Positions 1 to 64,000 of a stretch of DNA of 64,000 nt are shown here, one piece after another. A program made the translations under genes and the position numbers. This stretch comes from Fusobacterium ulcerans (GTDB lineage: Bacteria > Fusobacteriota > Fusobacteriia > Fusobacteriales > Fusobacteriaceae). The stretch's first letter is position 1. Each line of letters starts with the position of its first letter. Below the pieces are notes generated by a model that was not told where the DNA came from, made no database searches, and saw nothing but the letters and a program-made list of their open reading frames with translations. The DNA lies in assembly GCF_003019675.1 (NCBI RefSeq), contig NZ_CP028105.1, positions 1,938,282-2,002,281 of the forward strand. The letters are read 5' to 3'.

Positions 1-38
1 TTCAAAAAATAGGTAAGGGAAAAAGAAAATATTCTATT

Positions 39-353
39 ATGCTGGACAAAAATAATAAAAAATTCTTAGCTAAATTTATAGATGAAGTAAAAAAACAATT
101 TGCTTCTTCACCTCTAGGAACACAAGGACAAGGGGTTAGTGATTTTTTTGATTATGTTAAAAAAATGTGTGAAGATAAAAATCAAATGGAACTTAAAGTT
201 AGCTTTGAAGAGTATGAGTTTCTTAAAAAGATGGTAATTGATTCTGTAAAAGGAATGGAAGCTATGGAATTTAAATGGTACCAACTTATCAAAAAAGGTA
301 TGATAAAAATGATGGTAAAACAATACAGAGAACTTCTGACAAAATTAAAATAA
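39..353 (+). CDS. Small conserved-type hypothetical protein
   Basis: A 104-residue, lysine-rich protein that I do not recognise. It is predicted to be mostly helical, with no signal peptide and no membrane segment. It begins at the first ATG after a TAG stop at 10-12 that may be the end of a gene lying mostly outside the window. The ribosome binding site is poor: AAGGGA lies about 18 bases upstream, so the start is uncertain. It ends 25 bases before murI and is probably cotranscribed with it. A DNA- or protein-binding role would be a guess. The reading frame is intact and its codon use matches its neighbours. Confidence 0.6.
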   Translation: MLDKNNKKFLAKFIDEVKKQFASSPLGTQGQGVSDFFDYVKKMCEDKNQMELKVSFEEYEFLKKMVIDSVKGMEAMEFKWYQLIKKGMIKMMVKQYRELLTKLK

Positions 354-378
354 AGTTTGCCTTTATGAAGGGGGAGTA

Positions 379-1170
379 ATGAAGAAAGATTACAGTATTG
401 GAGTATTTGACTCTGGAGTTGGAGGCACAACTGTACTAAAGATAATGGCAGAAATATTACCCCATGAAAATATGATATATTATGCTGACAGTGGAAACGC
501 TCCATATGGGAAAAAAACTGTAGAAGAACTGCAAAGTCTATGCTTTAATATAATGGATTTTTTTCTGAAAAATAGATGCAAAGCTGTTGTTATAGCATGC
601 AATACTGCTACAGCTGCCGCTTTAACTGCAATAAAAGAAAGATATGATATACCTGTGATAGGAGTGATAACTCCAGGATCAAAAGCAGCTGCAAATATAA
701 GTAAAAATGGACATATAGCTGTACTAGCAACTCCATTTACTGCTAATTCAAATGCTTATGGAGAGGAAATAAAAAAGTTTGCTAAAAAAGCTTCTGTTTA
801 TCAAGAAGGATGCTCTGAACTATGTACTATGATAGAAGAGGGATGGGAAACTTTTGAAGATAGAGGAGAAATTTTAGATGGACATATATCTCAATTTCCA
901 GGATCAGCAGATACATTAGTACTGGGATGTACTCACTATCCTATTATAAGAGAGGATATAGAGAAGTATTTTTCTGGAAAGATAGTTGATCCAGCTAGAG
1001 AAACTGTTATTGAACTTATTGAGAGTTTGAGAGATGAAGATATGCTGAATAACTCTAAAGAAAAAGGGAAAATAGAATTCTTTGTTAGTGGAGATAAAGA
1101 ACAATTCAGAAGGACAGCAGAAAAGTTTTTAGGATTTGAAGTAAAAAAACTTTATCAAATAGAAAAATAA
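379..1170 (+). CDS. murI: Glutamate racemase
   Basis: Converts L-glutamate to D-glutamate for peptidoglycan synthesis in the cytoplasm. The 263-residue length is normal for the family. The N-terminal FDSGVGG motif and the two catalytic cysteines are visible: C74 in IACNTATAAAL and C184 in VLGCTHYP, each in its typical setting, so the two-base mechanism should be intact. The start at 379 follows GGGGGAG at a good distance. It sits 25 bases after the small unknown gene and ends at a strong bidirectional terminator shared with the converging gene. Confidence 0.96.
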   Translation: MKKDYSIGVFDSGVGGTTVLKIMAEILPHENMIYYADSGNAPYGKKTVEELQSLCFNIMDFFLKNRCKAVVIACNTATAAALTAIKERYDIPVIGVITPGSKAAANISKNGHIAVLATPFTANSNAYGEEIKKFAKKASVYQEGCSELCTMIEEGWETFEDRGEILDGHISQFPGSADTLVLGCTHYPIIREDIEKYFSGKIVDPARETVIELIESLRDEDMLNNSKEKGKIEFFVSGDKEQFRRTAEKFLGFEVKKLYQIEK

Positions 1171-1173
1171 TTA

Positions 1174-1213
1174 AAAAAAAGAAGTATCCTTTAAAAAGAT
1201 ACTTCTTTTTTTG
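1174..1213. terminator. Bidirectional intrinsic terminator between murI and the converging phosphotransferase gene
   Basis: Fifteen bases ending in GAAGTATC pair with GATACTTC followed by a T run, with a short A/T loop. The A run on one side and T run on the other make it work in both directions. It sits between two convergent stop codons. Confidence 0.9.
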
Positions 1214-2108
1214 TTATATACCATGACGGAATAATTTTTTCAAATCCATCAAAATGCTTATAAGTTTCATAATATCTATTTTTCATTCCAGTGATTTCAT
1301 TGTCATCAAAATTTTCAGCCCAAGCTATTGAAATTAAAGATGAAAAAGCACAATAAAAAGAAAAATTTTTCCAAAATTTATGAGGGGGGTCATCATTAAA
1401 GTATCCATGAATCTGCCCAATAGAAAATGGAATACTGCTTTCTATACTGAAACTTTGTAGTTTAAAAAACTCTTCATACCTATTACCACAACTATAACGA
1501 TTAAAGTCAATAACACCTATATGTTCATCAGGGGTAAGAATGAGATTTCCAACATGAAAATCACCATGAAGATAAACAGCAGCAGAGGAATTTGCTAAAT
1601 CTATATTATCTCTAACATATTTTAAAACCTTAGAATCATTTTTCACTCTGTTGAAACCTTTTTCAAAATTTTCTAATTTCCAAAGAAGATATTTTTCTTT
1701 ATTTGGAGGGATGTCTTTTTCTTCTACTGGGATAGAATGAATTTTTTTTAATATCTGACCAGCTTCAATTCCTAAAAGATATTGTTTCTTTTCAGATAAA
1801 TGAGGTAGGATTTCATCTAATGTTTTTCCCTCAATCCAATTTAATATCATATATACATAAGAATCTTCAATATCTTTTCCAAAATATAAAGCCTTAGACA
1901 TTTGGAAATCTAAGGCATTTACTATTTTTATAAATTCAAATTCTTTTCTTTTATTTTCATAAAATTTGATATCAGAAGTACGTAGAAGAAGCTTTTTATT
2001 ATCTTTGGTTTCAATGTAATATTTCTTGTCATTTGACCAACCTTTTTTTACCTTAGATATAATTGTCCAATTTTCTGAAGAAGGTATACCTTTAAATGAA
2101 AAAAGCAT
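1191..2108 (-). CDS. Aminoglycoside phosphotransferase-fold kinase
   Basis: A 305-residue protein of the APH/choline kinase fold. The catalytic loop LHGDFHVGNLIL (Brenner-type HGDxxxxN) and the metal-binding IDFN that follows are clear. The N-terminal lobe carries a LLLRTS segment that fits the nucleotide-binding lysine/arginine strand. The reading frame opens with a GTG at 2117, but the ATG at 2108 lies correctly behind GAGGTG and is the better start. It lies 23 bases downstream of trpS on the same strand. Family members phosphorylate aminoglycosides, macrolides, thiamine, choline or sugars. The substrate here cannot be read from sequence, and a resistance role should not be assumed. Confidence 0.8.
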   Translation of the reverse strand: MLFSFKGIPSSENWTIISKVKKGWSNDKKYYIETKDNKKLLLRTSDIKFYENKRKEFEFIKIVNALDFQMSKALYFGKDIEDSYVYMILNWIEGKTLDEILPHLSEKKQYLLGIEAGQILKKIHSIPVEEKDIPPNKEKYLLWKLENFEKGFNRVKNDSKVLKYVRDNIDLANSSAAVYLHGDFHVGNLILTPDEHIGVIDFNRYSCGNRYEEFFKLQSFSIESSIPFSIGQIHGYFNDDPPHKFWKNFSFYCAFSSLISIAWAENFDDNEITGMKNRYYETYKHFDGFEKIIPSWYITKKEVSF

Positions 2109-2131
2109 TTCTATCACCTCAAATTTTATTA

Positions 2132-3118
2132 TTATTTATAAGCGTTTCCTATAAGCCCTACAGCTTCTTTAGCTCTCATGATTTTTTCTCTAGCAATAGC
2201 TCTTGCTTTTTTAGCTCCCTCATTAAGAACTTCTTGTACATAATCACTGTTTTCCACTAAGTGCTCTCTTCTCTCTCTTGCTTCTCCAAAATATTCAAGG
2301 ATAGCATTTAAAAGTTCAGTCTTAGCATGACCATAACCAAAGTTTCCAGCAAGGAATTTTTCTTTAAGTTCGTTTTGTTTTTCAATAGAAGCAAAAAGAG
2401 CATAAAGTTTTGCTATATTATTATTTGGATCTTTTGGTTCTTCTAAAGGGGTAGAATCAGTAACGATACTCATAACCTGCTTTTTAAGCTCTTTTTTAGA
2501 AGCAAACATATTTATTGTGTTTCCATAAGATTTACTCATTTTTTGTCCATCTGTTCCTGGAATAACTGCAAGATTGTCCATGATAAGAGGATCAGGAAGT
2601 TTGAAAAGTTCAACTCCATACTGCTGATTAAATTTCATAGCAATATCCCTTGTCATTTCAAGATGTTGTTTTTGATCTTTTCCAACTGGTACTATATCAG
2701 TATCATAGATAAGGATATCAGCAGCCATAAGTACAGGATAAGTCATAAGTCCAGCATTTGGAGTGAAGCCTTTAGCTATTTTATCTTTATATGAATGTCC
2801 TCTTTCTAACAATCCTACAGGAGTAACATTTGAAAGAAGCCAAGAAAGCTCAACATGTTCTGGTATATCAGATTGAAGAAATATAGTAGACTTATCAGGA
2901 TCTAATCCAAGAGCAAGATAATCTAATACAATATTGTATGTATTTTCTTTTAAAGATTTTGGATCAGTAAGGGAAGTAAGCGAATGATAGTCAGCGATAA
3001 AGTAGAAACCTTCAAATTCACCACTGTTTTGATTTTTTACAAACTGGCTGATTGCACCAAAGTAGTTTCCAAGATGAAGGATCCCGCTAGGTTGAATACC
3101 AGATAAACTTCTTTTCAT
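2132..3118 (-). CDS. trpS: Tryptophanyl-tRNA synthetase
   Basis: Charges tRNA-Trp with tryptophan. The class I signatures are present: PSGILHLGNYFGA is the HIGH-type motif and QKMSKSYGN the KMSKS loop, in a 328-residue protein of normal bacterial TrpRS length. The longer frame to 3160 is rejected because TAGGAGGAA sits directly before the ATG at 3118. Its upstream region (about 147 bases to the divergent ROK gene) is too short for a T-box leader and none is visible. The downstream phosphotransferase gene probably shares its transcript. Confidence 0.97.
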   Translation of the reverse strand: MKRSLSGIQPSGILHLGNYFGAISQFVKNQNSGEFEGFYFIADYHSLTSLTDPKSLKENTYNIVLDYLALGLDPDKSTIFLQSDIPEHVELSWLLSNVTPVGLLERGHSYKDKIAKGFTPNAGLMTYPVLMAADILIYDTDIVPVGKDQKQHLEMTRDIAMKFNQQYGVELFKLPDPLIMDNLAVIPGTDGQKMSKSYGNTINMFASKKELKKQVMSIVTDSTPLEEPKDPNNNIAKLYALFASIEKQNELKEKFLAGNFGYGHAKTELLNAILEYFGEARERREHLVENSDYVQEVLNEGAKKARAIAREKIMRAKEAVGLIGNAYK

Positions 3119-3190
3119 AGAAATTCCTCCTAAAACTAAATATATTCTACATAGTACCATATATATAAAAAAAATTCAATAATACAGCTC

Positions 3191-3219
3191 TTTTTAAAAA
3201 AGAAGTAATATAGTATAAT
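3191..3219 (+). promoter_or_regulatory. Possible promoter of the ROK kinase gene
   Basis: TATAAT at 3214-3219 is a perfect -10 box, but the -35 at the right distance (TTTTTA) is poor. The gene also diverges from trpS, so a promoter is needed somewhere here. Confidence 0.4.
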
Positions 3220-3265
3220 GAAGTAGGCAAACAGAAAAATAGAAAGAAAATTTTGGAGGGATAAT

Positions 3266-4213
3266 ATGGATTACTATGTGGGAATAGACTTGGGAGGGAC
3301 AAATACAAAGATAGGACTGTTAAATATAGAGGGAGATATATTAAAAAGTTCTATAATAAAGACTCTTTCTTCAGAAGGAGTAGATAAGACAATGGAAAGA
3401 ATATGGGGAGTAATACAAGAACTTGCAAAAGAAGCTAATATAAATATCAAAAATGTAAAAGGAATAGGAATGGGGATTCCTGGTCCTGTGGAAGATCAAA
3501 GTATAGTGGCATTTTTTGCAAATTTTCCATGGGGAACTAATGTAAATGTAAAAGAGAAGCTGGAAAAAATAACTGGAATAGAAACTAAATTAGACAATGA
3601 TGCTAATATCATAGCATTGGGAGAAGCAAAATATGGAGCTGCAAAAGGAAGTAAAAGCAGTGTGACAGTTGCACTTGGAACAGGTATTGGCGGGGGAATA
3701 TATGTAAATGGAATGCTTGTATCTGGGTTTAAAGGTGCTGGGGGAGAAATAGGCCACATGAAAATAGTAAAAGATGGAAGAGTATGTGGATGTGGGCAGA
3801 AAGGTTGTTTTGAAGCTTATGCTTCAGCTACAGGACTAATAAGAGAAGCTGTGTCAAGACTTACTGTAAATAAGCAGAACCTTCTTTATACTATGATTGA
3901 AGGAAACATAGCAGGACTTGAAGCAAAAGATATATTTGACGCTGCTAAAGAGGGAGATGCTTTTTCATTGGATCTTGTAGACTATGAGGCAGAATATTTA
4001 GCTATGGGTATAGCTAATATTTTAAATATAATAAATCCTGAAACAATAGTTCTAGGTGGAGGAGTTGCTCTGGCTGGAGATATACTATTGGATCCTCTTA
4101 GAAAAAAATTAGAAAAATATGCTCTGCCAGTTACATTGGAGGATTTGAAAATTGTTCAGGGAATATTAGGGAATGAAGCAGGAATAAAAGGAGCAGTAGG
4201 ACTTTTTTCATAA
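3266..4213 (+). CDS. ROK family sugar kinase, probable glucokinase
   Basis: Cytoplasmic kinase that probably phosphorylates glucose or a related hexose with ATP. The N-terminal GIDLGGTNTKIG phosphate-binding motif, the active-site LDNDANIIALGE, the ALGTGIGGG adenosine motif and the ROK zinc motif CGCGQKGCFEAYAS are all present. The 315-residue length is typical of bacterial glucokinases. There is no N-terminal helix-turn-helix, so it is an enzyme rather than a NagC-type repressor. GGAGGG precedes the ATG at 3266. Its position just before mglBAC suits phosphorylation of glucose or galactose-derived sugar entering by that importer. Confidence 0.88.
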   Translation: MDYYVGIDLGGTNTKIGLLNIEGDILKSSIIKTLSSEGVDKTMERIWGVIQELAKEANINIKNVKGIGMGIPGPVEDQSIVAFFANFPWGTNVNVKEKLEKITGIETKLDNDANIIALGEAKYGAAKGSKSSVTVALGTGIGGGIYVNGMLVSGFKGAGGEIGHMKIVKDGRVCGCGQKGCFEAYASATGLIREAVSRLTVNKQNLLYTMIEGNIAGLEAKDIFDAAKEGDAFSLDLVDYEAEYLAMGIANILNIINPETIVLGGGVALAGDILLDPLRKKLEKYALPVTLEDLKIVQGILGNEAGIKGAVGLFS

Positions 4214-4303
4214 AAACAAGATAAGTTTATAAAAAAGTTTTTAAATAAGTTTGAATTATTTATCTTTAGTTTACAAAGTTTTCAGAATTTTTATGTAAAG
4301 ATA

Positions 4304-4332
4304 TTGACAAAGATTGAATAAAAGATTATATT
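4304..4332 (+). promoter_or_regulatory. Sigma-70 type promoter of mglBAC
   Basis: TTGACA at 4304-4309 and TATATT at 4327-4332 are separated by exactly 17 bases. The predicted start leaves an untranslated leader of roughly 100 bases before mglB, in which I see no clear riboswitch. Confidence 0.8.
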
Positions 4333-4435
4333 AATTAGTGAAAGTATAGTTTTAAAATCTTAGTTTCATAAATAAATTATAAAGTTCTAAAAAAGTACAG
4401 AAGAGCTTTATAAAAACTTAGGAGGTATTTTAGCT

Positions 4436-5473
4436 ATGAAAAAAACAAGTTTAATACTAGGGGCACTATTGTTAGCAGCAGGATTAACTGGATGTGGTGA
4501 CAAAAAAGAAGCTGCTCCAGCAGATACAGCATCAGCACCAAAAGCAGAGAAAAAATTAAGAATAGGTTTCACAGCTTATAAATTTGACGATAACTTTATT
4601 GCTTTATACAGAAAAGTAGTACTAGACGAAGCTAAGAAAATAGAAGATAAAGTTGATTTAACAATGGTTGACTCTCAAAACAGCCAACAAACTCAAAATG
4701 ACCAGATTGATGTAATGCTTTCAAAAGGAACAGATGCATTAGCAGTAAACTTAGTTGACCCAGCAGCTGGACAAACAGTAATGGAAAAAATTAAAGCTGA
4801 AAATGTACCAGTTGTATTCTATAATAAAAAACCTGCAAAGGAAGTTTTAGCAGCTTATGATAAAGCTTATTATGTAGGAATCGACCCTAATGCTCAAGGA
4901 ATAGCTCAAGGGGAACTTATCATGAAAGCTTGGAAAGCTAATCCAGATTTAGACTTAAATAAAGATGGAAAAATCCAATATGTAATGATTAAAGGAGAAC
5001 CAGGACATCCAGATGCTGAAGCAAGAACTATTTATTCAATCAAAACTTTAAATGATAATGGAATAGAAACTGAAGAATTACATCTAGATGCTGCTATGTG
5101 GGATACTGCACAAGCAAAAGATAAAATGGATGCATGGTTATCAGGACCTAATGGAGATAAAATTGAAGTTGTTATCTGTAATAATGATGGAATGGCTTTA
5201 GGAGCTATTGAATCAATGAAAGCTGTTGGAAAGAAACTTCCAGTATTTGGAGTAGATGCTTTACCAGAAGCTATTGTTAAGATTGAAGCTGGAGAAATGG
5301 CTGGAACTGTTCTTAATGATGCTAAAGGTCAAGGAAAAGCTACTTGGGATATGGTAGTTAATCTAGCAGAAGGAAAAGCTCCAACTGAAGGAACTGAATG
5401 GAAATTAGATGAAAAAGAAATTTTAATACCTAGTATTGGAATTGATAAAGATAATGTAGCAGAATTTAAATAA
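4436..5473 (+). CDS. mglB: Galactose/glucose-binding lipoprotein of the Mgl ABC importer
   Basis: Captures galactose, glucose or methyl-galactoside outside the inner membrane and hands it to MglAC. A lysine-start signal peptide ends in the lipobox LTGC, so the mature protein should be lipid-anchored rather than free as in E. coli. The rest is a type I periplasmic-binding fold of 345 residues with MglB-like segments such as [15 protein letters not shown] and [15 protein letters not shown] lies before the ATG. It is first in the operon, behind a consensus promoter, and is followed by a hairpin that may raise its transcript level over mglAC. Confidence 0.93.
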
Positions 5474-5496
5474 GATAAAATTATATAAATAAATTA

Positions 5497-5550
5497 TTTT
5501 GGGAAGAGAAGGGGGATTGTTTTGTAGACACATCTCCCTTTTTCCCAAAA
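5497..5550 (+). terminator. Intercistronic stem-loop between mglB and mglA
   Basis: TTTTGGGAA with a following G-rich arm pairs with a C-rich arm ending TTTCCCAAAA. There is no proper T run after it. Such hairpins after binding-protein genes usually stabilise the upstream message or partly terminate. The effect here is inferred. Confidence 0.7.
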
Positions 5551-5590
5551 AGGATATAGAAAAGAAAGTTAGTTATAGTGAGGAGACAAT

Positions 5591-7093
5591 ATGAAAAATT
5601 TAGAATATATGCTAGAAATGGATAATATCTCTAAAGAGTTTCCGGGGGTAAAAGCATTAGATGGGGCTAATTTGAAAGTTAGACCTCACTCTGTTCATGC
5701 ACTTATGGGTGAGAATGGTGCTGGAAAATCAACTCTGATGAAATGTTTATTTGGAATCTATGAGAAAGATAGTGGAAAGATACTTTTTGAAGGGAAAGAA
5801 ATAAACTTTACTTCTGCAAAGGAAGCTCTAGATAATGGAGTATCAATGGTTCATCAAGAACTTAATCAAGTACTTCAAAGAAATGTGCTTGATAATATCT
5901 GGCTTGGAAGATACCCACAAAAAGGATTTTTTATAGATGAAAAAAAAATGTATAATGACACTAAAAAAATATTTGAAGAACTTGAGATAGATGTAGATCC
6001 ACGTTCAAAAGTAGCAGACCTAGCTGTTTCAGAAAGACAAATGATAGAAATAGCAAAAGCAGTATCATATAATTCGAAAATAATCGTGATGGACGAACCA
6101 ACTTCTTCACTTACTGAAAAAGAGGTAGAACATCTGTTTAAAATAATTAATAAATTAAGAGATAGAGGATGCGGAATTGTATATATTTCTCATAAAATGG
6201 AAGAGATAAAAGCTATATCTGATGATATAACTATCCTTAGAGATGGTAAATGGATAGCTACAGAATCAGTTGCAGATCTTTCAACTGACCAAATAATAAA
6301 TATGATGGTAGGAAGAGATTTGACTAATCGTTTTCCTCCAAAAGATAATGTGGTAAAAGAGTGTATTTTAAAGGTTGAAGGACTTACAGCTGCAAAACAG
6401 CCATCTATTAATAATATCAGCTTTGAACTTCATAAAGGTGAAATATTGGGAGTAGCTGGACTGGTTGGAGCCAAGAGAACAGATATTGTAGAAACAATAT
6501 TTGGTATAAGAGAAAAAGCAGCAGGAAATATATTTTTAAATGGAAAGGAAGTTAAAAATAAGACTCCTAATGAAGCAATAGAAAATGGATTTGCTTTAGT
6601 AACAGAGGAACGTAGAGCTACAGGTATATACAGTATGCTGAATGTAGGTTTCAACTCAACTATTTCAAATCTTGATAGATATTTAAGTAAATTCCGTTTA
6701 TTAAGTGATAAGGGGATTAAAAAAGATACTCAATGGGTAATTGACAGTATGAGAGTAAAAACACCTTCTCAATCAACAAGTATAGGTTCTTTGTCTGGAG
6801 GAAATCAGCAGAAAGTAATATTAGGAAGATGGCTTTTAACAGAGCCAGATGTACTTATGCTGGATGAACCTACAAGAGGAATAGATGTTTTGGCAAAGTT
6901 TGAAATTTATCAGCTTATGATTGAACTTGCTAAAAAAGATAAAGGAATTATTATGATTTCTTCTGAAATGCCAGAACTTCTGGGAGTAACAGACAGAATA
7001 CTTGTTATGAGTAATGGTAGAGTTGCAGGGATAGTAAAAACATCTGAAACAACCCAGGAAGAAATAATGACTTTATCAGCAAAATATCTATAG
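5591..7093 (+). CDS. mglA: Galactose/methyl-galactoside import ATP-binding protein
   Basis: The ATPase of the Mgl importer, a 500-residue fusion of two ABC domains as usual for sugar importers of this class. The first domain has Walker [10 protein letters not shown], a degenerate signature around [14 protein letters not shown] and Walker [12 protein letters not shown]. The second has a degenerate Walker A (GLVGAKRTD), signature LSGGNQQKV and Walker [13 protein letters not shown]. This asymmetry is normal for MglA/RbsA. The start at 5591 follows GAGGAG. It lies between mglB and mglC in one operon. Confidence 0.95.
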
Positions 7094-7111
7094 AAAAAAA
7101 GGGAGAAAAAA

Positions 7112-8131
7112 ATGAATATACGTACAAAAGATGGAAAAATTGATTTTAAAAAATTATTTATACAAAGTGGACTTTATCTTGTTCTTTTCTTAATGCTGAT
7201 TTTAATAATAGCTAAAGAACCTTCGTTTTTAAGTATAAGAAATTTTAAGAATATTCTTACTCAATCATCAGTTAGAGCAATTATAGCTCTTGGAGTTGCT
7301 GGATTGATTGTAACTCAAGGTACTGACCTTTCAGTAGGTAGACAGGTAGGATTTTCAGCTGTTATCTCTGCAACATTGCTGCAGGCCACTACCAATGTAA
7401 ATAAAGTATTTCCTAATTTAGAGGAATTCCCAGTTATTGGAGCAATTCTAATTGTAATGGTTGTAGGTATGATAATTGGATCAATAAATGGTCTTATAGT
7501 TGCAAAACTTAATGTTCATCCCTTTATTGCTACTTTGGGAATGATGACTATTGTTTATGGAATCAATTCATTATATTATGACTATGTTGGTGCTTCTCCA
7601 ATATCAGGATTCAGTAAAAGTTACAGTTCATTTGCACAGGGATATATAGGAACTCCAAGTTTTAATATGTCTTATCTTATTATATATGCTGCAATTGCTA
7701 CTGTAATAATGTGGATATTGTGGAATAAAACAAAATTTGGAAAAAATGTTTTTGCCGTTGGTGGAAATCCAGAAGCAGCAAAAGTATCTGGAGTAAATGT
7801 AGCTTGGACACTTGTAAAAATATATGCCCTATCAGGAATGTATTATGCTTTTGGTGGACTGCTTGAAGCTGGGCGTATTGGATCAGCTACAAACAACTTA
7901 GGAAATATGTATGAAATGGATGCCATTGCAGCCTGTGTTATTGGTGGAGTTTCATTCTATGGAGGAGTTGGAAAGATATCTGGGGTAATAACAGGAGTTA
8001 TCATCCTTACTGTTATCAACTATGGTTTGACTTATGTAGGAGTAAGTCCATACTGGCAATATATCATAAAAGGTATGATAATTGTAGCTGCTGTGGCATT
8101 TGATGCTATCAAATACTCTAAGAAAAAATAG
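7112..8131 (+). CDS. mglC: Galactose/methyl-galactoside ABC permease
   Basis: Membrane-spanning subunit of the Mgl importer, 339 residues with about eight to ten hydrophobic segments. The family hallmark GTDLSVGRQVG near residue 70 and the EAA-like segment GGNPEAAKVSGVNV, which contacts the ATPase, are present. It starts 18 bases after mglA behind GGGAG and is the last gene of the operon, followed by a clear terminator. Confidence 0.95.
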   Translation: MNIRTKDGKIDFKKLFIQSGLYLVLFLMLILIIAKEPSFLSIRNFKNILTQSSVRAIIALGVAGLIVTQGTDLSVGRQVGFSAVISATLLQATTNVNKVFPNLEEFPVIGAILIVMVVGMIIGSINGLIVAKLNVHPFIATLGMMTIVYGINSLYYDYVGASPISGFSKSYSSFAQGYIGTPSFNMSYLIIYAAIATVIMWILWNKTKFGKNVFAVGGNPEAAKVSGVNVAWTLVKIYALSGMYYAFGGLLEAGRIGSATNNLGNMYEMDAIAACVIGGVSFYGGVGKISGVITGVIILTVINYGLTYVGVSPYWQYIIKGMIIVAAVAFDAIKYSKKK

Positions 8132-8167
8132 TTGAAACATTATAATATACAGAGAAAATAAATTTTG

Positions 8168-8197
8168 AGCCTGGCTTGTAGAAGTCAGGCTTTTTTT
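8168..8197 (+). terminator. Intrinsic terminator of mglBAC
   Basis: AGCCTGGCTT pairs with AAGTCAGGCT (one G-T pair) around a four-base loop and is followed by seven T residues. Confidence 0.92.
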
Positions 8198-8219
8198 ACA
8201 GATATCTTCCATCCTCACA

Positions 8220-8248
8220 TTGACAAAATGTCGAATCTACAATATAAT
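8220..8248 (+). promoter_or_regulatory. Perfect-consensus sigma-70 promoter before the AraC-type regulator
   Basis: TTGACA at 8220-8225, a 17-base spacer and TATAAT at 8243-8248 match the consensus exactly. The spacer contains ATGTCGA followed by TCTACA, resembling the operator-like motif of the 27-28 kb cluster. A promoter this strong for a regulator suggests it is normally held down by a repressor. Confidence 0.85.
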
Positions 8249-8321
8249 TATATAGACATAAAAGCATATAATCAACAAGTATATAGACTAATAATATAAC
8301 TATAACGACTAAGGAGTGAAA

Positions 8322-9242
8322 ATGCAGTGTACTAAGATACTAACTGATAAAAATAATGAAGAACTTGCTGTACATGGAAATTATGAATTTCCCTGTGCTG
8401 TGTATTTTTCAGATGTATCTAAATATACAGCTGGAGAGATAGCATGGCACTGGCATAAAGAAATAGAGATAATAACTATATACAAAGGGACACTCTATAT
8501 TGAGATAGAAAATAAAAAGTTTACTCTTAAAAAGGGAGAAAGTCTTTTTATAAATTCAGAAGAGATGCATTTTATGAGAATGGATGCAAGAGAGGAATGT
8601 AGAATAATATCTTTTGTATTTGATAAAGTGCTGATATGTGGAGAAAAGGGGAGTAAGATAGATCAGAAATACATAATACCTCTTATTAACTGCAAGGAGC
8701 TTTCAGCATTGGAGCTAACAGAAGAGGATTCTCAGAAACTCATACAAGGATATTTTTCCTATGCTGATGAAATATTAGGCTATGAAATAGTAATAAGAAA
8801 TGTACTAAGTGAAATACTATTGAATATAGTGAGAGAAAATCAGGAGCTTTTAGAAAAATCCAATGGGAGTAATAATACAGACAGAGAACGAATGAAGTAT
8901 ATGCTGACTTTTATACATAAAAATTACTCTGAAGATATAAGTCTTGGAGATATAGCAAAGGAAGCATTTATAGGAGAAAGGGAAGCATTGAGATGTTTTG
9001 CAAGAACAATAGGAACATCACCAATAGAATATCTACAGAAATATCGGATATATACAGCAGCAGAACTCCTTAGAAAAAGTGAACTTCCAGTAACAGAGAT
9101 ATGCTTGCAGGCTGGATTTAATAGTCCAAGCTACTTTTCAAAAGTATTTTGCAGAATGCTGGGAATGACTCCAAGAGAATACAGAAAAAATAAATTAAAT
9201 TTAGATATAAAAAACAAGATTTTTTTATTAGATGACAAATAA
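8322..9242 (+). CDS. AraC family transcriptional regulator with N-terminal cupin domain
   Basis: DNA-binding regulator of about 306 residues. The N-terminal part is a cupin-like sensing domain (HWHKEIEIITIYKG, with histidines typical of AraC_binding domains). The C-terminal hundred residues hold two helix-turn-helix motifs, the second with AGFNSPSYFSKVFCRMLGMTPREYR, the classic AraC signature. A GTG at 8316 overlaps the AAGGAG itself, so the ATG at 8322 is the better start. It follows mglBAC on the same strand but has its own promoter. Sugar-responsive control of mgl or a neighbouring gene is plausible but not shown. Confidence 0.9.
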   Translation: MQCTKILTDKNNEELAVHGNYEFPCAVYFSDVSKYTAGEIAWHWHKEIEIITIYKGTLYIEIENKKFTLKKGESLFINSEEMHFMRMDAREECRIISFVFDKVLICGEKGSKIDQKYIIPLINCKELSALELTEEDSQKLIQGYFSYADEILGYEIVIRNVLSEILLNIVRENQELLEKSNGSNNTDRERMKYMLTFIHKNYSEDISLGDIAKEAFIGEREALRCFARTIGTSPIEYLQKYRIYTAAELLRKSELPVTEICLQAGFNSPSYFSKVFCRMLGMTPREYRKNKLNLDIKNKIFLLDDK

Positions 9243-9255
9243 ATAATTTTTATTG

Positions 9256-9306
9256 AATATACCTTATCTGTTGAATGTGAACAGCAGATTGAGGTATATT
9301 TTTTTA
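9256..9306 (+). terminator. Intrinsic terminator after the AraC-type gene
   Basis: AATATACC pairs with GGTATATT, with an inner CTGTT/AACAG pairing, followed by a long T run. Confidence 0.85.
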
Positions 9307-9314
9307 TGCCATTT

Positions 9315-9342
9315 TTGTGCAGAGATTGAGAGGAATTATAAT
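9315..9342 (+). promoter_or_regulatory. Probable promoter of the ABC exporter operon
   Basis: TTGTGC at 9315-9320 and TATAAT at 9337-9342 with a 16-base spacer, about 57 bases before the first gene. Confidence 0.6.
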
Positions 9343-9398
9343 TTATATTATGCTAAACTTTATTTACTATCGATAGAAATTAGTTAAAGGAGCAATCT

Positions 9399-10346
9399 AT
9401 GGAAATAATTCAGATAAATAATCTTATAAAAAATTATAAAAACAGAGAGAAAGTATTAGATATAGAAAAACTTATAATTAAACAGGGAGAAATTTTTTCA
9501 CTTTTAGGACCTAATGGAGCTGGGAAATCAACTTTGATAAATATATTGACCACTTATTTAAATTATAATGGTGGTGAAGTGAAAATATCAGGAAAAGATT
9601 TAAGAAAAGAGAGTCAGGAAATAAGAAAAGAAATAGCTTGTGTAGCACAAAATATATCTATTGATGAACATCTTTCTTTAGAGGAAAATTTAATTTTTCA
9701 AGGGGAATTGTATGGAATAGCAAAAAATGAACTTAAAAACAGAGTAGAAATATTCATACATGAATTTGACTTGGAAGAATATAGAGAATATCCAGTTTCT
9801 ACATATTCAGGAGGGGTAAAAAGAAGATTGGATATTGCTGTGAATATGATATCATATCCTAAAATATTATTTTTAGATGAACCAACAGTGGGAATAGATA
9901 TACATTCAAGAAAATCTATATGGAAAATGATGAGAAGAATAAAAGAAAAATATGGTGCAACTATTTTTTTAACGACACATTACCTTGAAGAAGCTCAGGA
10001 ATTAAGTGATTATATATGTATATTAAAAAATGGAAATATAGCAGCTCAGGGAACTATTGATAGTTTAGGAAAATACATAAATCAAAAGATTGTAAAGATA
10101 GGATTTGAAAATGAAGAAATTGCTGAATATGTAAAAGAAAAAATTTTTGAGAGAGATGATATAGAGTTAAAAAAAGATGAACTTTATTTAAAAATAAATA
10201 ATCAGAGTGAAATTACCCATTTAAATAAGATTTTATTGGATAACAAAATAAACTTTGTATATTTTGGGTTATTAAAACCAGATTTAGAAGAAATTTTTTT
10301 GAATATTATGAAGGAAAGTAAAGAGGGTGAAAAAATATGGCTCTAG
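9399..10346 (+). CDS. ABC-2 type exporter, ATP-binding protein
   Basis: ATPase of the DrrA/NatA-like class of 315 residues. Walker A GPNGAGKST, signature YSGGVKRRLDIA, Walker B ILFLDEPTVGID and the switch histidine in TTHYLEEAQELSD are all present. The C-terminal 90 residues form the extra domain common to drug and lipid exporters of this group. GGAG precedes the ATG. It overlaps the permease gene by ten bases, showing a tight two-gene unit. Substrate is unknown; antibiotics, lipids or sodium are all possible for the family. Confidence 0.92.
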   Translation: MEIIQINNLIKNYKNREKVLDIEKLIIKQGEIFSLLGPNGAGKSTLINILTTYLNYNGGEVKISGKDLRKESQEIRKEIACVAQNISIDEHLSLEENLIFQGELYGIAKNELKNRVEIFIHEFDLEEYREYPVSTYSGGVKRRLDIAVNMISYPKILFLDEPTVGIDIHSRKSIWKMMRRIKEKYGATIFLTTHYLEEAQELSDYICILKNGNIAAQGTIDSLGKYINQKIVKIGFENEEIAEYVKEKIFERDDIELKKDELYLKINNQSEITHLNKILLDNKINFVYFGLLKPDLEEIFLNIMKESKEGEKIWL

Positions 10347-11092
10347 GAACAATTTTCAGAAGAAATTTAAAGTGGCGTATCCAGAATCCAATAACTATAA
10401 TAATGAGTATCCTACAACCTATGTTATGGCTTATTTTTTATAGCAAAGCAGCTGAAATGACCATGAAAGGAGAGACAGGAGGAAATTATATTGAATTTAT
10501 ACTTCCAGGAATATTAGTGCTTGTTATTTTTTCAAGTTCAGGGAGTAGTGGGATAAGTAACTATATAACTAAAAAGAATGGAAGTTTTTACAGAATATTA
10601 ATATCACCTGTAAAAAGAAGTGATATTATTTTAGGACATCTTCTTGAAACTATTACTGTTTCTTTTTTAGAAATTGGGATATTGATTGCAATTTCAGCTT
10701 TTTCATCTATCTATATAAGAAGTGGAATAAAAGGAATAATTGTAATTATAATTCTTCTCTTTTTAACTGCTTTCTTTACAGCAGGGGTATCATATTTTTT
10801 AAGTCTTCTTCTCCCAAATGAAGATGCTTTTTTTACAGTAATCAATACTTTAGTTCTTCCAGTATTTTTTATAAGTACAGCACTTTTTCCATTAAAAAAT
10901 ATGACAGGAAATTTTAGAACAGCAGTACTCATGAATCCATTTACTCATATAATAGAAAATATAAGAAATCTTATGATGAATCAATATATTTGCTGGAAAG
11001 AAGTAATATTTACAGGAGGAATATTTTTTATACTGTGCTGTATAATTTTTGGAGCAATATTGAGTAAACTAAAAGGTGATAAAAAAGTATAG
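10337..11092 (+). CDS. ABC-2 type exporter, permease
   Basis: Membrane partner of the preceding ATPase: 251 residues with about six hydrophobic segments and the ABC-2 layout. It has an N-terminal amphipathic RRNLKWRIQNP segment, the AVLMNPFTHIIENIRN loop near the end and a C-terminal transmembrane helix. The ATG at 10337 lies within the end of the ATPase gene behind GAGGGTG. Together with the ATPase it should form a half-transporter dimer in the inner membrane. The substrate cannot be deduced. Confidence 0.88.
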   Translation: MALGTIFRRNLKWRIQNPITIIMSILQPMLWLIFYSKAAEMTMKGETGGNYIEFILPGILVLVIFSSSGSSGISNYITKKNGSFYRILISPVKRSDIILGHLLETITVSFLEIGILIAISAFSSIYIRSGIKGIIVIIILLFLTAFFTAGVSYFLSLLLPNEDAFFTVINTLVLPVFFISTALFPLKNMTGNFRTAVLMNPFTHIIENIRNLMMNQYICWKEVIFTGGIFFILCCIIFGAILSKLKGDKKV

Positions 11093-11135
11093 GGAGAATT
11101 TTTTTATAATGTTATGATAGAAAGAAAGGAGAAAT

Positions 11136-11972
11136 ATGATGGAATGGATAGAAAGACTCAATGAAGCTGTTGAATATATAGAAATGAATCTTGAAAATAA
11201 AATAGATTATACTAAAGCTTCTAAAATAGCCTGCTGTTCTGTCTATCATTTTCAGAGAATGTTTTCATATATTGCAGGGGTAACATTGGGAGAATATATC
11301 AGAAGAAGAAAAATGACAAAAGCTGCTTTTGAGCTCCAAAGAAGTGATATAAAGATACTGGAACTTTCAGCTAAATATGGATATGATTCACCAACTTCTT
11401 TCAGTAGAGCTTTTCAAAGTATACATAAAATTTCTCCCTCTATTGCTAGAAATAAAAATATAACATTAAAAACATATCCTAAATTAACATTTTCACTTTC
11501 AGTTAAAGGAGAAGAGGAATTAGAGTACTATATAACTGAAAAAGATTCTCTTGATATATTAGGAATTGGAAAAAAGATTGAATTGGATATGGAGAAAAAT
11601 TTTTTTGAAATTCCTGATTTCTGGAATGAAAATATAAAAAATAAAAATATAGAAAAATTATTAAAATATAATGCAAAGGATAAAAATATCCTTGGAGTTT
11701 CATTATATAACAATAAGGAAGTTTGGTACTATATAGCTGTCTTTAATGATAGAGAAGGTGAAGATGGTATGGAAAGGCATAAAATACCTGGAGGAACATG
11801 GGCAGTTTTTAGATGTTCATCTCCTTTTTTAGAAAATTCACAGAAAATTTACAGAAGATTCTATACTGAGTGGCTTCCACATTCAGGATATACTTATGGT
11901 GAGACTGCAGATATAGAAATTTATCCTGACAGCAATGAAAAGGATATGGAAATATGGTTTTCTATAAAATAA
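11136..11972 (+). CDS. AraC family regulator with GyrI-like effector domain
   Basis: 278-residue regulator. The first hundred residues hold two AraC helix-turn-helix motifs (YTKASKIACCSVYHFQRMF and YGYDSPTSFSRAFQSIHKISP). The rest matches the GyrI-like/SoxS-Rob type small-molecule binding domain (GGTWAVFRCS, followed by YTEWLPHSGY and a DIEIYP strand). Such proteins often sense toxic compounds and switch on exporters. It starts 44 bases after the ABC permease, so it probably controls that exporter. Two adjacent ATGs (11136 and 11139) are equally usable behind AAAGGAG. Confidence 0.9.
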   Translation: MMEWIERLNEAVEYIEMNLENKIDYTKASKIACCSVYHFQRMFSYIAGVTLGEYIRRRKMTKAAFELQRSDIKILELSAKYGYDSPTSFSRAFQSIHKISPSIARNKNITLKTYPKLTFSLSVKGEEELEYYITEKDSLDILGIGKKIELDMEKNFFEIPDFWNENIKNKNIEKLLKYNAKDKNILGVSLYNNKEVWYYIAVFNDREGEDGMERHKIPGGTWAVFRCSSPFLENSQKIYRRFYTEWLPHSGYTYGETADIEIYPDSNEKDMEIWFSIK

Positions 11973-11980
11973 AAAAAATA

Positions 11981-12009
11981 TTGTGCTTTAAAAAAAAGTA
12001 TGATATACT
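11981..12009 (+). promoter_or_regulatory. Promoter of pyrG
   Basis: TTGTGC at 11981-11986 and TATACT at 12004-12009 are separated by 17 bases. Transcription from here would give a leader of about 130 bases before the pyrG start codon. Confidence 0.75.
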
Positions 12010-12045
12010 CATTAAGTAAAAAATATTTACAAATAAAAAAAATAT

Positions 12046-12106
12046 CCAAAGAAAAACGTGCAATTTTTCTTTAAAATAAAAGACGATTTTTTTTTCGTCT
12101 TTTTTT
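12046..12106 (+). promoter_or_regulatory. Two hairpins in the pyrG leader, the second a terminator (possible attenuator)
   Basis: The first hairpin pairs AAAGAAAAA with TTTTTCTTT at about 12048-12072. The second pairs GACGA (12082-12086) with TCGTC (12095-12099) around an all-T loop, with flanking A and T runs that extend the stem and act as a T tail. Because it lies downstream of the pyrG promoter and about 40 bases before the start codon, it should reduce pyrG expression unless read through. It could otherwise simply end the preceding gene if the promoter call is wrong. Confidence 0.6.
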
Positions 12107-12143
12107 GATTATTGAAAATAAAATTACTTTATGGAGGATATTT

Positions 12144-13751
12144 ATGAAAGAAACTAAGTACATATTTGTAACAGGGGGAGTAGTATCATCATTAGGAAAA
12201 GGGATAACAGCATCTTCATTAGGTAGACTGCTTAGAGAAAGAGGATATAATGTAACTATCCAAAAATTCGACCCATATATTAATATTGATCCGGGAACAA
12301 TGAATCCATATGAACATGGAGAGGTTTTTGTAACTGATGATGGAGCTGAAACAGACTTAGATTTAGGACATTATGAAAGATTCATTGATCAGAATCTTAC
12401 AAAATATAATAATATAACAACAGGAAAAATATATCAGTCAGTTATAAACAAAGAGAGAAAAGGGGAATATTTAGGTAAAACTGTTCAGATAATTCCTCAT
12501 ATTACAAATGAGATAAAATCAAAAATAGAGATAGTAGGAAAAGCTAATGGTTCAGATATAGTTATAACAGAAATTGGAGGAACAGTAGGAGATATTGAGT
12601 CTACTCCATTTTTGGAAGCAATAAGACAATTCAGATATGATGTGGGAAGAGAAAATGTTATCTACATTCATGTGACGCTTCTTCCTTACTTAAAAGCAGC
12701 AGGAGAATTAAAAACTAAGCCTTCACAGCACTCAGTAAAAGAACTTATGGGACTTGGAATAAGACCAGATATTCTTGTGTGCAGAACAGAGCATCCTATT
12801 AGTGATGATATAAGAAGAAAACTTTCAATGTTTTGTGACATAGATATAGATGCAGTAATAGAAGCACAAGATGCTGGAACTATATATGAACTTCCTCTTG
12901 TGATGGAAGAAAAGGGACTGGCAAAAACAGCTTGTAAAAAATTAGGAATAGAAGACAGAGAGATTGATCTTACACCTTGGAAAGAAGTTGTAGATAAAAT
13001 AAAAAATCCAAAGGAAAGAATAAGATTAGCAGTAGTAGGAAAATATGTTGAATTAAAGGATGCCTATATCAGTGTAAATGAAGCTATAGAAAATGCAGCA
13101 TATGCTCAAGGGTACAAAGCTGAAATTGACTATATTCAGGCGGAAAATCTTGATATGAAAAGACTAGAGGGATATAACGGGATACTTGTTCCAGGTGGAT
13201 TTGGGAGCAGAGGAATCGAAGGGAAAATGGAGGCAATAAAATTTGCCAGAGAGAATAAAATTCCTTTTCTTGGAATATGTCTGGGAATGCAGCTTGCAGT
13301 AATTGAGTTTGCCAGAAATGTAATGGGAATGTCTGGAGCAAATTCTACAGAATTTGATAAGGATACTAAGTATCCAGTAATAGATATTATGATTGATCAA
13401 AAAAATATAGAAAACATGGGTGGAACAATGAGATTAGGAGCATATCCATGTGTGCTTAAAGAGGGAACACTTGCAAAAGAATTGTATAGTGAAGAGCTGA
13501 TACATGAAAGACATAGACACAGATTTGAATTTAATAATAAATTTAAAGATGAGATACAAAAGGCAGGACTTTTAATATCAGGGAATTCTCCTGATGGGAC
13601 ACTGGCAGAGATAGTGGAGCTTTCAAAAGAAGTTCATCCATTCTTTATAGCAGGGCAATTCCATCCAGAATTTAAAACAAGGCCTAATAATCCTCATCCA
13701 TTATTCAGAGGATTTGTAGAGGCAATATATAAAAAGCAATATAACAAATAA
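12144..13751 (+). CDS. pyrG: CTP synthase
   Basis: Makes CTP from UTP, ATP and glutamine. The N-terminal synthetase domain has [18 protein letters not shown], the ATP-binding loop, and the family segment [20 protein letters not shown]. The C-terminal class I amidotransferase domain has the catalytic cysteine in FLGICLGMQ and the histidine-glutamate pair in FHPEF. Length is 535 residues, normal. The frame extends upstream to 12105, but GGAGG at 12133-12137 fixes the ATG at 12144. It is preceded by a leader with a terminator hairpin, which suggests attenuation control. Confidence 0.97.
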
Positions 13752-13773
13752 AAAATATAAACATATTAAGAGG

Positions 13774-13833
13774 CTATCTCATAAGCAGAAGAATATTTTA
13801 AAAATTTTATCTGCTTATTTGATAGTTTTTTTT
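13774..13833 (+). terminator. Intrinsic terminator of pyrG
   Basis: CTATCTCATAAGCAG pairs with CTGCTTATTTGATAG (one mismatch region) and is followed by eight or more T residues. Confidence 0.88.
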
Positions 13834-13938
13834 ATGAAATGGTTCTGATTTTAGGATTATACTTTGTAAAGAAAATATAGCTAATATCAGTATTTTATGA
13901 TAAAATAAAGGGAAGTCTTAAAGAACAGGTGATTAAAT

Positions 13939-15648
13939 ATGTTTTTGCCTACAACAATGGAAGAGGTAAGGAAATTAGGATGGGATTCTTTAGATATAAT
14001 ATTAATATCTGGAGATACATATATAGATTCTTCCTATAATGGAAGTGCACTGATAGGAAAATGGTTATATAAGCATGGATTTAAAGTTGGAATAATAGCT
14101 CAGCCAGATATCAACAGTGATAAGGATATTACAAGACTGGGAGAGCCTAATTTATACTGGGCAGTTTCAGCAGGATGTGTAGATTCCATGGTAGCCAACT
14201 ATACAGCAACAAAAAAGAAAAGAAAAAGTGATGATTTTACTCCAGGAGGAGAAAATACAAGAAGACCAGACAGGGCTTCTATGGTGTATACCAATCTCAT
14301 AAAAAGATTCTTTAAAAATGGAAATGCTCCTATAGTTTTAGGAGGAATCGAAGCAAGTTTGAGAAGAATCACTCATTATGATTACTGGAGCAATAATTTG
14401 AGAAGACCTTTGATATTTGATGCAAAGGCAGATATTCTTTCTTATGGAATGGGAGAAAAATCTATGCTGGCTCTGGCTCAGGCACTGAAAGGTGGAAGAG
14501 AATGGAGAAACATAAGAGGATTAAGTTATATAGCTAAAGAAAAAAAGGACAGCTATTTGGAGCTGCCATCTTTTGAAGAGTGTGTGAAGGACAAGAAGGA
14601 GTTTGCAAAAGCTTTTGATATATTCTATCACAACTGCGATCCAATTACGGCTAAAGGATTATGTCAGCCTTGTGGGGACAGATATTTGATACAGAATCCT
14701 CCATGTGAAAATTTTACTTCTGAGGAACTGGACAGTATTTATTCTATGGACTTTGAAAGAGATGTACATCCTTATTATAAAGCTATGGGAGAAGTGAGAG
14801 CTCTGGATACTATTAGAACTTCTGTGACTACTCATAGAGGATGCTATGGAGAATGTAATTTCTGTGCAATAGCTATTCATCAAGGAAGAACAGTTATATC
14901 AAGAAGTCAGGATTCTATTGTGGAAGAGGTAAAAGAGATAGCCTCTGCTCCTAAATTTAAAGGATACATAGCAGATGTAGGAGGACCTACTGCTAATATG
15001 TATGATGTAGAATGCAGCAAGAAATTGAAGCTGGGAGCCTGTCAGGATAGAAGATGCCTCTATCCACAGAAATGTCCAGCATTGAAAATAGATCATAACA
15101 ATCAGGTAGAACTTTTAGATAAATTAAAAAATATTGATAAAATAAAAAAAATATTTATTGCATCTGGAATAAGATATGATATGATTTTAGATGATAAAAG
15201 AAATGGACAGATCTATCTTGAAGAAATAATCAAAGATCATGTATCTGGACAGATGAAAATAGCTCCTGAACATACAGAGGACAAAGTTTTAGCTCTTATG
15301 GGTAAACAGGGAAAAGCTCCTTTGAAGGAATTCAAAGAAAAATTCTATAAGATAAACAGTAAATTGGGAAAAAAACAGTTTTTAACTTATTATTTGATAG
15401 CGGCTCATCCAGGGTGTGATGAAAAAGATATGCTTGATCTGAGAAGATTTGCCTCATCTGAACTAAGGATAAATCCAGAACAGGTACAGGTATTTACCCC
15501 TACACCGTCTACATATTCTACACTTATGTACTATACAGAAATAAATCCTTTTACAAATAAGAAACTTTTTGTAGAAAAAGATAATGGAAAGAAGCAAAAA
15601 CAAAAGGATATTTTAATTCCTAGAGAAAATAATAATAAGAGAAGATAA
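13939..15648 (+). CDS. YgiQ family radical SAM protein
   Basis: 569-residue radical SAM enzyme of the YgiQ (UPF0313) family, whose reaction remains unknown to me. The iron-sulfur motif is the family form CYGECNFC near residue 300, following TTHRGC. The N-terminal domain has ISGDTYIDSSYNGSALIG, a B12-binding-like region. A second cysteine group (CQDRRCLYPQKCPALK) suggests another metal site. It sits between pyrG and der with its own spacing. The start ATG at 13939 follows an AGGTG-type site. The C-terminal basic tail is typical. Confidence 0.9.
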   Translation: MFLPTTMEEVRKLGWDSLDIILISGDTYIDSSYNGSALIGKWLYKHGFKVGIIAQPDINSDKDITRLGEPNLYWAVSAGCVDSMVANYTATKKKRKSDDFTPGGENTRRPDRASMVYTNLIKRFFKNGNAPIVLGGIEASLRRITHYDYWSNNLRRPLIFDAKADILSYGMGEKSMLALAQALKGGREWRNIRGLSYIAKEKKDSYLELPSFEECVKDKKEFAKAFDIFYHNCDPITAKGLCQPCGDRYLIQNPPCENFTSEELDSIYSMDFERDVHPYYKAMGEVRALDTIRTSVTTHRGCYGECNFCAIAIHQGRTVISRSQDSIVEEVKEIASAPKFKGYIADVGGPTANMYDVECSKKLKLGACQDRRCLYPQKCPALKIDHNNQVELLDKLKNIDKIKKIFIASGIRYDMILDDKRNGQIYLEEIIKDHVSGQMKIAPEHTEDKVLALMGKQGKAPLKEFKEKFYKINSKLGKKQFLTYYLIAAHPGCDEKDMLDLRRFASSELRINPEQVQVFTPTPSTYSTLMYYTEINPFTNKKLFVEKDNGKKQKQKDILIPRENNNKRR

Positions 15649-15677
15649 ATAATTTTAATTAAATAGGGAGGTATATA

Positions 15678-17003
15678 ATGAAGCCTATTGTTGCAATCGT
15701 TGGAAGACCAAATGTTGGAAAATCGACACTTTTCAATAATCTGGTAGGAGACAGAATAGCTATAGTTGATGACATGCCAGGTGTTACAAGAGACAGACTA
15801 TATAGAGAGACAGAATGGAATGGAGTGGAATTTGTTGTTGTAGATACTGGAGGTCTTGAGCCAAGAAACAATGAATTTATGATGACAAAAATAAAGGAAC
15901 AGGCAGAAGTTGCTATGAATGAAGCTGATGTTATCCTTTTTGTAGTTGATGGAAAATCAGGAGTTAACCCTCTTGATGAAGAGATAGCATATATCCTTAG
16001 AAAAAAACAGAAGCCTATTATTTTATGTGTAAATAAGATAGATAATTTCCTTCAGCAGCAAGATGATGTTTATGATTTCTGGGGACTTGGATTTGAACAC
16101 CTTATCCCAGTTTCAGGAGCACACAAGGTAAACCTTGGAGATATGCTGGATATGGTAACTGAAATGATAGAAAAAATCGACTTGCCAGAAGAGGAAGAAG
16201 ATGTATTGAAACTTGCTATCATCGGGAAGCCAAATGCTGGAAAATCTTCACTGGTAAACAGATTATCAGGAGAAGAGAGAACTATTGTAAGTGATATAGC
16301 AGGAACTACAAGAGATGCTATTGACACTATAGTTCAATACAAAGATAACAAATACATGATAATAGATACTGCTGGTATCAGAAGAAAATCAAAAGTAGAA
16401 GAAAGCCTTGAATACTATTCTGTATTGAGAGCTATTAAAACTATAAAGAGAGCAGATGTATGTATCCTTATGCTTGATGGTAAAGAGGGACTTACTGAGC
16501 AGGACAAAAGAATAGCAGGAATAGCTGCTGAAGAATTGAAGCCAATAGTTGTAGTAGTTAACAAATGGGACTTGGTAGATAAGAATAAAGTATCTATGAA
16601 GAGTATGAAAGAGGAACTTTATGCTGAGCTTCCTTTCTTATCATATGCTCCAATAGAGTTTGTTTCAGCTCTTACAGGACAAAGAACTACAAAAATACTT
16701 GAAATATCAGATACAATCTATGAAGAATATACTAAGAGAATATCTACTGGTATCTTGAATACAGTATTGAAAGACGCAGTATTGATGAATAATCCACCTA
16801 CTAGAAAAGGTAGAGTAGTTAAAATCAATTATGCTACACAAGTTTCAAGTGCACCACCAAAATTTGTATTGTTCTGTAACTATCCAGAACTTATACACTT
16901 CTCATATGCTAGATATATTGAGAATAAATTCAGAGAGGCATTTGGATTTGATGGATCACCTATCCTTATCAGCTTTGAAAAGAAAAATGCAGAAAAAGAC
17001 TAG
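15678..17003 (+). CDS. der: Ribosome-associated GTPase Der (EngA)
   Basis: Essential GTPase for maturation of the large ribosomal subunit. Two tandem GTPase domains are visible. The first has GRPNVGKSTLFN, DTGG and NKID. The second has GKPNAGKSSLVN, DTAG and NKWD, followed by the C-terminal KH-like domain with NPPTRKGRVVKI. Length of 441 residues is typical. GGGAGG lies before the ATG at 15678. A bidirectional terminator follows. Confidence 0.97.
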   Translation: MKPIVAIVGRPNVGKSTLFNNLVGDRIAIVDDMPGVTRDRLYRETEWNGVEFVVVDTGGLEPRNNEFMMTKIKEQAEVAMNEADVILFVVDGKSGVNPLDEEIAYILRKKQKPIILCVNKIDNFLQQQDDVYDFWGLGFEHLIPVSGAHKVNLGDMLDMVTEMIEKIDLPEEEEDVLKLAIIGKPNAGKSSLVNRLSGEERTIVSDIAGTTRDAIDTIVQYKDNKYMIIDTAGIRRKSKVEESLEYYSVLRAIKTIKRADVCILMLDGKEGLTEQDKRIAGIAAEELKPIVVVVNKWDLVDKNKVSMKSMKEELYAELPFLSYAPIEFVSALTGQRTTKILEISDTIYEEYTKRISTGILNTVLKDAVLMNNPPTRKGRVVKINYATQVSSAPPKFVLFCNYPELIHFSYARYIENKFREAFGFDGSPILISFEKKNAEKD

Positions 17004-17010
17004 AAATAAA

Positions 17011-17043
17011 AAAAGCTCCCTTGGTTTATCCAAAGGAGCTTTT
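17011..17043. terminator. Bidirectional terminator between der and the glyoxalase gene
   Basis: AAAAGCTCC and TTGG pair with CCAA and GGAGCTTTT around a short loop, with A and T runs outside. It lies between convergent stop codons. Confidence 0.9.
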
Positions 17044-17046
17044 ATA

Positions 17047-17415
17047 TTATCTTTTAGGTACTATTTCTATCCAGTATCCATCAGGATCAGTTACAAAATA
17101 GATTCCCATAGTAGGATTTTCAAAAGCTATACATCCCATCTCTTTATGCTTTTTGTAGGCAGCATCATAATCATCAGTAACTAAAGCTAAGTGAAATTCC
17201 TCATCTCCAAGATCATAAGGCTCTTCTCTATCTCTCATCCAAGTCAGTTCCAAAGAGAAGTTAGTTTTTCCATCTCCTAAATATACAAGGATAAAACTTC
17301 CATCTTCTGCTTCTTTTCTTCTTACTTCTTTAAGTCCAAGAGCTTCTTCGTAGAATTTTAAACTTCTAGGCAGATTAAAAATATTAAAATTAAAGTGGTT
17401 AAATGTAAAGTTCAT
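17047..17415 (-). CDS. gloA: Glyoxalase I (VOC superfamily)
   Basis: Probable lactoylglutathione lyase or related VOC-fold metalloenzyme that detoxifies methylglyoxal. At 122 residues it has two beta-alpha-beta-beta-beta modules. NFNIFNLPRSLKFYEEALGL starts the first, SLELTW carries a metal-ligand glutamate, HLALV carries the histidine, and YFVTDPDGYWIEIVP carries the final glutamate ligand. The small size and compact loops match bacterial nickel or cobalt-type GloA. TAGGAGG-like CCTCC on the plus strand at about 17420-17428 supports the start at 17415. Confidence 0.87.
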   Translation of the reverse strand: MNFTFNHFNFNIFNLPRSLKFYEEALGLKEVRRKEAEDGSFILVYLGDGKTNFSLELTWMRDREEPYDLGDEEFHLALVTDDYDAAYKKHKEMGCIAFENPTMGIYFVTDPDGYWIEIVPKR

Positions 17416-17480
17416 ATATTACCTCCTGAGAAAATTATCGTATATATTTAGAGTATCTCAAATGAACAGTATTGTCAATT

Positions 17481-17690
17481 AAAAAGAGAATGACTTCTAG
17501 TTGAAATATAATTTTAGAACTTTTCCAGTATAAATATTTGTTATTAATTTCGATCTTAAAACTAAAAATAGTAAACTCACTTCGTTCAGACATACTATTT
17601 TTCACGTTTTATTCTCTTCATTAATTACACAAATTTTTATAATTTCCAAATTTCTAAAATATAATCTAACTTTTTATTCATTCTCTTTAA
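17481..17690. repeat. MITE-like long inverted repeat element, copy 1
   Basis: An AT-rich 210-base element between the glyoxalase promoter side and the stop codon of the four-carbon acid kinase gene. Its outer ends are AAAGAGAATGA (17483-17493) and the complement TCATTCTCTTT (17678-17688). Inside, both arms contain ATATTTTAGAA or ATAATTTTAGAA, then TTTGTTATTAAT or TTTGTGTAATTAAT, and finally AAAAATAGTA facing TACTATTTTT near the centre. The whole can fold into one long imperfect hairpin. A related copy lies at 33869-34156. It contains no coding frame. Confidence 0.75.
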
Positions 17691-17693
17691 ATT

Positions 17694-18962
17694 TTAAATG
17701 CTGTGTTTTTCTAAAAATTCATTGATTCTCTCTATGATGCTCTCTTCTCCAAATCCACCAGCTTTAGTAATAACATTTATAGCAGTATCTTTTCCTACTG
17801 CTCTAGTAAATACTACACCTGGGAAGATTTCACTCACAGGGATTATATATTGACATCCTATATTTTTTAGGATACCCATAAGAGTATCTCCGCCAAAAAT
17901 TATCAGATTTCTTATCTCATGTTCTCTTATCAAGTCAGAAACAAGCTGTCCTGTACTGTTTGCTATATTAGAAGTTAAATCTTCCATAGAAATACTATTT
18001 TTCTCTGTATATTCAATAGCTTTTTTTATTACATCTTCTGAATCAGAAGTTCTTAAAAGGAACTTTTTATTATTGTTAATTTTTTCCTTAAAATATTCTT
18101 TATCAGTTATATAATTGTCAGAATTCTTATAATCTTCTGAAATTATATTCCCAAACTTCAAGCTATCTGAACAATATCCAATTTTTTCTGCATATTTACA
18201 CTGTTTAAGAGAGGTAATATTTACACTTCCACATACAAAAAGAATTCTGTCATCTTCTAAAATAATCTCTTCTTTTTTAGTATCGCTCTTGATATAGTGT
18301 GTAAGGATTTCTGCAAATCCAGCATTTCCAATAGTATAGTTCAATTTGTTTTTATTATACAGAACTTTTCCAATATTTTCCATGTCCTCCATATTTTCAG
18401 AATCAAAAATATAGATATGTTTTTCTTTATCATCTAGTGGAGAAAATTCCTCGTTGATATCTTTTAATTTTACATTTATATCTGACTGCTTTTTTATTAT
18501 GTCAGGAATAAAGCTATCTGTTACAGGATTCAGTATATCCATAGCAAATTGAGTTTCTGCTAATTTTACATTATTTACATAGAGTACACCATCTTTTACA
18601 GTTCTCTTTCCTGATGGGAAAGCTGGTATAAATGAAACCTCATTAATATTCAACCCCTCCATAAATCCTTCTATTTCACTTCCTAGATTCCCTCTCAAAG
18701 TGGAATCAGTTTTCTTGTAGAAGAATCTTATTTCTTTTTTATTAAATTTAGAAAGGATAGATTTTACTCTTTCCTTAGCTTCAGCAGCAGGAATATGTCT
18801 GCTTTCAGTGTCAACGACTACTACATCAGCTTCTTTGCAGATATCTTCGAAGTTGAAGTTTAAGTCAGTTGTAACAATGGTAGACATATTTTTTTTAGAA
18901 AACTGAACCCCTGTATCTAAAGCACCAGTTAAATCATCAGCAATAATTACAAGCTTTATCAT
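17694..18962 (-). CDS. Four-carbon acid sugar kinase (DUF1537, DtnK/OtnK-like)
   Basis: ATP-dependent kinase of the family that phosphorylates D-threonate, D-erythronate or 3-oxo-tetronate. The N-terminal IIADDLTGALDTGVQ is the family signature of the sugar-acid binding domain. FFYKKTDSTLRGNLGSEIEG is the second conserved block, and GGDTLMGIL in the C-terminal nucleotide-binding domain the third. Length of 422 residues is typical. It is the last gene of the minus-strand cluster, 16 bases after the lyase gene. With the PdxA-like enzyme encoded upstream it would convert a four-carbon acid to dihydroxyacetone phosphate. Confidence 0.88.
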   Translation of the reverse strand: MIKLVIIADDLTGALDTGVQFSKKNMSTIVTTDLNFNFEDICKEADVVVVDTESRHIPAAEAKERVKSILSKFNKKEIRFFYKKTDSTLRGNLGSEIEGFMEGLNINEVSFIPAFPSGKRTVKDGVLYVNNVKLAETQFAMDILNPVTDSFIPDIIKKQSDINVKLKDINEEFSPLDDKEKHIYIFDSENMEDMENIGKVLYNKNKLNYTIGNAGFAEILTHYIKSDTKKEEIILEDDRILFVCGSVNITSLKQCKYAEKIGYCSDSLKFGNIISEDYKNSDNYITDKEYFKEKINNNKKFLLRTSDSEDVIKKAIEYTEKNSISMEDLTSNIANSTGQLVSDLIREHEIRNLIIFGGDTLMGILKNIGCQYIIPVSEIFPGVVFTRAVGKDTAINVITKAGGFGEESIIERINEFLEKHSI

Positions 18963-18978
18963 AAGAACTCCTTATTGA

Positions 18979-19881
18979 TTATTTCATTCCTTTTGCAGCA
19001 TTTGCTTCAAGAACTTTTTTAATAGCTTCTACTCCAGCTTCTGGAACTTGACAGAAAGGTTTTCTGCATTTTCCAACAGGGAATCCAAGAAGAGATACAG
19101 CTGTTTTTACAATTGTATTTGGGTTTCCAAATTTAAAACAATCTCTGAAAGAACGAATACTATCTTGAATTTCTCTAGCTTTTTCTAAATCTCCAGCTAC
19201 AAAAGTATCATAGATAGAAGCCATTGTAGAAGGGAAAACGTTGGCACAACCAGCTATTCCTCCTTTTCCTCCAGCTAAAAGACACCATAAGATAAGAGAG
19301 TCATTTCCTGACAGTACAGCAAAATCTTTTCTGTATCTTGTTTTTTCTATATATTGAAGCATATTATCAAAGTTTCCGCTGCTGTCTTTTACTCCAACTA
19401 TATTAGGGATTTTACTTAATTTTTCAACTGTAGCAGGGGCTAAGGCATTTCCTGTTCTTGCTGGGATATTGTATAAAACTATTGGAAGATCTACAGCTTC
19501 AGCCACTTCTCTATAGTGCTCATAAAGTTCATCTTGAGATGCAGCAGCAAATGATGGAGTGATGATAGAAAGAACATCTATTCCTATCTCTTTAGCTTTT
19601 AGAGATAATTCTATCGTTTCTTTTGTACTTACACAGCCAGTTCCACCATACACAGGAACTCTTCCTTTTGCTTCATCTACTACTATTTTCAAAACCTGTT
19701 CTTTTTCTTCACGGCTTAATATGTAAGCTTCTCCATTTGTTCCAAGAGGAAATAATGCATGTATTCCTGATTTGATTTGATGATTTACTTGATTTCTCAA
19801 TTCTTTTTCATTTATTGTTTCGTCAGCATTCATAGGAGTTAATAGAGGTACTATAACTCCTTTTATTTCTACATTTTTCAT
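18979..19881 (-). CDS. DapA/NanA superfamily lyase or dehydratase
   Basis: A class I, Schiff-base forming TIM-barrel enzyme of 300 residues. GTNGEAYILS is the substrate carboxylate-binding loop, LYNIPARTG carries the catalytic tyrosine and VGVKDSSGN the Schiff-base lysine. True DapA is possible from fold, but the neighbours (sugar-acid kinase, YhcH-like protein, TRAP transporter) argue for cleavage of a 2-keto-3-deoxy sugar acid to pyruvate and an aldehyde, as N-acetylneuraminate lyase does. It lies in a tight series of minus-strand genes. The exact substrate is not readable. Confidence 0.85.
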   Translation of the reverse strand: MKNVEIKGVIVPLLTPMNADETINEKELRNQVNHQIKSGIHALFPLGTNGEAYILSREEKEQVLKIVVDEAKGRVPVYGGTGCVSTKETIELSLKAKEIGIDVLSIITPSFAAASQDELYEHYREVAEAVDLPIVLYNIPARTGNALAPATVEKLSKIPNIVGVKDSSGNFDNMLQYIEKTRYRKDFAVLSGNDSLILWCLLAGGKGGIAGCANVFPSTMASIYDTFVAGDLEKAREIQDSIRSFRDCFKFGNPNTIVKTAVSLLGFPVGKCRKPFCQVPEAGVEAIKKVLEANAAKGMK

Positions 19882-19899
19882 TTATATTTTCCCCCTTGA

Positions 19900-21426
19900 T
19901 TAAATAGTGATTTCTTTTTCAAATTCTTTAGATTCTTCTGGATAATCCAGTCTCATGTGAGTTCCTCTGCTCTCTTTACGTTCAGAAGCAGCTTTCAGCA
20001 TGAAGTAAATAGACTCTGCTATTTGTAAAGTTTCTGTATCCTTAACTAATTCATCTTTTTCCAAGATATCAGCAATTATTTTCTTAGCTTCTTCCAATAT
20101 TTTTCCATCTCTGTATATTCCCAAAGCTTTAACAGCTATTTCTTTTATTTGAGGAACATACTTATTATATATCTCTTTGTCTGTGTTGTATTCAATAGGA
20201 AATTCTTTCTTTACTTCTGTTTTGTTTGCAGCAGCTTTAACAACTGCCTGCCCACAAAGCAACCCTGAAAGAACTGCCTGACTGGCTGCATTTCCAGCAC
20301 AACGACAAGCTCCATGAAGTCCTCCACAAGCTTCACCAATAGCATAGAATCCCTTAACTGTAGATTCATAATTACTATCCACTTTGATTCCACCAGAGAA
20401 ACTGTGAGCCATAGGGCTTACTTCTAGTAATTGTTCATTAAGGTCTACTCCATTTTCCATCAAACGATCAAAGAACCATGGATAAGCTTTCAGCACTTCT
20501 CTATCTATATGTCTTAAATCAACATAAACTCCTCCATGCTCAGTTCCATTTCCTAGATTAACTTCCTTCCATATCTGTTTATTCAGCAACGTCTTAGGTG
20601 AACCAGCTTCTCCCTGTGGTCTTACTTTAAGAAGGAATCTATCCCCTTTTGAATTTAGCAGATGAGCTCCCTCCCCAAGCATAGCAGTAGGGCAAGGTTC
20701 TCCAACTGCTCCAGGAGGATATGCTACAACCATAGGCTCATATTCTAAGAACTCTACATCTATTAAATCTGCTCCAGCTTCTTTAGCTATTGACAGAGTA
20801 TTTCCTTTGATATCCATTGGATAAGTAGAAGAACCAAATAGATTTCCTACACCACCCCATGCAGCTATGACAGTTTCAGAATAAACATTTTCTAAATTTC
20901 CGTTTTTATCTTTAACTGTGATTCCATAGACCTTATTTTTCTCACTTAGAACTTTTACACATTCATATCCTTCATAGAATTTAACTCCTTTTTCTTTTAA
21001 AGAAGCTATTAATTTATCAACAATTTCTACTCCTATTAACTCTTTAGTAGAACATAGTGATCTTGGGAATGTGTGTCCAGATACATGTCTAAGTTTTGTA
21101 GTTCCATCAGGATTCTTAGCAAATTCTATTCCCCATCTAGTAAGGAGGTCATATCCGTTCATTGTATTTTCAGCCATTTCATTTACAAGCTTTCTATTGG
21201 CTACTCTATAACCAGCATTAAACATATCATCTGCATATTTTTCTATAGTATCTCCATAAGGATTGTCAGGTAAAACAAAATTTATTGCAGCAATAACTGG
21301 ACTTCCTCCATATCCCTTAGTATAAATTGCAATATCTCTTATACCAAGTTCATACATTCTTGCTGCTGATGCCAGAGCCGCTAACCCCATCCCAGCAATA
21401 ACAACTTCATGATGTGTATATTCCAT
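19900..21426 (-). CDS. FAD-dependent oxidoreductase, fumarate reductase/aspartate oxidase type
   Basis: 508-residue soluble flavoprotein. The N-terminal VVIAGMGLAALASAARMYELG is a dinucleotide-binding fold and AIGEACGGLHGACRCAGNAASQA is the second FAD contact. The middle region HSFSGGIKVDSNYES matches the substrate-binding segment of succinate dehydrogenase/fumarate reductase flavoproteins. There is no signal peptide, heme or flavin-transferase motif, so it is likely cytoplasmic. In this cluster it would oxidise or reduce a carboxylic intermediate. I do not recognise a characterised orthologue. Confidence 0.8.
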   Translation of the reverse strand: MEYTHHEVVIAGMGLAALASAARMYELGIRDIAIYTKGYGGSPVIAAINFVLPDNPYGDTIEKYADDMFNAGYRVANRKLVNEMAENTMNGYDLLTRWGIEFAKNPDGTTKLRHVSGHTFPRSLCSTKELIGVEIVDKLIASLKEKGVKFYEGYECVKVLSEKNKVYGITVKDKNGNLENVYSETVIAAWGGVGNLFGSSTYPMDIKGNTLSIAKEAGADLIDVEFLEYEPMVVAYPPGAVGEPCPTAMLGEGAHLLNSKGDRFLLKVRPQGEAGSPKTLLNKQIWKEVNLGNGTEHGGVYVDLRHIDREVLKAYPWFFDRLMENGVDLNEQLLEVSPMAHSFSGGIKVDSNYESTVKGFYAIGEACGGLHGACRCAGNAASQAVLSGLLCGQAVVKAAANKTEVKKEFPIEYNTDKEIYNKYVPQIKEIAVKALGIYRDGKILEEAKKIIADILEKDELVKDTETLQIAESIYFMLKAASERKESRGTHMRLDYPEESKEFEKEITI

Positions 21427-21445
21427 ATTTATATCCCCTTTTTTA

Positions 21446-21889
21446 TTATTTTGGTAATTTTAAAACAAGCTTTTTATATCTTGTTGAGAACTCTGTATGT
21501 CTTACTGCTTTATGCCCATCATGTGGGAAGCAGATATAGAACATTCCCGGAGTTATTTTCATTCTGTTTTCAAGACTGCCATTCTTGTAATAAGTAGCAT
21601 CTTTTGTTTCATTATATGGTTCTGGATCAAATAATTCTTTATGCTCAGCCCAGGCAAGGACTTCAGACCCTTCTAAAAGAATCTGAATGTCTATATATTT
21701 GTCATGAGTTTCGAAATTTCCTTCTGCAATTCCTTTAGTAACGCCCTCTTGAACCATGAAGAATCCCCAGTCATATTCATATCTTCCAGTTTCAAAAGTT
21801 TTAAATTCTCCTAATGTTTTAACTGCCGCAGAAAGATTTTTTACCATTCCTTCATAAAATGATATATTTTCTATTTTATCTATTATCAT
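21446..21889 (-). CDS. YhcH/YjgK/YiaL family protein (NanQ-like anomerase)
   Basis: A 147-residue cupin-like protein of the DUF386 family. The family hallmarks are present: FETHDKYIDIQILLEG and FPHDGHKAVRH, with histidines and glutamate that bind a metal. E. coli YhcH (NanQ) opens the ring of N-acetylneuraminate before the lyase acts. The same pairing with a NanA-type lyase is seen here, so it probably speeds ring opening of a cyclic keto-acid. It sits between the flavoprotein and TRAP genes with 10-20 base gaps. Confidence 0.87.
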   Translation of the reverse strand: MIIDKIENISFYEGMVKNLSAAVKTLGEFKTFETGRYEYDWGFFMVQEGVTKGIAEGNFETHDKYIDIQILLEGSEVLAWAEHKELFDPEPYNETKDATYYKNGSLENRMKITPGMFYICFPHDGHKAVRHTEFSTRYKKLVLKLPK

Positions 21890-21900
21890 TTAATTACTCC

Positions 21901-23790
21901 TTATGCTTCTACTGGAACTTTTTTCTTTTTAAGAAGACCAGTTGTAATGATGTATACTCCAATAACTAATCCAATTATATCTGTTATAGTTTCTGGGGCT
22001 ATCATGCAGAGAGCACCAATAAAGAGGATTCCTCTGTTGAACTTGTTTAGTGGTGCTACCATATATCCTGAAATTGCTCCTGCAAGAAGATATGTTCCAA
22101 AGAACAAGATAGCTGTAGCTTTAGCAATTTCTGCTGGAGTTCCCATTAACAGAAGTTCAGGATTGTAAACAAATACAAATGGTACTAAGAAAGCAACCAG
22201 TGCATACATAAATCCTGTGAATCCTGTTTTCAAAGAATCGGCACCAGCTATTCCTGCTGCTGTATATGAAGCAAGACATACTGGAGGAGTAATTTGAGCC
22301 ATTATTCCAAAGTAGAATACGAACATATTTGCAGATAATGGATTTACATTAAGTTTTATTAATACAGGTACAAAAAGTATGTTTGATACAAGGTAAGCAG
22401 CAACTGTAGGAAGAGCCATACCAAGAAGCATACATCCAAACATTGCTATTATAAGAGCTATACTTAAATGAGAAGTACCTATTTTAGCAATTATATTAGA
22501 GAATCTTGTAGCAAGTCCTGATTGTATAACAACACCAATGATTATTCCACAAGCAGCAGTAGGAATAGCAATATTAGAAGCTTGCTTTACACCATCTACA
22601 GCAGTATTGGCTGTTGTAGCAAGAGCCTGATAATATTTTCCCCCTTTGTAGAACTTACTGAATAAGTTACAAAGCAGAACTGCAAATATACCAACCATTC
22701 CACTTCTCATCAATGATTTTCCTGAGATGATGTATATAACAAGAACAATAGCAGGAATTATCATATAGACTCTCTCAAGAAGAGGATCTTTTATTTCAAT
22801 AGTCACAGCTTCTTTATCAGAATCAATAGCTTCTTTTTTAGCCATGAATGTAACAAGAAAGAATACTGACCCATAATATGCAAGAGCTGGAATAATTGCT
22901 GCAAAAGCTACTGTTTTATATGGAACTCCAAGCATTTCTGCCATGATGAAAGCTCCTACTCCCATGATTGGAGGCATAATCTGTCCACCTGTAGAAGCAA
23001 CAGCTTCAATAGCTCCAGCCTGATGAGGTTCATATCCTACTTTTTTCATCATAGGGATAGTCATAACTCCAGTAGTTGATACATTGGCAACAGCACTTCC
23101 AGATATCATTCCCATAAGTCCAGAAGAGATGATGGCAGCTTTCGCTGGTCCACCAGCACTTTTATTAGAGAATTTCATACCGAAATCTATAAGCAGCTGA
23201 CCTCCACCACATTGAGAGAAGAATGCTCCAAATAGAATAAAGTAGAATAAGCTTGTTGCTGAAGTATATAGAGGTGTTCCAAATATTCCTCCAGAACCAA
23301 GCATCATTGTTTCAGTAAAGCTTCTCATATTTGTACCTTTGAAATACAATATTCCTGGGCAGTACATTCCAAGCCAGTCATATATTATAAATAGAAGTAT
23401 AAATATGAAAAGAATTTTTCCAAGAGTTCTACGAACAGCTTCCAGCAGGATTATTATACAGATAACAGTTGCTGCTTTGTCCAGAGCAGTAACAATATCT
23501 ACATATTGTACTCTGATACTAAGACGAGGAAACTCAACTATTGTATAGTAAAGAAGAAAGATGATACCAGCAAAAAATGGGATATCCAACAATTTCATCC
23601 ATTTTTTTCCAGAATTTTTGTCAGCAGGATTCACTATAAAAATAACTAAAAGGGCCAAAATCAAGTGCATTGGATTTTGAAGCATAGGGTCCAACGGTTT
23701 TATCAAAGCTAAATATAACTGGAATCCAATGAAAATGACAACAATTGTATTTAGAATATAATTTCGTATACTATTAGAACTTTTTTCCAT
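21901..23790 (-). CDS. TRAP transporter, fused small and large membrane subunits (TAXI type)
   Basis: 629-residue membrane protein with about 16 to 18 hydrophobic segments. The N-terminal part corresponds to the small DctQ-like subunit. The larger remainder has DctM motifs such as GLMGMISGSAVANVSTTGVMTIPMM (in shorter blocks) and MGMALPTVAAYLVSN. This fused form goes with TAXI receptors, whose gene lies just upstream. Transport should be driven by sodium or protons. It carries the cluster substrate, which is probably an acidic sugar derivative. Confidence 0.92.
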   Translation of the reverse strand: MEKSSNSIRNYILNTIVVIFIGFQLYLALIKPLDPMLQNPMHLILALLVIFIVNPADKNSGKKWMKLLDIPFFAGIIFLLYYTIVEFPRLSIRVQYVDIVTALDKAATVICIIILLEAVRRTLGKILFIFILLFIIYDWLGMYCPGILYFKGTNMRSFTETMMLGSGGIFGTPLYTSATSLFYFILFGAFFSQCGGGQLLIDFGMKFSNKSAGGPAKAAIISSGLMGMISGSAVANVSTTGVMTIPMMKKVGYEPHQAGAIEAVASTGGQIMPPIMGVGAFIMAEMLGVPYKTVAFAAIIPALAYYGSVFFLVTFMAKKEAIDSDKEAVTIEIKDPLLERVYMIIPAIVLVIYIISGKSLMRSGMVGIFAVLLCNLFSKFYKGGKYYQALATTANTAVDGVKQASNIAIPTAACGIIIGVVIQSGLATRFSNIIAKIGTSHLSIALIIAMFGCMLLGMALPTVAAYLVSNILFVPVLIKLNVNPLSANMFVFYFGIMAQITPPVCLASYTAAGIAGADSLKTGFTGFMYALVAFLVPFVFVYNPELLLMGTPAEIAKATAILFFGTYLLAGAISGYMVAPLNKFNRGILFIGALCMIAPETITDIIGLVIGVYIITTGLLKKKKVPVEA

Positions 23791-23807
23791 TTTATCTCCT
23801 TTTTATA

Positions 23808-23832
23808 TAAGGGTGATCAAAGATCACCCTTA
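23808..23832 (-). terminator. Strong intercistronic stem-loop between TAXI receptor and TRAP permease genes
   Basis: TAAGGGTGATC pairs perfectly with GATCACCCTTA around a three-base loop. In the direction of transcription no T run follows, so it probably protects the receptor message or causes partial termination, giving more receptor than permease. Confidence 0.75.
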
Positions 23833-23860
23833 GTATTATCACATTCAGTTAAAGTTAATT

Positions 23861-24886
23861 TTATTTTAAGTATCCTTTTTCTTTGTAGTATCTCTCTGCA
23901 CCTGGATGTAATTTAACTCCAGTTTGTGCAGGAGTTCCTGCTGTTGCAGGATTAAAGTAAGATAGAGCTGCAAGTTGAGAAGCAAGTTCATCTTTTCCTT
24001 CACAAAGAGATTTAGCTAAACTGTAAGCTGTATCATTATCCATATTTTTATGAACAAGAATAACTTGTTGAGAACCAACAGATTTAATAACATTTGTTTG
24101 TCCATTCCATGTATTAGCGTCAATATCAATATAGTCAAATCCTGCATTTGCAAGTTTGTTCAAAGTATCTTGACTTAATTGAGGGAAATACATAGCTTTA
24201 GTCATACAAAGTTCAGTAGTATTTGCCTGACCAGCTGCAACGTGGTCAATAGTCATATCAGCTTTACCATCTTGAAGATAAATCTTTATAGCATCTCCAC
24301 CTAGTAAATCAACACTTCCACCCCAAGATCTTATATCATCAAATGTGACACCAAAAGTTTCAAAAAGTTTAACTCCAGCTAGATTTCCAAGAGTACCTAT
24401 TTTTTTGATAGCTATTCTTACTGGATATTTTTTTTCTACTAATTCTTCTACTGTTGTAATTCCAGTTTTATCAACAAACTCTTTTGTAAATAAAACGTTT
24501 AAGAAGTCATGTCCTAATCCACCAGCAATAGCTGTTGTAGATTTTGTAGGCTCTTTTCCTAATATTCCAGATTCTTCAGACCATTTTGCTGGACCAGCAT
24601 TACTCATTATAATGTCGCATTGTTCATTTTCCAAAACTATCGGAGCTCCAACTCCACCAGGAGACTCAGTAGTAAGATCAATGTTTGAACCTTCAGGAAG
24701 TCCTTTTAAGAATATATTAGATATGGCAGATGCATATTGATATGCTCCTGTTCCTACTTCTTGAGTAGCAAATGTTAAATGTACTTTTTTACCAGCTGTT
24801 GCTGACGTCGCTGCATCTTCAGATTTTTTCTCACCACAAGCTACGAATGTTCCACATAAACATAACATTAATAACAATTTTTTCAT
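23861..24886 (-). CDS. TAXI family TRAP solute receptor, lipoprotein
   Basis: Substrate-binding subunit of the TRAP transporter, 341 residues. The signal peptide ends in the lipobox FVACG, so it is anchored as a lipoprotein. The mature part has the TAXI-type features: an N-terminal FATQEVGTGAYQYASAISN segment, PVRIAIKKIGTLGN and a helix-rich C-terminal lobe ending HPGAERYYKEKGY. It is transcribed just before the permease gene, separated by a stem-loop. The substrate is unknown; a sugar-acid is inferred from the cluster. Confidence 0.92.
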   Translation of the reverse strand: MKKLLLMLCLCGTFVACGEKKSEDAATSATAGKKVHLTFATQEVGTGAYQYASAISNIFLKGLPEGSNIDLTTESPGGVGAPIVLENEQCDIIMSNAGPAKWSEESGILGKEPTKSTTAIAGGLGHDFLNVLFTKEFVDKTGITTVEELVEKKYPVRIAIKKIGTLGNLAGVKLFETFGVTFDDIRSWGGSVDLLGGDAIKIYLQDGKADMTIDHVAAGQANTTELCMTKAMYFPQLSQDTLNKLANAGFDYIDIDANTWNGQTNVIKSVGSQQVILVHKNMDNDTAYSLAKSLCEGKDELASQLAALSYFNPATAGTPAQTGVKLHPGAERYYKEKGYLK

Positions 24887-24909
24887 GATTTACCCCCAAT
24901 TTTTATATT

Positions 24910-25956
24910 TTATTTTATGTTGTTTTCTGCTAACTTGATTCCATAATCTATTGCATTTATAAGGCTTAGCTCATTTGCTGTTCCAGTTCCTGATTGATCA
25001 AAGGCTGTACCGTGATCTACAGAACTTCTTATTATAGGAAGACCTAAAGTTATATTTACACCAGCAACTGCTTCCCACTTCTGATCTTTTTGATTATATA
25101 CAAATCCTATAACTTTCAGAGGAATATGTCCTTGGTCATGATACATAGCTACAACAATGTCATACCATCCTCCACGAGCTTTAGAAAAGATAGTATCAGG
25201 AGGAATAGGACCTATAACATTGATACCTTCCTGCTGAGCTTTTTCTATTGCAGGAATTATTTCGTCTACTTCTTCTGTACCGAAAAGGCCGTTTTCACCA
25301 CAGTGAGGATTAAGTCCTGCCACTCCAATTTTAGGATTTTTTATTCCAAGTTTTTTACAAGCGTCATCAGCTATTTTTATAACATCATACACTCTTTCTT
25401 TCTTACATCTGTCACAAGCTTCTCTTAAAGATACATGAGTACTTACATGAACAACTCTTAAATTTTCATGAGCAAGCATCATTGTATATTTTTTTGTTTT
25501 TGTGAATTCAGCATAGATTTCAGTATGTCCTGAGTAGTGATGCCCAGCAAGGTTTATAGATTCCTTATTAAGAGCATTTGTAATAGTAGCATCTATTTCA
25601 TTGTTTTGTGCCAGTTCTATTACTTTTTTTACATATTGGAAAGCTGCATTTCCAGCTGCCTTTGAAACTTTTCCAATTTCAAAGTCTTCAGGATTTACAA
25701 TTCCCATATCATAGACATCTACAGTTCCATGTTGGAATAGAGCCTCTGATATATTTTTGATAGAATGAATCTTTAGATTAGTTAATCCTGTGTACTCAAT
25801 AGCTTTCTTCATCACTGAAGCATCTCCTATGATAACAGGTCTGCATCTGTCATAGATGTCTTTGTTGTTTAAAGCTTTAAGAGATATTTCAGGACCTATA
25901 CTTGCTGGATCTCCCATAGTGATTCCTATTATAGGTAGTTTGTTCAATTTTTTCAC
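24910..25956 (-). CDS. PdxA-family 4-phospho-tetronate dehydrogenase
   Basis: 348-residue member of the PdxA family of NAD-dependent oxidative decarboxylases. GITMGDPASIGPE near the start, the metal-binding histidines in NLAGHHYSGHTEIYAE and AMYHDQGHIPLK, and the C-terminal IRSSVDHGTAFD are all present. Beside a DUF1537 kinase this is most likely the PdxA2 subtype that turns phosphorylated threonate or erythronate into dihydroxyacetone phosphate, rather than the vitamin B6 enzyme. It starts only four bases after the alcohol dehydrogenase gene. Confidence 0.9.
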   Translation of the reverse strand: MKKLNKLPIIGITMGDPASIGPEISLKALNNKDIYDRCRPVIIGDASVMKKAIEYTGLTNLKIHSIKNISEALFQHGTVDVYDMGIVNPEDFEIGKVSKAAGNAAFQYVKKVIELAQNNEIDATITNALNKESINLAGHHYSGHTEIYAEFTKTKKYTMMLAHENLRVVHVSTHVSLREACDRCKKERVYDVIKIADDACKKLGIKNPKIGVAGLNPHCGENGLFGTEEVDEIIPAIEKAQQEGINVIGPIPPDTIFSKARGGWYDIVVAMYHDQGHIPLKVIGFVYNQKDQKWEAVAGVNITLGLPIIRSSVDHGTAFDQSGTGTANELSLINAIDYGIKLAENNIK

Positions 25957-25960
25957 CTTC

Positions 25961-27118
25961 CTAATTTAAAACTTTTAAATAAATATTTTTAATATCATCT
26001 AGGCTAAGTTCTTTTAAATTATTTGAAAGCAGTCTAGTTACTTTGCTTCCTGCATCAACTAAGAAATCAAGATCATTCATAGTTACTCCAAATTCTTTTA
26101 AGTTAACAGGTATTTCTGTAACTTCAACAATATTTTTTATTTCATCTATAATATATTGAGCTTTTTCTTCAGAAGTATTTTTGCTCATATCTGGTCTTAA
26201 ACGGTCGCACATTCTTGAAAATTGCTCTAAGCAAGCATCTTTATTGAACTCCATTACTGGACTCATCATTATTGCATTAGAGATTCCATGAGGGATATGA
26301 TATTTTCCTCCTAGCGGGTAAGAAAGTGCATGGACTGCTGTAGTTCCTGATGAAGTTATTGCTATTCCTCCATAAAAGGCTCCCATAAGCATATTAGTTT
26401 TTGCTTCCATATCATCTGGATTCAGATAAGCTTTCCTTATATTATTGAATATAAGTTCTCCCCCAGCCAGTGCATATAAGTCACTGAAAGGATTAGCTTT
26501 CTTAGAAGTAAGACATTCTACACAGTGAGCAAGAGCATCTACTCCAGTAGAAGCTATAAGCTTCTTAGGAAGTTTTTCTATCATTGTAGGATCCAGTATC
26601 ACATAATCAGGAATGAGGCTGTTATTAACAATTCCCACTTTAAGTCCCTCTTCAGGAACAGCAACTATTGAATTGCATGTTGCTTCTGAACCAGTTCCGC
26701 AAGTTGTAGGTATCATTAATGATTTTATCTGTTTGCTTCCTTGTGATGGATTTTTTAAAAGATCTTTTACTGAGTAAGAAGCATCTTTTAAAATAGAACA
26801 TAATTTTGCAATGTCCATTACACTTCCTCCACCTACTGCTATGATAAAATCACTTTTATATTTGTCCAGTTCTTCCATAACCTTTTCTACATCATGGTAG
26901 CTTGGCTCAGTAGCTAGATCATCTATTATGTTGTAATTTACTTTTGTGTTTTCAACTTTTTCAATTATTGCAGAAAAGAAACTGCTTCCTCTAACACCTT
27001 TATCGGTAAATACTATAACATTAGAAACTTTTTCCTTATTTAAAATTGTTTCAATATGCTCTATACTTCCAAACCCTCCATAGACATTAGAAGGGATATT
27101 CATATTGTATGAGTTCAT
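25961..27118 (-). CDS. Iron-containing alcohol dehydrogenase
   Basis: 385-residue group III alcohol dehydrogenase. GGGSVMDIAK is the NAD-binding loop, PTTCGTGSE the conserved turn, and the metal ligands lie in ALAHCVEC and HALSYPLGGKYHIPHG. It is the first gene of the main operon and directly follows the promoter and operator at 27158-27214. It may reduce the aldehyde released by the DapA/NanA-type lyase or oxidise a hydroxy acid substrate. The specific substrate is not known. Confidence 0.92.
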   Translation of the reverse strand: MNSYNMNIPSNVYGGFGSIEHIETILNKEKVSNVIVFTDKGVRGSSFFSAIIEKVENTKVNYNIIDDLATEPSYHDVEKVMEELDKYKSDFIIAVGGGSVMDIAKLCSILKDASYSVKDLLKNPSQGSKQIKSLMIPTTCGTGSEATCNSIVAVPEEGLKVGIVNNSLIPDYVILDPTMIEKLPKKLIASTGVDALAHCVECLTSKKANPFSDLYALAGGELIFNNIRKAYLNPDDMEAKTNMLMGAFYGGIAITSSGTTAVHALSYPLGGKYHIPHGISNAIMMSPVMEFNKDACLEQFSRMCDRLRPDMSKNTSEEKAQYIIDEIKNIVEVTEIPVNLKEFGVTMNDLDFLVDAGSKVTRLLSNNLKELSLDDIKNIYLKVLN

Positions 27119-27157
27119 TTTTCCCCCTTGTAACTTTCAAAGAAAATACTTTTTGTT

Positions 27158-27181
27158 AAATGTCGACAATCAACTTTCTAC
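27158..27181. promoter_or_regulatory. Candidate GntR operator at the start of the catabolic operon
   Basis: Contains the palindrome TGTCGACA (27161-27168) within AAATGTCGACAATC, followed by CTTTCTAC. The same AAATGTCGAC and CTTTCTAC words recur before the GntR gene. It lies just downstream of the promoter -10, where binding would block transcription. Confidence 0.6.
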
Positions 27182-27185
27182 TTGA

Positions 27186-27214
27186 ATGATACCCCCAAAT
27201 TTTTAATTTGTCAA
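27186..27214 (-). promoter_or_regulatory. Promoter of the minus-strand catabolic operon
   Basis: Read on the minus strand, TTGACA (27214-27209) and TATCAT (27191-27186) are separated by 17 bases. It directs transcription of the alcohol dehydrogenase gene and those after it, with a leader of about 60 bases. Confidence 0.8.
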
Positions 27215-27367
27215 TAGAAAATTTTAAAAAAATATTCTGAAAAATTACAAAAAGGTTTTTTATCAGTATGTTTGTATTTGAAATCGAATATAAAAAAACA
27301 AAAGATGAAAATATAAAAAGGACTAAACCATGTAAAATACAAGATTTAGTCCTTAATAGTATAACGA

Positions 27368-28048
27368 TTAAATTTCTTCACTCTTTAAAAGATAATTAAT
27401 AAGAACTTCTCCTGAGTTCATTATATGATCTTTCATTTCTTTTTCTGCTTTTTCTTTATCTTTTTCTTTGATTAGTTCTATAAGTTTGTCATGTACACCA
27501 TATTCAATAGAAAGACTTGAATTTATCAGCATATTGTATTTTGACATTCTCATGTAAAGCTTTGTCTGAAGAACAAAGTTTTCTATTAATTTTTGAAGCT
27601 TTGTATGATTTGATCTCTGACAAATAAGACTATGGAAAGCTACATCACAATTAATAAAATTTTCTACATCTTGTTTTTTTAAGCTTTCTGTCATAGTTTT
27701 AGAAAGAGCTATCATATTTTTTATATCCTCTGGTGTAAAATTATCTATAGCAAGGCTCACTGCCATTCCTTCTAAAAGAGCACGAAGAGAGTAAGTCTCC
27801 TCTATACTTTTTTTATTCAGTGTAGCAACAGTTGCTCCTTTTTTAGGAATATACTCAACAATTCCCTGAGCTGCCAGTTCTCTTATAGCTTCCCTTATTG
27901 GAGCTCTGCTGATGTTCATTTCAGTGGCAATAGTCTGTTCAATTATTTTTTCTCCTGACTTGAGCTCTCCTGTGGCAATAGCTGTAATAATAGAATTTAT
28001 TACTTCAACATATAAATTTGTATTTGATATTGGTTTAAAAGTCCCCAT
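27368..28048 (-). CDS. GntR family regulator, FCD subfamily
   Basis: 226-residue repressor or activator. The N-terminal winged helix has ISRAPIREAIRELAAQGIVEYIPKKGA in typical form. The C-terminal FCD domain is all-helical, with the acidic and histidine residues (DVAFHSLICQRSNH, HDKLIELIKEKD, HIMNSG) that usually bind a metal and a carboxylate ligand. It precedes the catabolic operon on the same strand and is separated by a 249-base region with promoter and operator. It probably senses the pathway substrate and also controls its own gene. Confidence 0.92.
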   Translation of the reverse strand: MGTFKPISNTNLYVEVINSIITAIATGELKSGEKIIEQTIATEMNISRAPIREAIRELAAQGIVEYIPKKGATVATLNKKSIEETYSLRALLEGMAVSLAIDNFTPEDIKNMIALSKTMTESLKKQDVENFINCDVAFHSLICQRSNHTKLQKLIENFVLQTKLYMRMSKYNMLINSSLSIEYGVHDKLIELIKEKDKEKAEKEMKDHIMNSGEVLINYLLKSEEI

Positions 28049-28094
28049 ATTCCTCTCCGTCCTTGTATATTATAATCTTATTATTTTGTTGTTT

Positions 28095-28111
28095 GTAGAA
28101 AGTCGACATTT
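28095..28111. promoter_or_regulatory. Candidate autoregulatory operator of the GntR gene
   Basis: GTAGAAAGTCGACATTT is the reverse complement of the words found in the operon operator at 27158-27181, with the two halves closer by six bases. It lies about 50 bases before the gene, just upstream of a TATAAT-like -10 read on the minus strand. Confidence 0.55.
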
Positions 28112-28494
28112 GTTTTCTTTTAAAAAAAATTGAGGCATAAAATATATTCTATTGTAGAAATCATCAATTCTTTAACTGAAATTTTAAAAAAGTTTAAAAT
28201 CTCATTATAGATTATTGTAACATTTTTTTGAATATCAATCAACTTAATTAAAAATTAAAATAACTATAAAATTGTATAAAAGTAATAAAAGGGAATTTTT
28301 TAAATATATTTGATTTAGTAAAAAAGATGAATAAAAAATAGCTCTATTAAATTTTTTATTGTTTAGAATATTAAAATAAATTTAATTTTTTAGATTGGAA
28401 AAATTTACTAAAAATAAAAAGTAAAAAAAATTTGATTTTAGATTTTTAAGAAAGATGGTATAATATATAGTCGAAATTTAAAAGGAGGAGAAAT
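28112..28494. other. Very AT-rich intergenic region between divergent genes
   Basis: About 380 bases with almost no G or C and no credible coding frame. It holds the upstream side of the GntR promoter and, at 28456-28464, TGG followed by TATAAT, an extended -10 promoter for the MBL-fold gene. Long A and T tracts suggest curved DNA, but I see no repeats or structured RNA. Confidence 0.6.
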
Positions 28495-29208
28495 ATGAAT
28501 ATTTATTATATCTATCACAGTTGTTTTGTAGTTGAAAATTCAGAGTATGTTTTAATCTTTGATTATTACAAAACTCCAAGAAAGAAAAAACCTTTATTTA
28601 ATATAGAAGATTTTGTTATCAAGATGGATAAAAAAGTAGTAGTTTTTTCTTCTCATGTACATGCTGATCATTTCAATCCTGAAATAATGAAATGGCAGGA
28701 GAAGAATCCGCAGATATCTTATGTACTTAGTAATGATATAGAATTAAAAACAATCCCTGATAGATGTCATATGGTTTCTGAAGGAGAAGAGATTACAGTA
28801 GAAGGATTGAATATAAAAATATATGGTTCTACTGATGCAGGAGTATCTTTTTGGATAAAAATGGGAGATAAGGTTGTATTTCATGCTGGAGATCTCAACT
28901 GGTGGTATTGGTCAGATGATACAAAAGAGGAAGAGAATTTTATGAGAAATTCTTTTCAAAAAATAATAAGAGATATAAAAGAAAATAAAGAAAAAATAAA
29001 TATAGCTTTTTTCCCTGTTGATCCACGTTTGGAAGAAAATGCTTTTCTTGGGGGAAAATATTTTGTTCAGGAGCTTCAGCCTGAAATTATTATTCCAATG
29101 CATTTTGGAAAAAGTTACAATGTAATAAAAGAGTTTTGTGATGATCTGAAGGGAACTGGAACAAAAGGTGTAGTAATAAATGAATGTTTGGAGAAATTAG
29201 AAATATAA
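28495..29208 (+). CDS. MBL-fold metal-dependent hydrolase (UlaG-like)
   Basis: 237-residue metallo-beta-lactamase fold protein. The metal site HVHADHF is the HxHxDH motif; FHAGDLN gives the aspartate ligand and PMHFGK the final histidine. Overall order resembles UlaG-type lactonases and related small hydrolases, with no extra domains. AAAGGAGGAG precedes the ATG. It is followed after about 110 bases by the SNF2 helicase gene, so they may or may not share a transcript. Substrate unknown. Confidence 0.85.
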   Translation: MNIYYIYHSCFVVENSEYVLIFDYYKTPRKKKPLFNIEDFVIKMDKKVVVFSSHVHADHFNPEIMKWQEKNPQISYVLSNDIELKTIPDRCHMVSEGEEITVEGLNIKIYGSTDAGVSFWIKMGDKVVFHAGDLNWWYWSDDTKEEENFMRNSFQKIIRDIKENKEKINIAFFPVDPRLEENAFLGGKYFVQELQPEIIIPMHFGKSYNVIKEFCDDLKGTGTKGVVINECLEKLEI

Positions 29209-29317
29209 TCTTTCTGAAAAAGCGCCAAATAGGAATTAGAAAAAATTTAAACGTTGATAAACCATATATTATTTGATATAATATATGTTAAATAAAATTA
29301 TAATAAGGAAAATGGGT

Positions 29318-32065
29318 ATGAATTGGGAAAAAATGGATTACAGATTAGATGCTATCTACTTTATGCTTAAAACAGATGAAAAAGGAAAATATATAGTGCC
29401 AGTTTTTTCTGATGGAACAGTGCTGGATAGTCTGGATTTTGTTGAAATAGATGATTATACAGATAAAACACAATCAATTCTTTCTTATATAAAAGGAATA
29501 AAGGAAGACAGTTTTTTTATTGATTGGGAAAAAGAGTATCAGGAAGCTTATTTGAGCGAACACTCTAACCTTATTCCACAGCTTATTGATAATGATAAGT
29601 TTGTTGATGAAAATATGAATAAGATACAATGGGTAAAGGAAAACAATACCCTTTCATTAATTATAAAAGAAAAAGAAGAAGATGAAAATATTTTATATAC
29701 AGAACTTCTTTTAAATGGAAGTTTTAGTGATTTTGAAATAATAAATGAAGAGCTGGCTGTAAGAAATGGTATTTTTTACATTTTAGAAAATGAAGATAAT
29801 GGACTTCATACTATAAAAGAACTAGTAGGAAATATTCATAAAAAAGAACTTGAAAATTTTATAACTATTACTATGAAATATTTCAAAAATATAGAGATAG
29901 AATATCAAGACTATAAAGTAGTGCAGGGAGAAAAGAATACTCCAGTTCCTCAAATAATAATAGAAAAAATATCACAAGACAACAGCCTGTACCTTCAGGT
30001 AACACTTATGATATCTACTATGGACTATGAATTTTTGAAAAAAAATGAAATAGAGTATACAGCTGTAGTAAATAATCTTGAAAAGAAAATATTTATAAGT
30101 GAAGTTGATTTAAGCAGACTTCCAGAAGCTATGGAGGAAATAGCTAAGGTATTAGCTAAACTGCAAAAGAATATAAAAATAAAATCAGGTTTTTATGTGG
30201 ATGAAGATAATCTTGTCATAATGCAGGAAAAACTTGCTAAAGAATTTATAATGAAAGAGTTGTTGCAGCTTGCATCAAAATATAAAGTAGTAGGAACAGA
30301 TAAATTAAGAAAATATAATATAAAAGCAGTAAAGCCGAAAGTAGTTGGAAATTTCAGCCATTCTATAGATTTCCTTGAAGGAGAGATAGAGCTGGAAATA
30401 GAAGGAGAAAAATTCTCTATATTAGATGTACTTTCATCATACAGAAAAGATTCATATATAATGTTGAGTGATGGAACAAGTGCTCTTATAAACAGAAAAT
30501 ATATAGAGAAATTAGAAAGACTTTTTAAAGATAGTGATAAGAAAAAAGTAAAATTATCATTCTTTGATCTGCCATTAGTTGAAGAGTTGATAGAGGATAA
30601 AATATTCTCACAAGAGATGAATAAAAGCAGAGATTTCTTTAAAGGAATAAATAATGTAAAAAATTACGGCATAGAACCACCTAATGTAAAAGCTCAGCTT
30701 AGAGAATATCAGGAATATGGGTTTAAGTGGCTGGCATATCTGATGGATAATAATTTAGGAGGATGTCTGGCTGATGATATGGGACTTGGAAAAACTCTTC
30801 AAGCAATAGCAGTTTTGACAAGGCTTCATGAAGAAAAAGGAAAGAAAAGCCTCGTAATAATGCCTAAAAGTTTGATATATAACTGGGAAGGGGAAATAAA
30901 AAGATTCAGTCCTAAGTTGAAAGTAGGCATCTATTATGGAAATTTTAGAAATGTAGATATAATCAAGAAGAACAGCGTAATACTTACTACATATGGAACA
31001 ATAAGAAATGATATTGAAACTTTAAAAGAGATGAAATTTGATACAATAATTCTTGATGAATCTCAAAATATAAAGAATATCAATGCACAGACAACAAAAG
31101 CAATAATGCTTCTTGATTCAAAAAATAGAATAGCATTGAGTGGTACTCCTATTGAAAATAATCTTGGAGAACTTTATTCATTATTTAGATTCTTGAACCC
31201 AGCAATGTTTGGGACAGCAGAAGAGTTCAATAATTACTATGCTGTACCTATTCAGAAGGAAAATGATCAGGAAGCTATTGAGGAATTGAAAAAGAAAATA
31301 TATCCTTTTATATTGAGAAGGGTAAAGAAAGAAGTACTGAAAGATCTTCCAGATAAAATAGAAAAAACTATGTTCATAGAAATGAATGCAGAACAGAAGA
31401 AACTTTATGAAGAGAGAAGAAGTTATTACTATAAAATGGTAAACAGTCAGATAAGAGAGAATGGAATAGGAAAGACACAGTTTTTTATACTTCAGGCTCT
31501 TAATGAACTTAGACAGATAACAAGCTGTCCAGAAGCGAAAAGTAATGGAGTTACTTCAAGCAAGAGAGAAGTTCTGGTAAATAATATAGTAGAAGCTGTA
31601 GAAAATGGTCACAAGGTGCTTGTATTTACAAACTACATAAATTCCATAGAAAATATATGTGAAGATTTGAAAAGATATGGAATAAATTATCTTTCAATGA
31701 CTGGAAGTACAAAGGACAGACAATCTCTGGTAGATAGATTCCAGAAAGATAATAAATACAAAGTATTCATTATGACATTGAAAACAGGAGGAGTTGGATT
31801 AAATCTTACTGCTGCTGATACAATATTCATATATGATCCATGGTGGAATAAAACAGTAGAAAATCAGGCTATTGACAGAGCTTACAGATTGGGACAGGAT
31901 AGAACGGTGTTTTCATATAAACTGATACTGAAAGATACAATAGAAGAAAAAATATTGCAGTTACAAGATACAAAAAGCAAGTTATTAGATAATTTGATAT
32001 CTGAAGACAGTTCATCTATGAAAATACTTACAGAAAAAGATATTGAATTTATACTTGGAGAATAG
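29318..32065 (+). CDS. SNF2 family DEAD/DEAH-type helicase with bacterial SNF2-associated domain
   Basis: A large ATP-dependent DNA translocase, 915 residues from the chosen start. The first 450 residues include a region (around SILDVLSSYRKDSYIMLSDG) resembling the bacterial SNF2_assoc domain. The motor begins at LREYQEYGFKWL. It has Walker A ADDMGLGKTLQ, motif II DESQ, motif III ALSGTPIENN, and the second RecA lobe with LKTGGVGLNLTAADTIF and the closing QAIDRAYRLGQ. The frame opens at 29285, but AAGGAA at 29305-29310 fits the ATG at 29318 best. No SWIM zinc finger is seen. Its partner gene follows directly. Confidence 0.88.
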   Translation: MNWEKMDYRLDAIYFMLKTDEKGKYIVPVFSDGTVLDSLDFVEIDDYTDKTQSILSYIKGIKEDSFFIDWEKEYQEAYLSEHSNLIPQLIDNDKFVDENMNKIQWVKENNTLSLIIKEKEEDENILYTELLLNGSFSDFEIINEELAVRNGIFYILENEDNGLHTIKELVGNIHKKELENFITITMKYFKNIEIEYQDYKVVQGEKNTPVPQIIIEKISQDNSLYLQVTLMISTMDYEFLKKNEIEYTAVVNNLEKKIFISEVDLSRLPEAMEEIAKVLAKLQKNIKIKSGFYVDEDNLVIMQEKLAKEFIMKELLQLASKYKVVGTDKLRKYNIKAVKPKVVGNFSHSIDFLEGEIELEIEGEKFSILDVLSSYRKDSYIMLSDGTSALINRKYIEKLERLFKDSDKKKVKLSFFDLPLVEELIEDKIFSQEMNKSRDFFKGINNVKNYGIEPPNVKAQLREYQEYGFKWLAYLMDNNLGGCLADDMGLGKTLQAIAVLTRLHEEKGKKSLVIMPKSLIYNWEGEIKRFSPKLKVGIYYGNFRNVDIIKKNSVILTTYGTIRNDIETLKEMKFDTIILDESQNIKNINAQTTKAIMLLDSKNRIALSGTPIENNLGELYSLFRFLNPAMFGTAEEFNNYYAVPIQKENDQEAIEELKKKIYPFILRRVKKEVLKDLPDKIEKTMFIEMNAEQKKLYEERRSYYYKMVNSQIRENGIGKTQFFILQALNELRQITSCPEAKSNGVTSSKREVLVNNIVEAVENGHKVLVFTNYINSIENICEDLKRYGINYLSMTGSTKDRQSLVDRFQKDNKYKVFIMTLKTGGVGLNLTAADTIFIYDPWWNKTVENQAIDRAYRLGQDRTVFSYKLILKDTIEEKILQLQDTKSKLLDNLISEDSSSMKILTEKDIEFILGE

Positions 32066-32084
32066 ATTACAGGGAGAAAATAAA

Positions 32085-33851
32085 ATGGGAATAAGTAAAG
32101 ACAGATTTAGAGAAGCACTGAATGAGTTCTACCCTAAAGATATATTGTTTAGATTATATAACAGATATTTTCTGGACTGGATAGCCGAGGGATATATTGG
32201 AAGTAATTTAGGACTTTTTGAAATATCTCTGATTTGTGAAAACAGCAACAAACAAACTTTCATGGATCTGATAGAGCAGGTATACCTTAAAGAAGAGGTG
32301 TTCTGTTCAGTGTTTGCAACATTAGATGCAGATGTAAAAAAAGTTTTTGAAGAAATAATGTGGAATGAAAAGTTTTTTATTCCATCTAAGGATAGAGAAA
32401 AATATCTGAAATTAGAAAATAACTATGACTTAAATAAGGATTTAAAAGAGGAGTATTTATTTTTCAAGGCAGAAAAAGATAATAAAAGAGGGGAATACCT
32501 CTATATGGATTATGACTTGATAAGAGTAATAAGAAGATTTATGCCAAAACCTCCTGAATATAATATAATTCCTTTAACTAAAATAGAAGAGTGTCTTGTA
32601 AATAATAATGAAAAAGAACTGGCAGAAAATCTAAAAATTTACTATGATTTCTATAAACAAGGTGGAATAGTTCTTTCTAACAGTGGGAAAATATTAAAAG
32701 AATCAAAAGTTAATATGAAAAAATACTGTAATATAAATGAGTATTACGAAAATTCAAAAGACTTGGATTTCTTGAAAACTGAAACTATAGCACTGTTTTT
32801 CTTTTTAGTGAAAGAAAAATATATGAATGAAGAATATTTCAGAGTTTCTAATATAAAAACAATAGTGCAGGATTTCCTTGCAGGAGAGCTGATACAGGAA
32901 GAAAATTATCATTATACTTCTCTATACTTGAACTATTTAAAAGGTGTAAAAAACATCTGGAAATCTAAAGAAGAGATAAAAAGAGGTCTTATTACTATTA
33001 AAAAAATAATTGATGAGATACCTGATGATAAAATTGTAAGTGTAGATAATATAATAAAAGCTATATTGTATAGAGATGAATTTATAGAAATAATAGATAT
33101 AAAAGATGCTTATGACTATATCTATATAAATGAAGCTAACTATGAAAGAACAAAAATACTCAACTATGAGAGATATCTTTCATATGTTGTAATTCCATTT
33201 ATAAAATCGGTATTATTCCTTCTTGGAACAATGGGAGTATTGGAGCTGTATTATGACTATCCATCTATTAATAATTGCCTGTATCTAAAAAATGGATATC
33301 TGAGTAAATATGATGGACTTAAATATGTAAAGATAACCGCCCTAGGAAAATATTGTCTGGGAAGAATAGAGGATTTCGACTTTGCTCATACAAAGGATGA
33401 AGGGGAAGTAGTTCTGGATGAAGACAGACTTATAGCTACAATAATAGGAGATGTTCCAGTAAAGACTATGTTTTTGGAGAGAGTATCTCAGAAAATAGCT
33501 GTAAATAAATATAAGTTCACAAAAGAAAATTTCCTTAGAGGCCTCAATGGATATCAAGAGCTTGAGGATAGAATAGCTGAATTTAAAACAAAGATATCTG
33601 ATAATCTCAATGAGTTATGGCAGGGATTCTTTGATGATCTGGTAGAGAAAAGTAGTGCTATAAAAGCTGAGCATCAGTTTGTAGTATTGAAACTTAAAAA
33701 TGACAGAGAGCTTATCAGTACAATAACAAAAGATGAAAGATTTAAATCTCTTTTATTGAAGGGAGAAGACTTTCATGTCCTTGTAAAAAGTGAAAATGTA
33801 GGACAGGTAGTTGATCTGTTTAAAGAATATGGATATTATGTAAATTTTTAA
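32085..33851 (+). CDS. Unknown 588-residue protein linked to the SNF2 helicase
   Basis: I do not recognise the full protein. It is acidic and lysine-rich, apparently soluble, with alternating helical blocks. Around residues 420-450 KYVKITALGKYCLG resembles a winged-helix wing. The last 120 residues (ending with an ELISTITKDERF block and VVDLFKEYGYYVNF) recall the C-terminal part of the XPB N-terminal-like helicase-associated domain, but this is a weak resemblance. Start chosen at 32085 because AGGGAGA precedes it; the longer frame overlaps the helicase gene. The 19-base gap to the helicase indicates a common operon, so it may regulate or target the motor. Confidence 0.7.
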   Translation: MGISKDRFREALNEFYPKDILFRLYNRYFLDWIAEGYIGSNLGLFEISLICENSNKQTFMDLIEQVYLKEEVFCSVFATLDADVKKVFEEIMWNEKFFIPSKDREKYLKLENNYDLNKDLKEEYLFFKAEKDNKRGEYLYMDYDLIRVIRRFMPKPPEYNIIPLTKIEECLVNNNEKELAENLKIYYDFYKQGGIVLSNSGKILKESKVNMKKYCNINEYYENSKDLDFLKTETIALFFFLVKEKYMNEEYFRVSNIKTIVQDFLAGELIQEENYHYTSLYLNYLKGVKNIWKSKEEIKRGLITIKKIIDEIPDDKIVSVDNIIKAILYRDEFIEIIDIKDAYDYIYINEANYERTKILNYERYLSYVVIPFIKSVLFLLGTMGVLELYYDYPSINNCLYLKNGYLSKYDGLKYVKITALGKYCLGRIEDFDFAHTKDEGEVVLDEDRLIATIIGDVPVKTMFLERVSQKIAVNKYKFTKENFLRGLNGYQELEDRIAEFKTKISDNLNELWQGFFDDLVEKSSAIKAEHQFVVLKLKNDRELISTITKDERFKSLLLKGEDFHVLVKSENVGQVVDLFKEYGYYVNF

Positions 33852-33868
33852 ATAACTCAAGAATAAAT

Positions 33869-34156
33869 AAAAAAGTGAAATTAAAGTAGAAAAAATATAA
33901 TTTTAGAATTCTTCCAGTAGAAAGGTTTGTTATTAATCTTGTTCATAAAACATAGAAGAATAGTTGAAGGATTACAACAGTTACACTGTTGCATCTCAGT
34001 AATTATAGCAGTTAAAATTCTAACTGCTTAATTACTGGAAACTTGCTTTGCTCAAACATACTATTTTTTACGTTTTACTTACTTCATTAATTACACAAAC
34101 CTTTCTAATTTCCAAATTTCTAAAATTCAATTCAACTTTTTAATTCACTTTTTTTT
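33869..34156. repeat. MITE-like long inverted repeat element, copy 2
   Basis: Fills the gap between convergent genes and ends two bases before a stop codon. The outer ends are AAAAAAGTGAA (33869-33879) and the complement near 34144-34156. The inner arm words TTTTAGAA, GAAAGGTTTGT and AATTAAT are shared by both arms and with copy 1 at 17481-17690. Its centre holds two further hairpins: CAACAGT/ACTGTTG and CAGTAATTA plus AGCAGTTA with their complements. There is no coding frame. It could act as a bidirectional terminator as well as being a mobile repeat. Confidence 0.75.
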
Positions 34157-34157
34157 A

Positions 34158-35336
34158 TTAATTTTCAAATAAAGAAATATAGCTTATCTCGTTATCGTTA
34201 TATTCAGCAAAGATTATAAAATCATTATCAAAATATTCCAGCTCTTTTCTTATTTTTAAAGATTGCAGAGACTTCAAAAATTGGGGATTTAAAGTAAGAT
34301 AGTTAAACTTTAAATTTGCTAATATCTTAAATAGATCAGAGTGCAGCTGAGCTAAAGAAGTATATTTTTTCTCAATATTCTCTATACATTTAAATGTTTC
34401 AGAAAATTTTGTTATTTTATTTTTAAATCTGTTTTCTGCATAATTCAGATCAATAGCTTCTTCAAAGAAGACTTTAAAACCATTTTTAGGGTAATGAGCT
34501 ATACTGTAATTTACATTTTTTATAATATAGTCATAACTTTTATCATCAAGAGACTTGAAGACTTTTGTCCAAAGGTCTTTTTTTATGTCCGAAATTGAAA
34601 TTGCCCCTTCTATCTTTTCAATAATGCCATTAGCAAGAGTTGCTTTTTCCTGCTCGTTGATATCCTTTATTTCAAGAAGTAATCCAATAATTTTTGAGTT
34701 AGAAGAATCTCTATTCTTAATTTTTGTATATTCAAGATTTTTTTTAGTTACTTTGGATATTTCTTGAAATGCTGGTTTTAATATCATTTTTTCAAAATCA
34801 AAAAATCTATCATATGAATCTTCCAATCCCAGTAAATTTTTTAATTTCTGTATGGAAATCTCAATGGATTTATTCATGGAAATATTAAATTTAAGAAAGT
34901 TATATAGTGCAATTGCATAATCGTTCTGGAAAAAAAGAAGTATGTCAAAATCATTTTTTTGAAAGTAAGAATTTTTTTGGAAAATTGATCTGAACTCTTC
35001 TGTAAAAATTACCTTGATATAATTTTTTTCTATATGGTATGAAGATATAATAGAGAAAGCTCCCTTTTTTTCAATTAGTTCCAGCTTAAAAACAGTATAG
35101 ATAATTATTTTTTCTGTAAGCTTCTGAAATATTTTAAGAATATTTTCCAGCTCTCCCAGCATTAAAAGCTTTTTTATTTTTAATATTGGAACAAGAATAT
35201 TATTATTTAATATATCTTCTTTGTCTTTTAACAAAAAATCAAAGAGAATTTTTTCTTTTTTTGAAAAAACTTTATTAAATTTGATATCTATCTCTTTTTC
35301 ACTCAAACTAATATAATCATTAAAATTTTTCTTCAA
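34158..35336 (-). CDS. Rep_3 family replication initiator-like protein
   Basis: 392-residue protein resembling plasmid RepA/RepB initiators. The N-terminal winged-helix region is followed by the family block FQNDYAIALYNFLKF (compare SxYAIRLYELLK), IQKLKNLLGL, and SYDRFFDFEKMILKPAFQEI, which match the second winged helix of Rep_3. The C-terminal 170 residues are unlike the usual Rep_3 tail. It starts at TTG (35334-35336 on the plus strand reads CAA) behind a good AAGGAGGAA. In a chromosomal setting it could be a relic of an integrated plasmid or a domesticated DNA-binding protein. No parA or transposase lies nearby. Confidence 0.65.
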   Translation of the reverse strand: MKKNFNDYISLSEKEIDIKFNKVFSKKEKILFDFLLKDKEDILNNNILVPILKIKKLLMLGELENILKIFQKLTEKIIIYTVFKLELIEKKGAFSIISSYHIEKNYIKVIFTEEFRSIFQKNSYFQKNDFDILLFFQNDYAIALYNFLKFNISMNKSIEISIQKLKNLLGLEDSYDRFFDFEKMILKPAFQEISKVTKKNLEYTKIKNRDSSNSKIIGLLLEIKDINEQEKATLANGIIEKIEGAISISDIKKDLWTKVFKSLDDKSYDYIIKNVNYSIAHYPKNGFKVFFEEAIDLNYAENRFKNKITKFSETFKCIENIEKKYTSLAQLHSDLFKILANLKFNYLTLNPQFLKSLQSLKIRKELEYFDNDFIIFAEYNDNEISYISLFEN

Positions 35337-35636
35337 AAAAATTCCTCCTTTTTAAAATTATTTTATACGATATTTTATATTTTTTCTATTTTGCAAACGA
35401 TAAATTTTAAAACTAAAAATCGTCTATAAGAAAATAATAGCATAAAAATTCAATAAAATAAATATATAGTTTAATAAACTACATAAAGAAATATAGTGTT
35501 ATATGAAAAATAACGACGAAAATTGAAAATTTGACAAAGTAAAATAAAAAATGTATAACTGATATCAAGAAGATGAGGTTGATAAAAAGATTATTTGGTT
35601 CAAAATAACACATAATTTAGGGCGGTGTTTTTAGAA
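35337..35636. other. AT-rich divergent intergenic region with possible Rep-binding words
   Basis: Three hundred bases without a gene, between the divergent Rep-like gene and the dga-like operon. ACGATA followed by TTTTA occurs twice (near 35366 and 35395) and an inverted ATCGT near 35418. These might be an operator or remnant iterons, but the repeats are short and imperfect. No long iteron array is present. Confidence 0.35.
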
Positions 35637-36758
35637 ATGAAGACTGTTATAAAAAATGGAAGGCTTTTAGATAAGAAAAATAACTTCCATATGACAAAAG
35701 CGGATATCTTAATAGAGAATGGAGTAATAAAGAAGATTGGTGAAAACATCAATGAAGAGGCAAGCAGAATAATAGATGTGGAAAATAGCATAGTATCTCC
35801 AGGATTTATAGATATACATGTTCATTGTTATCCTTCAGAAAATACAAATGGAGTATTTCCAGATGAAATAGGAGTGAAAAAAGGAGTTACAACAATAGTT
35901 GATGCTGGAACAGCTGGTGGAGAAACAATAGAGGACTTTGTTGAAAATGTAATAAAAAAGTCTAAAACAAGAGTATATTCACTATTAAATATTTCATCTA
36001 TGGGATTGAAAATAAAAAGTGAACTTAGTGATATGAAAAATATAGATAAAGAAAAAATAAAAGAAGCATTAAATAAATATCCAGATTTAATAGTAGGATT
36101 AAAAGCAAGAGCCAGTGGTTCAGTAGTAAAAGAAAATGGGATAAAGCCAATAGCTGAAGGGAAGAAAATAGCTTCAGAATTAGAAGTTCCATTAGTAGTG
36201 CATATAGGAAATACTCCTCCAAAAATAGAAGAAGTACTAGAACTATTAGGAAAAGGAGATATAGCTACTCACTGTTACAATAATAAAGTAAATGGGTTGG
36301 TAAGAGAAGGAAAAGTTATTCCTGAAGTTAGAGAAGCAATAAACCGTGGAGTGCTTTTTGATGTAGGACATGGTTCAGAAAGTTTTTCTTTGGATACAGC
36401 AGATGAAGGAATAGAAGAGGGATTTGAAGCAGATATAATAAGTACAGATATCTATTCTAAAAATATAATTACACCAGTGGGAAGTCTTGAAAATACAATG
36501 AATAAGATGATGTATCTTGGATGGTCAGTAGAGAAATGTGTGGAGAAAGTAACAAATGTTCCTGCTGAGGCGTTAAAATTAAAAGGCCTTGGAGAACTTA
36601 AAGAGGGTTATATGGGAGATCTTACTATATTTGACATAGTAGAAAATGGGAAGTTAGAATTAAAAGACAGTGTAAATAAAGTAATAACAGCAGAGAAATA
36701 TATAAAAACAAAGTATGTATTTATAAAAGATGAATTAATTAAAAAGGAGGATATTTAG
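35637..36758 (+). CDS. Amidohydrolase/deacetylase (EF_0837/AHA_3915 type)
   Basis: Zinc-dependent hydrolase of the dihydroorotase/deacetylase group, 373 residues. FIDIHVHCYP carries the HxH metal site, VGLKARASG the carboxylated lysine, VHIGN and THCYNN further histidine ligands, and STDIY the catalytic aspartate. The frame starts at a GTG (35625), but the ATG at 35637 follows AGGGCGGTG. It is the first gene of the dga-like operon and overlaps the PRD gene by one base. It may remove an acetyl group or open a lactam before the ammonia-lyase acts. Confidence 0.87.
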   Translation: MKTVIKNGRLLDKKNNFHMTKADILIENGVIKKIGENINEEASRIIDVENSIVSPGFIDIHVHCYPSENTNGVFPDEIGVKKGVTTIVDAGTAGGETIEDFVENVIKKSKTRVYSLLNISSMGLKIKSELSDMKNIDKEKIKEALNKYPDLIVGLKARASGSVVKENGIKPIAEGKKIASELEVPLVVHIGNTPPKIEEVLELLGKGDIATHCYNNKVNGLVREGKVIPEVREAINRGVLFDVGHGSESFSLDTADEGIEEGFEADIISTDIYSKNIITPVGSLENTMNKMMYLGWSVEKCVEKVTNVPAEALKLKGLGELKEGYMGDLTIFDIVENGKLELKDSVNKVITAEKYIKTKYVFIKDELIKKEDI

Positions 36759-37123
36759 TGAAAGATTTATTGAAAAATGTTCAAACAAGATTAAAAATGA
36801 CAGATGAGGAGTTTGAAATGTATCTTCCAGATGCTGAACATGCAACTAAAGTATTAGCAGAGGAAAAAATAGAATTTCTTCCAGATTTTAAACTTGTATT
36901 TTATGCACATATGGTAAGCTTGGCAAAGAGATTAAAAGAAGATATTGGATTAGATTGTGGAGATGACTGTCCAGAAGATGAAGTAGAAAGAGAAGCGATA
37001 GAGGTTTCAGAAAAAATAATTATGCCTTTGGCAGAAAAATATAAAAGAGATTTAGATAGAATGGAAATAGTTCTAGCAGCTATTCAATTACAATTGGCAA
37101 TGGAGATGCAACAAGAAAATTAA
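36758..37123 (+). CDS. Stand-alone PRD domain protein (EF_0829/AHA_3910 type)
   Basis: 121-residue helical protein that matches a single PTS regulation domain without a DNA-binding part. The conserved histidines that PTS proteins phosphorylate in such domains may be H28 (DAEHATKV) and H51 (FYAHMVSLAKRLKED). It starts at GTG, overlapping the preceding TAG by one base, behind AAGGAGG. Its family occurs only in operons of this type, so it probably regulates the cluster transporter or enzymes by phosphorylation. The partner is unknown. Confidence 0.8.
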   Translation: MKDLLKNVQTRLKMTDEEFEMYLPDAEHATKVLAEEKIEFLPDFKLVFYAHMVSLAKRLKEDIGLDCGDDCPEDEVEREAIEVSEKIIMPLAEKYKRDLDRMEIVLAAIQLQLAMEMQQEN

Positions 37124-37157
37124 TTAATGATATAATATACTTTAGGAGGTAAAGAAG

Positions 37158-37523
37158 ATGGAAAAAGAAATCGTAGTAGTAATAGCACACAGACTAGGGA
37201 AAGGTCAAAATGTAGCAAAGGGAGTGGAAGCAGCTGGAGGAAAAGCAATAGTTGTACCTGGTATGGCAGCAGATATGAAGCTTGGAGATGTAATGAAGGA
37301 AAATAATGCAACATTTGGAATTTCTTTCTGTGGAAGTGGAGGAGCTGGAGCGATAATGGCTCAAACAAAATATGGATATAAAGCAACTTCTCATTTAAGA
37401 TCAGTAGAAGCAGGAGTTACAGCTATTAAACAAGGATATCAAGTGGTAGGATTTGGTTTCTTAGATACAGAAGAATTAGGAAGAAGATTAGTAGAAGAAT
37501 ATAAAAGAGTAAATGGTTTATAG
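37158..37523 (+). CDS. SFCGS family glycine-rich protein
   Basis: 121-residue protein named for its central ISFCGSGGAGAIMAQ motif, with the single cysteine at position 58. It has the look of an alpha/beta Rossmann-like fold with HRLGKGQNVAKGVEAAGGKA near the start. The cysteine-glycine-rich loop recalls the phosphocysteine loop of PTS IIB proteins, but no homology can be claimed. It always travels with DUF4310, DUF4311 and DUF4312 proteins, so it is likely the soluble component of that transport system. Start at 37158 follows AGGAGG. Confidence 0.85.
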   Translation: MEKEIVVVIAHRLGKGQNVAKGVEAAGGKAIVVPGMAADMKLGDVMKENNATFGISFCGSGGAGAIMAQTKYGYKATSHLRSVEAGVTAIKQGYQVVGFGFLDTEELGRRLVEEYKRVNGL

Positions 37524-37546
37524 AATAAAATAGGAGGCATAAAATT

Positions 37547-37831
37547 ATGAAAGAGGCAAAGTTACAGAAAGAAGTAAAAACTTTGATTATAAAGGGATCT
37601 GGAAAAACAAAGGAGGAAGCTCTGGGGAAAGTCTTTGCTCTATTCAGAAAGAAAGTTCAGGATGAAACAGATGGAGTTATAGTGAAATTAGAACCTTTAG
37701 AAACATACCTGATTAATATAAAGGAAGAAAAGAAAATAGAAAAATTTCTTGAACTTTTTATGCCAAGAGAAAAAACTACTTATTTTATTGAAATGGAAAT
37801 TGAGTATGAAATCAAGTATATAAAACTCTAA
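37547..37831 (+). CDS. DUF4312 family protein
   Basis: 94-residue small soluble alpha/beta protein. The pattern is a beta strand (LIIKGSGKTKEEALGKVFALF), a helix, then two strands ending in FIEMEIEYEIKYIKL. It belongs to a family found only beside SFCGS and DUF4310/4311 genes. Its role is unknown. It may be a subunit of the same membrane complex. AGGAGG precedes it, and the next gene follows after 13 bases. Confidence 0.85.
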   Translation: MKEAKLQKEVKTLIIKGSGKTKEEALGKVFALFRKKVQDETDGVIVKLEPLETYLINIKEEKKIEKFLELFMPREKTTYFIEMEIEYEIKYIKL

Positions 37832-37844
37832 GAGGGAGGAAAAT

Positions 37845-38564
37845 ATGATAGTTATAGTTATAAAATCATTAATTATTGGATTTATAGGGGGAGCAGCAGT
37901 AGCAGCAGGGGCAGCTAGAATGTTTCACACACCTAATTCACAATCAATGGGAGCATTTCGTACACTAGGAGAACTTAATGCATGTCAAGGAGACCCAATG
38001 GCACATTTCTCATTTGGTTTAGGTTTTCTATTTAATGCAGCAGCAGCAGTAATGGCAGCAGGAGCACTTACTCAGGATGTTTTCCATAGAATAGTTCCTA
38101 ACTTTGCAGCAGCAAGTTTGCTAATAAAGAATAAAAATGTAGAAGAGACAATGCATGATCCATTAAAAATGGGAATAATGGGAGGATTTATAGGAGCTAT
38201 AGTAGTAACTTTTTTAAATACTGTTGCCTCTCTTATACCAACAGCGTTATCTCAAATAGCTAAAGAAATATTATCTCCAGCAGCAGCTTTAATGATTAAT
38301 CCAGTAATGCCGATAGTATTCTGGCTAGCAGCTTTAGATGCAGGTAAGATAACTGGAGTATGGGCAACAGTTCTAGGTGGAATGGCTCATATGATCATGG
38401 GAAATGCTGTTCCAGGAATAGTTTTAGGTATCCTTATAGGACAAACGATTGATGAAAATGGATATAATAAGTCTGTAAAAGTAATGGGAGCAATAGTAAT
38501 AGTTTTATTTATAGTAATTGCTTATTTTAGAGGATTCTTTGCAAAACTTGGATTATTTATGTAA
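37845..38564 (+). CDS. DUF4311 family membrane protein
   Basis: 239-residue integral membrane protein with about seven hydrophobic segments. The N-terminal half holds the family motif ARMFHTPNSQSMGAFRTLGEL followed by ACQGDPMAHFSFGLGFLFN. GGA- and GCA-rich small-residue helices suggest tight packing like transport channels. With DUF4310 it is the best candidate for the membrane part of an uncharacterised importer of an amino-sugar acid. It is translated from an ATG behind GGGAGG. Confidence 0.87.
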   Translation: MIVIVIKSLIIGFIGGAAVAAGAARMFHTPNSQSMGAFRTLGELNACQGDPMAHFSFGLGFLFNAAAAVMAAGALTQDVFHRIVPNFAAASLLIKNKNVEETMHDPLKMGIMGGFIGAIVVTFLNTVASLIPTALSQIAKEILSPAAALMINPVMPIVFWLAALDAGKITGVWATVLGGMAHMIMGNAVPGIVLGILIGQTIDENGYNKSVKVMGAIVIVLFIVIAYFRGFFAKLGLFM

Positions 38565-38579
38565 ACTGGAGGGATAATT

Positions 38580-39218
38580 ATGGAAAATAAAAAAAGTAAT
38601 TTTTTACTAGCAGATATGTCATTTCCAATATTAGTAGGAATGGCATGTGCAGCAATATTTGCAGGAACTCATATGTTTGTTGTTCATGGTGTAGGAGCTT
38701 TTAATGAAATATTTACTGTAAAACTTTTGGAACAAGGGATAACTAGTGGGGATTATGCAGCAGCAGCAGGATATGCAGCTGGATTTCTTATTGCCAGAGT
38801 ATTGGAAGGACCATTGGTAGGATTGCTAGATATTGGAGGATCTCTAATGACTGGAGTAGGAATTGGGATACCTGCTATGTTATTAGCTTCTGGAATAGAA
38901 AGTCCTGTAAAAAGTTTTCCTTTAGCTTTATTGGTAGGATTAGTAATAGGATTAATTATAGGAATTATTATTATCGCTATTAGAAAAGCTGTTCCAGATG
39001 GAATGTCAGCTGGTGGTACAGGAATAATGATGGGAGCTGGAAATGCTACTGGAAGATTCCTTGGTCCTCTTATCATATTATCTGCTATTCAATATAATAT
39101 TCCAGCAGGAGTAGGGTCATTTTTAGGAGCAGCTCTTTTCTATAAATTTGACAGACATATAGCAGGAGGAGCAATAATAGGAGCTATGCTTATTGGAGGA
39201 TTAGCTTTACTTTTCTAA
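38580..39218 (+). CDS. DUF4310 family membrane protein
   Basis: 212-residue integral membrane protein with about six hydrophobic segments. GVGAFNEIFTVKLLEQG and FLIARVLEGPLVGLLDIGG followed by TGVGIGIPAMLLASG are the family blocks. The second half has IIIAIRKAVPDGMSAGGTGIMMG, a reentrant-looking glycine-rich region. It pairs with the DUF4311 protein in every operon of this kind. Transport activity is inferred from composition and context, not shown. Confidence 0.87.
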   Translation: MENKKSNFLLADMSFPILVGMACAAIFAGTHMFVVHGVGAFNEIFTVKLLEQGITSGDYAAAAGYAAGFLIARVLEGPLVGLLDIGGSLMTGVGIGIPAMLLASGIESPVKSFPLALLVGLVIGLIIGIIIIAIRKAVPDGMSAGGTGIMMGAGNATGRFLGPLIILSAIQYNIPAGVGSFLGAALFYKFDRHIAGGAIIGAMLIGGLALLF

Positions 39219-39240
39219 ATGACATGGAGATGAAATAGTT

Positions 39241-40344
39241 ATGAATATATATGAAAAAATAGGATTGAAAAGAGTTATCAACGGAAGTGGAAAGATGACA
39301 GCTCTAGGAGTATCAAAAATAAGTGATACTGTAGCTGAAACAATGAAAGAAGCAGGACAGAATTTTGTAGTCATTGATGATCTTATTGATAAAGTGGGAG
39401 AGATGATATCTGAAGTTACAGGAGGAGAAGATACTTGTGTTACATCTAGTGCTTCAGCAGCAATTGCTCTTTCAGTAGCAGGATTGATAACAGGAAAAAG
39501 TCTTACTTTAATAGAAAGACTTCCAGACACAACTGGATTAAAAAATAAAGTTGTCCTTCAAAAAGGGCATGCTGTAAACTATGGAGCTCCAATCACTACA
39601 ATGATAAGATTGGGTGGAGGAATACCAGTAGAAGCAGGATGCAGCAATGAAGTAAAACCAGAACATGTAGAAGAGGCAATAGATGAAAATACAATAGCTC
39701 TTCTGTATGTAAAATCACATCATGCAGTACAAAAGGGAATGCTTTCTATAGAAGAAATGTCAGAGATAGCTAAAAAACATTCTCTTCCATTAATAATAGA
39801 CGCAGCAGCTGAAGAGGATATACATAGATATCTTAAATTAGGTGGGGACCTTGTAATATATTCTGGAGCAAAGGCATTGTGTGGACCAGCTTCTGGATTT
39901 GTTACAGGGAAAAAACAATACATAGATGCAATAAAAATGCAGTATAAAGGTATTGGAAGAGCTATGAAAATAGGAAAAGTATGTATGATGGGGCTGATGA
40001 AAGCTGTAGAAGAATATTCAAAAAGAGATGAAAAAGCTGTTGTAGATGAACAGATGAGATTGGCAGGTCTTTTGATGGAAGAATTAAAAGATGAACCAAA
40101 AGTAGAAACATCTATAGTGCAGGATGAAGCTGGAAGAGAGATATATAGAGTACAGATAAAATTAAATGAGAAACTTACTAATATGTCAGGAAAAGATTTC
40201 ATGAAACATTTAAGAGAAGGAGAAGCAGAAATTCATGTGAGAAAGCATTATGCTAATCTTGGAATTGTAAATGTAGATATGAGAGCTCTTACAGAAAGTG
40301 ATATTAAATTTATAGGTGCAAGAATAAAAGAGATTTTAAAATAA
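39241..40344 (+). CDS. dgaE: DgaE-type PLP-dependent ammonia-lyase (SelA-like fold)
   Basis: 367-residue pyridoxal phosphate enzyme related to D-glucosaminate-6-phosphate ammonia-lyase of Salmonella. The PLP lysine lies in VIYSGAKALCGPASGF and the phosphate-binding segment in TCVTSSASAAIALSV. Family members convert an amino-sugar acid phosphate into a 2-keto-3-deoxy acid and ammonia. The next gene encodes the matching aldolase, 13 bases downstream. The start at 39241 follows TGGAGATG-type spacing. Confidence 0.88.
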   Translation: MNIYEKIGLKRVINGSGKMTALGVSKISDTVAETMKEAGQNFVVIDDLIDKVGEMISEVTGGEDTCVTSSASAAIALSVAGLITGKSLTLIERLPDTTGLKNKVVLQKGHAVNYGAPITTMIRLGGGIPVEAGCSNEVKPEHVEEAIDENTIALLYVKSHHAVQKGMLSIEEMSEIAKKHSLPLIIDAAAEEDIHRYLKLGGDLVIYSGAKALCGPASGFVTGKKQYIDAIKMQYKGIGRAMKIGKVCMMGLMKAVEEYSKRDEKAVVDEQMRLAGLLMEELKDEPKVETSIVQDEAGREIYRVQIKLNEKLTNMSGKDFMKHLREGEAEIHVRKHYANLGIVNVDMRALTESDIKFIGARIKEILK

Positions 40345-40357
40345 TCAGGAGGAACAA

Positions 40358-41107
40358 ATGCAGACAAAGATCAAATTTTATAAAGATAGAGTAGCAGTAA
40401 ACTTTTTAGCTAAAGATAAGAAAAATGGAGCAGATGTATTTAATGCTATAGATGGATATACAGCTATTGGAGTATTGTCAAAACAATTTGATACAGTAGA
40501 AGAGGGAATTGAATATGTAAAAGATTACATGAAAGATGTACCAGTTGTATCAGTAGGACTTGGAGCAGGGGATCCAGCTCAATTCCAAAAAGCAGCTTTA
40601 ATAGCAGCAGCAACTGATCCAGGACATGTAAATCAGGTATTTACAGGAGCAGCATATGCAGCAGGAGCATTAAAAGCAATGAAAGCAGAAAACACAGCAG
40701 TGAATGTCTTGATGAGCCCAACAGGAATAGTAGGAAAAGTAAAAATCTCAACTGGAGAGTTAAGTGCAAAAGAAGAGCCAGCAATAGTTGATGTAGATAC
40801 AGCAATGGCAATGGTATTAGATATGAGAGCTCAGGGGATAAAATATTTTCCAATGGGGGGACTAAAATCAAAAGATGAATTAAAAGCAGTGGCAGAAGCA
40901 TGTGCAAGACATGGAGTGCCAATGATGGAACCATCAGGTGGAGTAGATTTAAGCAACTTTAAAGAGATTACTAAAATATGTCTGGATGCAGGGGTAGAAA
41001 AAGTTATGCCTCATATCTATGGAGCGGTAATAGATAAAGAGAGCGGAAATACAAAAATTGAAGATGTAAAAGCAGTGTACCAAATGGTTAAGGAACTTCT
41101 TGATTAA
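40358..41107 (+). CDS. dgaF: 2-dehydro-3-deoxy-phosphogluconate aldolase, DgaF type
   Basis: 249-residue TIM-barrel aldolase of the EF_0839/AHA_3917 family, which splits KDGP into pyruvate and glyceraldehyde 3-phosphate. The N-terminal KDRVAVNFLAKDKKNGADV and the C-terminal EPSGGVDLSNFKEI and MPHIYGAVIDKESG match the family. It completes the pathway begun by DgaE. The HAD phosphatase gene starts one base after its stop, so the operon continues. Confidence 0.88.
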   Translation: MQTKIKFYKDRVAVNFLAKDKKNGADVFNAIDGYTAIGVLSKQFDTVEEGIEYVKDYMKDVPVVSVGLGAGDPAQFQKAALIAAATDPGHVNQVFTGAAYAAGALKAMKAENTAVNVLMSPTGIVGKVKISTGELSAKEEPAIVDVDTAMAMVLDMRAQGIKYFPMGGLKSKDELKAVAEACARHGVPMMEPSGGVDLSNFKEITKICLDAGVEKVMPHIYGAVIDKESGNTKIEDVKAVYQMVKELLD

Positions 41108-41108
41108 T

Positions 41109-41765
41109 ATGGAAGAGACAAAACTGGTAATCTTTGATATGGATGGACTGCTTTTAGATACAGAGAGACTTTCCAATATTGCCTGGATAGAAGCAGGAGA
41201 AAATATGGAAATAGATATTACCCATGATATTTTAAGAAGAATAAAGGGTAGTAATTTAAAAAATACAGTAAGTGTTTTAATGAGTTTTTTAGATGAAGAG
41301 AAATATAAAAAACTTATTGAAGAGAAAAAAAGAATACAAGTAAGAGTTGAAGAAGAAGAAGGGATAAGGTTAAAAAAGGGAGTATTAGAATTATTGACTT
41401 TTTTAAAGGAAAAGAAAATAAAAACAGCAGTGGCAACATCTACTGGAAGAGAGCTGGCAACAAGAGAATTACAAGATACAGGTATATATGAATATTTTGA
41501 TGGATTTGTTTTTGGGGACGAAGTGAAGAATGGGAAGCCAAATCCAGAAATATTTTTAACAGCTTGTGAGAAGTTTTATGTTACTCCAGAAAATGCAGTT
41601 GTTCTTGAGGATTCTGTATTGGGATTGAAAGCAGCCGTTTCTGGTGGTATAAAATGTATAGTGGTAGAAGATACTGTACAGCTTACTGATGAGGAAAACA
41701 GACTGCCATATAGAAAGTGTGAAAGTTTGTTGGAAGTGAGAGATTTCTTTAAAGAAGTAATATAA
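41109..41765 (+). CDS. HAD superfamily phosphatase, beta-phosphoglucomutase-like
   Basis: 218-residue haloacid dehalogenase fold enzyme. FDMDGLLLDTE holds the nucleophilic and acid aspartates, VATSTGRELA the threonine/serine motif II, and KPNPEIFLTACE and VLEDSVLGLKAA motifs III and IV. The frame begins at TTG 41100 inside the previous gene, but the ATG at 41109 is better, one base after the dgaF stop. Placement suggests action on a sugar phosphate made by the dga-like pathway, or removal of a toxic phosphorylated intermediate. Confidence 0.88.
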   Translation: MEETKLVIFDMDGLLLDTERLSNIAWIEAGENMEIDITHDILRRIKGSNLKNTVSVLMSFLDEEKYKKLIEEKKRIQVRVEEEEGIRLKKGVLELLTFLKEKKIKTAVATSTGRELATRELQDTGIYEYFDGFVFGDEVKNGKPNPEIFLTACEKFYVTPENAVVLEDSVLGLKAAVSGGIKCIVVEDTVQLTDEENRLPYRKCESLLEVRDFFKEVI

Positions 41766-41783
41766 ATGGGGAAAGAAAAGAGA

Positions 41784-41815
41784 GGCAGTTGATTTCAATA
41801 TCAACTGCCTTCTTT
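41784..41815 (+). terminator. Terminator of the dga-like operon
   Basis: GGCAGTTGAT pairs perfectly with ATCAACTGCC around a six-base loop and is followed by a T-rich stretch broken by single C and G residues. Confidence 0.8.
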
Positions 41816-41878
41816 GATTCAGTTTCAATGACAAAATATAGTTTTAGATACAATTTAAGGAAAAACTAGTAAAATTTG

Positions 41879-41887
41879 TGGTATAAT
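41879..41887 (+). promoter_or_regulatory. Extended -10 promoter of dnaE
   Basis: TGG directly precedes TATAAT at 41882-41887, an extended -10 element. No good -35 is present. The start codon is 46 bases downstream. Confidence 0.6.
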
Positions 41888-41933
41888 ATATCATTGAGGA
41901 AAAATAAACTCTAAAAGAGGAGGAGATATTTTT

Positions 41934-44900
41934 ATGATAAAAAACTTTGTGCATCTGCATCTTCATACTGAGTACAGCCTCCTTGATGGAGTAGGGAAAA
42001 TAGATGATTATTTAGACAGAGCAAAAGTTCTTGGGATGCAGGCAATAGCTATAACAGATCATGGAAATCTTTTTGGAGTGCTGGAGCTTTACAAAAAGGC
42101 AATGAAAAAAGGAATAAAACCTGTAATTGGTCTGGAAGCTTATGTATCAGAATTTTCTATGCTTGAAAAAGATGGAAGAATATTTCATCTGGTGCTTCTT
42201 GCTGAAAATAATAAAGGGTATCAGAATCTTCTTAAAATAAGTTCTGAAAGTTATATAAAGGGATTTTATTATAAGCCGAGAATTGACAAGGAGTTTTTAA
42301 AAAATCATAGTGAAGGTATAATAGCACTTTCAGCATGTATGCAGGGAGAGATTCCAAGAAGAATACTGGATAATGAGAGTGAAGAAAAAGTAGATGAAAT
42401 AGTAAATGAATATGTAGATATTTTTGGAAAAGATAATTTTTATATAGAAGTACAGGCAAATGGAGTAAAAGGGCAGACAGCTCTCAATGAAAAACTTTAT
42501 GATCTGGCTCAAAAACATCAGTTGAAAATGATAGCAACAAATGATACACATTATGTAAATGAAGGGGAGCATACACTTCAGGATATTCTTATATGTGTTC
42601 AGACAGGAGCAAAGGTGTCTGATGAAAAGAGAATGAGGATAGAGACTGATGAACTTTTTCTTAAAAGCAGAGAACAGATAATAGATGGACTGGGAGCAAA
42701 ATATCTGGAAGCGGTGAATAATACTGTTGAAATAGCTGAAAGATGTAATGTAGATATAGAGTTTGGTAAATTTAAGTTTCCAGATTATAAAATACCATCT
42801 TGTGCAAAAAGTATAGAAGAATTTTTAAGAAAACTCGTATATTTTGGACTTTCAAAGAGATATCCTCAGGGATTAACAGTAACAGTTTTAGAAAGAGTGG
42901 AATATGAGCTTTCAGTTATAGAAAAAATGGGATATGCTGCCTACTTTGTAGTTGTATGGGATTTTATAGACTATGCCAAAAGGAACAGAATACCAATAGG
43001 ACCTGGAAGAGGATCAGCAGCAGGAAGTCTGGTAGCTTATGCTTTGAGAATAACAGAACTAGATCCGTTGAGTTATAATCTGATCTTTGAGAGATTTTTG
43101 AATCCTGAAAGAATATCTATGCCAGATATAGATATAGATATATGTCAGGAGAGAAGGCAGGAAGTAATAGAATATGTTATCAGAAAATATGGAGAAGATA
43201 AAGTAGCGCAGATTATAACATTTGGAACAATGAAAGCAAGAGCTGCAATAAGAGATGTAGGAAGGGTTATGGATACATCTCTTTCTAAGATAGACAGTGT
43301 TGCCAAGCTAGTTCCATTTAATGCAACTATACAGCAGACTTTAAATAATGTAGAAGAATTTAAAAATATGTATCTCAATGATCCTGAGATACAAAAAGTA
43401 ATTGATATATCAGCAAGACTGGAAAATAAAGTAAGGCATGCTTCTGTCCATGCTGCTGGAATAGTTATAACCAAAGATCCTTTAACAGATACAGTTCCAT
43501 TGTATAGTGATAACAAAAATAAAATAGTTTCTACACAATATCAGATGAAAGAACTGGAAGATCTTGGATTATTGAAAATGGACTTCCTTGGACTGAGAAA
43601 TCTTACTAATCTTCAAAGGGCAATAGATTATATAAAAGAAGATTTAGGAGAGGATATAGAATTATCAGAGATACCTCTTAATTCCAAGAAAGTATATGAA
43701 ATGCTTTCAAGAGGAGACACATCTGGAGTATTCCAGCTGGAATCTCAGGGAATAAGAAAGATATTGTTGAAATTAAAACCAGATAGATTTGAAGATATAA
43801 TAGCCTTGTTGGCTCTATACAGACCAGGACCTTTAGGTTCGGGGATGGTAGATGATTTTATAAATGGAAAAAATGGAATATCAGAAATAATTTATCCACA
43901 TCCATCTCTTGAACTTACATTGAAAGAAACTTATGGGGTAATACTCTATCAGGAACAGGTAATGAAAATAGCTAATATAATGGCAAATTATTCATTGGGA
44001 GAAGCAGATCTGTTAAGAAGAGCCATGGGGAAAAAGAATGTTCAGATTATGGAAGAAAACAGAGAAAAATTTGTTGAAAGATCTATGGAGAATGGATACA
44101 CAAAAGAAAAAGCAATAGAGATGTTTGAGTTAATAGATAAGTTTGCTGGATATGGTTTTAATAAGTCTCACTCAGCAGCCTATGCTCTTATAGCTTACTG
44201 GACAGCATACTTTAAGGCTTATTATATGAAGCATTATTATGCTTCACTTATGACTTCAGAAATGAGCCATGTGGAAGACATAGCTTTTTATATGGAAGAT
44301 GCTAAAGCTCATAATATGAAATTGCATCTCCCAGATGTAAATAGAGCAAGCTCGAAATTTAGAGTGGATAAAGAAGGGATAATATTTTCTCTTGCAGCAA
44401 TAAAAAATGTAGGAGAAGGGGTATCAGCAAAAATACTTGAAGAGTGTAATGAAAATGGAGATTATAAAAACTTTGAAGACTTTGTAGTTCGTACAAGAAA
44501 ACATGGCTTAAATAAGAAAGCGTTGGAATCTCTTATATTGGCAGGTGCACTGGACAGTCTTCCAGGGAACAGAAAGCAAAAATTTGAATCAGTAGACAAG
44601 ATACTGGATTATGCAACAAGAAAAATAAAAGAAGATGAAATACAACAGATGAATCTTTTTGGAGAAGCTAAATCTTCTCTTGGAGTTTTTACTCTTCCAC
44701 AGGTACCTGAATATTCTCTAGAAGAGCTTTTGGCAAGGGAAAAAGAATATCTTGGATTCTATTTCAGTGCTCATCCTTTGGATAATTACAGAAGGCTGAT
44801 AGAGGTGTACAGACTTTCTAAAATATCAGAACTAAAAGAACTGAAAGAGGAAAAAAGTGTGCAGATTTTCAGAACATGTGGTATACTTAGAGAGATAAAA

Positions 44901-45359
44901 AAAATAGTTACAAAAAAAACCGGACAAATAATGTGCTTGTTTGAATTAGAGGACTACTATGAAAAAATAAATTGTGTGGTTTTCCCAAAAGATTATGCAG
45001 AAAATGCTCATATATTTATGGAAGGAAAAACTGTATATATAGAAGGAACTATTCAGACAGATTATTTCAAAGGGGCAGAGACTAAAAAGCTGATTGTTAG
45101 AAATATAAAATTTTTAGATGATATAGTGAGGGATAAGAGACTTACAGCTTATATACTTTTGAAAGAGGAAGATAGAGATAAATTCAGCAGGTTGAAGAAA
45201 ATAATTCTTTCTTACCCTGGAGATACAAAGCTGAGCTTTGCAATAAAAACAAAAACAGCTAAGGAAATAAGAGCTACGAAATATAAAATAGCTCCTTCAA
45301 GATTGTTTATAGATGAAATCATAGATTTGATCGGAATAGATAAGCTCACTATAAAATAA
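41934..45359 (+). CDS. dnaE: DNA polymerase III alpha subunit
   Basis: Replicative DNA polymerase, 1141 residues. The N-terminal PHP domain has HLHLHTEYSLLDG and ITDHGNLFG. The polymerase palm has GPGRGSAAGSLVAYAL and the catalytic aspartates in MPDIDIDICQERR. The fingers include YGVILYQEQVM. GYGFNKSHSAAYA is the helix-hairpin-helix region, and an OB-fold domain lies near the end. It is the DnaE1 type, without the PolC exonuclease insertion. AGGAGGAG precedes the ATG. Confidence 0.97.
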   Translation: MIKNFVHLHLHTEYSLLDGVGKIDDYLDRAKVLGMQAIAITDHGNLFGVLELYKKAMKKGIKPVIGLEAYVSEFSMLEKDGRIFHLVLLAENNKGYQNLLKISSESYIKGFYYKPRIDKEFLKNHSEGIIALSACMQGEIPRRILDNESEEKVDEIVNEYVDIFGKDNFYIEVQANGVKGQTALNEKLYDLAQKHQLKMIATNDTHYVNEGEHTLQDILICVQTGAKVSDEKRMRIETDELFLKSREQIIDGLGAKYLEAVNNTVEIAERCNVDIEFGKFKFPDYKIPSCAKSIEEFLRKLVYFGLSKRYPQGLTVTVLERVEYELSVIEKMGYAAYFVVVWDFIDYAKRNRIPIGPGRGSAAGSLVAYALRITELDPLSYNLIFERFLNPERISMPDIDIDICQERRQEVIEYVIRKYGEDKVAQIITFGTMKARAAIRDVGRVMDTSLSKIDSVAKLVPFNATIQQTLNNVEEFKNMYLNDPEIQKVIDISARLENKVRHASVHAAGIVITKDPLTDTVPLYSDNKNKIVSTQYQMKELEDLGLLKMDFLGLRNLTNLQRAIDYIKEDLGEDIELSEIPLNSKKVYEMLSRGDTSGVFQLESQGIRKILLKLKPDRFEDIIALLALYRPGPLGSGMVDDFINGKNGISEIIYPHPSLELTLKETYGVILYQEQVMKIANIMANYSLGEADLLRRAMGKKNVQIMEENREKFVERSMENGYTKEKAIEMFELIDKFAGYGFNKSHSAAYALIAYWTAYFKAYYMKHYYASLMTSEMSHVEDIAFYMEDAKAHNMKLHLPDVNRASSKFRVDKEGIIFSLAAIKNVGEGVSAKILEECNENGDYKNFEDFVVRTRKHGLNKKALESLILAGALDSLPGNRKQKFESVDKILDYATRKIKEDEIQQMNLFGEAKSSLGVFTLPQVPEYSLEELLAREKEYLGFYFSAHPLDNYRRLIEVYRLSKISELKELKEEKSVQIFRTCGILREIKKIVTKKTGQIMCLFELEDYYEKINCVVFPKDYAENAHIFMEGKTVYIEGTIQTDYFKGAETKKLIVRNIKFLDDIVRDKRLTAYILLKEEDRDKFSRLKKIILSYPGDTKLSFAIKTKTAKEIRATKYKIAPSRLFIDEIIDLIGIDKLTIK

Positions 45360-45374
45360 CATATGTAATTTTTG

Positions 45375-45403
45375 TTGAAATAAAAGTCTTGTAGTGGTAA
45401 AAT
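45375..45403 (+). promoter_or_regulatory. Promoter of the acc-asp23-nusB gene set
   Basis: TTGAAA at 45375-45380 and TAAAAT at 45398-45403 with a 17-base spacer, and TGG before the -10. It leaves a short leader before the biotin-carrier homologue. Confidence 0.65.
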
Positions 45404-45425
45404 ATAAAAAAATGAGGAGGTTTTT

Positions 45426-45839
45426 ATGAGGGGAGATATAAAGGCAGTTGAAGAATTGATGAAAGTTCTGCATGAGCAGAAACTTACAGAGATATCATAT
45501 GAGGATTCTAATTTTAAAGTTACAATTAAAGGACCCCTTACTGCATCAGTAAAAAAAGAAACAGTAAAAGAAACGAAAGTTATAGAAAATAAAGAAGCAG
45601 TAAACTATAAAGAGGTGCTGTCTGATCATATAGGAAGATATTTCTACATGAAAAAGAATGGAGAACCTGTAATAGAAGTGGGGCAGAAAATAAAAGCTGG
45701 ACAGGAAATCGGATATATTTCAACTGTTGGAGTAAATACTACTATTGCTTCTAATTACTCTGGAACTATAGAGGAAATATATATCGAAAATGGTAATCCA
45801 GTAGATTATGGAAGACCACTATTAAAGATCAAAATTTAA
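45426..45839 (+). CDS. accB: AccB homologue lacking the biotinylation site
   Basis: 137-residue protein with the layout of the acetyl-CoA carboxylase biotin carrier: an N-terminal helical region (VEELMKVLHEQKLTEISYED), a linker and a C-terminal lipoyl/biotinyl-type domain from about residue 64. VIEVGQKIKAGQEIGYI and YSGTIEEIYIENGNPVDYG align well with AccB. However, the biotin motif EAMK falls at residues 99-102, which read STVG, so the accepting lysine is replaced by glycine. The DNA is clear there with no frameshift. It lies 39 bases before accC. It may be a regulator or structural subunit, as plant BADC proteins are. Confidence 0.85.
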   Translation: MRGDIKAVEELMKVLHEQKLTEISYEDSNFKVTIKGPLTASVKKETVKETKVIENKEAVNYKEVLSDHIGRYFYMKKNGEPVIEVGQKIKAGQEIGYISTVGVNTTIASNYSGTIEEIYIENGNPVDYGRPLLKIKI

Positions 45840-45878
45840 TAATCTGAAATGATTTGGATTACCAGGAGGAAAGAAAAT

Positions 45879-47231
45879 ATGTTTAAAAAAATACTTATCG
45901 CTAATAGAGGAGAGATAGCAGTCAGAATCATAAGAGCAGCAAAAGAACTGGGAATAAAAACAGTTGCTGTATATTCAGAGGCTGATAAAGAAAGTCTTCA
46001 TGTGACTCTTGCAGATGAGGCTGTATGTATAGGAGGAATATCAAGTTCAGAATCATATCTGAAGATACCAAACATAATAGCAGCAGCAGAGATCACAGGT
46101 GCAGATGCTATCCATCCAGGTTATGGATTCCTTTCTGAAAATGCAAGATTTGGAAAAATATGTGAAATGCATAATCTAACTTTCATTGGACCGAGACCTG
46201 AATGTATAATAAAAATGGGAGATAAGGCAACTGCTAGAGCAACTGCTATAGAAAATGGGGTTCCTATAACTAATGGAACTGGAATAATCAAAAGTATTGC
46301 AGAAGCTAAAAAAGAAGTAAATGAAAGAATAACATACCCTGTAATGATCAAAGCCACTGCTGGTGGTGGAGGAAAAGGTATGAGAATTGCCAGAAATGAT
46401 GAAGAATTAGCTGCAAATATAGTAGCTGCTCAAAATGAAGCAGAATCTGCATTTGGAAATCCAGATGTATATATAGAAAAATTTGTAGAAGATCCTAGAC
46501 ACATAGAAATTCAGATAATGGGAGATAAGCATGGAAATGTTATCTATTTAGGTGAAAGAGACTGTTCTATTCAAAGAAGACATCAGAAGCTTATAGAAGA
46601 AGCTCCATCTTTTTCATTACCTTATAATATCAGAAAAGCTATGGGAGAGGCAGCTGTAACTCTTGCTAAAGCTATAAATTATGACTCAGCAGGAACTTTG
46701 GAATTTCTTGTTGATAAAAATAATGATTTCTTCTTTATGGAAATGAATACAAGAGTGCAGGTAGAACATACTGTAACTGAAATGGTAACAGGTGTAGATA
46801 TCATAAAACTTCAAATAAAAGTGGCAGCTGGAGAAAAATTAAACATAGCTCAAGATGACGTTATATTATATGGACACGCTATTGAATGCAGAATTAATGC
46901 TGAAGATCCAGAAAATGATTTTCTTCCATCACCAGGAGTACTTACAAAATATATAGTTCCTGGAGGAAATGGAATAAGAGTAGATTCACATTCGTATCAA
47001 GGATATGAAATCAGTCCTTATTATGATTCAATGATAGGGAAATTAATAGCTTTTGGAATAAACAGAGAGGAAGCTATTGCAAAAATGAAAAGAGCCCTGA
47101 GCGAATATATAATTGAAGGAATAGATACTACTATTCCGTTTCATTTAGAAGTTTTCAACAATGAATTATATCTTGAAGGAAAAACTTCAACTAACTTCAT
47201 AGAAGAGAATTTTTCTAAAAAAAATAATTAA
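45879..47231 (+). CDS. accC: Biotin carboxylase
   Basis: ATP-grasp enzyme that carboxylates biotin on a carrier protein, 450 residues. [32 protein letters not shown], the ATP loop [14 protein letters not shown], and [14 protein letters not shown] with its catalytic residues are all intact. The frame extends upstream to 45849, but AGGAGG at 45864-45869 sets the ATG at 45879. It is paired with an AccB homologue that lacks the biotin lysine, so its true biotin carrier may be encoded elsewhere. Confidence 0.95.
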
Positions 47232-47293
47232 GTGTAGTTTTTTTCAGTAAAATTAGATATAATAGTGTTACATAATACATGGAGGTGTTTTCA

Positions 47294-47674
47294 ATGAATG
47301 AATTAGGAAATATAAGAATAGCTGATGATGTAGTGAAAACAATAGCTGCGAAAGCCGCAGGAGATGTAGAAGGTGTTTACAAACTTGCTGGTGGAGTAGT
47401 AGATGAAGTTAGTAAAATGTTGGGGAAAAAAAGACCAACTAATGGTGTTAAAGTAGAAGTCGGAGAAAAAGAGTGCAGCATCGAAGTATTTGTAATCGTA
47501 GAATTTGGATATCCAATTTCAGAAGTAGCTCACGAAATTCAAAAATCTGTATTAAAAGCAGTATCTGAATTAAGTGGACTAAAAGTTGTTGAAGTGAATG
47601 TATATGTTCAAGATGTAAAAATCAGAACAGAAGGTACTTCTGAAGAAGAGGAAGATACAGAAGAAGGATTATAA
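47294..47674 (+). CDS. Asp23/Gls24 family envelope stress protein (YqhY-like)
   Basis: 126-residue Asp23 (DUF322) protein. ADDVVKTIAAKAAGDVEGVYKLAGG and VFVIVEFGYPISEVAHEIQKSV are family signatures, and the tail is very acidic. In Bacillus the homologue YqhY lies between accBC and nusB and is linked to fatty acid synthesis; the same order is seen here. The frame opens at 47279, but GGAGGTG fits the ATG at 47294. It probably docks on the AmaP protein encoded next. Confidence 0.9.
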   Translation: MNELGNIRIADDVVKTIAAKAAGDVEGVYKLAGGVVDEVSKMLGKKRPTNGVKVEVGEKECSIEVFVIVEFGYPISEVAHEIQKSVLKAVSELSGLKVVEVNVYVQDVKIRTEGTSEEEEDTEEGL

Positions 47675-47679
47675 TATAA

Positions 47680-47701
47680 AGAGGCGTCTCAAAGCGCCTC
47701 T
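47680..47701 (+). terminator. Hairpin between the asp23-type and amaP-type genes
   Basis: AGAGGCG pairs with CGCCTCT around an eight-base loop. The following bases (AAACTTTTATT) are only partly T-rich, so it may be a partial terminator or a processing site giving more Asp23 than AmaP. Confidence 0.65.
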
Positions 47702-47727
47702 AAACTTTTATTAAAGGTGGTATTATT

Positions 47728-48246
47728 ATGACTAATAAATTTCTTTTTTTTCTGGGGTGGATAGGAATATTTATACTATCAATCACTGGAATAGTATGTA
47801 TTGTAATGCCGGATTTTATTGTAAAATTTAATCCATTGGATTCGACAAAAACTAATGTTGCTATTGTTGTTATATGTGTAGCGTACTTTCTGCTTTGTAT
47901 CTTAAAGCTTTTCTCTATGTTTGAAAAAACTGGGGACTATGAAATAAAAACAGAAAATGGGAAAGTAACTATATCAGCAGCTTCTGTTACAAATTTTGTA
48001 AAAGAAATGCTTTCTAGAGATAAAGATGTAGAAGGAGTTAAAGTTTTTACAGGAAAAAGAGGAAGAAAATTCTTTGTAAAAATAAAACTTGATATGCTTA
48101 CAGATGGAAATATTGCTGAAAAGACTGCTTCTATTCAAGATGGATTGAGAAAAAGATTAGCTGATAAGATGGGACTGGAAGTTGATACTGTAGAAGTACA
48201 AATTTCTAAACTGTCAATAAAATCTCAAGATACTTCAGAAGAATAG
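47728..48246 (+). CDS. amaP: AmaP-like alkaline shock protein membrane anchor
   Basis: 172-residue protein with two N-terminal transmembrane segments (FFLGWIGIFILSITGIVCIV and VAIVVICVAYFLLCILKLF) followed by an Asp23-like cytoplasmic domain. This is the layout of Staphylococcus AmaP, which anchors Asp23 to the membrane. It lies between the asp23-type gene and a DUF2273 gene, the usual partners. AGGTGG precedes it. Confidence 0.85.
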   Translation: MTNKFLFFLGWIGIFILSITGIVCIVMPDFIVKFNPLDSTKTNVAIVVICVAYFLLCILKLFSMFEKTGDYEIKTENGKVTISAASVTNFVKEMLSRDKDVEGVKVFTGKRGRKFFVKIKLDMLTDGNIAEKTASIQDGLRKRLADKMGLEVDTVEVQISKLSIKSQDTSEE

Positions 48247-48258
48247 AGGTGATCATAT

Positions 48259-48483
48259 ATGTTAGCTGAAATGCTTGAAAAGTTGTTAGTGTCCCTTGTA
48301 AATAACTGGAAAAAATATCTAGGATGTTTTATAGGATTTGTTTTAGGGATTCTCCTTGTAGAATATGGTCTGCCTAAAACGGTTTTTATAATAGTTCTAA
48401 GTATTGTAGGATATAAAATGGGAGATACAACACTTATAAAAAAATTAAAAAAATTTATATTAGAGAAAATAAAAGAGGATTAG
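48259..48483 (+). CDS. DUF2273 family small membrane protein
   Basis: 74-residue protein with two hydrophobic segments (LGCFIGFVLGILLVEYGL and TVFIIVLSIVGYKMG) and a basic C-terminal tail. DUF2273 genes regularly stand next to asp23 and amaP, so it is probably part of the same envelope stress membrane assembly. AGGTGATC lies before the ATG, and nusB starts 12 bases after its stop. Confidence 0.87.
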   Translation: MLAEMLEKLLVSLVNNWKKYLGCFIGFVLGILLVEYGLPKTVFIIVLSIVGYKMGDTTLIKKLKKFILEKIKED

Positions 48484-48495
48484 AAAGGAAATTTA

Positions 48496-48894
48496 ATGAG
48501 TAGAAGATTAGCGAGGGAAGAGTTATTTAAATTAGTATTTGAAGGAGAAATAAAAGAGGAAAATACTAAGGATATATTGGAAAGTTATTTGAAGAGAGAA
48601 GAAGTTCTTCAAAATGAAAATGAGATAACTTTTATTAAAAAATATATGAATGGAATAGCTGAAAATAATGATAGGATCTTAAAAACAATAGAAGAAAAGA
48701 TAACAGGATGGAGCTTTGAAAGAATAGGTAATGTAGAAAAAGCTCTTTTAAAAATTTCTGTTTATGAGATCTTATGTGAAGACACACCTCACGAAATAGT
48801 TATAAATGAAGCAGTAGAGCTTGCAAAAATGTATGGAGATGAAAAAACATCTGAATTCATAAATGGAGTTCTAGCTAAGGTAGTTAATAGCTAA
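48496..48894 (+). CDS. nusB: Transcription antitermination factor NusB
   Basis: 132-residue all-helical RNA-binding protein that acts with NusE in ribosomal RNA antitermination. SRRLAREELFKLVFEGE at the start, WSFERIGNVEKALLKISVYEIL and EIVINEAVELAKMYGDEKTSEFINGVLAKV at the end are the conserved blocks. It is the last gene of the acc-asp23-nusB series and is followed by a strong terminator. Confidence 0.95.
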   Translation: MSRRLAREELFKLVFEGEIKEENTKDILESYLKREEVLQNENEITFIKKYMNGIAENNDRILKTIEEKITGWSFERIGNVEKALLKISVYEILCEDTPHEIVINEAVELAKMYGDEKTSEFINGVLAKVVNS

Positions 48895-48914
48895 ATACTG
48901 GAAATGAAATCAAG

Positions 48915-48940
48915 ACAGCCGTTTTTACGGCTGTTTTTTT
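48915..48940 (+). terminator. Intrinsic terminator of nusB
   Basis: ACAGCCGT pairs perfectly with ACGGCTGT around a short T loop and is followed by eight T residues. Confidence 0.95.
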
Positions 48941-48973
48941 TATCTAAATATAAATGAGGAACAGAGGCTGTTG

Positions 48974-49027
48974 AACCAAGAGTAGTCATAAAAGCAACTC
49001 TTGGTTGATAGAATGATATATTATAAT
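48974..49027 (+). promoter_or_regulatory. Inverted repeat and -10 box before the unknown membrane protein gene
   Basis: AACCAAGAGT (48974-48983) and ACTCTTGGTT (48997-49006) are perfect inverted repeats with a 13-base gap. No T run follows. The right arm overlaps the position of a -35 for TATAAT at 49022-49027. It may be an operator controlling the gene at 49075. Confidence 0.45.
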
Positions 49028-49074
49028 ATGGTAAAATCATAAAAGATGAGCAAAATGATATAGAAAGGGGAAAT

Positions 49075-49779
49075 ATGATAGAACTAGAAAAGCACCCAGT
49101 TGAAACAGAAGCTGGGGATCAATTTAGAGAATGTATTATAATGACAGCTTTAAAAAATTCGAGATTAAAAATGAGAGAGCTTTTAGAAATGAGTCGGGAA
49201 ATAGGCTTTTTAATAGATGAACCTCAACATGAAGATTACTTTGATCCTTTTGCTATTATGTTGGCAGAACTATTTACAGAGTATCAAGAATATGGAAGAT
49301 TTCCTAATTGGACATATAATATGGATGATGTCAAAGAATTTGTTATAGATAAGGAGGCTAAAGATTTTCTTTTACAGACTCTTGATGATATTTATAATGA
49401 AAGTAAAATAGAAGGAAGAGAAAGAGAAATTTGTATTCAATGGCAGAAAACAGAAATGACAGAAATATGGAAAAGACATTTAGAATCTTTGATATCTTCA
49501 TTAAGAAAGTCTATTCCTTATAAAGAAACAGAAGAGGAAATAATTGAAAGAAAAAAGAAAGAAGAAAAAGAAAATAAATCTGGAAAGGGAATAATTTTAT
49601 TTTTTGTATTGATGTTTGGAATTATATTAGCAATGGGGGTCTATATATTATTCAACTCAATATTACTTTTAAAAACAGGAAAAATTTTACAAGGGACAGT
49701 AGCGTTATTGTTTTCTGTAATAACTTTATTTTTTTCAGGAAAATTATTTTTAGGATTTTTTAAGGGTTTGTTTAAATAA
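49075..49779 (+). CDS. Unknown membrane-anchored protein
   Basis: 234 residues, not recognised. About 160 residues of acidic, helical, probably cytoplasmic sequence, rich in glutamate and tryptophan (for example FPNWTYNMDD and WQKTEMTEIWKRHL), are followed by a charged linker (ERKKKEEKENKSGKG). Two hydrophobic segments end the protein (IILFFVLMFGIILAMGVYIL and GTVALLFSVITLFFSGKLFLG). The arrangement looks like a soluble sensor or effector head tied to the membrane. It has its own promoter with an inverted repeat and precedes a tiny membrane peptide gene. Confidence 0.65.
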   Translation: MIELEKHPVETEAGDQFRECIIMTALKNSRLKMRELLEMSREIGFLIDEPQHEDYFDPFAIMLAELFTEYQEYGRFPNWTYNMDDVKEFVIDKEAKDFLLQTLDDIYNESKIEGREREICIQWQKTEMTEIWKRHLESLISSLRKSIPYKETEEEIIERKKKEEKENKSGKGIILFFVLMFGIILAMGVYILFNSILLLKTGKILQGTVALLFSVITLFFSGKLFLGFFKGLFK

Positions 49780-49807
49780 GAAAGAATAATAATACAGGGG
49801 GAGAAAG

Positions 49808-49927
49808 ATGGTTAAAAATGTACACATAGGAAGAATTTATAGAAAAAAGATAAAATCCAGAATAAAAATAATTACTATCCTAGTAATAGTATTAGGAGCA
49901 ATAGTATTATATTGCAGATATAAATAA
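49808..49927 (+). CDS. Small single-pass membrane peptide, 39 residues
   Basis: The frame begins MVKNVHIGRIYRKKIKSRIK, a very basic stretch, then ITILVIVLGAIVLY, one membrane helix, and ends CRYK. GGGGGAG lies before the ATG at the correct distance, and the gene follows the unknown membrane protein after 28 bases. Small, basic, single-helix peptides like this are often regulators of a larger membrane partner or toxins. No function can be assigned. The good ribosome binding site supports it being real. Confidence 0.5.
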   Translation: MVKNVHIGRIYRKKIKSRIKIITILVIVLGAIVLYCRYK

Positions 49928-50040
49928 ATTTTATAAAATAAAAGGTTGAAAGAATAAATTATCATTACTATTAAAATATTTTAAAATAAAGTATAATATA
50001 TTCAAAGTAGTTTTATGATTAATAGAAAAGAGGGATATAA

Positions 50041-50511
50041 ATGAGAAAAATAATGTTTGCAATATTCATATTTTCTTTGAGTATAATAGCTGTAGCTGTC
50101 AGTGGAAAAGTAATCAGAGTATCTGATGGAGATACTATTTTAATTCAGTCTGGAAGTCAAAAGATAAGAGTAAGAATGTATGGAATAGATGCTCCTGAAT
50201 TAAAACAGAAATATGGAGAGGAATCTAAAAAATATTTAGAAAAAAGAATAATGGATAAAAATGTTGATATAAAAGTAATAAATCAAGATCAATATGGAAG
50301 AAAAGTAGGAAAAGTATTTTATAAAAATAAAGATATAAATTTAGAAATGTTGGAAACAGGAAATGCATGGTTTTATGAGTATCATGCTAAACATGAAAAA
50401 GATTATAGAAAAGCGTTTAAAAATGCTAAGGAACAAAAATTAGGATTATGGAAGGATAAAAATCCACAAAATCCTAGAAACTTTAGATTAGATCATAGAA
50501 GAGAGGGCTAG
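50041..50511 (+). CDS. Secreted thermonuclease family protein (SNase-like)
   Basis: 156-residue nuclease with an N-terminal signal segment (FAIFIFSLSIIAVAVSG), so it is exported or membrane-tethered. The OB-fold nuclease signatures are VSDGDTILI, VRMYGIDAPELKQ with the catalytic arginine, EESKKYLEKRI with the glutamate, and DQYGRKVGKVFY with the second arginine. The usual PxxFR ending is present as NPRNFR. It ends four bases before the M32 peptidase gene, giving a likely shared message. Expected activity is calcium-dependent cleavage of DNA and RNA. Confidence 0.9.
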   Translation: MRKIMFAIFIFSLSIIAVAVSGKVIRVSDGDTILIQSGSQKIRVRMYGIDAPELKQKYGEESKKYLEKRIMDKNVDIKVINQDQYGRKVGKVFYKNKDINLEMLETGNAWFYEYHAKHEKDYRKAFKNAKEQKLGLWKDKNPQNPRNFRLDHRREG

Positions 50512-50515
50512 AAAC

Positions 50516-52015
50516 ATGAAAAAAGAAGTGAAAAGATTTAGAGAACTGATTAAAGAGAAAAAACTTATTGATTCATCGCTGGGAATACTACAATGGGACT
50601 TGGAGACAACTACTCCAAGAAAAGGAAAGGAGCTCCTTTCTGAAATGGTAGGATACCTAAGTATGAAAAGTTATGATATAGTTACTTCAGAAGAGTTCTT
50701 GAACCTTGTAAAATTTTTAAAAGCAAATGAGAAGGAATTGGATGATATTCAAAGAAAAGAAATAGATGATATGGCAGAAGAGATAGAAAAGATAAGTAAA
50801 ATACCTCCTCATGAATATCAGGAATATTCAGAATTGGCTGCTAAAACCCAAGGAGTATGGGAAGAGGCAAAAGCTAAAAATGATTTTAGTATGTTTAAAG
50901 AAAATTTAAAAAAGATATTTGAATTTAATATAAAATTTGCAGAATATCAAGGAAAGAAAGACAAAAAAATATATGATATAATTTTAGATGAATATGAAAA
51001 AGGAATGGATACAGAAAAATTAGATGAATTTTTTAGTGCATTGAGGGGAGAAATAGTCCCTCTTCTAAAAAAGATAATGGAAAAAAATAAAAATAGTAAA
51101 ATATCTTGTATAAATAGAACAGTAAATATTGATGAGCAGAAAAAATTTAATAGATTTTTGAGTGAATATTTGGGATTTGATTTTAACAGAGGAGTAACAG
51201 CTGAAAGTGAACATCCTTTTACACTGAATTTGGATAAGAATGATGTAAGGCTGACTACTAAATATATAGAGAATGCACCTTTCTCTTCAATATTCAGTAC
51301 TATTCATGAAACAGGACATGGAATATATGAACAGCAAGTGGGAGATGACTTGCAGGGAACTACTTTAGCTACTGGGGGTTCTATGGGATTACATGAATCT
51401 CAGTCAAGATTTTATGAAAATATGATAGGAAGAAGCATGAGTTTCTGGAAAGGAATATATGATAAGAATATAGATGTATTTCCAGTTCTTAAAGAGATAA
51501 ATATAGATGAACTTTATAGAGAAATAAATAGAGTAGAACCTTCTTTTATAAGAACAGAGGCAGATGAACTTACATATTCACTTCATATAATGATAAGATA
51601 TGAAATAGAAAAAGGAATAATCAATGGAGAAATAGAAATCGATGATCTTCCAGAAGTATGGAATAAAAAGATGGAGGAATATCTGGGAGTAGTACCAGAG
51701 ACAGATAGAGATGGAGTATTGCAGGATGTTCACTGGGCATGCGGACTTATAGGATATTTTCCATCTTATGCACTTGGAAATGTATACGCAGCTCAACTAT
51801 ATAATACTATGAAAAAGGATATGGATGTAAATTCTCATCTTGAAAATGGTAAGCTGGATAGAATAAAAGGATGGCTGAGAGACAGAATACATATTTATGG
51901 AAAATTGAGAGAAACAGCTGAACTTATTCAAGAGATAACAGGAGAGGAACTTGAACCAAAATACTATATAGAATATTTAAAAGAAAAGTATTCAAAAATA
52001 TATGATCTTGATTAA
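50516..52015 (+). CDS. Carboxypeptidase, M32 family
   Basis: Metallocarboxypeptidase of 499 residues, normal for thermostable carboxypeptidase 1. The zinc site HETGHG (histidines at about 264 and 268) and the third ligand in HESQSRFYENMIGRS are intact, as is the C-terminal block RIHIYGKLRETAELI. It removes C-terminal amino acids from peptides in the cytoplasm, fitting an amino-acid fermenting lifestyle. It starts four bases after the nuclease gene. Confidence 0.94.
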   Translation: MKKEVKRFRELIKEKKLIDSSLGILQWDLETTTPRKGKELLSEMVGYLSMKSYDIVTSEEFLNLVKFLKANEKELDDIQRKEIDDMAEEIEKISKIPPHEYQEYSELAAKTQGVWEEAKAKNDFSMFKENLKKIFEFNIKFAEYQGKKDKKIYDIILDEYEKGMDTEKLDEFFSALRGEIVPLLKKIMEKNKNSKISCINRTVNIDEQKKFNRFLSEYLGFDFNRGVTAESEHPFTLNLDKNDVRLTTKYIENAPFSSIFSTIHETGHGIYEQQVGDDLQGTTLATGGSMGLHESQSRFYENMIGRSMSFWKGIYDKNIDVFPVLKEINIDELYREINRVEPSFIRTEADELTYSLHIMIRYEIEKGIINGEIEIDDLPEVWNKKMEEYLGVVPETDRDGVLQDVHWACGLIGYFPSYALGNVYAAQLYNTMKKDMDVNSHLENGKLDRIKGWLRDRIHIYGKLRETAELIQEITGEELEPKYYIEYLKEKYSKIYDLD

Positions 52016-52034
52016 ACAACAGGAGGGGAAGCAT

Positions 52035-53894
52035 TTGAAAAGACTAAGAAAGATTTATTTGATTATAGCTGTATTTTTCACAGTTTTTTCGGTTATATTT
52101 TCAGCACCATCATATAGGATAGACAGTCTGGATATAACAGCTAAAATACAGGAAGATGGATCAGTGGTTATTGAAGAGATAGCTTTGTATAATGCCAGTG
52201 AAATAAATGGAGTATTATATAATATTGATGCTAAAGGATATGGGAAATTACAGTCTCTGGAAGTATTTTATGAAAAAAATGGAGAGTTTGTTTCAGCTGT
52301 AAATGATAGAGGGACAGCTTCAGGAATGTACACAGTGTCAGTAAGTGACGAGCTCTATAAGATAAAACTTTATTCTCCTATGAGAAATGAAAAAAGATAT
52401 TTTGGCTTCAGGTATGTTCTTCCTAGAGGAGTAACTGTATATGAGGATATAGCTCAATTTAATAGGAAAATGGTAGGAAGAGGCTGGCAGAACAGTATAA
52501 GAGACGTTTCTGTAAAAGTGATCCTTCCTAAAGAGGCAGATAAAGATAAAATACATGCTTTTGGACATGGACCTCTCACAGGTAATATTGAAATATTAAA
52601 TGGAAGAGAAATATTTTTCACATTGAAAAATTATAGACCAGGAGAGTTTGTTGAAACAAATATACTTTTTCCAAAAGAGATAGTAAGTAAAATAAATCCA
52701 AGCTATGTTAAAAAAACAAAAGGTTATGACAGTATCATGGCTATGGAAGGGAAACTAGCTGAAGAATCTAACAGAGAAAGAGACAGAGCAGTAAGAGGAA
52801 TGATATTAGGCAGAGTTGTTTTCTTTGGAGGAGTAGCATGGTGGCTGTTCTTGATGGTATTTATTTATCTGAAAAATGGTAAAAAATATAAAGTGATCAA
52901 TCCTTATGGAGAGTATTTTAGAGAGCTTCCAGATGATTATACTCCAGCTGTAGCAGGAACATTAGTATCAAGAAAAATGTATCCAGCTCCAACACACCTT
53001 TTTGCTACTGTAATGGATTTAGTGAGAAAAGATTATTTAGAAATGGAAGAAATAAATGAAGTTAATTCTAAAGGAAAAAGTATTAAAAAAACTATATTGA
53101 AAAAAGTAAGAGAAGTAACTTCAGAATTAAAAGATTATGAAAAATTAGTTTTTAAATGGTATATAAATGAACTTGGAGATGGAGAAAAAGTAGTTTTGGA
53201 AGATGTGGAAAAATATGTTTCTAAAAATCTTACAAATGCTAAGAAATTTAATGCTAATTTTGAAAAATGGAAAACATTGGTATATACTGATATGCTTTCT
53301 AAGGGATTAAAGCAAGATAAAAGAAATAAACTAGCTGTAACTCTCGGGGTTATAACAGGAATACTTTTATTTATTGGAGGAATGATTCTTATAGTTATAT
53401 TCCAGGATCCTAAATTTATGCTGTTTAATTTCTTAGGAATACCATTAATAGTATTTTCAGTAGCAGTAAACAGACCAAGCAAAGAAAAAGAGGAAGCTTA
53501 TTCAAGATGGAAAGCTTTTAAGAAATTCCTTGTAGATTACAGTAATTTAGAAGAGGCGAAGTTAGCTTCAATACATTTGTGGGAACATTATTTTGTATAT
53601 GCAATAGCTCTTGGAGTAGCTGAGAAGGTAGCAGCAGGATACAAGAAAATAGCTGCACTAAGAGGAGAAGATGTTGTAAATCTGAGAGTTGGAAGAAATA
53701 GAATGTCTCTTATGAATACATATCTTTACAGCAGAGCTTTCAGAACTATGGAAAGTTCAACAGTAAAAGCAGCAGCTCGTTCTATGAGTGAAGTTGCAAA
53801 ATCTACAAGATCTTCTTCAAGCGGCAGCGGCGGTGGATTCAGCAGAGGATCTTCTGGCGGCGGTGGAGGCCGTGGTGGTGGAGGAGCATTCTAA
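52035..53894 (+). CDS. DUF2207 domain membrane protein with glycine-rich tail
   Basis: 619-residue exported membrane protein. A signal segment (IYLIIAVFFTVFSVIFSA) is followed by a long extracytoplasmic DUF2207 domain (DITAKIQEDGSVVIEE), a transmembrane helix near residue 260, a cytoplasmic region, two further helices near 440-480, and an extremely glycine/serine-rich end. An ATG at 52002 overlaps the peptidase gene, but AGGAGGGG points to the TTG at 52035. It is followed by lemA, a usual neighbour. The glycine tail uses GGC and GGT codons rarely seen elsewhere here. Confidence 0.85.
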   Translation: MKRLRKIYLIIAVFFTVFSVIFSAPSYRIDSLDITAKIQEDGSVVIEEIALYNASEINGVLYNIDAKGYGKLQSLEVFYEKNGEFVSAVNDRGTASGMYTVSVSDELYKIKLYSPMRNEKRYFGFRYVLPRGVTVYEDIAQFNRKMVGRGWQNSIRDVSVKVILPKEADKDKIHAFGHGPLTGNIEILNGREIFFTLKNYRPGEFVETNILFPKEIVSKINPSYVKKTKGYDSIMAMEGKLAEESNRERDRAVRGMILGRVVFFGGVAWWLFLMVFIYLKNGKKYKVINPYGEYFRELPDDYTPAVAGTLVSRKMYPAPTHLFATVMDLVRKDYLEMEEINEVNSKGKSIKKTILKKVREVTSELKDYEKLVFKWYINELGDGEKVVLEDVEKYVSKNLTNAKKFNANFEKWKTLVYTDMLSKGLKQDKRNKLAVTLGVITGILLFIGGMILIVIFQDPKFMLFNFLGIPLIVFSVAVNRPSKEKEEAYSRWKAFKKFLVDYSNLEEAKLASIHLWEHYFVYAIALGVAEKVAAGYKKIAALRGEDVVNLRVGRNRMSLMNTYLYSRAFRTMESSTVKAAARSMSEVAKSTRSSSSGSGGGFSRGSSGGGGGRGGGGAF

Positions 53895-53934
53895 TAGAGA
53901 AAGCTTTATAAAAAAATATAAAAGGAGTGAGAAT

Positions 53935-54477
53935 ATGCTGTTTCTTATAATTGTAATTGTTTTATTAGTTCTTTTAACTGTGTCTTATCAAAATAAATTT
54001 GTCAAACTTCATGAAAGAGTAAAAAACTCTTGGAGCCAGATAGATGTCCAGCTTCAAAAAAGAGTGGATTTAATTCCTAACTTAGTGGAAACTGTAAAAG
54101 GATATGCAACACATGAGAAAGAAACACTGGATGCTGTAATTTCAGCAAGAACTCGTTATACAACTGCTTCTACAGTGGATGAAAAAATGAAGGCCAGTGG
54201 AGAGTTAAGTGGTCTTTTAAGCAGATTGATGATGGTATCAGAAAGCTATCCTGATCTTAAAGCAAATGTTAATTTTATGGATCTACAAAAACAGCTGAAA
54301 GATATAGAAGATAAAATAGGTTATGCCCGTCAATTTTATAATGACACTGTTACATCATATAACCAGAGTATAAAAATGATACCTGGAAGTATTTTTGCAG
54401 GAATCTTTAAATTTACAGAAGAGCCTTTATTTAAAGCTGATGAAGGAGCAAAAGAGGCACCTAAAGTTAAGTTTTAA
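53935..54477 (+). CDS. lemA: LemA family protein
   Basis: 180-residue protein with one N-terminal transmembrane helix (FLIIVIVLLVLLTVSYQNK) and a helical-bundle domain. VKNSWSQIDVQLQKRVDLIPNLVETVKGYA and the C-terminal RQFYNDTVTSYNQ block are the family hallmarks. The frame extends upstream into the DUF2207 gene, but AAAGGAG and the membrane helix place the start at 53935. LemA and DUF2207 (or TPM) proteins commonly form one operon. The molecular role is unknown. Confidence 0.92.
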   Translation: MLFLIIVIVLLVLLTVSYQNKFVKLHERVKNSWSQIDVQLQKRVDLIPNLVETVKGYATHEKETLDAVISARTRYTTASTVDEKMKASGELSGLLSRLMMVSESYPDLKANVNFMDLQKQLKDIEDKIGYARQFYNDTVTSYNQSIKMIPGSIFAGIFKFTEEPLFKADEGAKEAPKVKF

Positions 54478-54500
54478 ATTTAAGAAGAAAAAATCAAGAC

Positions 54501-54562
54501 AACTTTCTTTATAAAATACGGTTTAATTCTAATGAATCGTTGATTATAAAGGAAGTTTTTTT
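54501..54562 (+). terminator. Intrinsic terminator after lemA
   Basis: AACTTTCTTTATAA pairs with TTATAAAGGAAGTT, with additional pairing inside, and seven T residues follow. Confidence 0.88.
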
Positions 54563-54652
54563 ATTATTGTTTTTTAATTTCTATCTAGAGAAATAAAGAA
54601 TATTACATAAGTAAAAAATAGCTGTTATTTTGTAATAGGATACTATATATAG

Positions 54653-54681
54653 TTGACTTTGAGAGGTAAAAGGAATAGTAT
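54653..54681 (+). promoter_or_regulatory. Promoter of the first 2HCT transporter gene
   Basis: TTGACT at 54653-54658 and TAGTAT at 54676-54681 with a 17-base spacer. The spacer matches that of the second copy at 56160-56188. Confidence 0.75.
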
Positions 54682-54729
54682 AGAATATATCTACAACAAT
54701 AAAATTTATCAGTACTAGGAAGGTTTATT

Positions 54730-56001
54730 ATGAAAGAAAAGTTTAAGCTGGCAGGCTTGGAAATGAAGTATTTTATTCCCATAGTCGTAGTACTTGCAGT
54801 GGCAGTAGCTCTGGGAAAGCTTCCACAAGGAATGCTTGGAGCATTTCCAATAATGATAGCTATTGGTGCTATTTTAGATTATATTGGAAGTAAAATTCCA
54901 ATAGTAAAAGATTATTTGGGTGGTGGACCTATAGTTATAATATTTGTTTCAGCAGCACTAGTTTATTACAATCTCATGCCAACCAAAGAAGTAAAGATAG
55001 TCACAGATTTTATGACAACACAAAGTTTTTTGGATTTCTATATTGCAGCCTTGATAGTGGGAAGTATTATGGGAATGAACAGAAAGCTTTTGATTAAAGC
55101 AGCAATGGGATATCTTCCTGTTATTCTTGGAGGAGTAGTATGTGCAATACTTTTTGCAGGAGTGATAGGATTTATTTCTGGATATGGATTCATCAATGCA
55201 GTATTTTACATTGCTATTCCTATAATGGGAGGAGGAATGGGAGCAGGAGCAGTACCATTATCACAAATTTTCGGACAGGCTTTTCATAGACAGCCAACAG
55301 AATTACTGGCAGTAATGGTTCCAGCAGTAGCCTTGGGAAATGCTTTGGCAATAGTATCTGGAGGTTTGCTGGATAAATTAGGAAAAAAAGTTCCAAGTCT
55401 TACAGGAAATGGAAAGCTTATAAAATCTCAGGATGCTGAAATGACTGAAGAGAGAAAACAAGCTCCTCTTCAATATGAAGAGCTTGGAACAGGACTTCTT
55501 GTAGCTACATCATTCTTTATTTTTGGAAATATTTTAAGTAAATTTATACCTATTCATGCTTATGCTTTGATGATAATATCAGTAGCTATTGCAAAAATAT
55601 TAGGATTATTAAATGAACATTATGAAGAATGCTGTGCTAAATGGTATAACTTTATAATGAAAAATTTTACATCAGCTTTATTGGTAGGTATAGGAATAGC
55701 CTATACAAGTCTTGAAGAAGTAATAAATTCATTGAGTCCTATATATATTTTGTTGGTTATAGCAACAGTAGCTGGAGCTATAATAGGAACAGCAATTGTT
55801 GGGCATTTTCTGAATTTCTATATGATAGAAGCTTCTATCACAGCTGGACTGTGTATGGCAAATATGGGTGGAACTGGAGATGTAGCAGTAATGTCAGCAG
55901 CTCACAGAATGGAACTTATGCCATTCTCTCAAATTTCCTCAAGAATAGGAGGAGCTTTTATGCTGCTTTTAACTTCACTTTTGGTAAATATATTTATTTA
56001 A
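54730..56001 (+). CDS. 2-hydroxycarboxylate transporter (CitS/MleP family), copy 1
   Basis: 423-residue secondary transporter with about 11 to 12 membrane segments. The two GGxG-type reentrant loops of the family are visible: MGGGMGAGAVPLSQIFG in the first half and NMGGTGDVAVMSAAHRMELMPFSQI in the second. Family members carry citrate, malate or similar acids with sodium or in exchange for a product. It is about 80-90 percent identical by eye to the next gene and has its own promoter and terminator. Confidence 0.93.
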   Translation: MKEKFKLAGLEMKYFIPIVVVLAVAVALGKLPQGMLGAFPIMIAIGAILDYIGSKIPIVKDYLGGGPIVIIFVSAALVYYNLMPTKEVKIVTDFMTTQSFLDFYIAALIVGSIMGMNRKLLIKAAMGYLPVILGGVVCAILFAGVIGFISGYGFINAVFYIAIPIMGGGMGAGAVPLSQIFGQAFHRQPTELLAVMVPAVALGNALAIVSGGLLDKLGKKVPSLTGNGKLIKSQDAEMTEERKQAPLQYEELGTGLLVATSFFIFGNILSKFIPIHAYALMIISVAIAKILGLLNEHYEECCAKWYNFIMKNFTSALLVGIGIAYTSLEEVINSLSPIYILLVIATVAGAIIGTAIVGHFLNFYMIEASITAGLCMANMGGTGDVAVMSAAHRMELMPFSQISSRIGGAFMLLLTSLLVNIFI

Positions 56002-56028
56002 AATTAAAATAATTAATTGAAAATATTA

Positions 56029-56068
56029 TGGAGGAAGGTTTAATAATATATGAAATCTTCTTCCTTTT
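56029..56068 (+). terminator. Intrinsic terminator between the two 2HCT genes
   Basis: GGAGGAAGGTTT pairs with AAATCTTCTTCC (with internal wobble), followed by seven T residues. Confidence 0.75.
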
Positions 56069-56159
56069 TTTATTATTTCAAGGAAAAGCTCAAAATGGAA
56101 CGAATAATAAGATATAAATTGATAATATTTGTCATTTCATAATAATATGATTCAAACGA

Positions 56160-56188
56160 TTGACTTTTAGATGTAAAAGGAATAATAT
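56160..56188 (+). promoter_or_regulatory. Promoter of the second 2HCT transporter gene
   Basis: TTGACT at 56160-56165 and TAATAT at 56183-56188 with a 17-base spacer, similar in sequence throughout to the promoter of copy 1. Confidence 0.75.
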
Positions 56189-56235
56189 AGAGGATATCTG
56201 TATAAAAAACATTTATAACATTGGGAGGAGTTGTT

Positions 56236-57507
56236 ATGAAAGAAAAATTTAAATTGGCAGGGTTGGAGATGAAGTATTTTATCCCTGTAGTTCTGGTGCT
56301 TACAGCAGCAGTAGCATTAGGAAAGCTTCCAAAAGGGATGCTTGGAGCATTTCCTATAATGATAGCCATTGGAGCTATCTTGGATTATATTGGGAATAAA
56401 ACTCCAATAGTAAAAGATTATCTTGGTGGAGGACCTATAGTTATAATATTTGTTTCAGCAGCATTGGTTTATTACAATATAATACCAGCTAACGAAACAA
56501 AAATAATTAAAGATTTTATGACTACACAAAGTTTCCTTGATTTCTATATTGCAGCATTGATAGTAGGAAGCATCATGGGAATGAACAGAAAACTTTTAAT
56601 CAAAGCAGCAATGGGATATCTTCCAGTTATCATTGGGGGAGTAACAGTTTCAATACTTCTTACTGGTGTAATTGGAGCTATTTCTGGATATGGTTTTGTA
56701 AATGCCGTATTTTATATTGCTATCCCTATAATGGGAGGAGGAATGGGAGCAGGAGCAGTACCATTATCACAAATCTTTGGTCAGGCTCTTAACAAACAGC
56801 CGACAGAACTATTGGCAGTAATGGTTCCAGCAGTAGCATTGGGAAATGCTTTGGCAATAGTAGCAGCAGGATTATTGGATAAGTTAGGAAAAAGATTCCC
56901 AAGTCTTACAGGAAATGGAAAACTTTTAAAAACTCAAGATGCTGAAATGACTGAAGAAAGAAAACATACACCTCTTCAATATGAAGAACTTGGAATGGGG
57001 CTTCTTATAGCTACATCATTCTTTATTTTTGGAAATACTTTAAGTAAATTTATACCTATTCATGCTTATGCTTTGATGATAATATCAGTGGCAATTGCAA
57101 AAATATTTGGACTGGTTAATGAATATTATGAAGAATGCTGTGCTAAATGGTTTAACTTTATAATGAAAAACTTTACATCAGCTCTATTAGTAGGAATAGG
57201 AGTAGCTTATACAAGTCTTAAAGAAGTAATAGAAGCTTTCAGTCCTATATATCTTTTATTAGTTGCAGCTACAGTAATTGGAGCTATTATAGGAACAGCA
57301 ATTGTTGGACATTTGATAGGATTCTATGTAATAGAAGGATCTATTACAGCTGGATTATGTATGGCAAATATGGGTGGAACTGGAGACGTGGCAGTAATGT
57401 CAGCAGCTCACAGAATGGAACTTATGCCATTCTCTCAAATTTCTTCAAGAATAGGAGGGGCTTTTATGCTGCTCTTAACCTCACTCTTGATAAATATATT
57501 TGTATAA
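56236..57507 (+). CDS. 2-hydroxycarboxylate transporter (CitS/MleP family), copy 2
   Basis: 423-residue paralogue of the preceding transporter, same length and same loops (MGGGMGAGAVPLSQIFG, NMGGTGDVAVMSAAHRMELM). Differences lie mostly in membrane helices and in HFLNFYMIEAS versus HLIGFYVIEGS near residue 360, which could change substrate choice. A GGGAGGAG site precedes the ATG at 56236; the longer frame from 56221 is not needed. It is a recent tandem duplicate that kept its own promoter. Confidence 0.93.
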   Translation: MKEKFKLAGLEMKYFIPVVLVLTAAVALGKLPKGMLGAFPIMIAIGAILDYIGNKTPIVKDYLGGGPIVIIFVSAALVYYNIIPANETKIIKDFMTTQSFLDFYIAALIVGSIMGMNRKLLIKAAMGYLPVIIGGVTVSILLTGVIGAISGYGFVNAVFYIAIPIMGGGMGAGAVPLSQIFGQALNKQPTELLAVMVPAVALGNALAIVAAGLLDKLGKRFPSLTGNGKLLKTQDAEMTEERKHTPLQYEELGMGLLIATSFFIFGNTLSKFIPIHAYALMIISVAIAKIFGLVNEYYEECCAKWFNFIMKNFTSALLVGIGVAYTSLKEVIEAFSPIYLLLVAATVIGAIIGTAIVGHLIGFYVIEGSITAGLCMANMGGTGDVAVMSAAHRMELMPFSQISSRIGGAFMLLLTSLLINIFV

Positions 57508-57529
57508 AGTAAAAAATAATTAAGGTAAA

Positions 57530-57600
57530 TATATGGAGGGGGATCTAAAAATATAGTTGATTTCTCTCCATTCTTTATATTGAAAACAGCAGTGAAAATA
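57530..57600 (+). terminator. Weak hairpin after the second 2HCT gene
   Basis: ATGGAGGGGGATC pairs with GATTTCTCTCCAT with some mismatches, but only a weak T run follows. Probably a poor terminator. Confidence 0.45.
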
Positions 57601-57765
57601 ATAGGCAGAGAAGCAATTAATTATAAGGAAATGAAAATTAATTATCTATTGATTTTTAAAAAAAAATGCTTTATTATGTAAAAATATATATTTTATGTTT
57701 TTAATACATATAAATATAAAAGATTTGAAATAAAGTCGTTGATCACAAGGAGGGAGGGATACTTG

Positions 57766-58479
57766 ATGGATAATTTTACTATGAACCTTAGTGTCTATGA
57801 GATAGGTTTAAGAATTGGAATGGCTATAATTATTGGTGGAATGATAGGATATGAGAGAGGGCATAATAATAGACCTGCTGGATTTAGAACTCACATACTT
57901 GTATGTTTAGGAGCAGCAGTAGTTTCTATGGTACAGGATCATCTGCGGATAAATATAGTCAGATTTGCCATGGAAAATGGAAATGCAGCTCAAGTAATAA
58001 AAACAGACTTAGGAAGAATAGGAGCACAGGTAGTTAGTGGAATAGGTTTCTTAGGTGCTGGAACTATAATGAGAGATAAGGGAACTATTGGTGGACTTAC
58101 AACAGCAGCATCTATATGGGTAACAGGATGTATAGGATTGGGAGTAGGCTGGGGATTTTACAGTATGTCTTTTCTTTCAGGACTGGCAGTTCTTTTAGTT
58201 TTGATAACATTAAAAAAAGTAGAAAGAAGATTCATTGATGATAGAACAATTTCAAAAATAGAGATAGAGTATGACAGTGAAATTAATAACGGAATGTATT
58301 ACTCTAATACTAATGAAATATTCAAAGAATTCAGCATAAGAGTAAGAAGTATGAAAAAAGATCCTAATGAAAATAGGATATTATATACTCTTGTTATTCC
58401 AAGACAGTATAGTATTTTAGATCTTACATCTGAATTTTCTAAGAATAAAGAAGTAACTTCAATAAAAATAATTAAATAA
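57766..58479 (+). CDS. MgtC/SapB family membrane protein, copy 1
   Basis: 237-residue protein with an N-terminal domain of four to five membrane segments that contains the MgtC signature GGMIGYERGHNNRPAGFRTHILVCLGAA (in shorter blocks) and GIGFLGAGTIMRDKGTIGGLTTAAS. A soluble C-terminal ACT-like domain follows. AAGGAGGGAGG points to the ATG at 57766. It follows the 2HCT pair. MgtC proteins are linked to magnesium and membrane ATPase control, but not to a proven transport function. Confidence 0.9.
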   Translation: MDNFTMNLSVYEIGLRIGMAIIIGGMIGYERGHNNRPAGFRTHILVCLGAAVVSMVQDHLRINIVRFAMENGNAAQVIKTDLGRIGAQVVSGIGFLGAGTIMRDKGTIGGLTTAASIWVTGCIGLGVGWGFYSMSFLSGLAVLLVLITLKKVERRFIDDRTISKIEIEYDSEINNGMYYSNTNEIFKEFSIRVRSMKKDPNENRILYTLVIPRQYSILDLTSEFSKNKEVTSIKIIK

Positions 58480-58524
58480 AAAATGAGGGTCAGATTCGAA
58501 ACTTGAAATGAGACCCTCTTTTTA
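58480..58524. terminator. Bidirectional terminator between MgtC copy 1 and the DASS transporter gene
   Basis: GAGGGTC (58485-58491) pairs with GACCCTC (58512-58518), with A and T runs on both sides, between convergent stop codons. Confidence 0.85.
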
Positions 58525-59973
58525 TTACATTAGTATTGAAGCTATAGGATATCCTACAAAAATAGTAACTATTACTGCAACTATCATAAAGATAAATCCA
58601 TATTTAAACATATCAGTAGACTCTACCCATTCTGATCCAATAGCTATAGCTATATGAGGCATAGCTGGAGGAGTGGCAAAAGCAAAAGCTGACATCATTC
58701 CAATAATAGAAACAATTGCTGGAGCTGATACTGCACCATTAGTCGCCTGTACAAGAGGAATAGCCACAGTAGTAACGACTGTAACAGTAACCATATTAGA
58801 TGAGAAGTTTGTTTGAATACAAGCCCACAGAGTAAATATAAGAACTAGGAGCATAGGACTTACTTCTTTCAATATAGGATTTAAAGTTTCTACAAGATAT
58901 TGAGCCAGCCCTACATGTTGATTTGTCATAGCACTACCTAGAGCGAGAGTACCAGCAGCCATTATAATACTTGACCATTGTACCCCTTTTCTCATTCCCT
59001 CTGCAAAATTCAATACAGGTTTTTCATCAAAAGACATTATAGAATAGCAGATAACTCCGAGCATAGGAGGCATAGCAGTTCCCATAGTTGAGATTTTTTT
59101 GCATATTACAGGAAAATAAGGCTTTAATATACTTGGAAGCACCCATAGAGCAACTATTATGCAGAATACTCCAAGAATAGCTTTTTCTTTCTTTTCCATT
59201 GGTTTTATTTCGTTTTTTAAAGCAGAAACATCTATATTTTTTATTTTTGTCATGTCAGGATTAAGTATAAATCTAAATATAAGAATTAAAAATATTGTAC
59301 ATATAATTCCTACAGGAACAGCAAAAGCCATGTATTCAGCATATCCAATAGTGAGTCCAGTAGCAGTTGCATAAAATCCCATAGCCATAATACTAAATAC
59401 ATGAGCAATAGGAGTCATTCCAGCAGCAACAGATACACAAAATGCAAGACTGATCATAAGCATTTTTCCTATTTTATCTCCTTTTTTTAATCCTAATATT
59501 TCATTAATTTTTTCTAATATAGGAAGAAAAACAACAAACAATACAGATGGAGATACAAAACATCCAATAAATATTATTGCTGAAATAAAAGAGATAACAA
59601 AAAGCCATGGACCTTTTTTAGCTATAGGACTTGTTATAAAAGAAACAGCGCATCTTTTCAGAAATGGAGTCTCTGCTAAAACATAAGTACATAGGAAAGT
59701 ACACATTAAGAAAGCAAAAGTATCATTTCCAAAAGAACTTAGAAAAACATTTTTAAATCCAATTTCTGGAATCAGTCCTATTGCAGTTATACAAAGCAAA
59801 CTAGGCCAGTCAATAGCAACAGTAAGCCATAATAATAAACTTCCTAAAAATATACCTATTACATTCATCCCTAATGGTTTCATCCCAGTTGGAAGTGGAA
59901 GATGCTTTACAAATAGAATTAGAAGTAATGCAAGAAAGATACAAGAATATCTTTTTACACTTTTAGCAGACAT
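58525..59973 (-). CDS. DASS/SLC13 family anion:sodium symporter
   Basis: 482-residue secondary transporter with about 12 membrane segments. The N-terminal PLPTGMKPLGMNVIGIFLGSLLLW and the family motif region around CIQTNFSSNMVTVTVVTTVAIPL (shorter blocks) match the divalent anion:sodium symporters that take up dicarboxylates or citrate. The soluble loop near residue 250 (KNEIKPMEKKEK) is lysine-rich. It is transcribed alone, toward the MgtC gene. Which anion it carries cannot be told. Confidence 0.88.
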   Translation of the reverse strand: MSAKSVKRYSCIFLALLLILFVKHLPLPTGMKPLGMNVIGIFLGSLLLWLTVAIDWPSLLCITAIGLIPEIGFKNVFLSSFGNDTFAFLMCTFLCTYVLAETPFLKRCAVSFITSPIAKKGPWLFVISFISAIIFIGCFVSPSVLFVVFLPILEKINEILGLKKGDKIGKMLMISLAFCVSVAAGMTPIAHVFSIMAMGFYATATGLTIGYAEYMAFAVPVGIICTIFLILIFRFILNPDMTKIKNIDVSALKNEIKPMEKKEKAILGVFCIIVALWVLPSILKPYFPVICKKISTMGTAMPPMLGVICYSIMSFDEKPVLNFAEGMRKGVQWSSIIMAAGTLALGSAMTNQHVGLAQYLVETLNPILKEVSPMLLVLIFTLWACIQTNFSSNMVTVTVVTTVAIPLVQATNGAVSAPAIVSIIGMMSAFAFATPPAMPHIAIAIGSEWVESTDMFKYGFIFMIVAVIVTIFVGYPIASILM

Positions 59974-60096
59974 AAATTTTCCCCCTTTATTTTACATCAA
60001 TATCACTTTATGTAGATATTATAAATACATATAATAATTCATAGAGTTTTGAAAATTATATCCTCATAAGGCTTCTTTGTCAATTTAAATCAAAAA

Positions 60097-60119
60097 TCAG
60101 GAGCATTTAACTCCTGATA
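60097..60119 (-). terminator. Terminator for the MORN-repeat lipoprotein gene
   Basis: ATCAGGAG and CTCCTGAT pair around a seven-base loop. Read on the minus strand it is followed by a T run. It lies about 110 bases past the lipoprotein stop. Confidence 0.7.
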
Positions 60120-60226
60120 GTTCTAAAATTGTTGCTATTATTCAAATTATATCGAAAAATATAAAATAGTGTGCACAATATAAAAAATAAATATATAATA
60201 ATAGTAAAATTTTTAAAAATAAAAGC

Positions 60227-60670
60227 TTATTCTTGAATAATTTCTACAATTTTTCCTTTATTATATTTTATTTCTTTAATTTTTTCTCCTTCTTTCGAGT
60301 ATTCTAAATAGATTCCATCAGGCTCTCCAGAAACATAATTTATTTCTAAAACAATCTGCCCAGTATAATGATATTTTTTATATGAACCATTGAGTTTTCC
60401 ATCTTTATATTCACTGTCTATGTATATTTGTCCATTTCTATAGAAATGCACATATTTTCCATCTAGTTTTCCATTTTTATAACTCATTAAAAGAAGTATC
60501 TGTCCATTATCATACTTCCTTAAAATCTTACCAGAATAAGGTTTACTTTCATTAATTATATAAACGATTCCATTTCTTTCTTGTTTTTTAGAGATATCAA
60601 TTTCTCTTTCTTTGTCATAGCAGCTGCTAAGTAATATTATTGAAAAAATAAGCAGTAAAAGTTTCTTCAT
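60227..60670 (-). CDS. MORN-repeat lipoprotein (YwqK-like)
   Basis: 147-residue lipoprotein. The signal peptide ends in LLSSCY, a lipobox. The rest consists of about four MORN_2-type repeats of the form YKNGKLDGKYVHFYRNGQI, which fold as beta hairpins and bind lipids or proteins in other families. It stands alone, with a good CTCC-type site in reverse before 60670. Such proteins are common in fusobacteria in many copies; their role is not established, and the YwqK antitoxin name is only by similarity. Confidence 0.8.
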   Translation of the reverse strand: MKKLLLLIFSIILLSSCYDKEREIDISKKQERNGIVYIINESKPYSGKILRKYDNGQILLLMSYKNGKLDGKYVHFYRNGQIYIDSEYKDGKLNGSYKKYHYTGQIVLEINYVSGEPDGIYLEYSKEGEKIKEIKYNKGKIVEIIQE

Positions 60671-60947
60671 TCAGCTTCCTCCATAGATGTAAAGTATTTA
60701 TATTATAACACGAGTAAAAAAGTTTTCCAATTAAAAATCAAATAGTAATTTAATAAAAAATTAAATAATTAATATAATTAGTGTGCCCATTAAATTAAAT
60801 TTATTTCAAAAAAAATAATGTTAAATTCTAAAAAAAATATAATGATATAAAACAAAACATTTTTATTGATTTTTATATTCAAATGATTTATAATAGATTA
60901 TGTTAAAAATGTTAAAAATGTTAATAAAAAAAGAGGGGGAGATTTTT

Positions 60948-61658
60948 TTGGGAGAATTTACATTAAACCTCAGTATAAAAAGCATTGTTTTGAGAATTTT
61001 TATGGCGATAATTATTGGGGGAATAATTGGATATGAAAGAGGATGTAATAATAGACCAGCAGGATTTAGAACACACATATTAGTTTGTTTAGGTGCTGCT
61101 ATTGTTTCATTGACTCAAGATCAACTTAGAATAAATATAGTAAAATTTGCTATGGAAACATCTACAGTAACTCAAGTTTTGAAGACAGATTTAGGGAGAA
61201 TGGGAGCTCAAGTAGTAAGTGGAATAGGATTTTTAGGAGCAGGCTCTATAATGAGAGAGAAAAAAACTATAGGTGGTCTTACAACAGCAGCATCTATATG
61301 GGCTACAGGATGTATAGGATTAGGAATAGGATGGGGATTTCATAATATAGCAGTATCTGCGGGAATAGCTGTGATAATTGTTCTTGTTACTCTAAAGAAA
61401 TTGGAAGTTACATTAATTGAAAAGAAATTTATAGAAAAAATAGAGATTATTTATAATGAGGAAAGAAATATGGGAGTCAATTTACAAGAAACATATGAAA
61501 TTTTTAAAAGCTATAATATTAAAATAAAAAATTTAAAAAAGGAATTAAAAGAGAAAAAGGTGTTATTTACTTTGATCATACCAAAACATTTTACACTTTT
61601 AGATTTAACATCTGAATTATCAACTTTAAAAAGTATCTCTGAGATAAGAGACTTTTAA
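60948..61658 (+). CDS. MgtC/SapB family membrane protein, copy 2
   Basis: 236-residue paralogue of the gene at 57766, with the same GGIIGYERG and GIGFLGAGSIMREKKTIGGL signatures and an ACT-like C-terminal domain. The frame starts with an ATG at 60900, but AGAGGGGGA and alignment with copy 1 indicate the TTG at 60948. It is followed after 45 bases by the tctC-type gene, so it may be the first gene of that operon. The C-terminal domains of the two copies differ most. Confidence 0.88.
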   Translation: MGEFTLNLSIKSIVLRIFMAIIIGGIIGYERGCNNRPAGFRTHILVCLGAAIVSLTQDQLRINIVKFAMETSTVTQVLKTDLGRMGAQVVSGIGFLGAGSIMREKKTIGGLTTAASIWATGCIGLGIGWGFHNIAVSAGIAVIIVLVTLKKLEVTLIEKKFIEKIEIIYNEERNMGVNLQETYEIFKSYNIKIKNLKKELKEKKVLFTLIIPKHFTLLDLTSELSTLKSISEIRDF

Positions 61659-61703
61659 ATAAAATAATTTTAAAATTTATAAAATATCTAGGAGGAATGA
61701 ATT

Positions 61704-62678
61704 ATGAGAAAGGCATTTAAATTATTTGGAGTATTATTTACAGCAGCAGCATTATTTACAGCTTGTGGAAAGGAAAAAGAAACAGAATTGACTACAAAAT
61801 ATCCAAGCAAAGCAGTAAATGTTATTGTTGCGTATAAAGCAGGAGGAGGAACAGATGTAGGAGCACGTATTTTAGTTTCAGAAGCTCAAAAATCATTTTC
61901 TCAACCTTTTGTTATAGTTAATAAACCAGGGGCAGATGGAGAGATTGGATACACAGAACTATTAAAAGCAAAGCCTGATGGATATACGATTGGATTTATA
62001 AATCTTCCTACTTTTGTAAGTATCCCTTTACAAAGAAAAACAAACTTTAAAAAAGAAGATGCAGCAGCTATAATGAACCATGTTTTTGATCCAGGAGTTT
62101 TAGCAGTTAAAGCAGATAGTAAATGGCAGACTTTAGAGGATTTTATAGAAGATGCTAAAGCTAATCCAGATAAATTAACAGTTTCAAATAATGGTACTGG
62201 AGCTTCTAACCATATAGGAGCAGCTCATTTTGCATATGAAGCTGGAGTAAAAATAACTCATGTTCCTTTTGGAGGAAGTACAGATATGATTGCAGCTCTT
62301 CGTGGAAACCATGTAGATGCAACAGTAGCAAAAATTAGTGAAGTTGGAAATTTAGTTAAAAATAATGAGTTACGTATTTTAGCTACATTTACTGAAAAAA
62401 GATTGGAGAATTTTTCTGAAGTGCCAACTTTAAAAGAAAAGGGATATAATGTTTTATTTGGTTCAGCTCGTGCTATAGTGGCTCCTAAAGGAACACCAGA
62501 TGAAATAATAAATATATTGCATACTACATTTAAAACAGCTTTAGAAGCACCAGAAAATGTAGAAAAATCTAATAATTCAAATCTTCCTTTGCAATATATG
62601 TCACCTGAAGAACTTACAAATTATATAAATGAGCAGGAAATTTATATAAAAGAAATTGTACCTAAGCTAGGAATATAG
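61704..62678 (+). CDS. tctC: TctC-type tricarboxylate-binding lipoprotein
   Basis: 324-residue periplasmic-type binding protein of the Bug/TctC family. The signal peptide ends in LFTACG, a lipobox. YPSKAVNVIVAYKAGGGTDVGARIL is the classic Bug-family start and VNKPGADGEIGY the ligand-binding loop. It should bind citrate or a similar carboxylate and hand it to TctAB. GGAGGAAT lies before the ATG. It is directly followed by tctB and tctA. Confidence 0.93.
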   Translation: MRKAFKLFGVLFTAAALFTACGKEKETELTTKYPSKAVNVIVAYKAGGGTDVGARILVSEAQKSFSQPFVIVNKPGADGEIGYTELLKAKPDGYTIGFINLPTFVSIPLQRKTNFKKEDAAAIMNHVFDPGVLAVKADSKWQTLEDFIEDAKANPDKLTVSNNGTGASNHIGAAHFAYEAGVKITHVPFGGSTDMIAALRGNHVDATVAKISEVGNLVKNNELRILATFTEKRLENFSEVPTLKEKGYNVLFGSARAIVAPKGTPDEIINILHTTFKTALEAPENVEKSNNSNLPLQYMSPEELTNYINEQEIYIKEIVPKLGI

Positions 62679-62686
62679 GAGGAATA

Positions 62687-63115
62687 ATGGGTAAGTATGA
62701 TAAAATATTAACAATAGGGTTGTTGATATTGGAAACATTCTATTTTGTTTTAATAAAATCTCTGCCAGAAAATGCAGCTAAATATCCAATGTTTGTTTGT
62801 ATGTTATTATTAGTTTTAACTATCATGTTAGGAATAAAAAGTTTTACATCTAAAGAAAAATATGAAGAGAAAATTTTTGCAGATCTTCAGCTAAAACAGT
62901 TTTTATTTATTATAGTAATTTCTGCAATATATATTTTTTTAATAGAATTACTAGGTTTTTTCGTAACAACACTTGTTTATTTGATGTTAACAATGATAGG
63001 CTTAAAAGCAAATATTAAACTTAGTGCCATCACTAGTGTAGGTTTTTGTATTCTTATATATTTGGTATTTGTAGCTTTCTTGAGAGTACCTGTGCCTAGC
63101 GGATTTTTAATTTAA
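62687..63115 (+). CDS. tctB: TctB-type small membrane subunit
   Basis: 142-residue protein with four membrane segments, the usual size of the small subunit of tripartite tricarboxylate transporters. It lies eight bases after the tctC gene and eleven before tctA. Recognition rests on position, size and hydrophobicity, since the family is poorly conserved; GFFVTTLVYLMLTM is a typical segment. Confidence 0.9.
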   Translation: MGKYDKILTIGLLILETFYFVLIKSLPENAAKYPMFVCMLLLVLTIMLGIKSFTSKEKYEEKIFADLQLKQFLFIIVISAIYIFLIELLGFFVTTLVYLMLTMIGLKANIKLSAITSVGFCILIYLVFVAFLRVPVPSGFLI

Positions 63116-63126
63116 AGGAGGAGATT

Positions 63127-64000
63127 ATGTCAGATATATTATATGGGTTTATGACAGCACTCAGCCCAATAAACTTAATAGCAGCATGTGTCAGTGTAGC
63201 TATAGGAATAACAATAGGGGCTCTTCCTGGATTATCTGCTGCAATGGGAGTGGCTCTTCTTATTCCAATAACATTTGGAATGCCTGCTTCAACAGGGTTG
63301 ATAGTGTTAGCAGGAGTATATTGCGGAGCTATTTTTGGAGGATCAATATCAGCTATACTTATCCGTACACCAGGAACACCAGCAGCAGCAGCAACTGCAA
63401 TTGATGGATATGAACTTACAGTACAGGGGAAAGCAGGAAAAGCTTTAGGAACAGCAGTAATAGCTTCTTTTATAGGAGGAATACTAAGTTCAATTTCGTT
63501 ATATTTATTTGCTCCAACTCTAGCAACTCTTGCATTGAAATTTGGTCCTGCTGAATATTTTTGGCTGTCAATATTTGGATTGACAATAATAGCAGGAGCA
63601 AGTACAAAATCAATAACAAAAGGACTTATTTCAGGTGGATTAGGATTGATGATATCTACAATAGGAATGGATCCAATGCTTGGAAATCCAAGATTTACTT
63701 TTGGAATACCAAGTCTTCTTTCAGGAGTACCATTTACAGCTTCATTAATAGGATTGTTTTCTATGTCGCAAGTATTGATGCTGGCTGAAAAAAAGATAAA
63801 AGCTTCTGGTAAGATGATAGACTTTGATGACAGAGTCCTTTTAAGCAGAGCAGAATTAAAAAGAATACTTCCTACAACACTTAGATCAACAGTAATTGGA
63901 AATCTTATAGGAATACTTCCAGGAGCAGGGGCAAGTATAGCATCATTTTTAGGATACAATGAAGCTAAGAGATTTTCTAAACATAAAGAAGAATTTGGAC
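63127..64000 (+). CDS. tctA: TctA-type large membrane subunit, 5' part (cut by window end)
   Basis: The first 291 codons of the large subunit, open to the window edge. GITIGALPGLSAAMGVALLIP and RTPGTPAAAATAIDG in the first half, and LIGILPGAGASIASFLGYNEAKR near the end, are TctA signatures, including the two PGLSA/PGAGA-type loops. AAAGGAGGAG precedes the ATG at 63127. The full protein is normally about 500 residues. It completes a tctCBA tripartite tricarboxylate transporter. Confidence 0.92.
   Translation, partial: MSDILYGFMTALSPINLIAACVSVAIGITIGALPGLSAAMGVALLIPITFGMPASTGLIVLAGVYCGAIFGGSISAILIRTPGTPAAAATAIDGYELTVQGKAGKALGTAVIASFIGGILSSISLYLFAPTLATLALKFGPAEYFWLSIFGLTIIAGASTKSITKGLISGGLGLMISTIGMDPMLGNPRFTFGIPSLLSGVPFTASLIGLFSMSQVLMLAEKKIKASGKMIDFDDRVLLSRAELKRILPTTLRSTVIGNLIGILPGAGASIASFLGYNEAKRFSKHKEEFG

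Follow-up and report, generated by a model that had tools for sequence, protein, structure and literature searches.

We analysed a 64,000-nucleotide stretch of the Fusobacterium ulcerans genome (contig NZ_CP028105.1, positions 1,938,282 to 2,002,281; hereafter the window), in which a five-gene block encoding a lone PRD protein, an SFCGS protein and the DUF4312, DUF4311 and DUF4310 proteins probably specifies a PEP-dependent, PTS-like complex of an evolutionary origin distinct from that of the known Enzyme II families, with an N-acyl-D-glucosaminate as its probable substrate. In the relay that we infer, phosphate would pass from PEP to Enzyme I (EI) and HPr, then to the invariant histidine of the lone PRD, acting as an EIIA-like carrier, from there to Cys58 of an EIIB-like SFCGS protein, and finally to a substrate held by the EIIC-like membrane pair DUF4311/DUF4310, with DUF4312 as a putative accessory subunit. 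N-acetyl-D-glucosaminate or another N-acyl form, the probable substrate, would enter as its 6-phosphate, be deacylated by an amidohydrolase (AMH) and be deaminated by DgaE to KDPG, which DgaF would convert to pyruvate and glyceraldehyde-3-phosphate; a HAD phosphatase may relieve the build-up of sugar-phosphate. An earlier note on this DNA had proposed that the SFCGS protein and the three DUF proteins form a new transport system, perhaps a phosphorylating one, and the linked HPr/EI genes, the distribution of sugar kinases and the phosphate pocket of DgaE provide support for that claim, short of proof.

The eight genes that had been assigned to positions 35637-41107 were all found there, in the proposed order and co-directional on the + strand. 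These are AMH, a COG3964/EF_0837-type amidohydrolase (35637..36758; NF006689, 418 bits against a cut-off of 371, and slightly under the cut-off of the TIGR03583/EF_0837 model); the lone PRD protein (36758..37123; PF00874, 21.0 bits, slightly under the 23-bit cut-off); the RpiB/LacAB-like SFCGS protein (37158..37523; PF14272, 1e-59); DUF4312, a small soluble subunit (37547..37831; own family model, 5e-24); the candidate translocator halves DUF4311 (37845..38564; own family model, 3e-111) and DUF4310 (38580..39218; own family model, 2e-92); a DgaE-family PLP ammonia-lyase (39241..40344; TIGR01437, above cut-off); and the KDPG aldolase DgaF (40358..41107; equivalog NF047796, 359 against 300 bits). 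While the gene content of this interval stood, its end point did not, as a HAD_2 phosphatase gene (41100..41765, +) overlapping the DgaF 3' end, and then a terminator-like hairpin (41782..41811, +), extend the unit; HAD phosphatases are recurrent behind DgaF in other loci of this module. The absence of PTS EII from 35637-41107 was borne out by a domain search, and the operon also contains no EIIA domain of a known family. The suggested equivalence with the EF_0829-0839 and AHA_3910-3917 clusters agrees with the names of the NCBIfam models (TIGR03577-03583) and with an Enterococcus faecalis locus, where a lactose-type EIIC, MupG and a sugar kinase are encoded as well. These clusters comprise the same gene families as the operon and are known only as conserved hypotheticals; literature searches with the DUF names and locus tags returned nothing functional, and the only mentions of E. 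faecalis EF0838/EF0839 were in screens or pathway proposals.

Upstream lies a promoter/operator region (35337..35636, +) that is conserved in the aligned Fusobacteriota upstream regions and includes a putative promoter on the + strand (TTGACA at 35531-35536, a 17-nt spacer and TATAAC at 35554-35559), as well as iteron-like ACGA repeats near 35366, 35396, 35418 (inverted) and 35512; an Rfam scan upstream of the operon detected no riboswitch or other Rfam element. Divergent from the operon is a gene for a 392-aa winged-helix protein resembling Rep_3 initiators (34158..35336, -; PF21205 Rep3_C, 1.5e-9), which occupies the same position in Fusobacteriota loci L197-L201 (67-95% identity where measured) and is matched more weakly in loci L202 and L016. 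This protein is the probable regulator in place of BglG in Fusobacteriota.

The PRD-SFCGS-DUF4312-DUF4311-DUF4310 genes constitute a rigid five-gene cassette, found at 107 loci in Fusobacteriota, Firmicutes, Actinobacteria and Proteobacteria, including many Gilliamella loci where it accompanies DgaE/DgaF homologues. In other loci, these catabolic genes come with a different uptake system (a gluconate symporter and a kinase, a lactose-type PTS or a mannose-type PTS), and therefore the cassette fills the transporter slot. This replacement, together with the lack of a second transporter beside the cassette in most loci and the presence of two large conserved membrane subunits, makes it very improbable that the block instead controls the pathway as a sensor or protein-modifying complex in the membrane, without transporting the Dga substrate, even though a soluble lone PRD and SFCGS could sense PTS state or a ligand, and 5 of the 107 loci contain the block with no catabolic genes nearby.

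The distribution of kinases argues for phosphorylation during uptake. A PfkB-type sugar kinase is encoded in 7/7 AMH-DgaE-DgaF operons without the cassette against 3/107 with it; in the DgaF survey alone, the corresponding values are 5/5 and 0/18 (p 3e-5, a value that ignores relatedness among loci). Such a pattern argues against a non-phosphorylating importer, secondary (ion-coupled) or facilitated, in which the PRD, HPr and EI would be regulatory only and a housekeeping kinase would act on the substrate. We consider this alternative rather unlikely, while recognizing that the block has no EII homology, that a KDG kinase gene adjoins an Eda aldolase gene elsewhere in the host genome and could be an alternative source of KDG phosphorylation, against the PTS-like reading, and that BglG/MtlR-type regulators bearing PRDs lie beside most cassettes (PRD in 64/64 of those scanned, an EIIA_2 domain in 21/64). 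Conversely, the Fusobacteriota loci keep the PRD with no BglG regulator nearby, and the cassette on a Bartonella plasmid is accompanied by an HPr-EI fusion of its own, both of which argue against a purely regulatory PTS connection.

A PTS-like complex is also consistent with genetic linkage to the general PTS proteins. HPr and/or EI genes lie within or adjoining the cassette in 22 of the 107 loci, where gene density would predict about 1% of loci, and the HPr histidine motif is kept; an HPr gene at locus L192, on the opposite strand beside rpoN-region-like genes, was left out of this count. The 22 loci, mostly from Paenibacillus and Brevibacillus, collapse into 7 clusters at 85% DUF4311 identity, that is, about 7 lineages. 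All 34 genomes or records with the cassette that were checked contain EI. The role of the cassette-linked HPr/EI could be limited to a PTS-sensing BglG regulator.

Regarding the candidate phosphocarriers, the lone PRD adjoins SFCGS in 102/106 loci; the homologous proteins of other loci, most of which carry a PRD annotation, group with the window protein in a single family. His51 is invariant, being retained in all compared rows, those of the yhf operon included, and the second PRD histidine is a glutamine in the window protein. With this adjacency and one invariant histidine, the lone PRD looks like a part of the transport module, beyond a mere regulator, and is a candidate EIIA-like phosphocarrier; among the other recurrent partner genes of the cassette loci, no separate EIIA candidate was found. 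In SFCGS, the invariant Cys58, within GISFCGSGGAGA, aligns with the catalytic Cys66 of RpiB. Similarity to RpiB/LacAB was detected in 32 of 50 members (PF02502, best E 3.5e-5), controls being far weaker. The window SFCGS scores 15.5 bits, under the curated cut-off of 24.7, and therefore the relation is remote: the C-terminal half and the catalytic Cys loop are common to both, whereas SFCGS falls below the Pfam cut-off and belongs to a transport block. No PTS_IIB family match was obtained for SFCGS, and sequence scores against known PTS EIIB, EIIA and HPr proteins were no better than those of unrelated controls, so a kinship of SFCGS with these was rejected. SFCGS is a candidate EIIB-like carrier.

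The same RpiB/LacAB similarity, with the catalytic cysteine aligned, might indicate that SFCGS is a sugar-phosphate isomerase-like catabolic enzyme rather than a phosphocarrier, with transport left to the membrane pair alone; this alternative, which concerns one subunit and overlaps the other readings, appears unlikely to us. Aldonates cannot undergo aldose-ketose isomerisation, which makes the proposed substrate unsuited to such an enzyme; moreover, where no catabolic genes lie nearby, SFCGS is still found with the transport genes, and the related YhfU likewise accompanies the membrane protein YhfT. The latter belong to the yhfSTUWXYZ/php operon of E. coli (NC_000913), which, like the cassette, encodes a PRD protein (YhfY), an RpiB-like Cys protein (YhfU, weakly related to SFCGS) and a large membrane protein (YhfT); the three genes are adjacent in the order YhfY, YhfU, YhfT in Firmicutes copies. 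The comparison of the PRD with YhfY rests on separate, non-overlapping sequence sets. The two systems differ in that YhfT is a single 434-aa protein with no detectable similarity to DUF4311/DUF4310 and in their catabolic genes. Tentatively, the cassette could represent an independent PTS permease superfamily, with the PRD as EIIA, an RpiB-like Cys protein as EIIB and two DUF translocators, and with yhfY-yhfU-yhfT as a second branch.

Since SFCGS is an RpiB/LacAB-type soluble protein, the membrane-bound proteins of the block are only DUF4311 and DUF4310, for which AlphaFold2 models predict about 8 and about 7 transmembrane helices, respectively. DUF4312 has no conserved His or Cys. In Pfam/NCBIfam profile searches, DUF4311 and DUF4310 scored above the cut-offs of their own models only, with no PTS EIIC family match; profile comparisons, in which alignments were partly shallow, gave E 0.3-0.5 for lactose-type EIIC and detected no relation to YhfT, and both homologies were discarded. 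Using the models (pLDDT 84.6 and 81.1; single chains of a likely complex), Foldseek returned no significant match, and a fold search against solved structures gave a best VIA Z of 4.7-4.8 and listed no PTS EIIC. Absent matches for predicted models such as these would not imply that the fold is novel.

The window DgaE, with 433 bits, is under the cut-off of 600 of the DGL equivalog NF047797, and keeps the PLP Lys211, His160/His161 and arginines R303/R334/R348. The three arginines, assigned in DGL to the substrate phosphate, are kept in 92/92 cassette-linked DgaE proteins, and one is lost in two homologues from loci without DgaF and without a kinase. The pocket is silent on the origin of the phosphate, because kinase-linked DgaE proteins also keep these arginines; no residue position separated kinase-linked from cassette-linked DgaE at the thresholds used, so the source of the phosphate cannot be read from DgaE. 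From its sequence, AMH is predicted to be an N-acyl-D-glucosaminate(-6-P) deacylase.

Two described pathways resemble this operon. Salmonella dgaABCDEF encodes a D-glucosaminate PTS of the mannose family (Miller et al. 2013, as cited in PMC10746210; described in PMC9529869) and shares with the operon a DgaE-family lyase, a DgaF aldolase and a phosphorylated substrate; however, the window has the five-gene block in place of the mannose-type permease DgaABCD, plus a deacylase. In the mannose-type dga loci surveyed, the regulator is of LevR type and an amidohydrolase is absent. The ong pathway of Pseudoalteromonas uses N-acetyl-D-glucosaminate from oxidised chitin (PMC9537276), and the route proposed here resembles it in the deacylation and deamination of an N-acetylated amino-sugar acid, leading to KDPG; in contrast to the operon, ong employs different protein families, with an SSS symporter, the D-aminoacylase-type OngB, OngC and KdgK acting on unphosphorylated intermediates (PMC9537276). 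No LPMO was found in the host genome and 5/33 cassette genomes have one, a figure with no background rate; given this scarcity, a link of the cassette to oxidised chitin is weak.

Known PTS permeases constitute a handful of unrelated families. If the proposed reading is true, a further family would be present in Enterococcus, Klebsiella, Aeromonas, Fusobacteriota, Paenibacillus and bee-gut symbionts, and several families of unknown function would be assigned a function together. In Aeromonas, distant homologues or none were detected for the known N-acetylglucosaminate enzymes (PMC11653859), and a genome study of Gilliamella detected no genes for glucosaminate metabolism (PMC11325843); the cassette may close both of these pathway gaps. 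Furthermore, PRD domains would become possible carriers, beyond regulatory targets, and the orphan yhf operon of E. coli K-12 would gain a function class.

The eight genes that the earlier note had placed at 35637-41107 were all recovered, running in one direction as listed: an amidohydrolase gene, a five-gene block (PRD, SFCGS, DUF4312, DUF4311 and DUF4310), and the DgaE and DgaF genes. The family assignments all stand, with two cautions: the match of the window PRD is slightly under the Pfam cut-off, and the window DgaE scores above the DgaE-family model but below the stricter D-glucosaminate-6-phosphate lyase (DGL) equivalog. The transcription unit most likely extends past DgaF through a HAD phosphatase (41100-41765), its probable last gene, to a terminator-like hairpin 3' of it (41782-41811). 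HAD-type phosphatases of two subfamilies also directly follow DgaF at other loci (L021, L024, L037, L045, L046, L049, L083, L177, L179 and L182), and this recurrence suggests that relief of sugar-phosphate accumulation is needed.

Upstream of the operon, on the opposite (minus) strand, lies the gene of a 392-aa winged-helix protein resembling plasmid Rep_3 initiators (34158-35336); the intergenic region (35337-35636), adjoining the Rep-like gene, carries conserved iteron-like ACGA repeats and a conserved promoter. A BglG/MtlR-type regulator is found nearby in 93 of 107 cassette loci; it is absent from the Fusobacteriota loci, where the Rep-like gene occupies its position; the Rep_3-initiator-like protein appears to act as a regulator of the operon in this phylum. 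Rep-like paralogues (~30% identity) occur at other sites in Fusobacteriota genomes.

A DUF4311 scan with one genome per species returned at least 538 relatives, with 79 loci kept; this set, plasmid records and further genomes constitute the 107 block-bearing loci. The gene order of the block is constant, with PRD adjoining SFCGS in 102/106 loci, while the catabolic genes flank it on either side in variable order; amidohydrolase, DgaE and DgaF are all present in 94/107. Gilliamella loci (L054, L060, L061 and others) carry the block plus DgaE and DgaF homologues; a published genome survey of Gilliamella had recorded no genes of glucosaminate metabolism (PMC11325843).

Other transporters accompany the same enzymes elsewhere. 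Amidohydrolase-DgaE-DgaF is paired with a gluconate symporter and a sugar kinase in Priestia, and with a lactose-type PTS, MupG and a kinase in Clostridioides; Lacticaseibacillus and two Proteobacteria, like Salmonella, have DgaE-DgaF without amidohydrolase together with a mannose-type PTS, and DgaE relatives without DgaF are accompanied by ABC or GntP transporters. Some Enterococcus, Lactococcus and Clostridioides loci (L011, L064, L082, L140, L171) carry MupG and a lactose-type EIIC beside amidohydrolase-DgaE-DgaF, a hint that the same sugar acid in glycoside form may be an additional substrate.

A kinase was present in 7/7 block-free amidohydrolase-DgaE-DgaF loci (DgaF survey plus plasmid records) and in 3/107 block-bearing loci, one of the three being the E. 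faecalis locus, which additionally has a lactose-type EIIC. In the DgaF survey only, the counts were 5/5 vs 0/18 (p 3e-5, a rough guide only because related genomes are non-independent). The DgaE substrate is likely phosphorylated: in a published docking model of DGL its phosphate lies at Arg301, Arg332 and Arg346 (PMC9529869), and these arginines are conserved in the window DgaE and in 92/92 cassette-linked DgaE, Arg346 being missing in two homologues, both from loci without DgaF and kinase. Kinase-linked DgaE keeps the arginines too, so they are silent on the route of the phosphate, and the rival reading, import without phosphorylation, is kept alive by a host KDG kinase gene adjoining that of an Eda aldolase at a site separate from the operon.

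A link to the PTS is seen in the genes of HPr and Enzyme I (EI), one or both of which lie within or adjoining the cassette at 22 loci, in several arrangements. An HPr-EI fusion closes the cassette on a Bartonella plasmid; HPr-EI precedes the regulator in Acidaminobacter and Paenibacillus, as does a lone HPr in Fusibacter and some Paenibacillus; HPr follows DgaF in Brevibacillus and Alkaliphilus, and HPr-EI does so in one further genome. The phosphorylation motif is conserved in cassette-linked HPr. These loci represent 7/35 clusters at 85% DUF4311 identity; by a rough gene-density estimate, ~1% of loci would be expected to have such a neighbour. EI was present in 34/34 cassette-bearing genomes or records, a test that could have failed and yet is weak because EI is common.

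Regarding the proteins themselves, 32/50 SFCGS members matched the RpiB/LacAB family (best E 3.5e-5); the SFCGS profile gave E 7e-4 against E. coli RpiB, vs 0.04 or worse for EIIB, EIIA, HPr and unrelated controls, and Cys58 aligned to RpiB Cys66. SFCGS is also weakly related to E. coli YhfU (E 5e-5 in one alignment, 2e-5 in another), with reciprocal weak Pfam matches. The uncharacterised yhf operon of Firmicutes and Gammaproteobacteria (L002, L203-L210) encodes a similar set: a PRD, an RpiB-like protein and a membrane protein. Three PRD residues are invariant in every row: the first His, the Arg seven positions after it and one Glu. The second His is Gln in all Fusobacteriota rows, which are without the BglG regulator; the 89 remaining module rows all conserve it, and it varies among the yhf rows. 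DUF4312 showed no conserved His or Cys. DUF4311 and DUF4310 have numerous conserved polar residues within predicted helices, and their models gave no significant match to solved folds. None of the recurrent neighbour genes could supply a separate EIIA, the chief recurrent extra gene encoding a Cof-type HAD phosphatase.

The amidohydrolase and DgaE together suggest that the substrate is a form of glucosaminate, namely an N-acylated D-alpha-amino acid; COG3964 enzymes presumably use N-acetyl-D-amino acids and related esters as substrates. N-acetyl-D-glucosaminate is formed from chitin by LPMO, and a pathway through unphosphorylated intermediates is already known for it (PMC9537276). Chitin is a possible source, without general support because no LPMO was found in the host genome and just 5/33 cassette genomes have one. 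LPMO and DgaF genes are ~14 kb and ~24 kb apart in two Proteobacterial genomes (G477:C22 and G386:C1), possibly by chance.

Taken together, the block most likely functions like a PTS permease, and it is probably a phosphorylating, PTS-dependent importer; we are less confident of the exact relay, in which phosphate would pass from PEP through EI, HPr, the PRD His and SFCGS Cys58 to the substrate at DUF4311/DUF4310. Sequence tests for membership failed for all known Enzyme II families, so the block is not to be filed under any of them; the most fitting description is a candidate new, evolutionarily separate system of PTS type.
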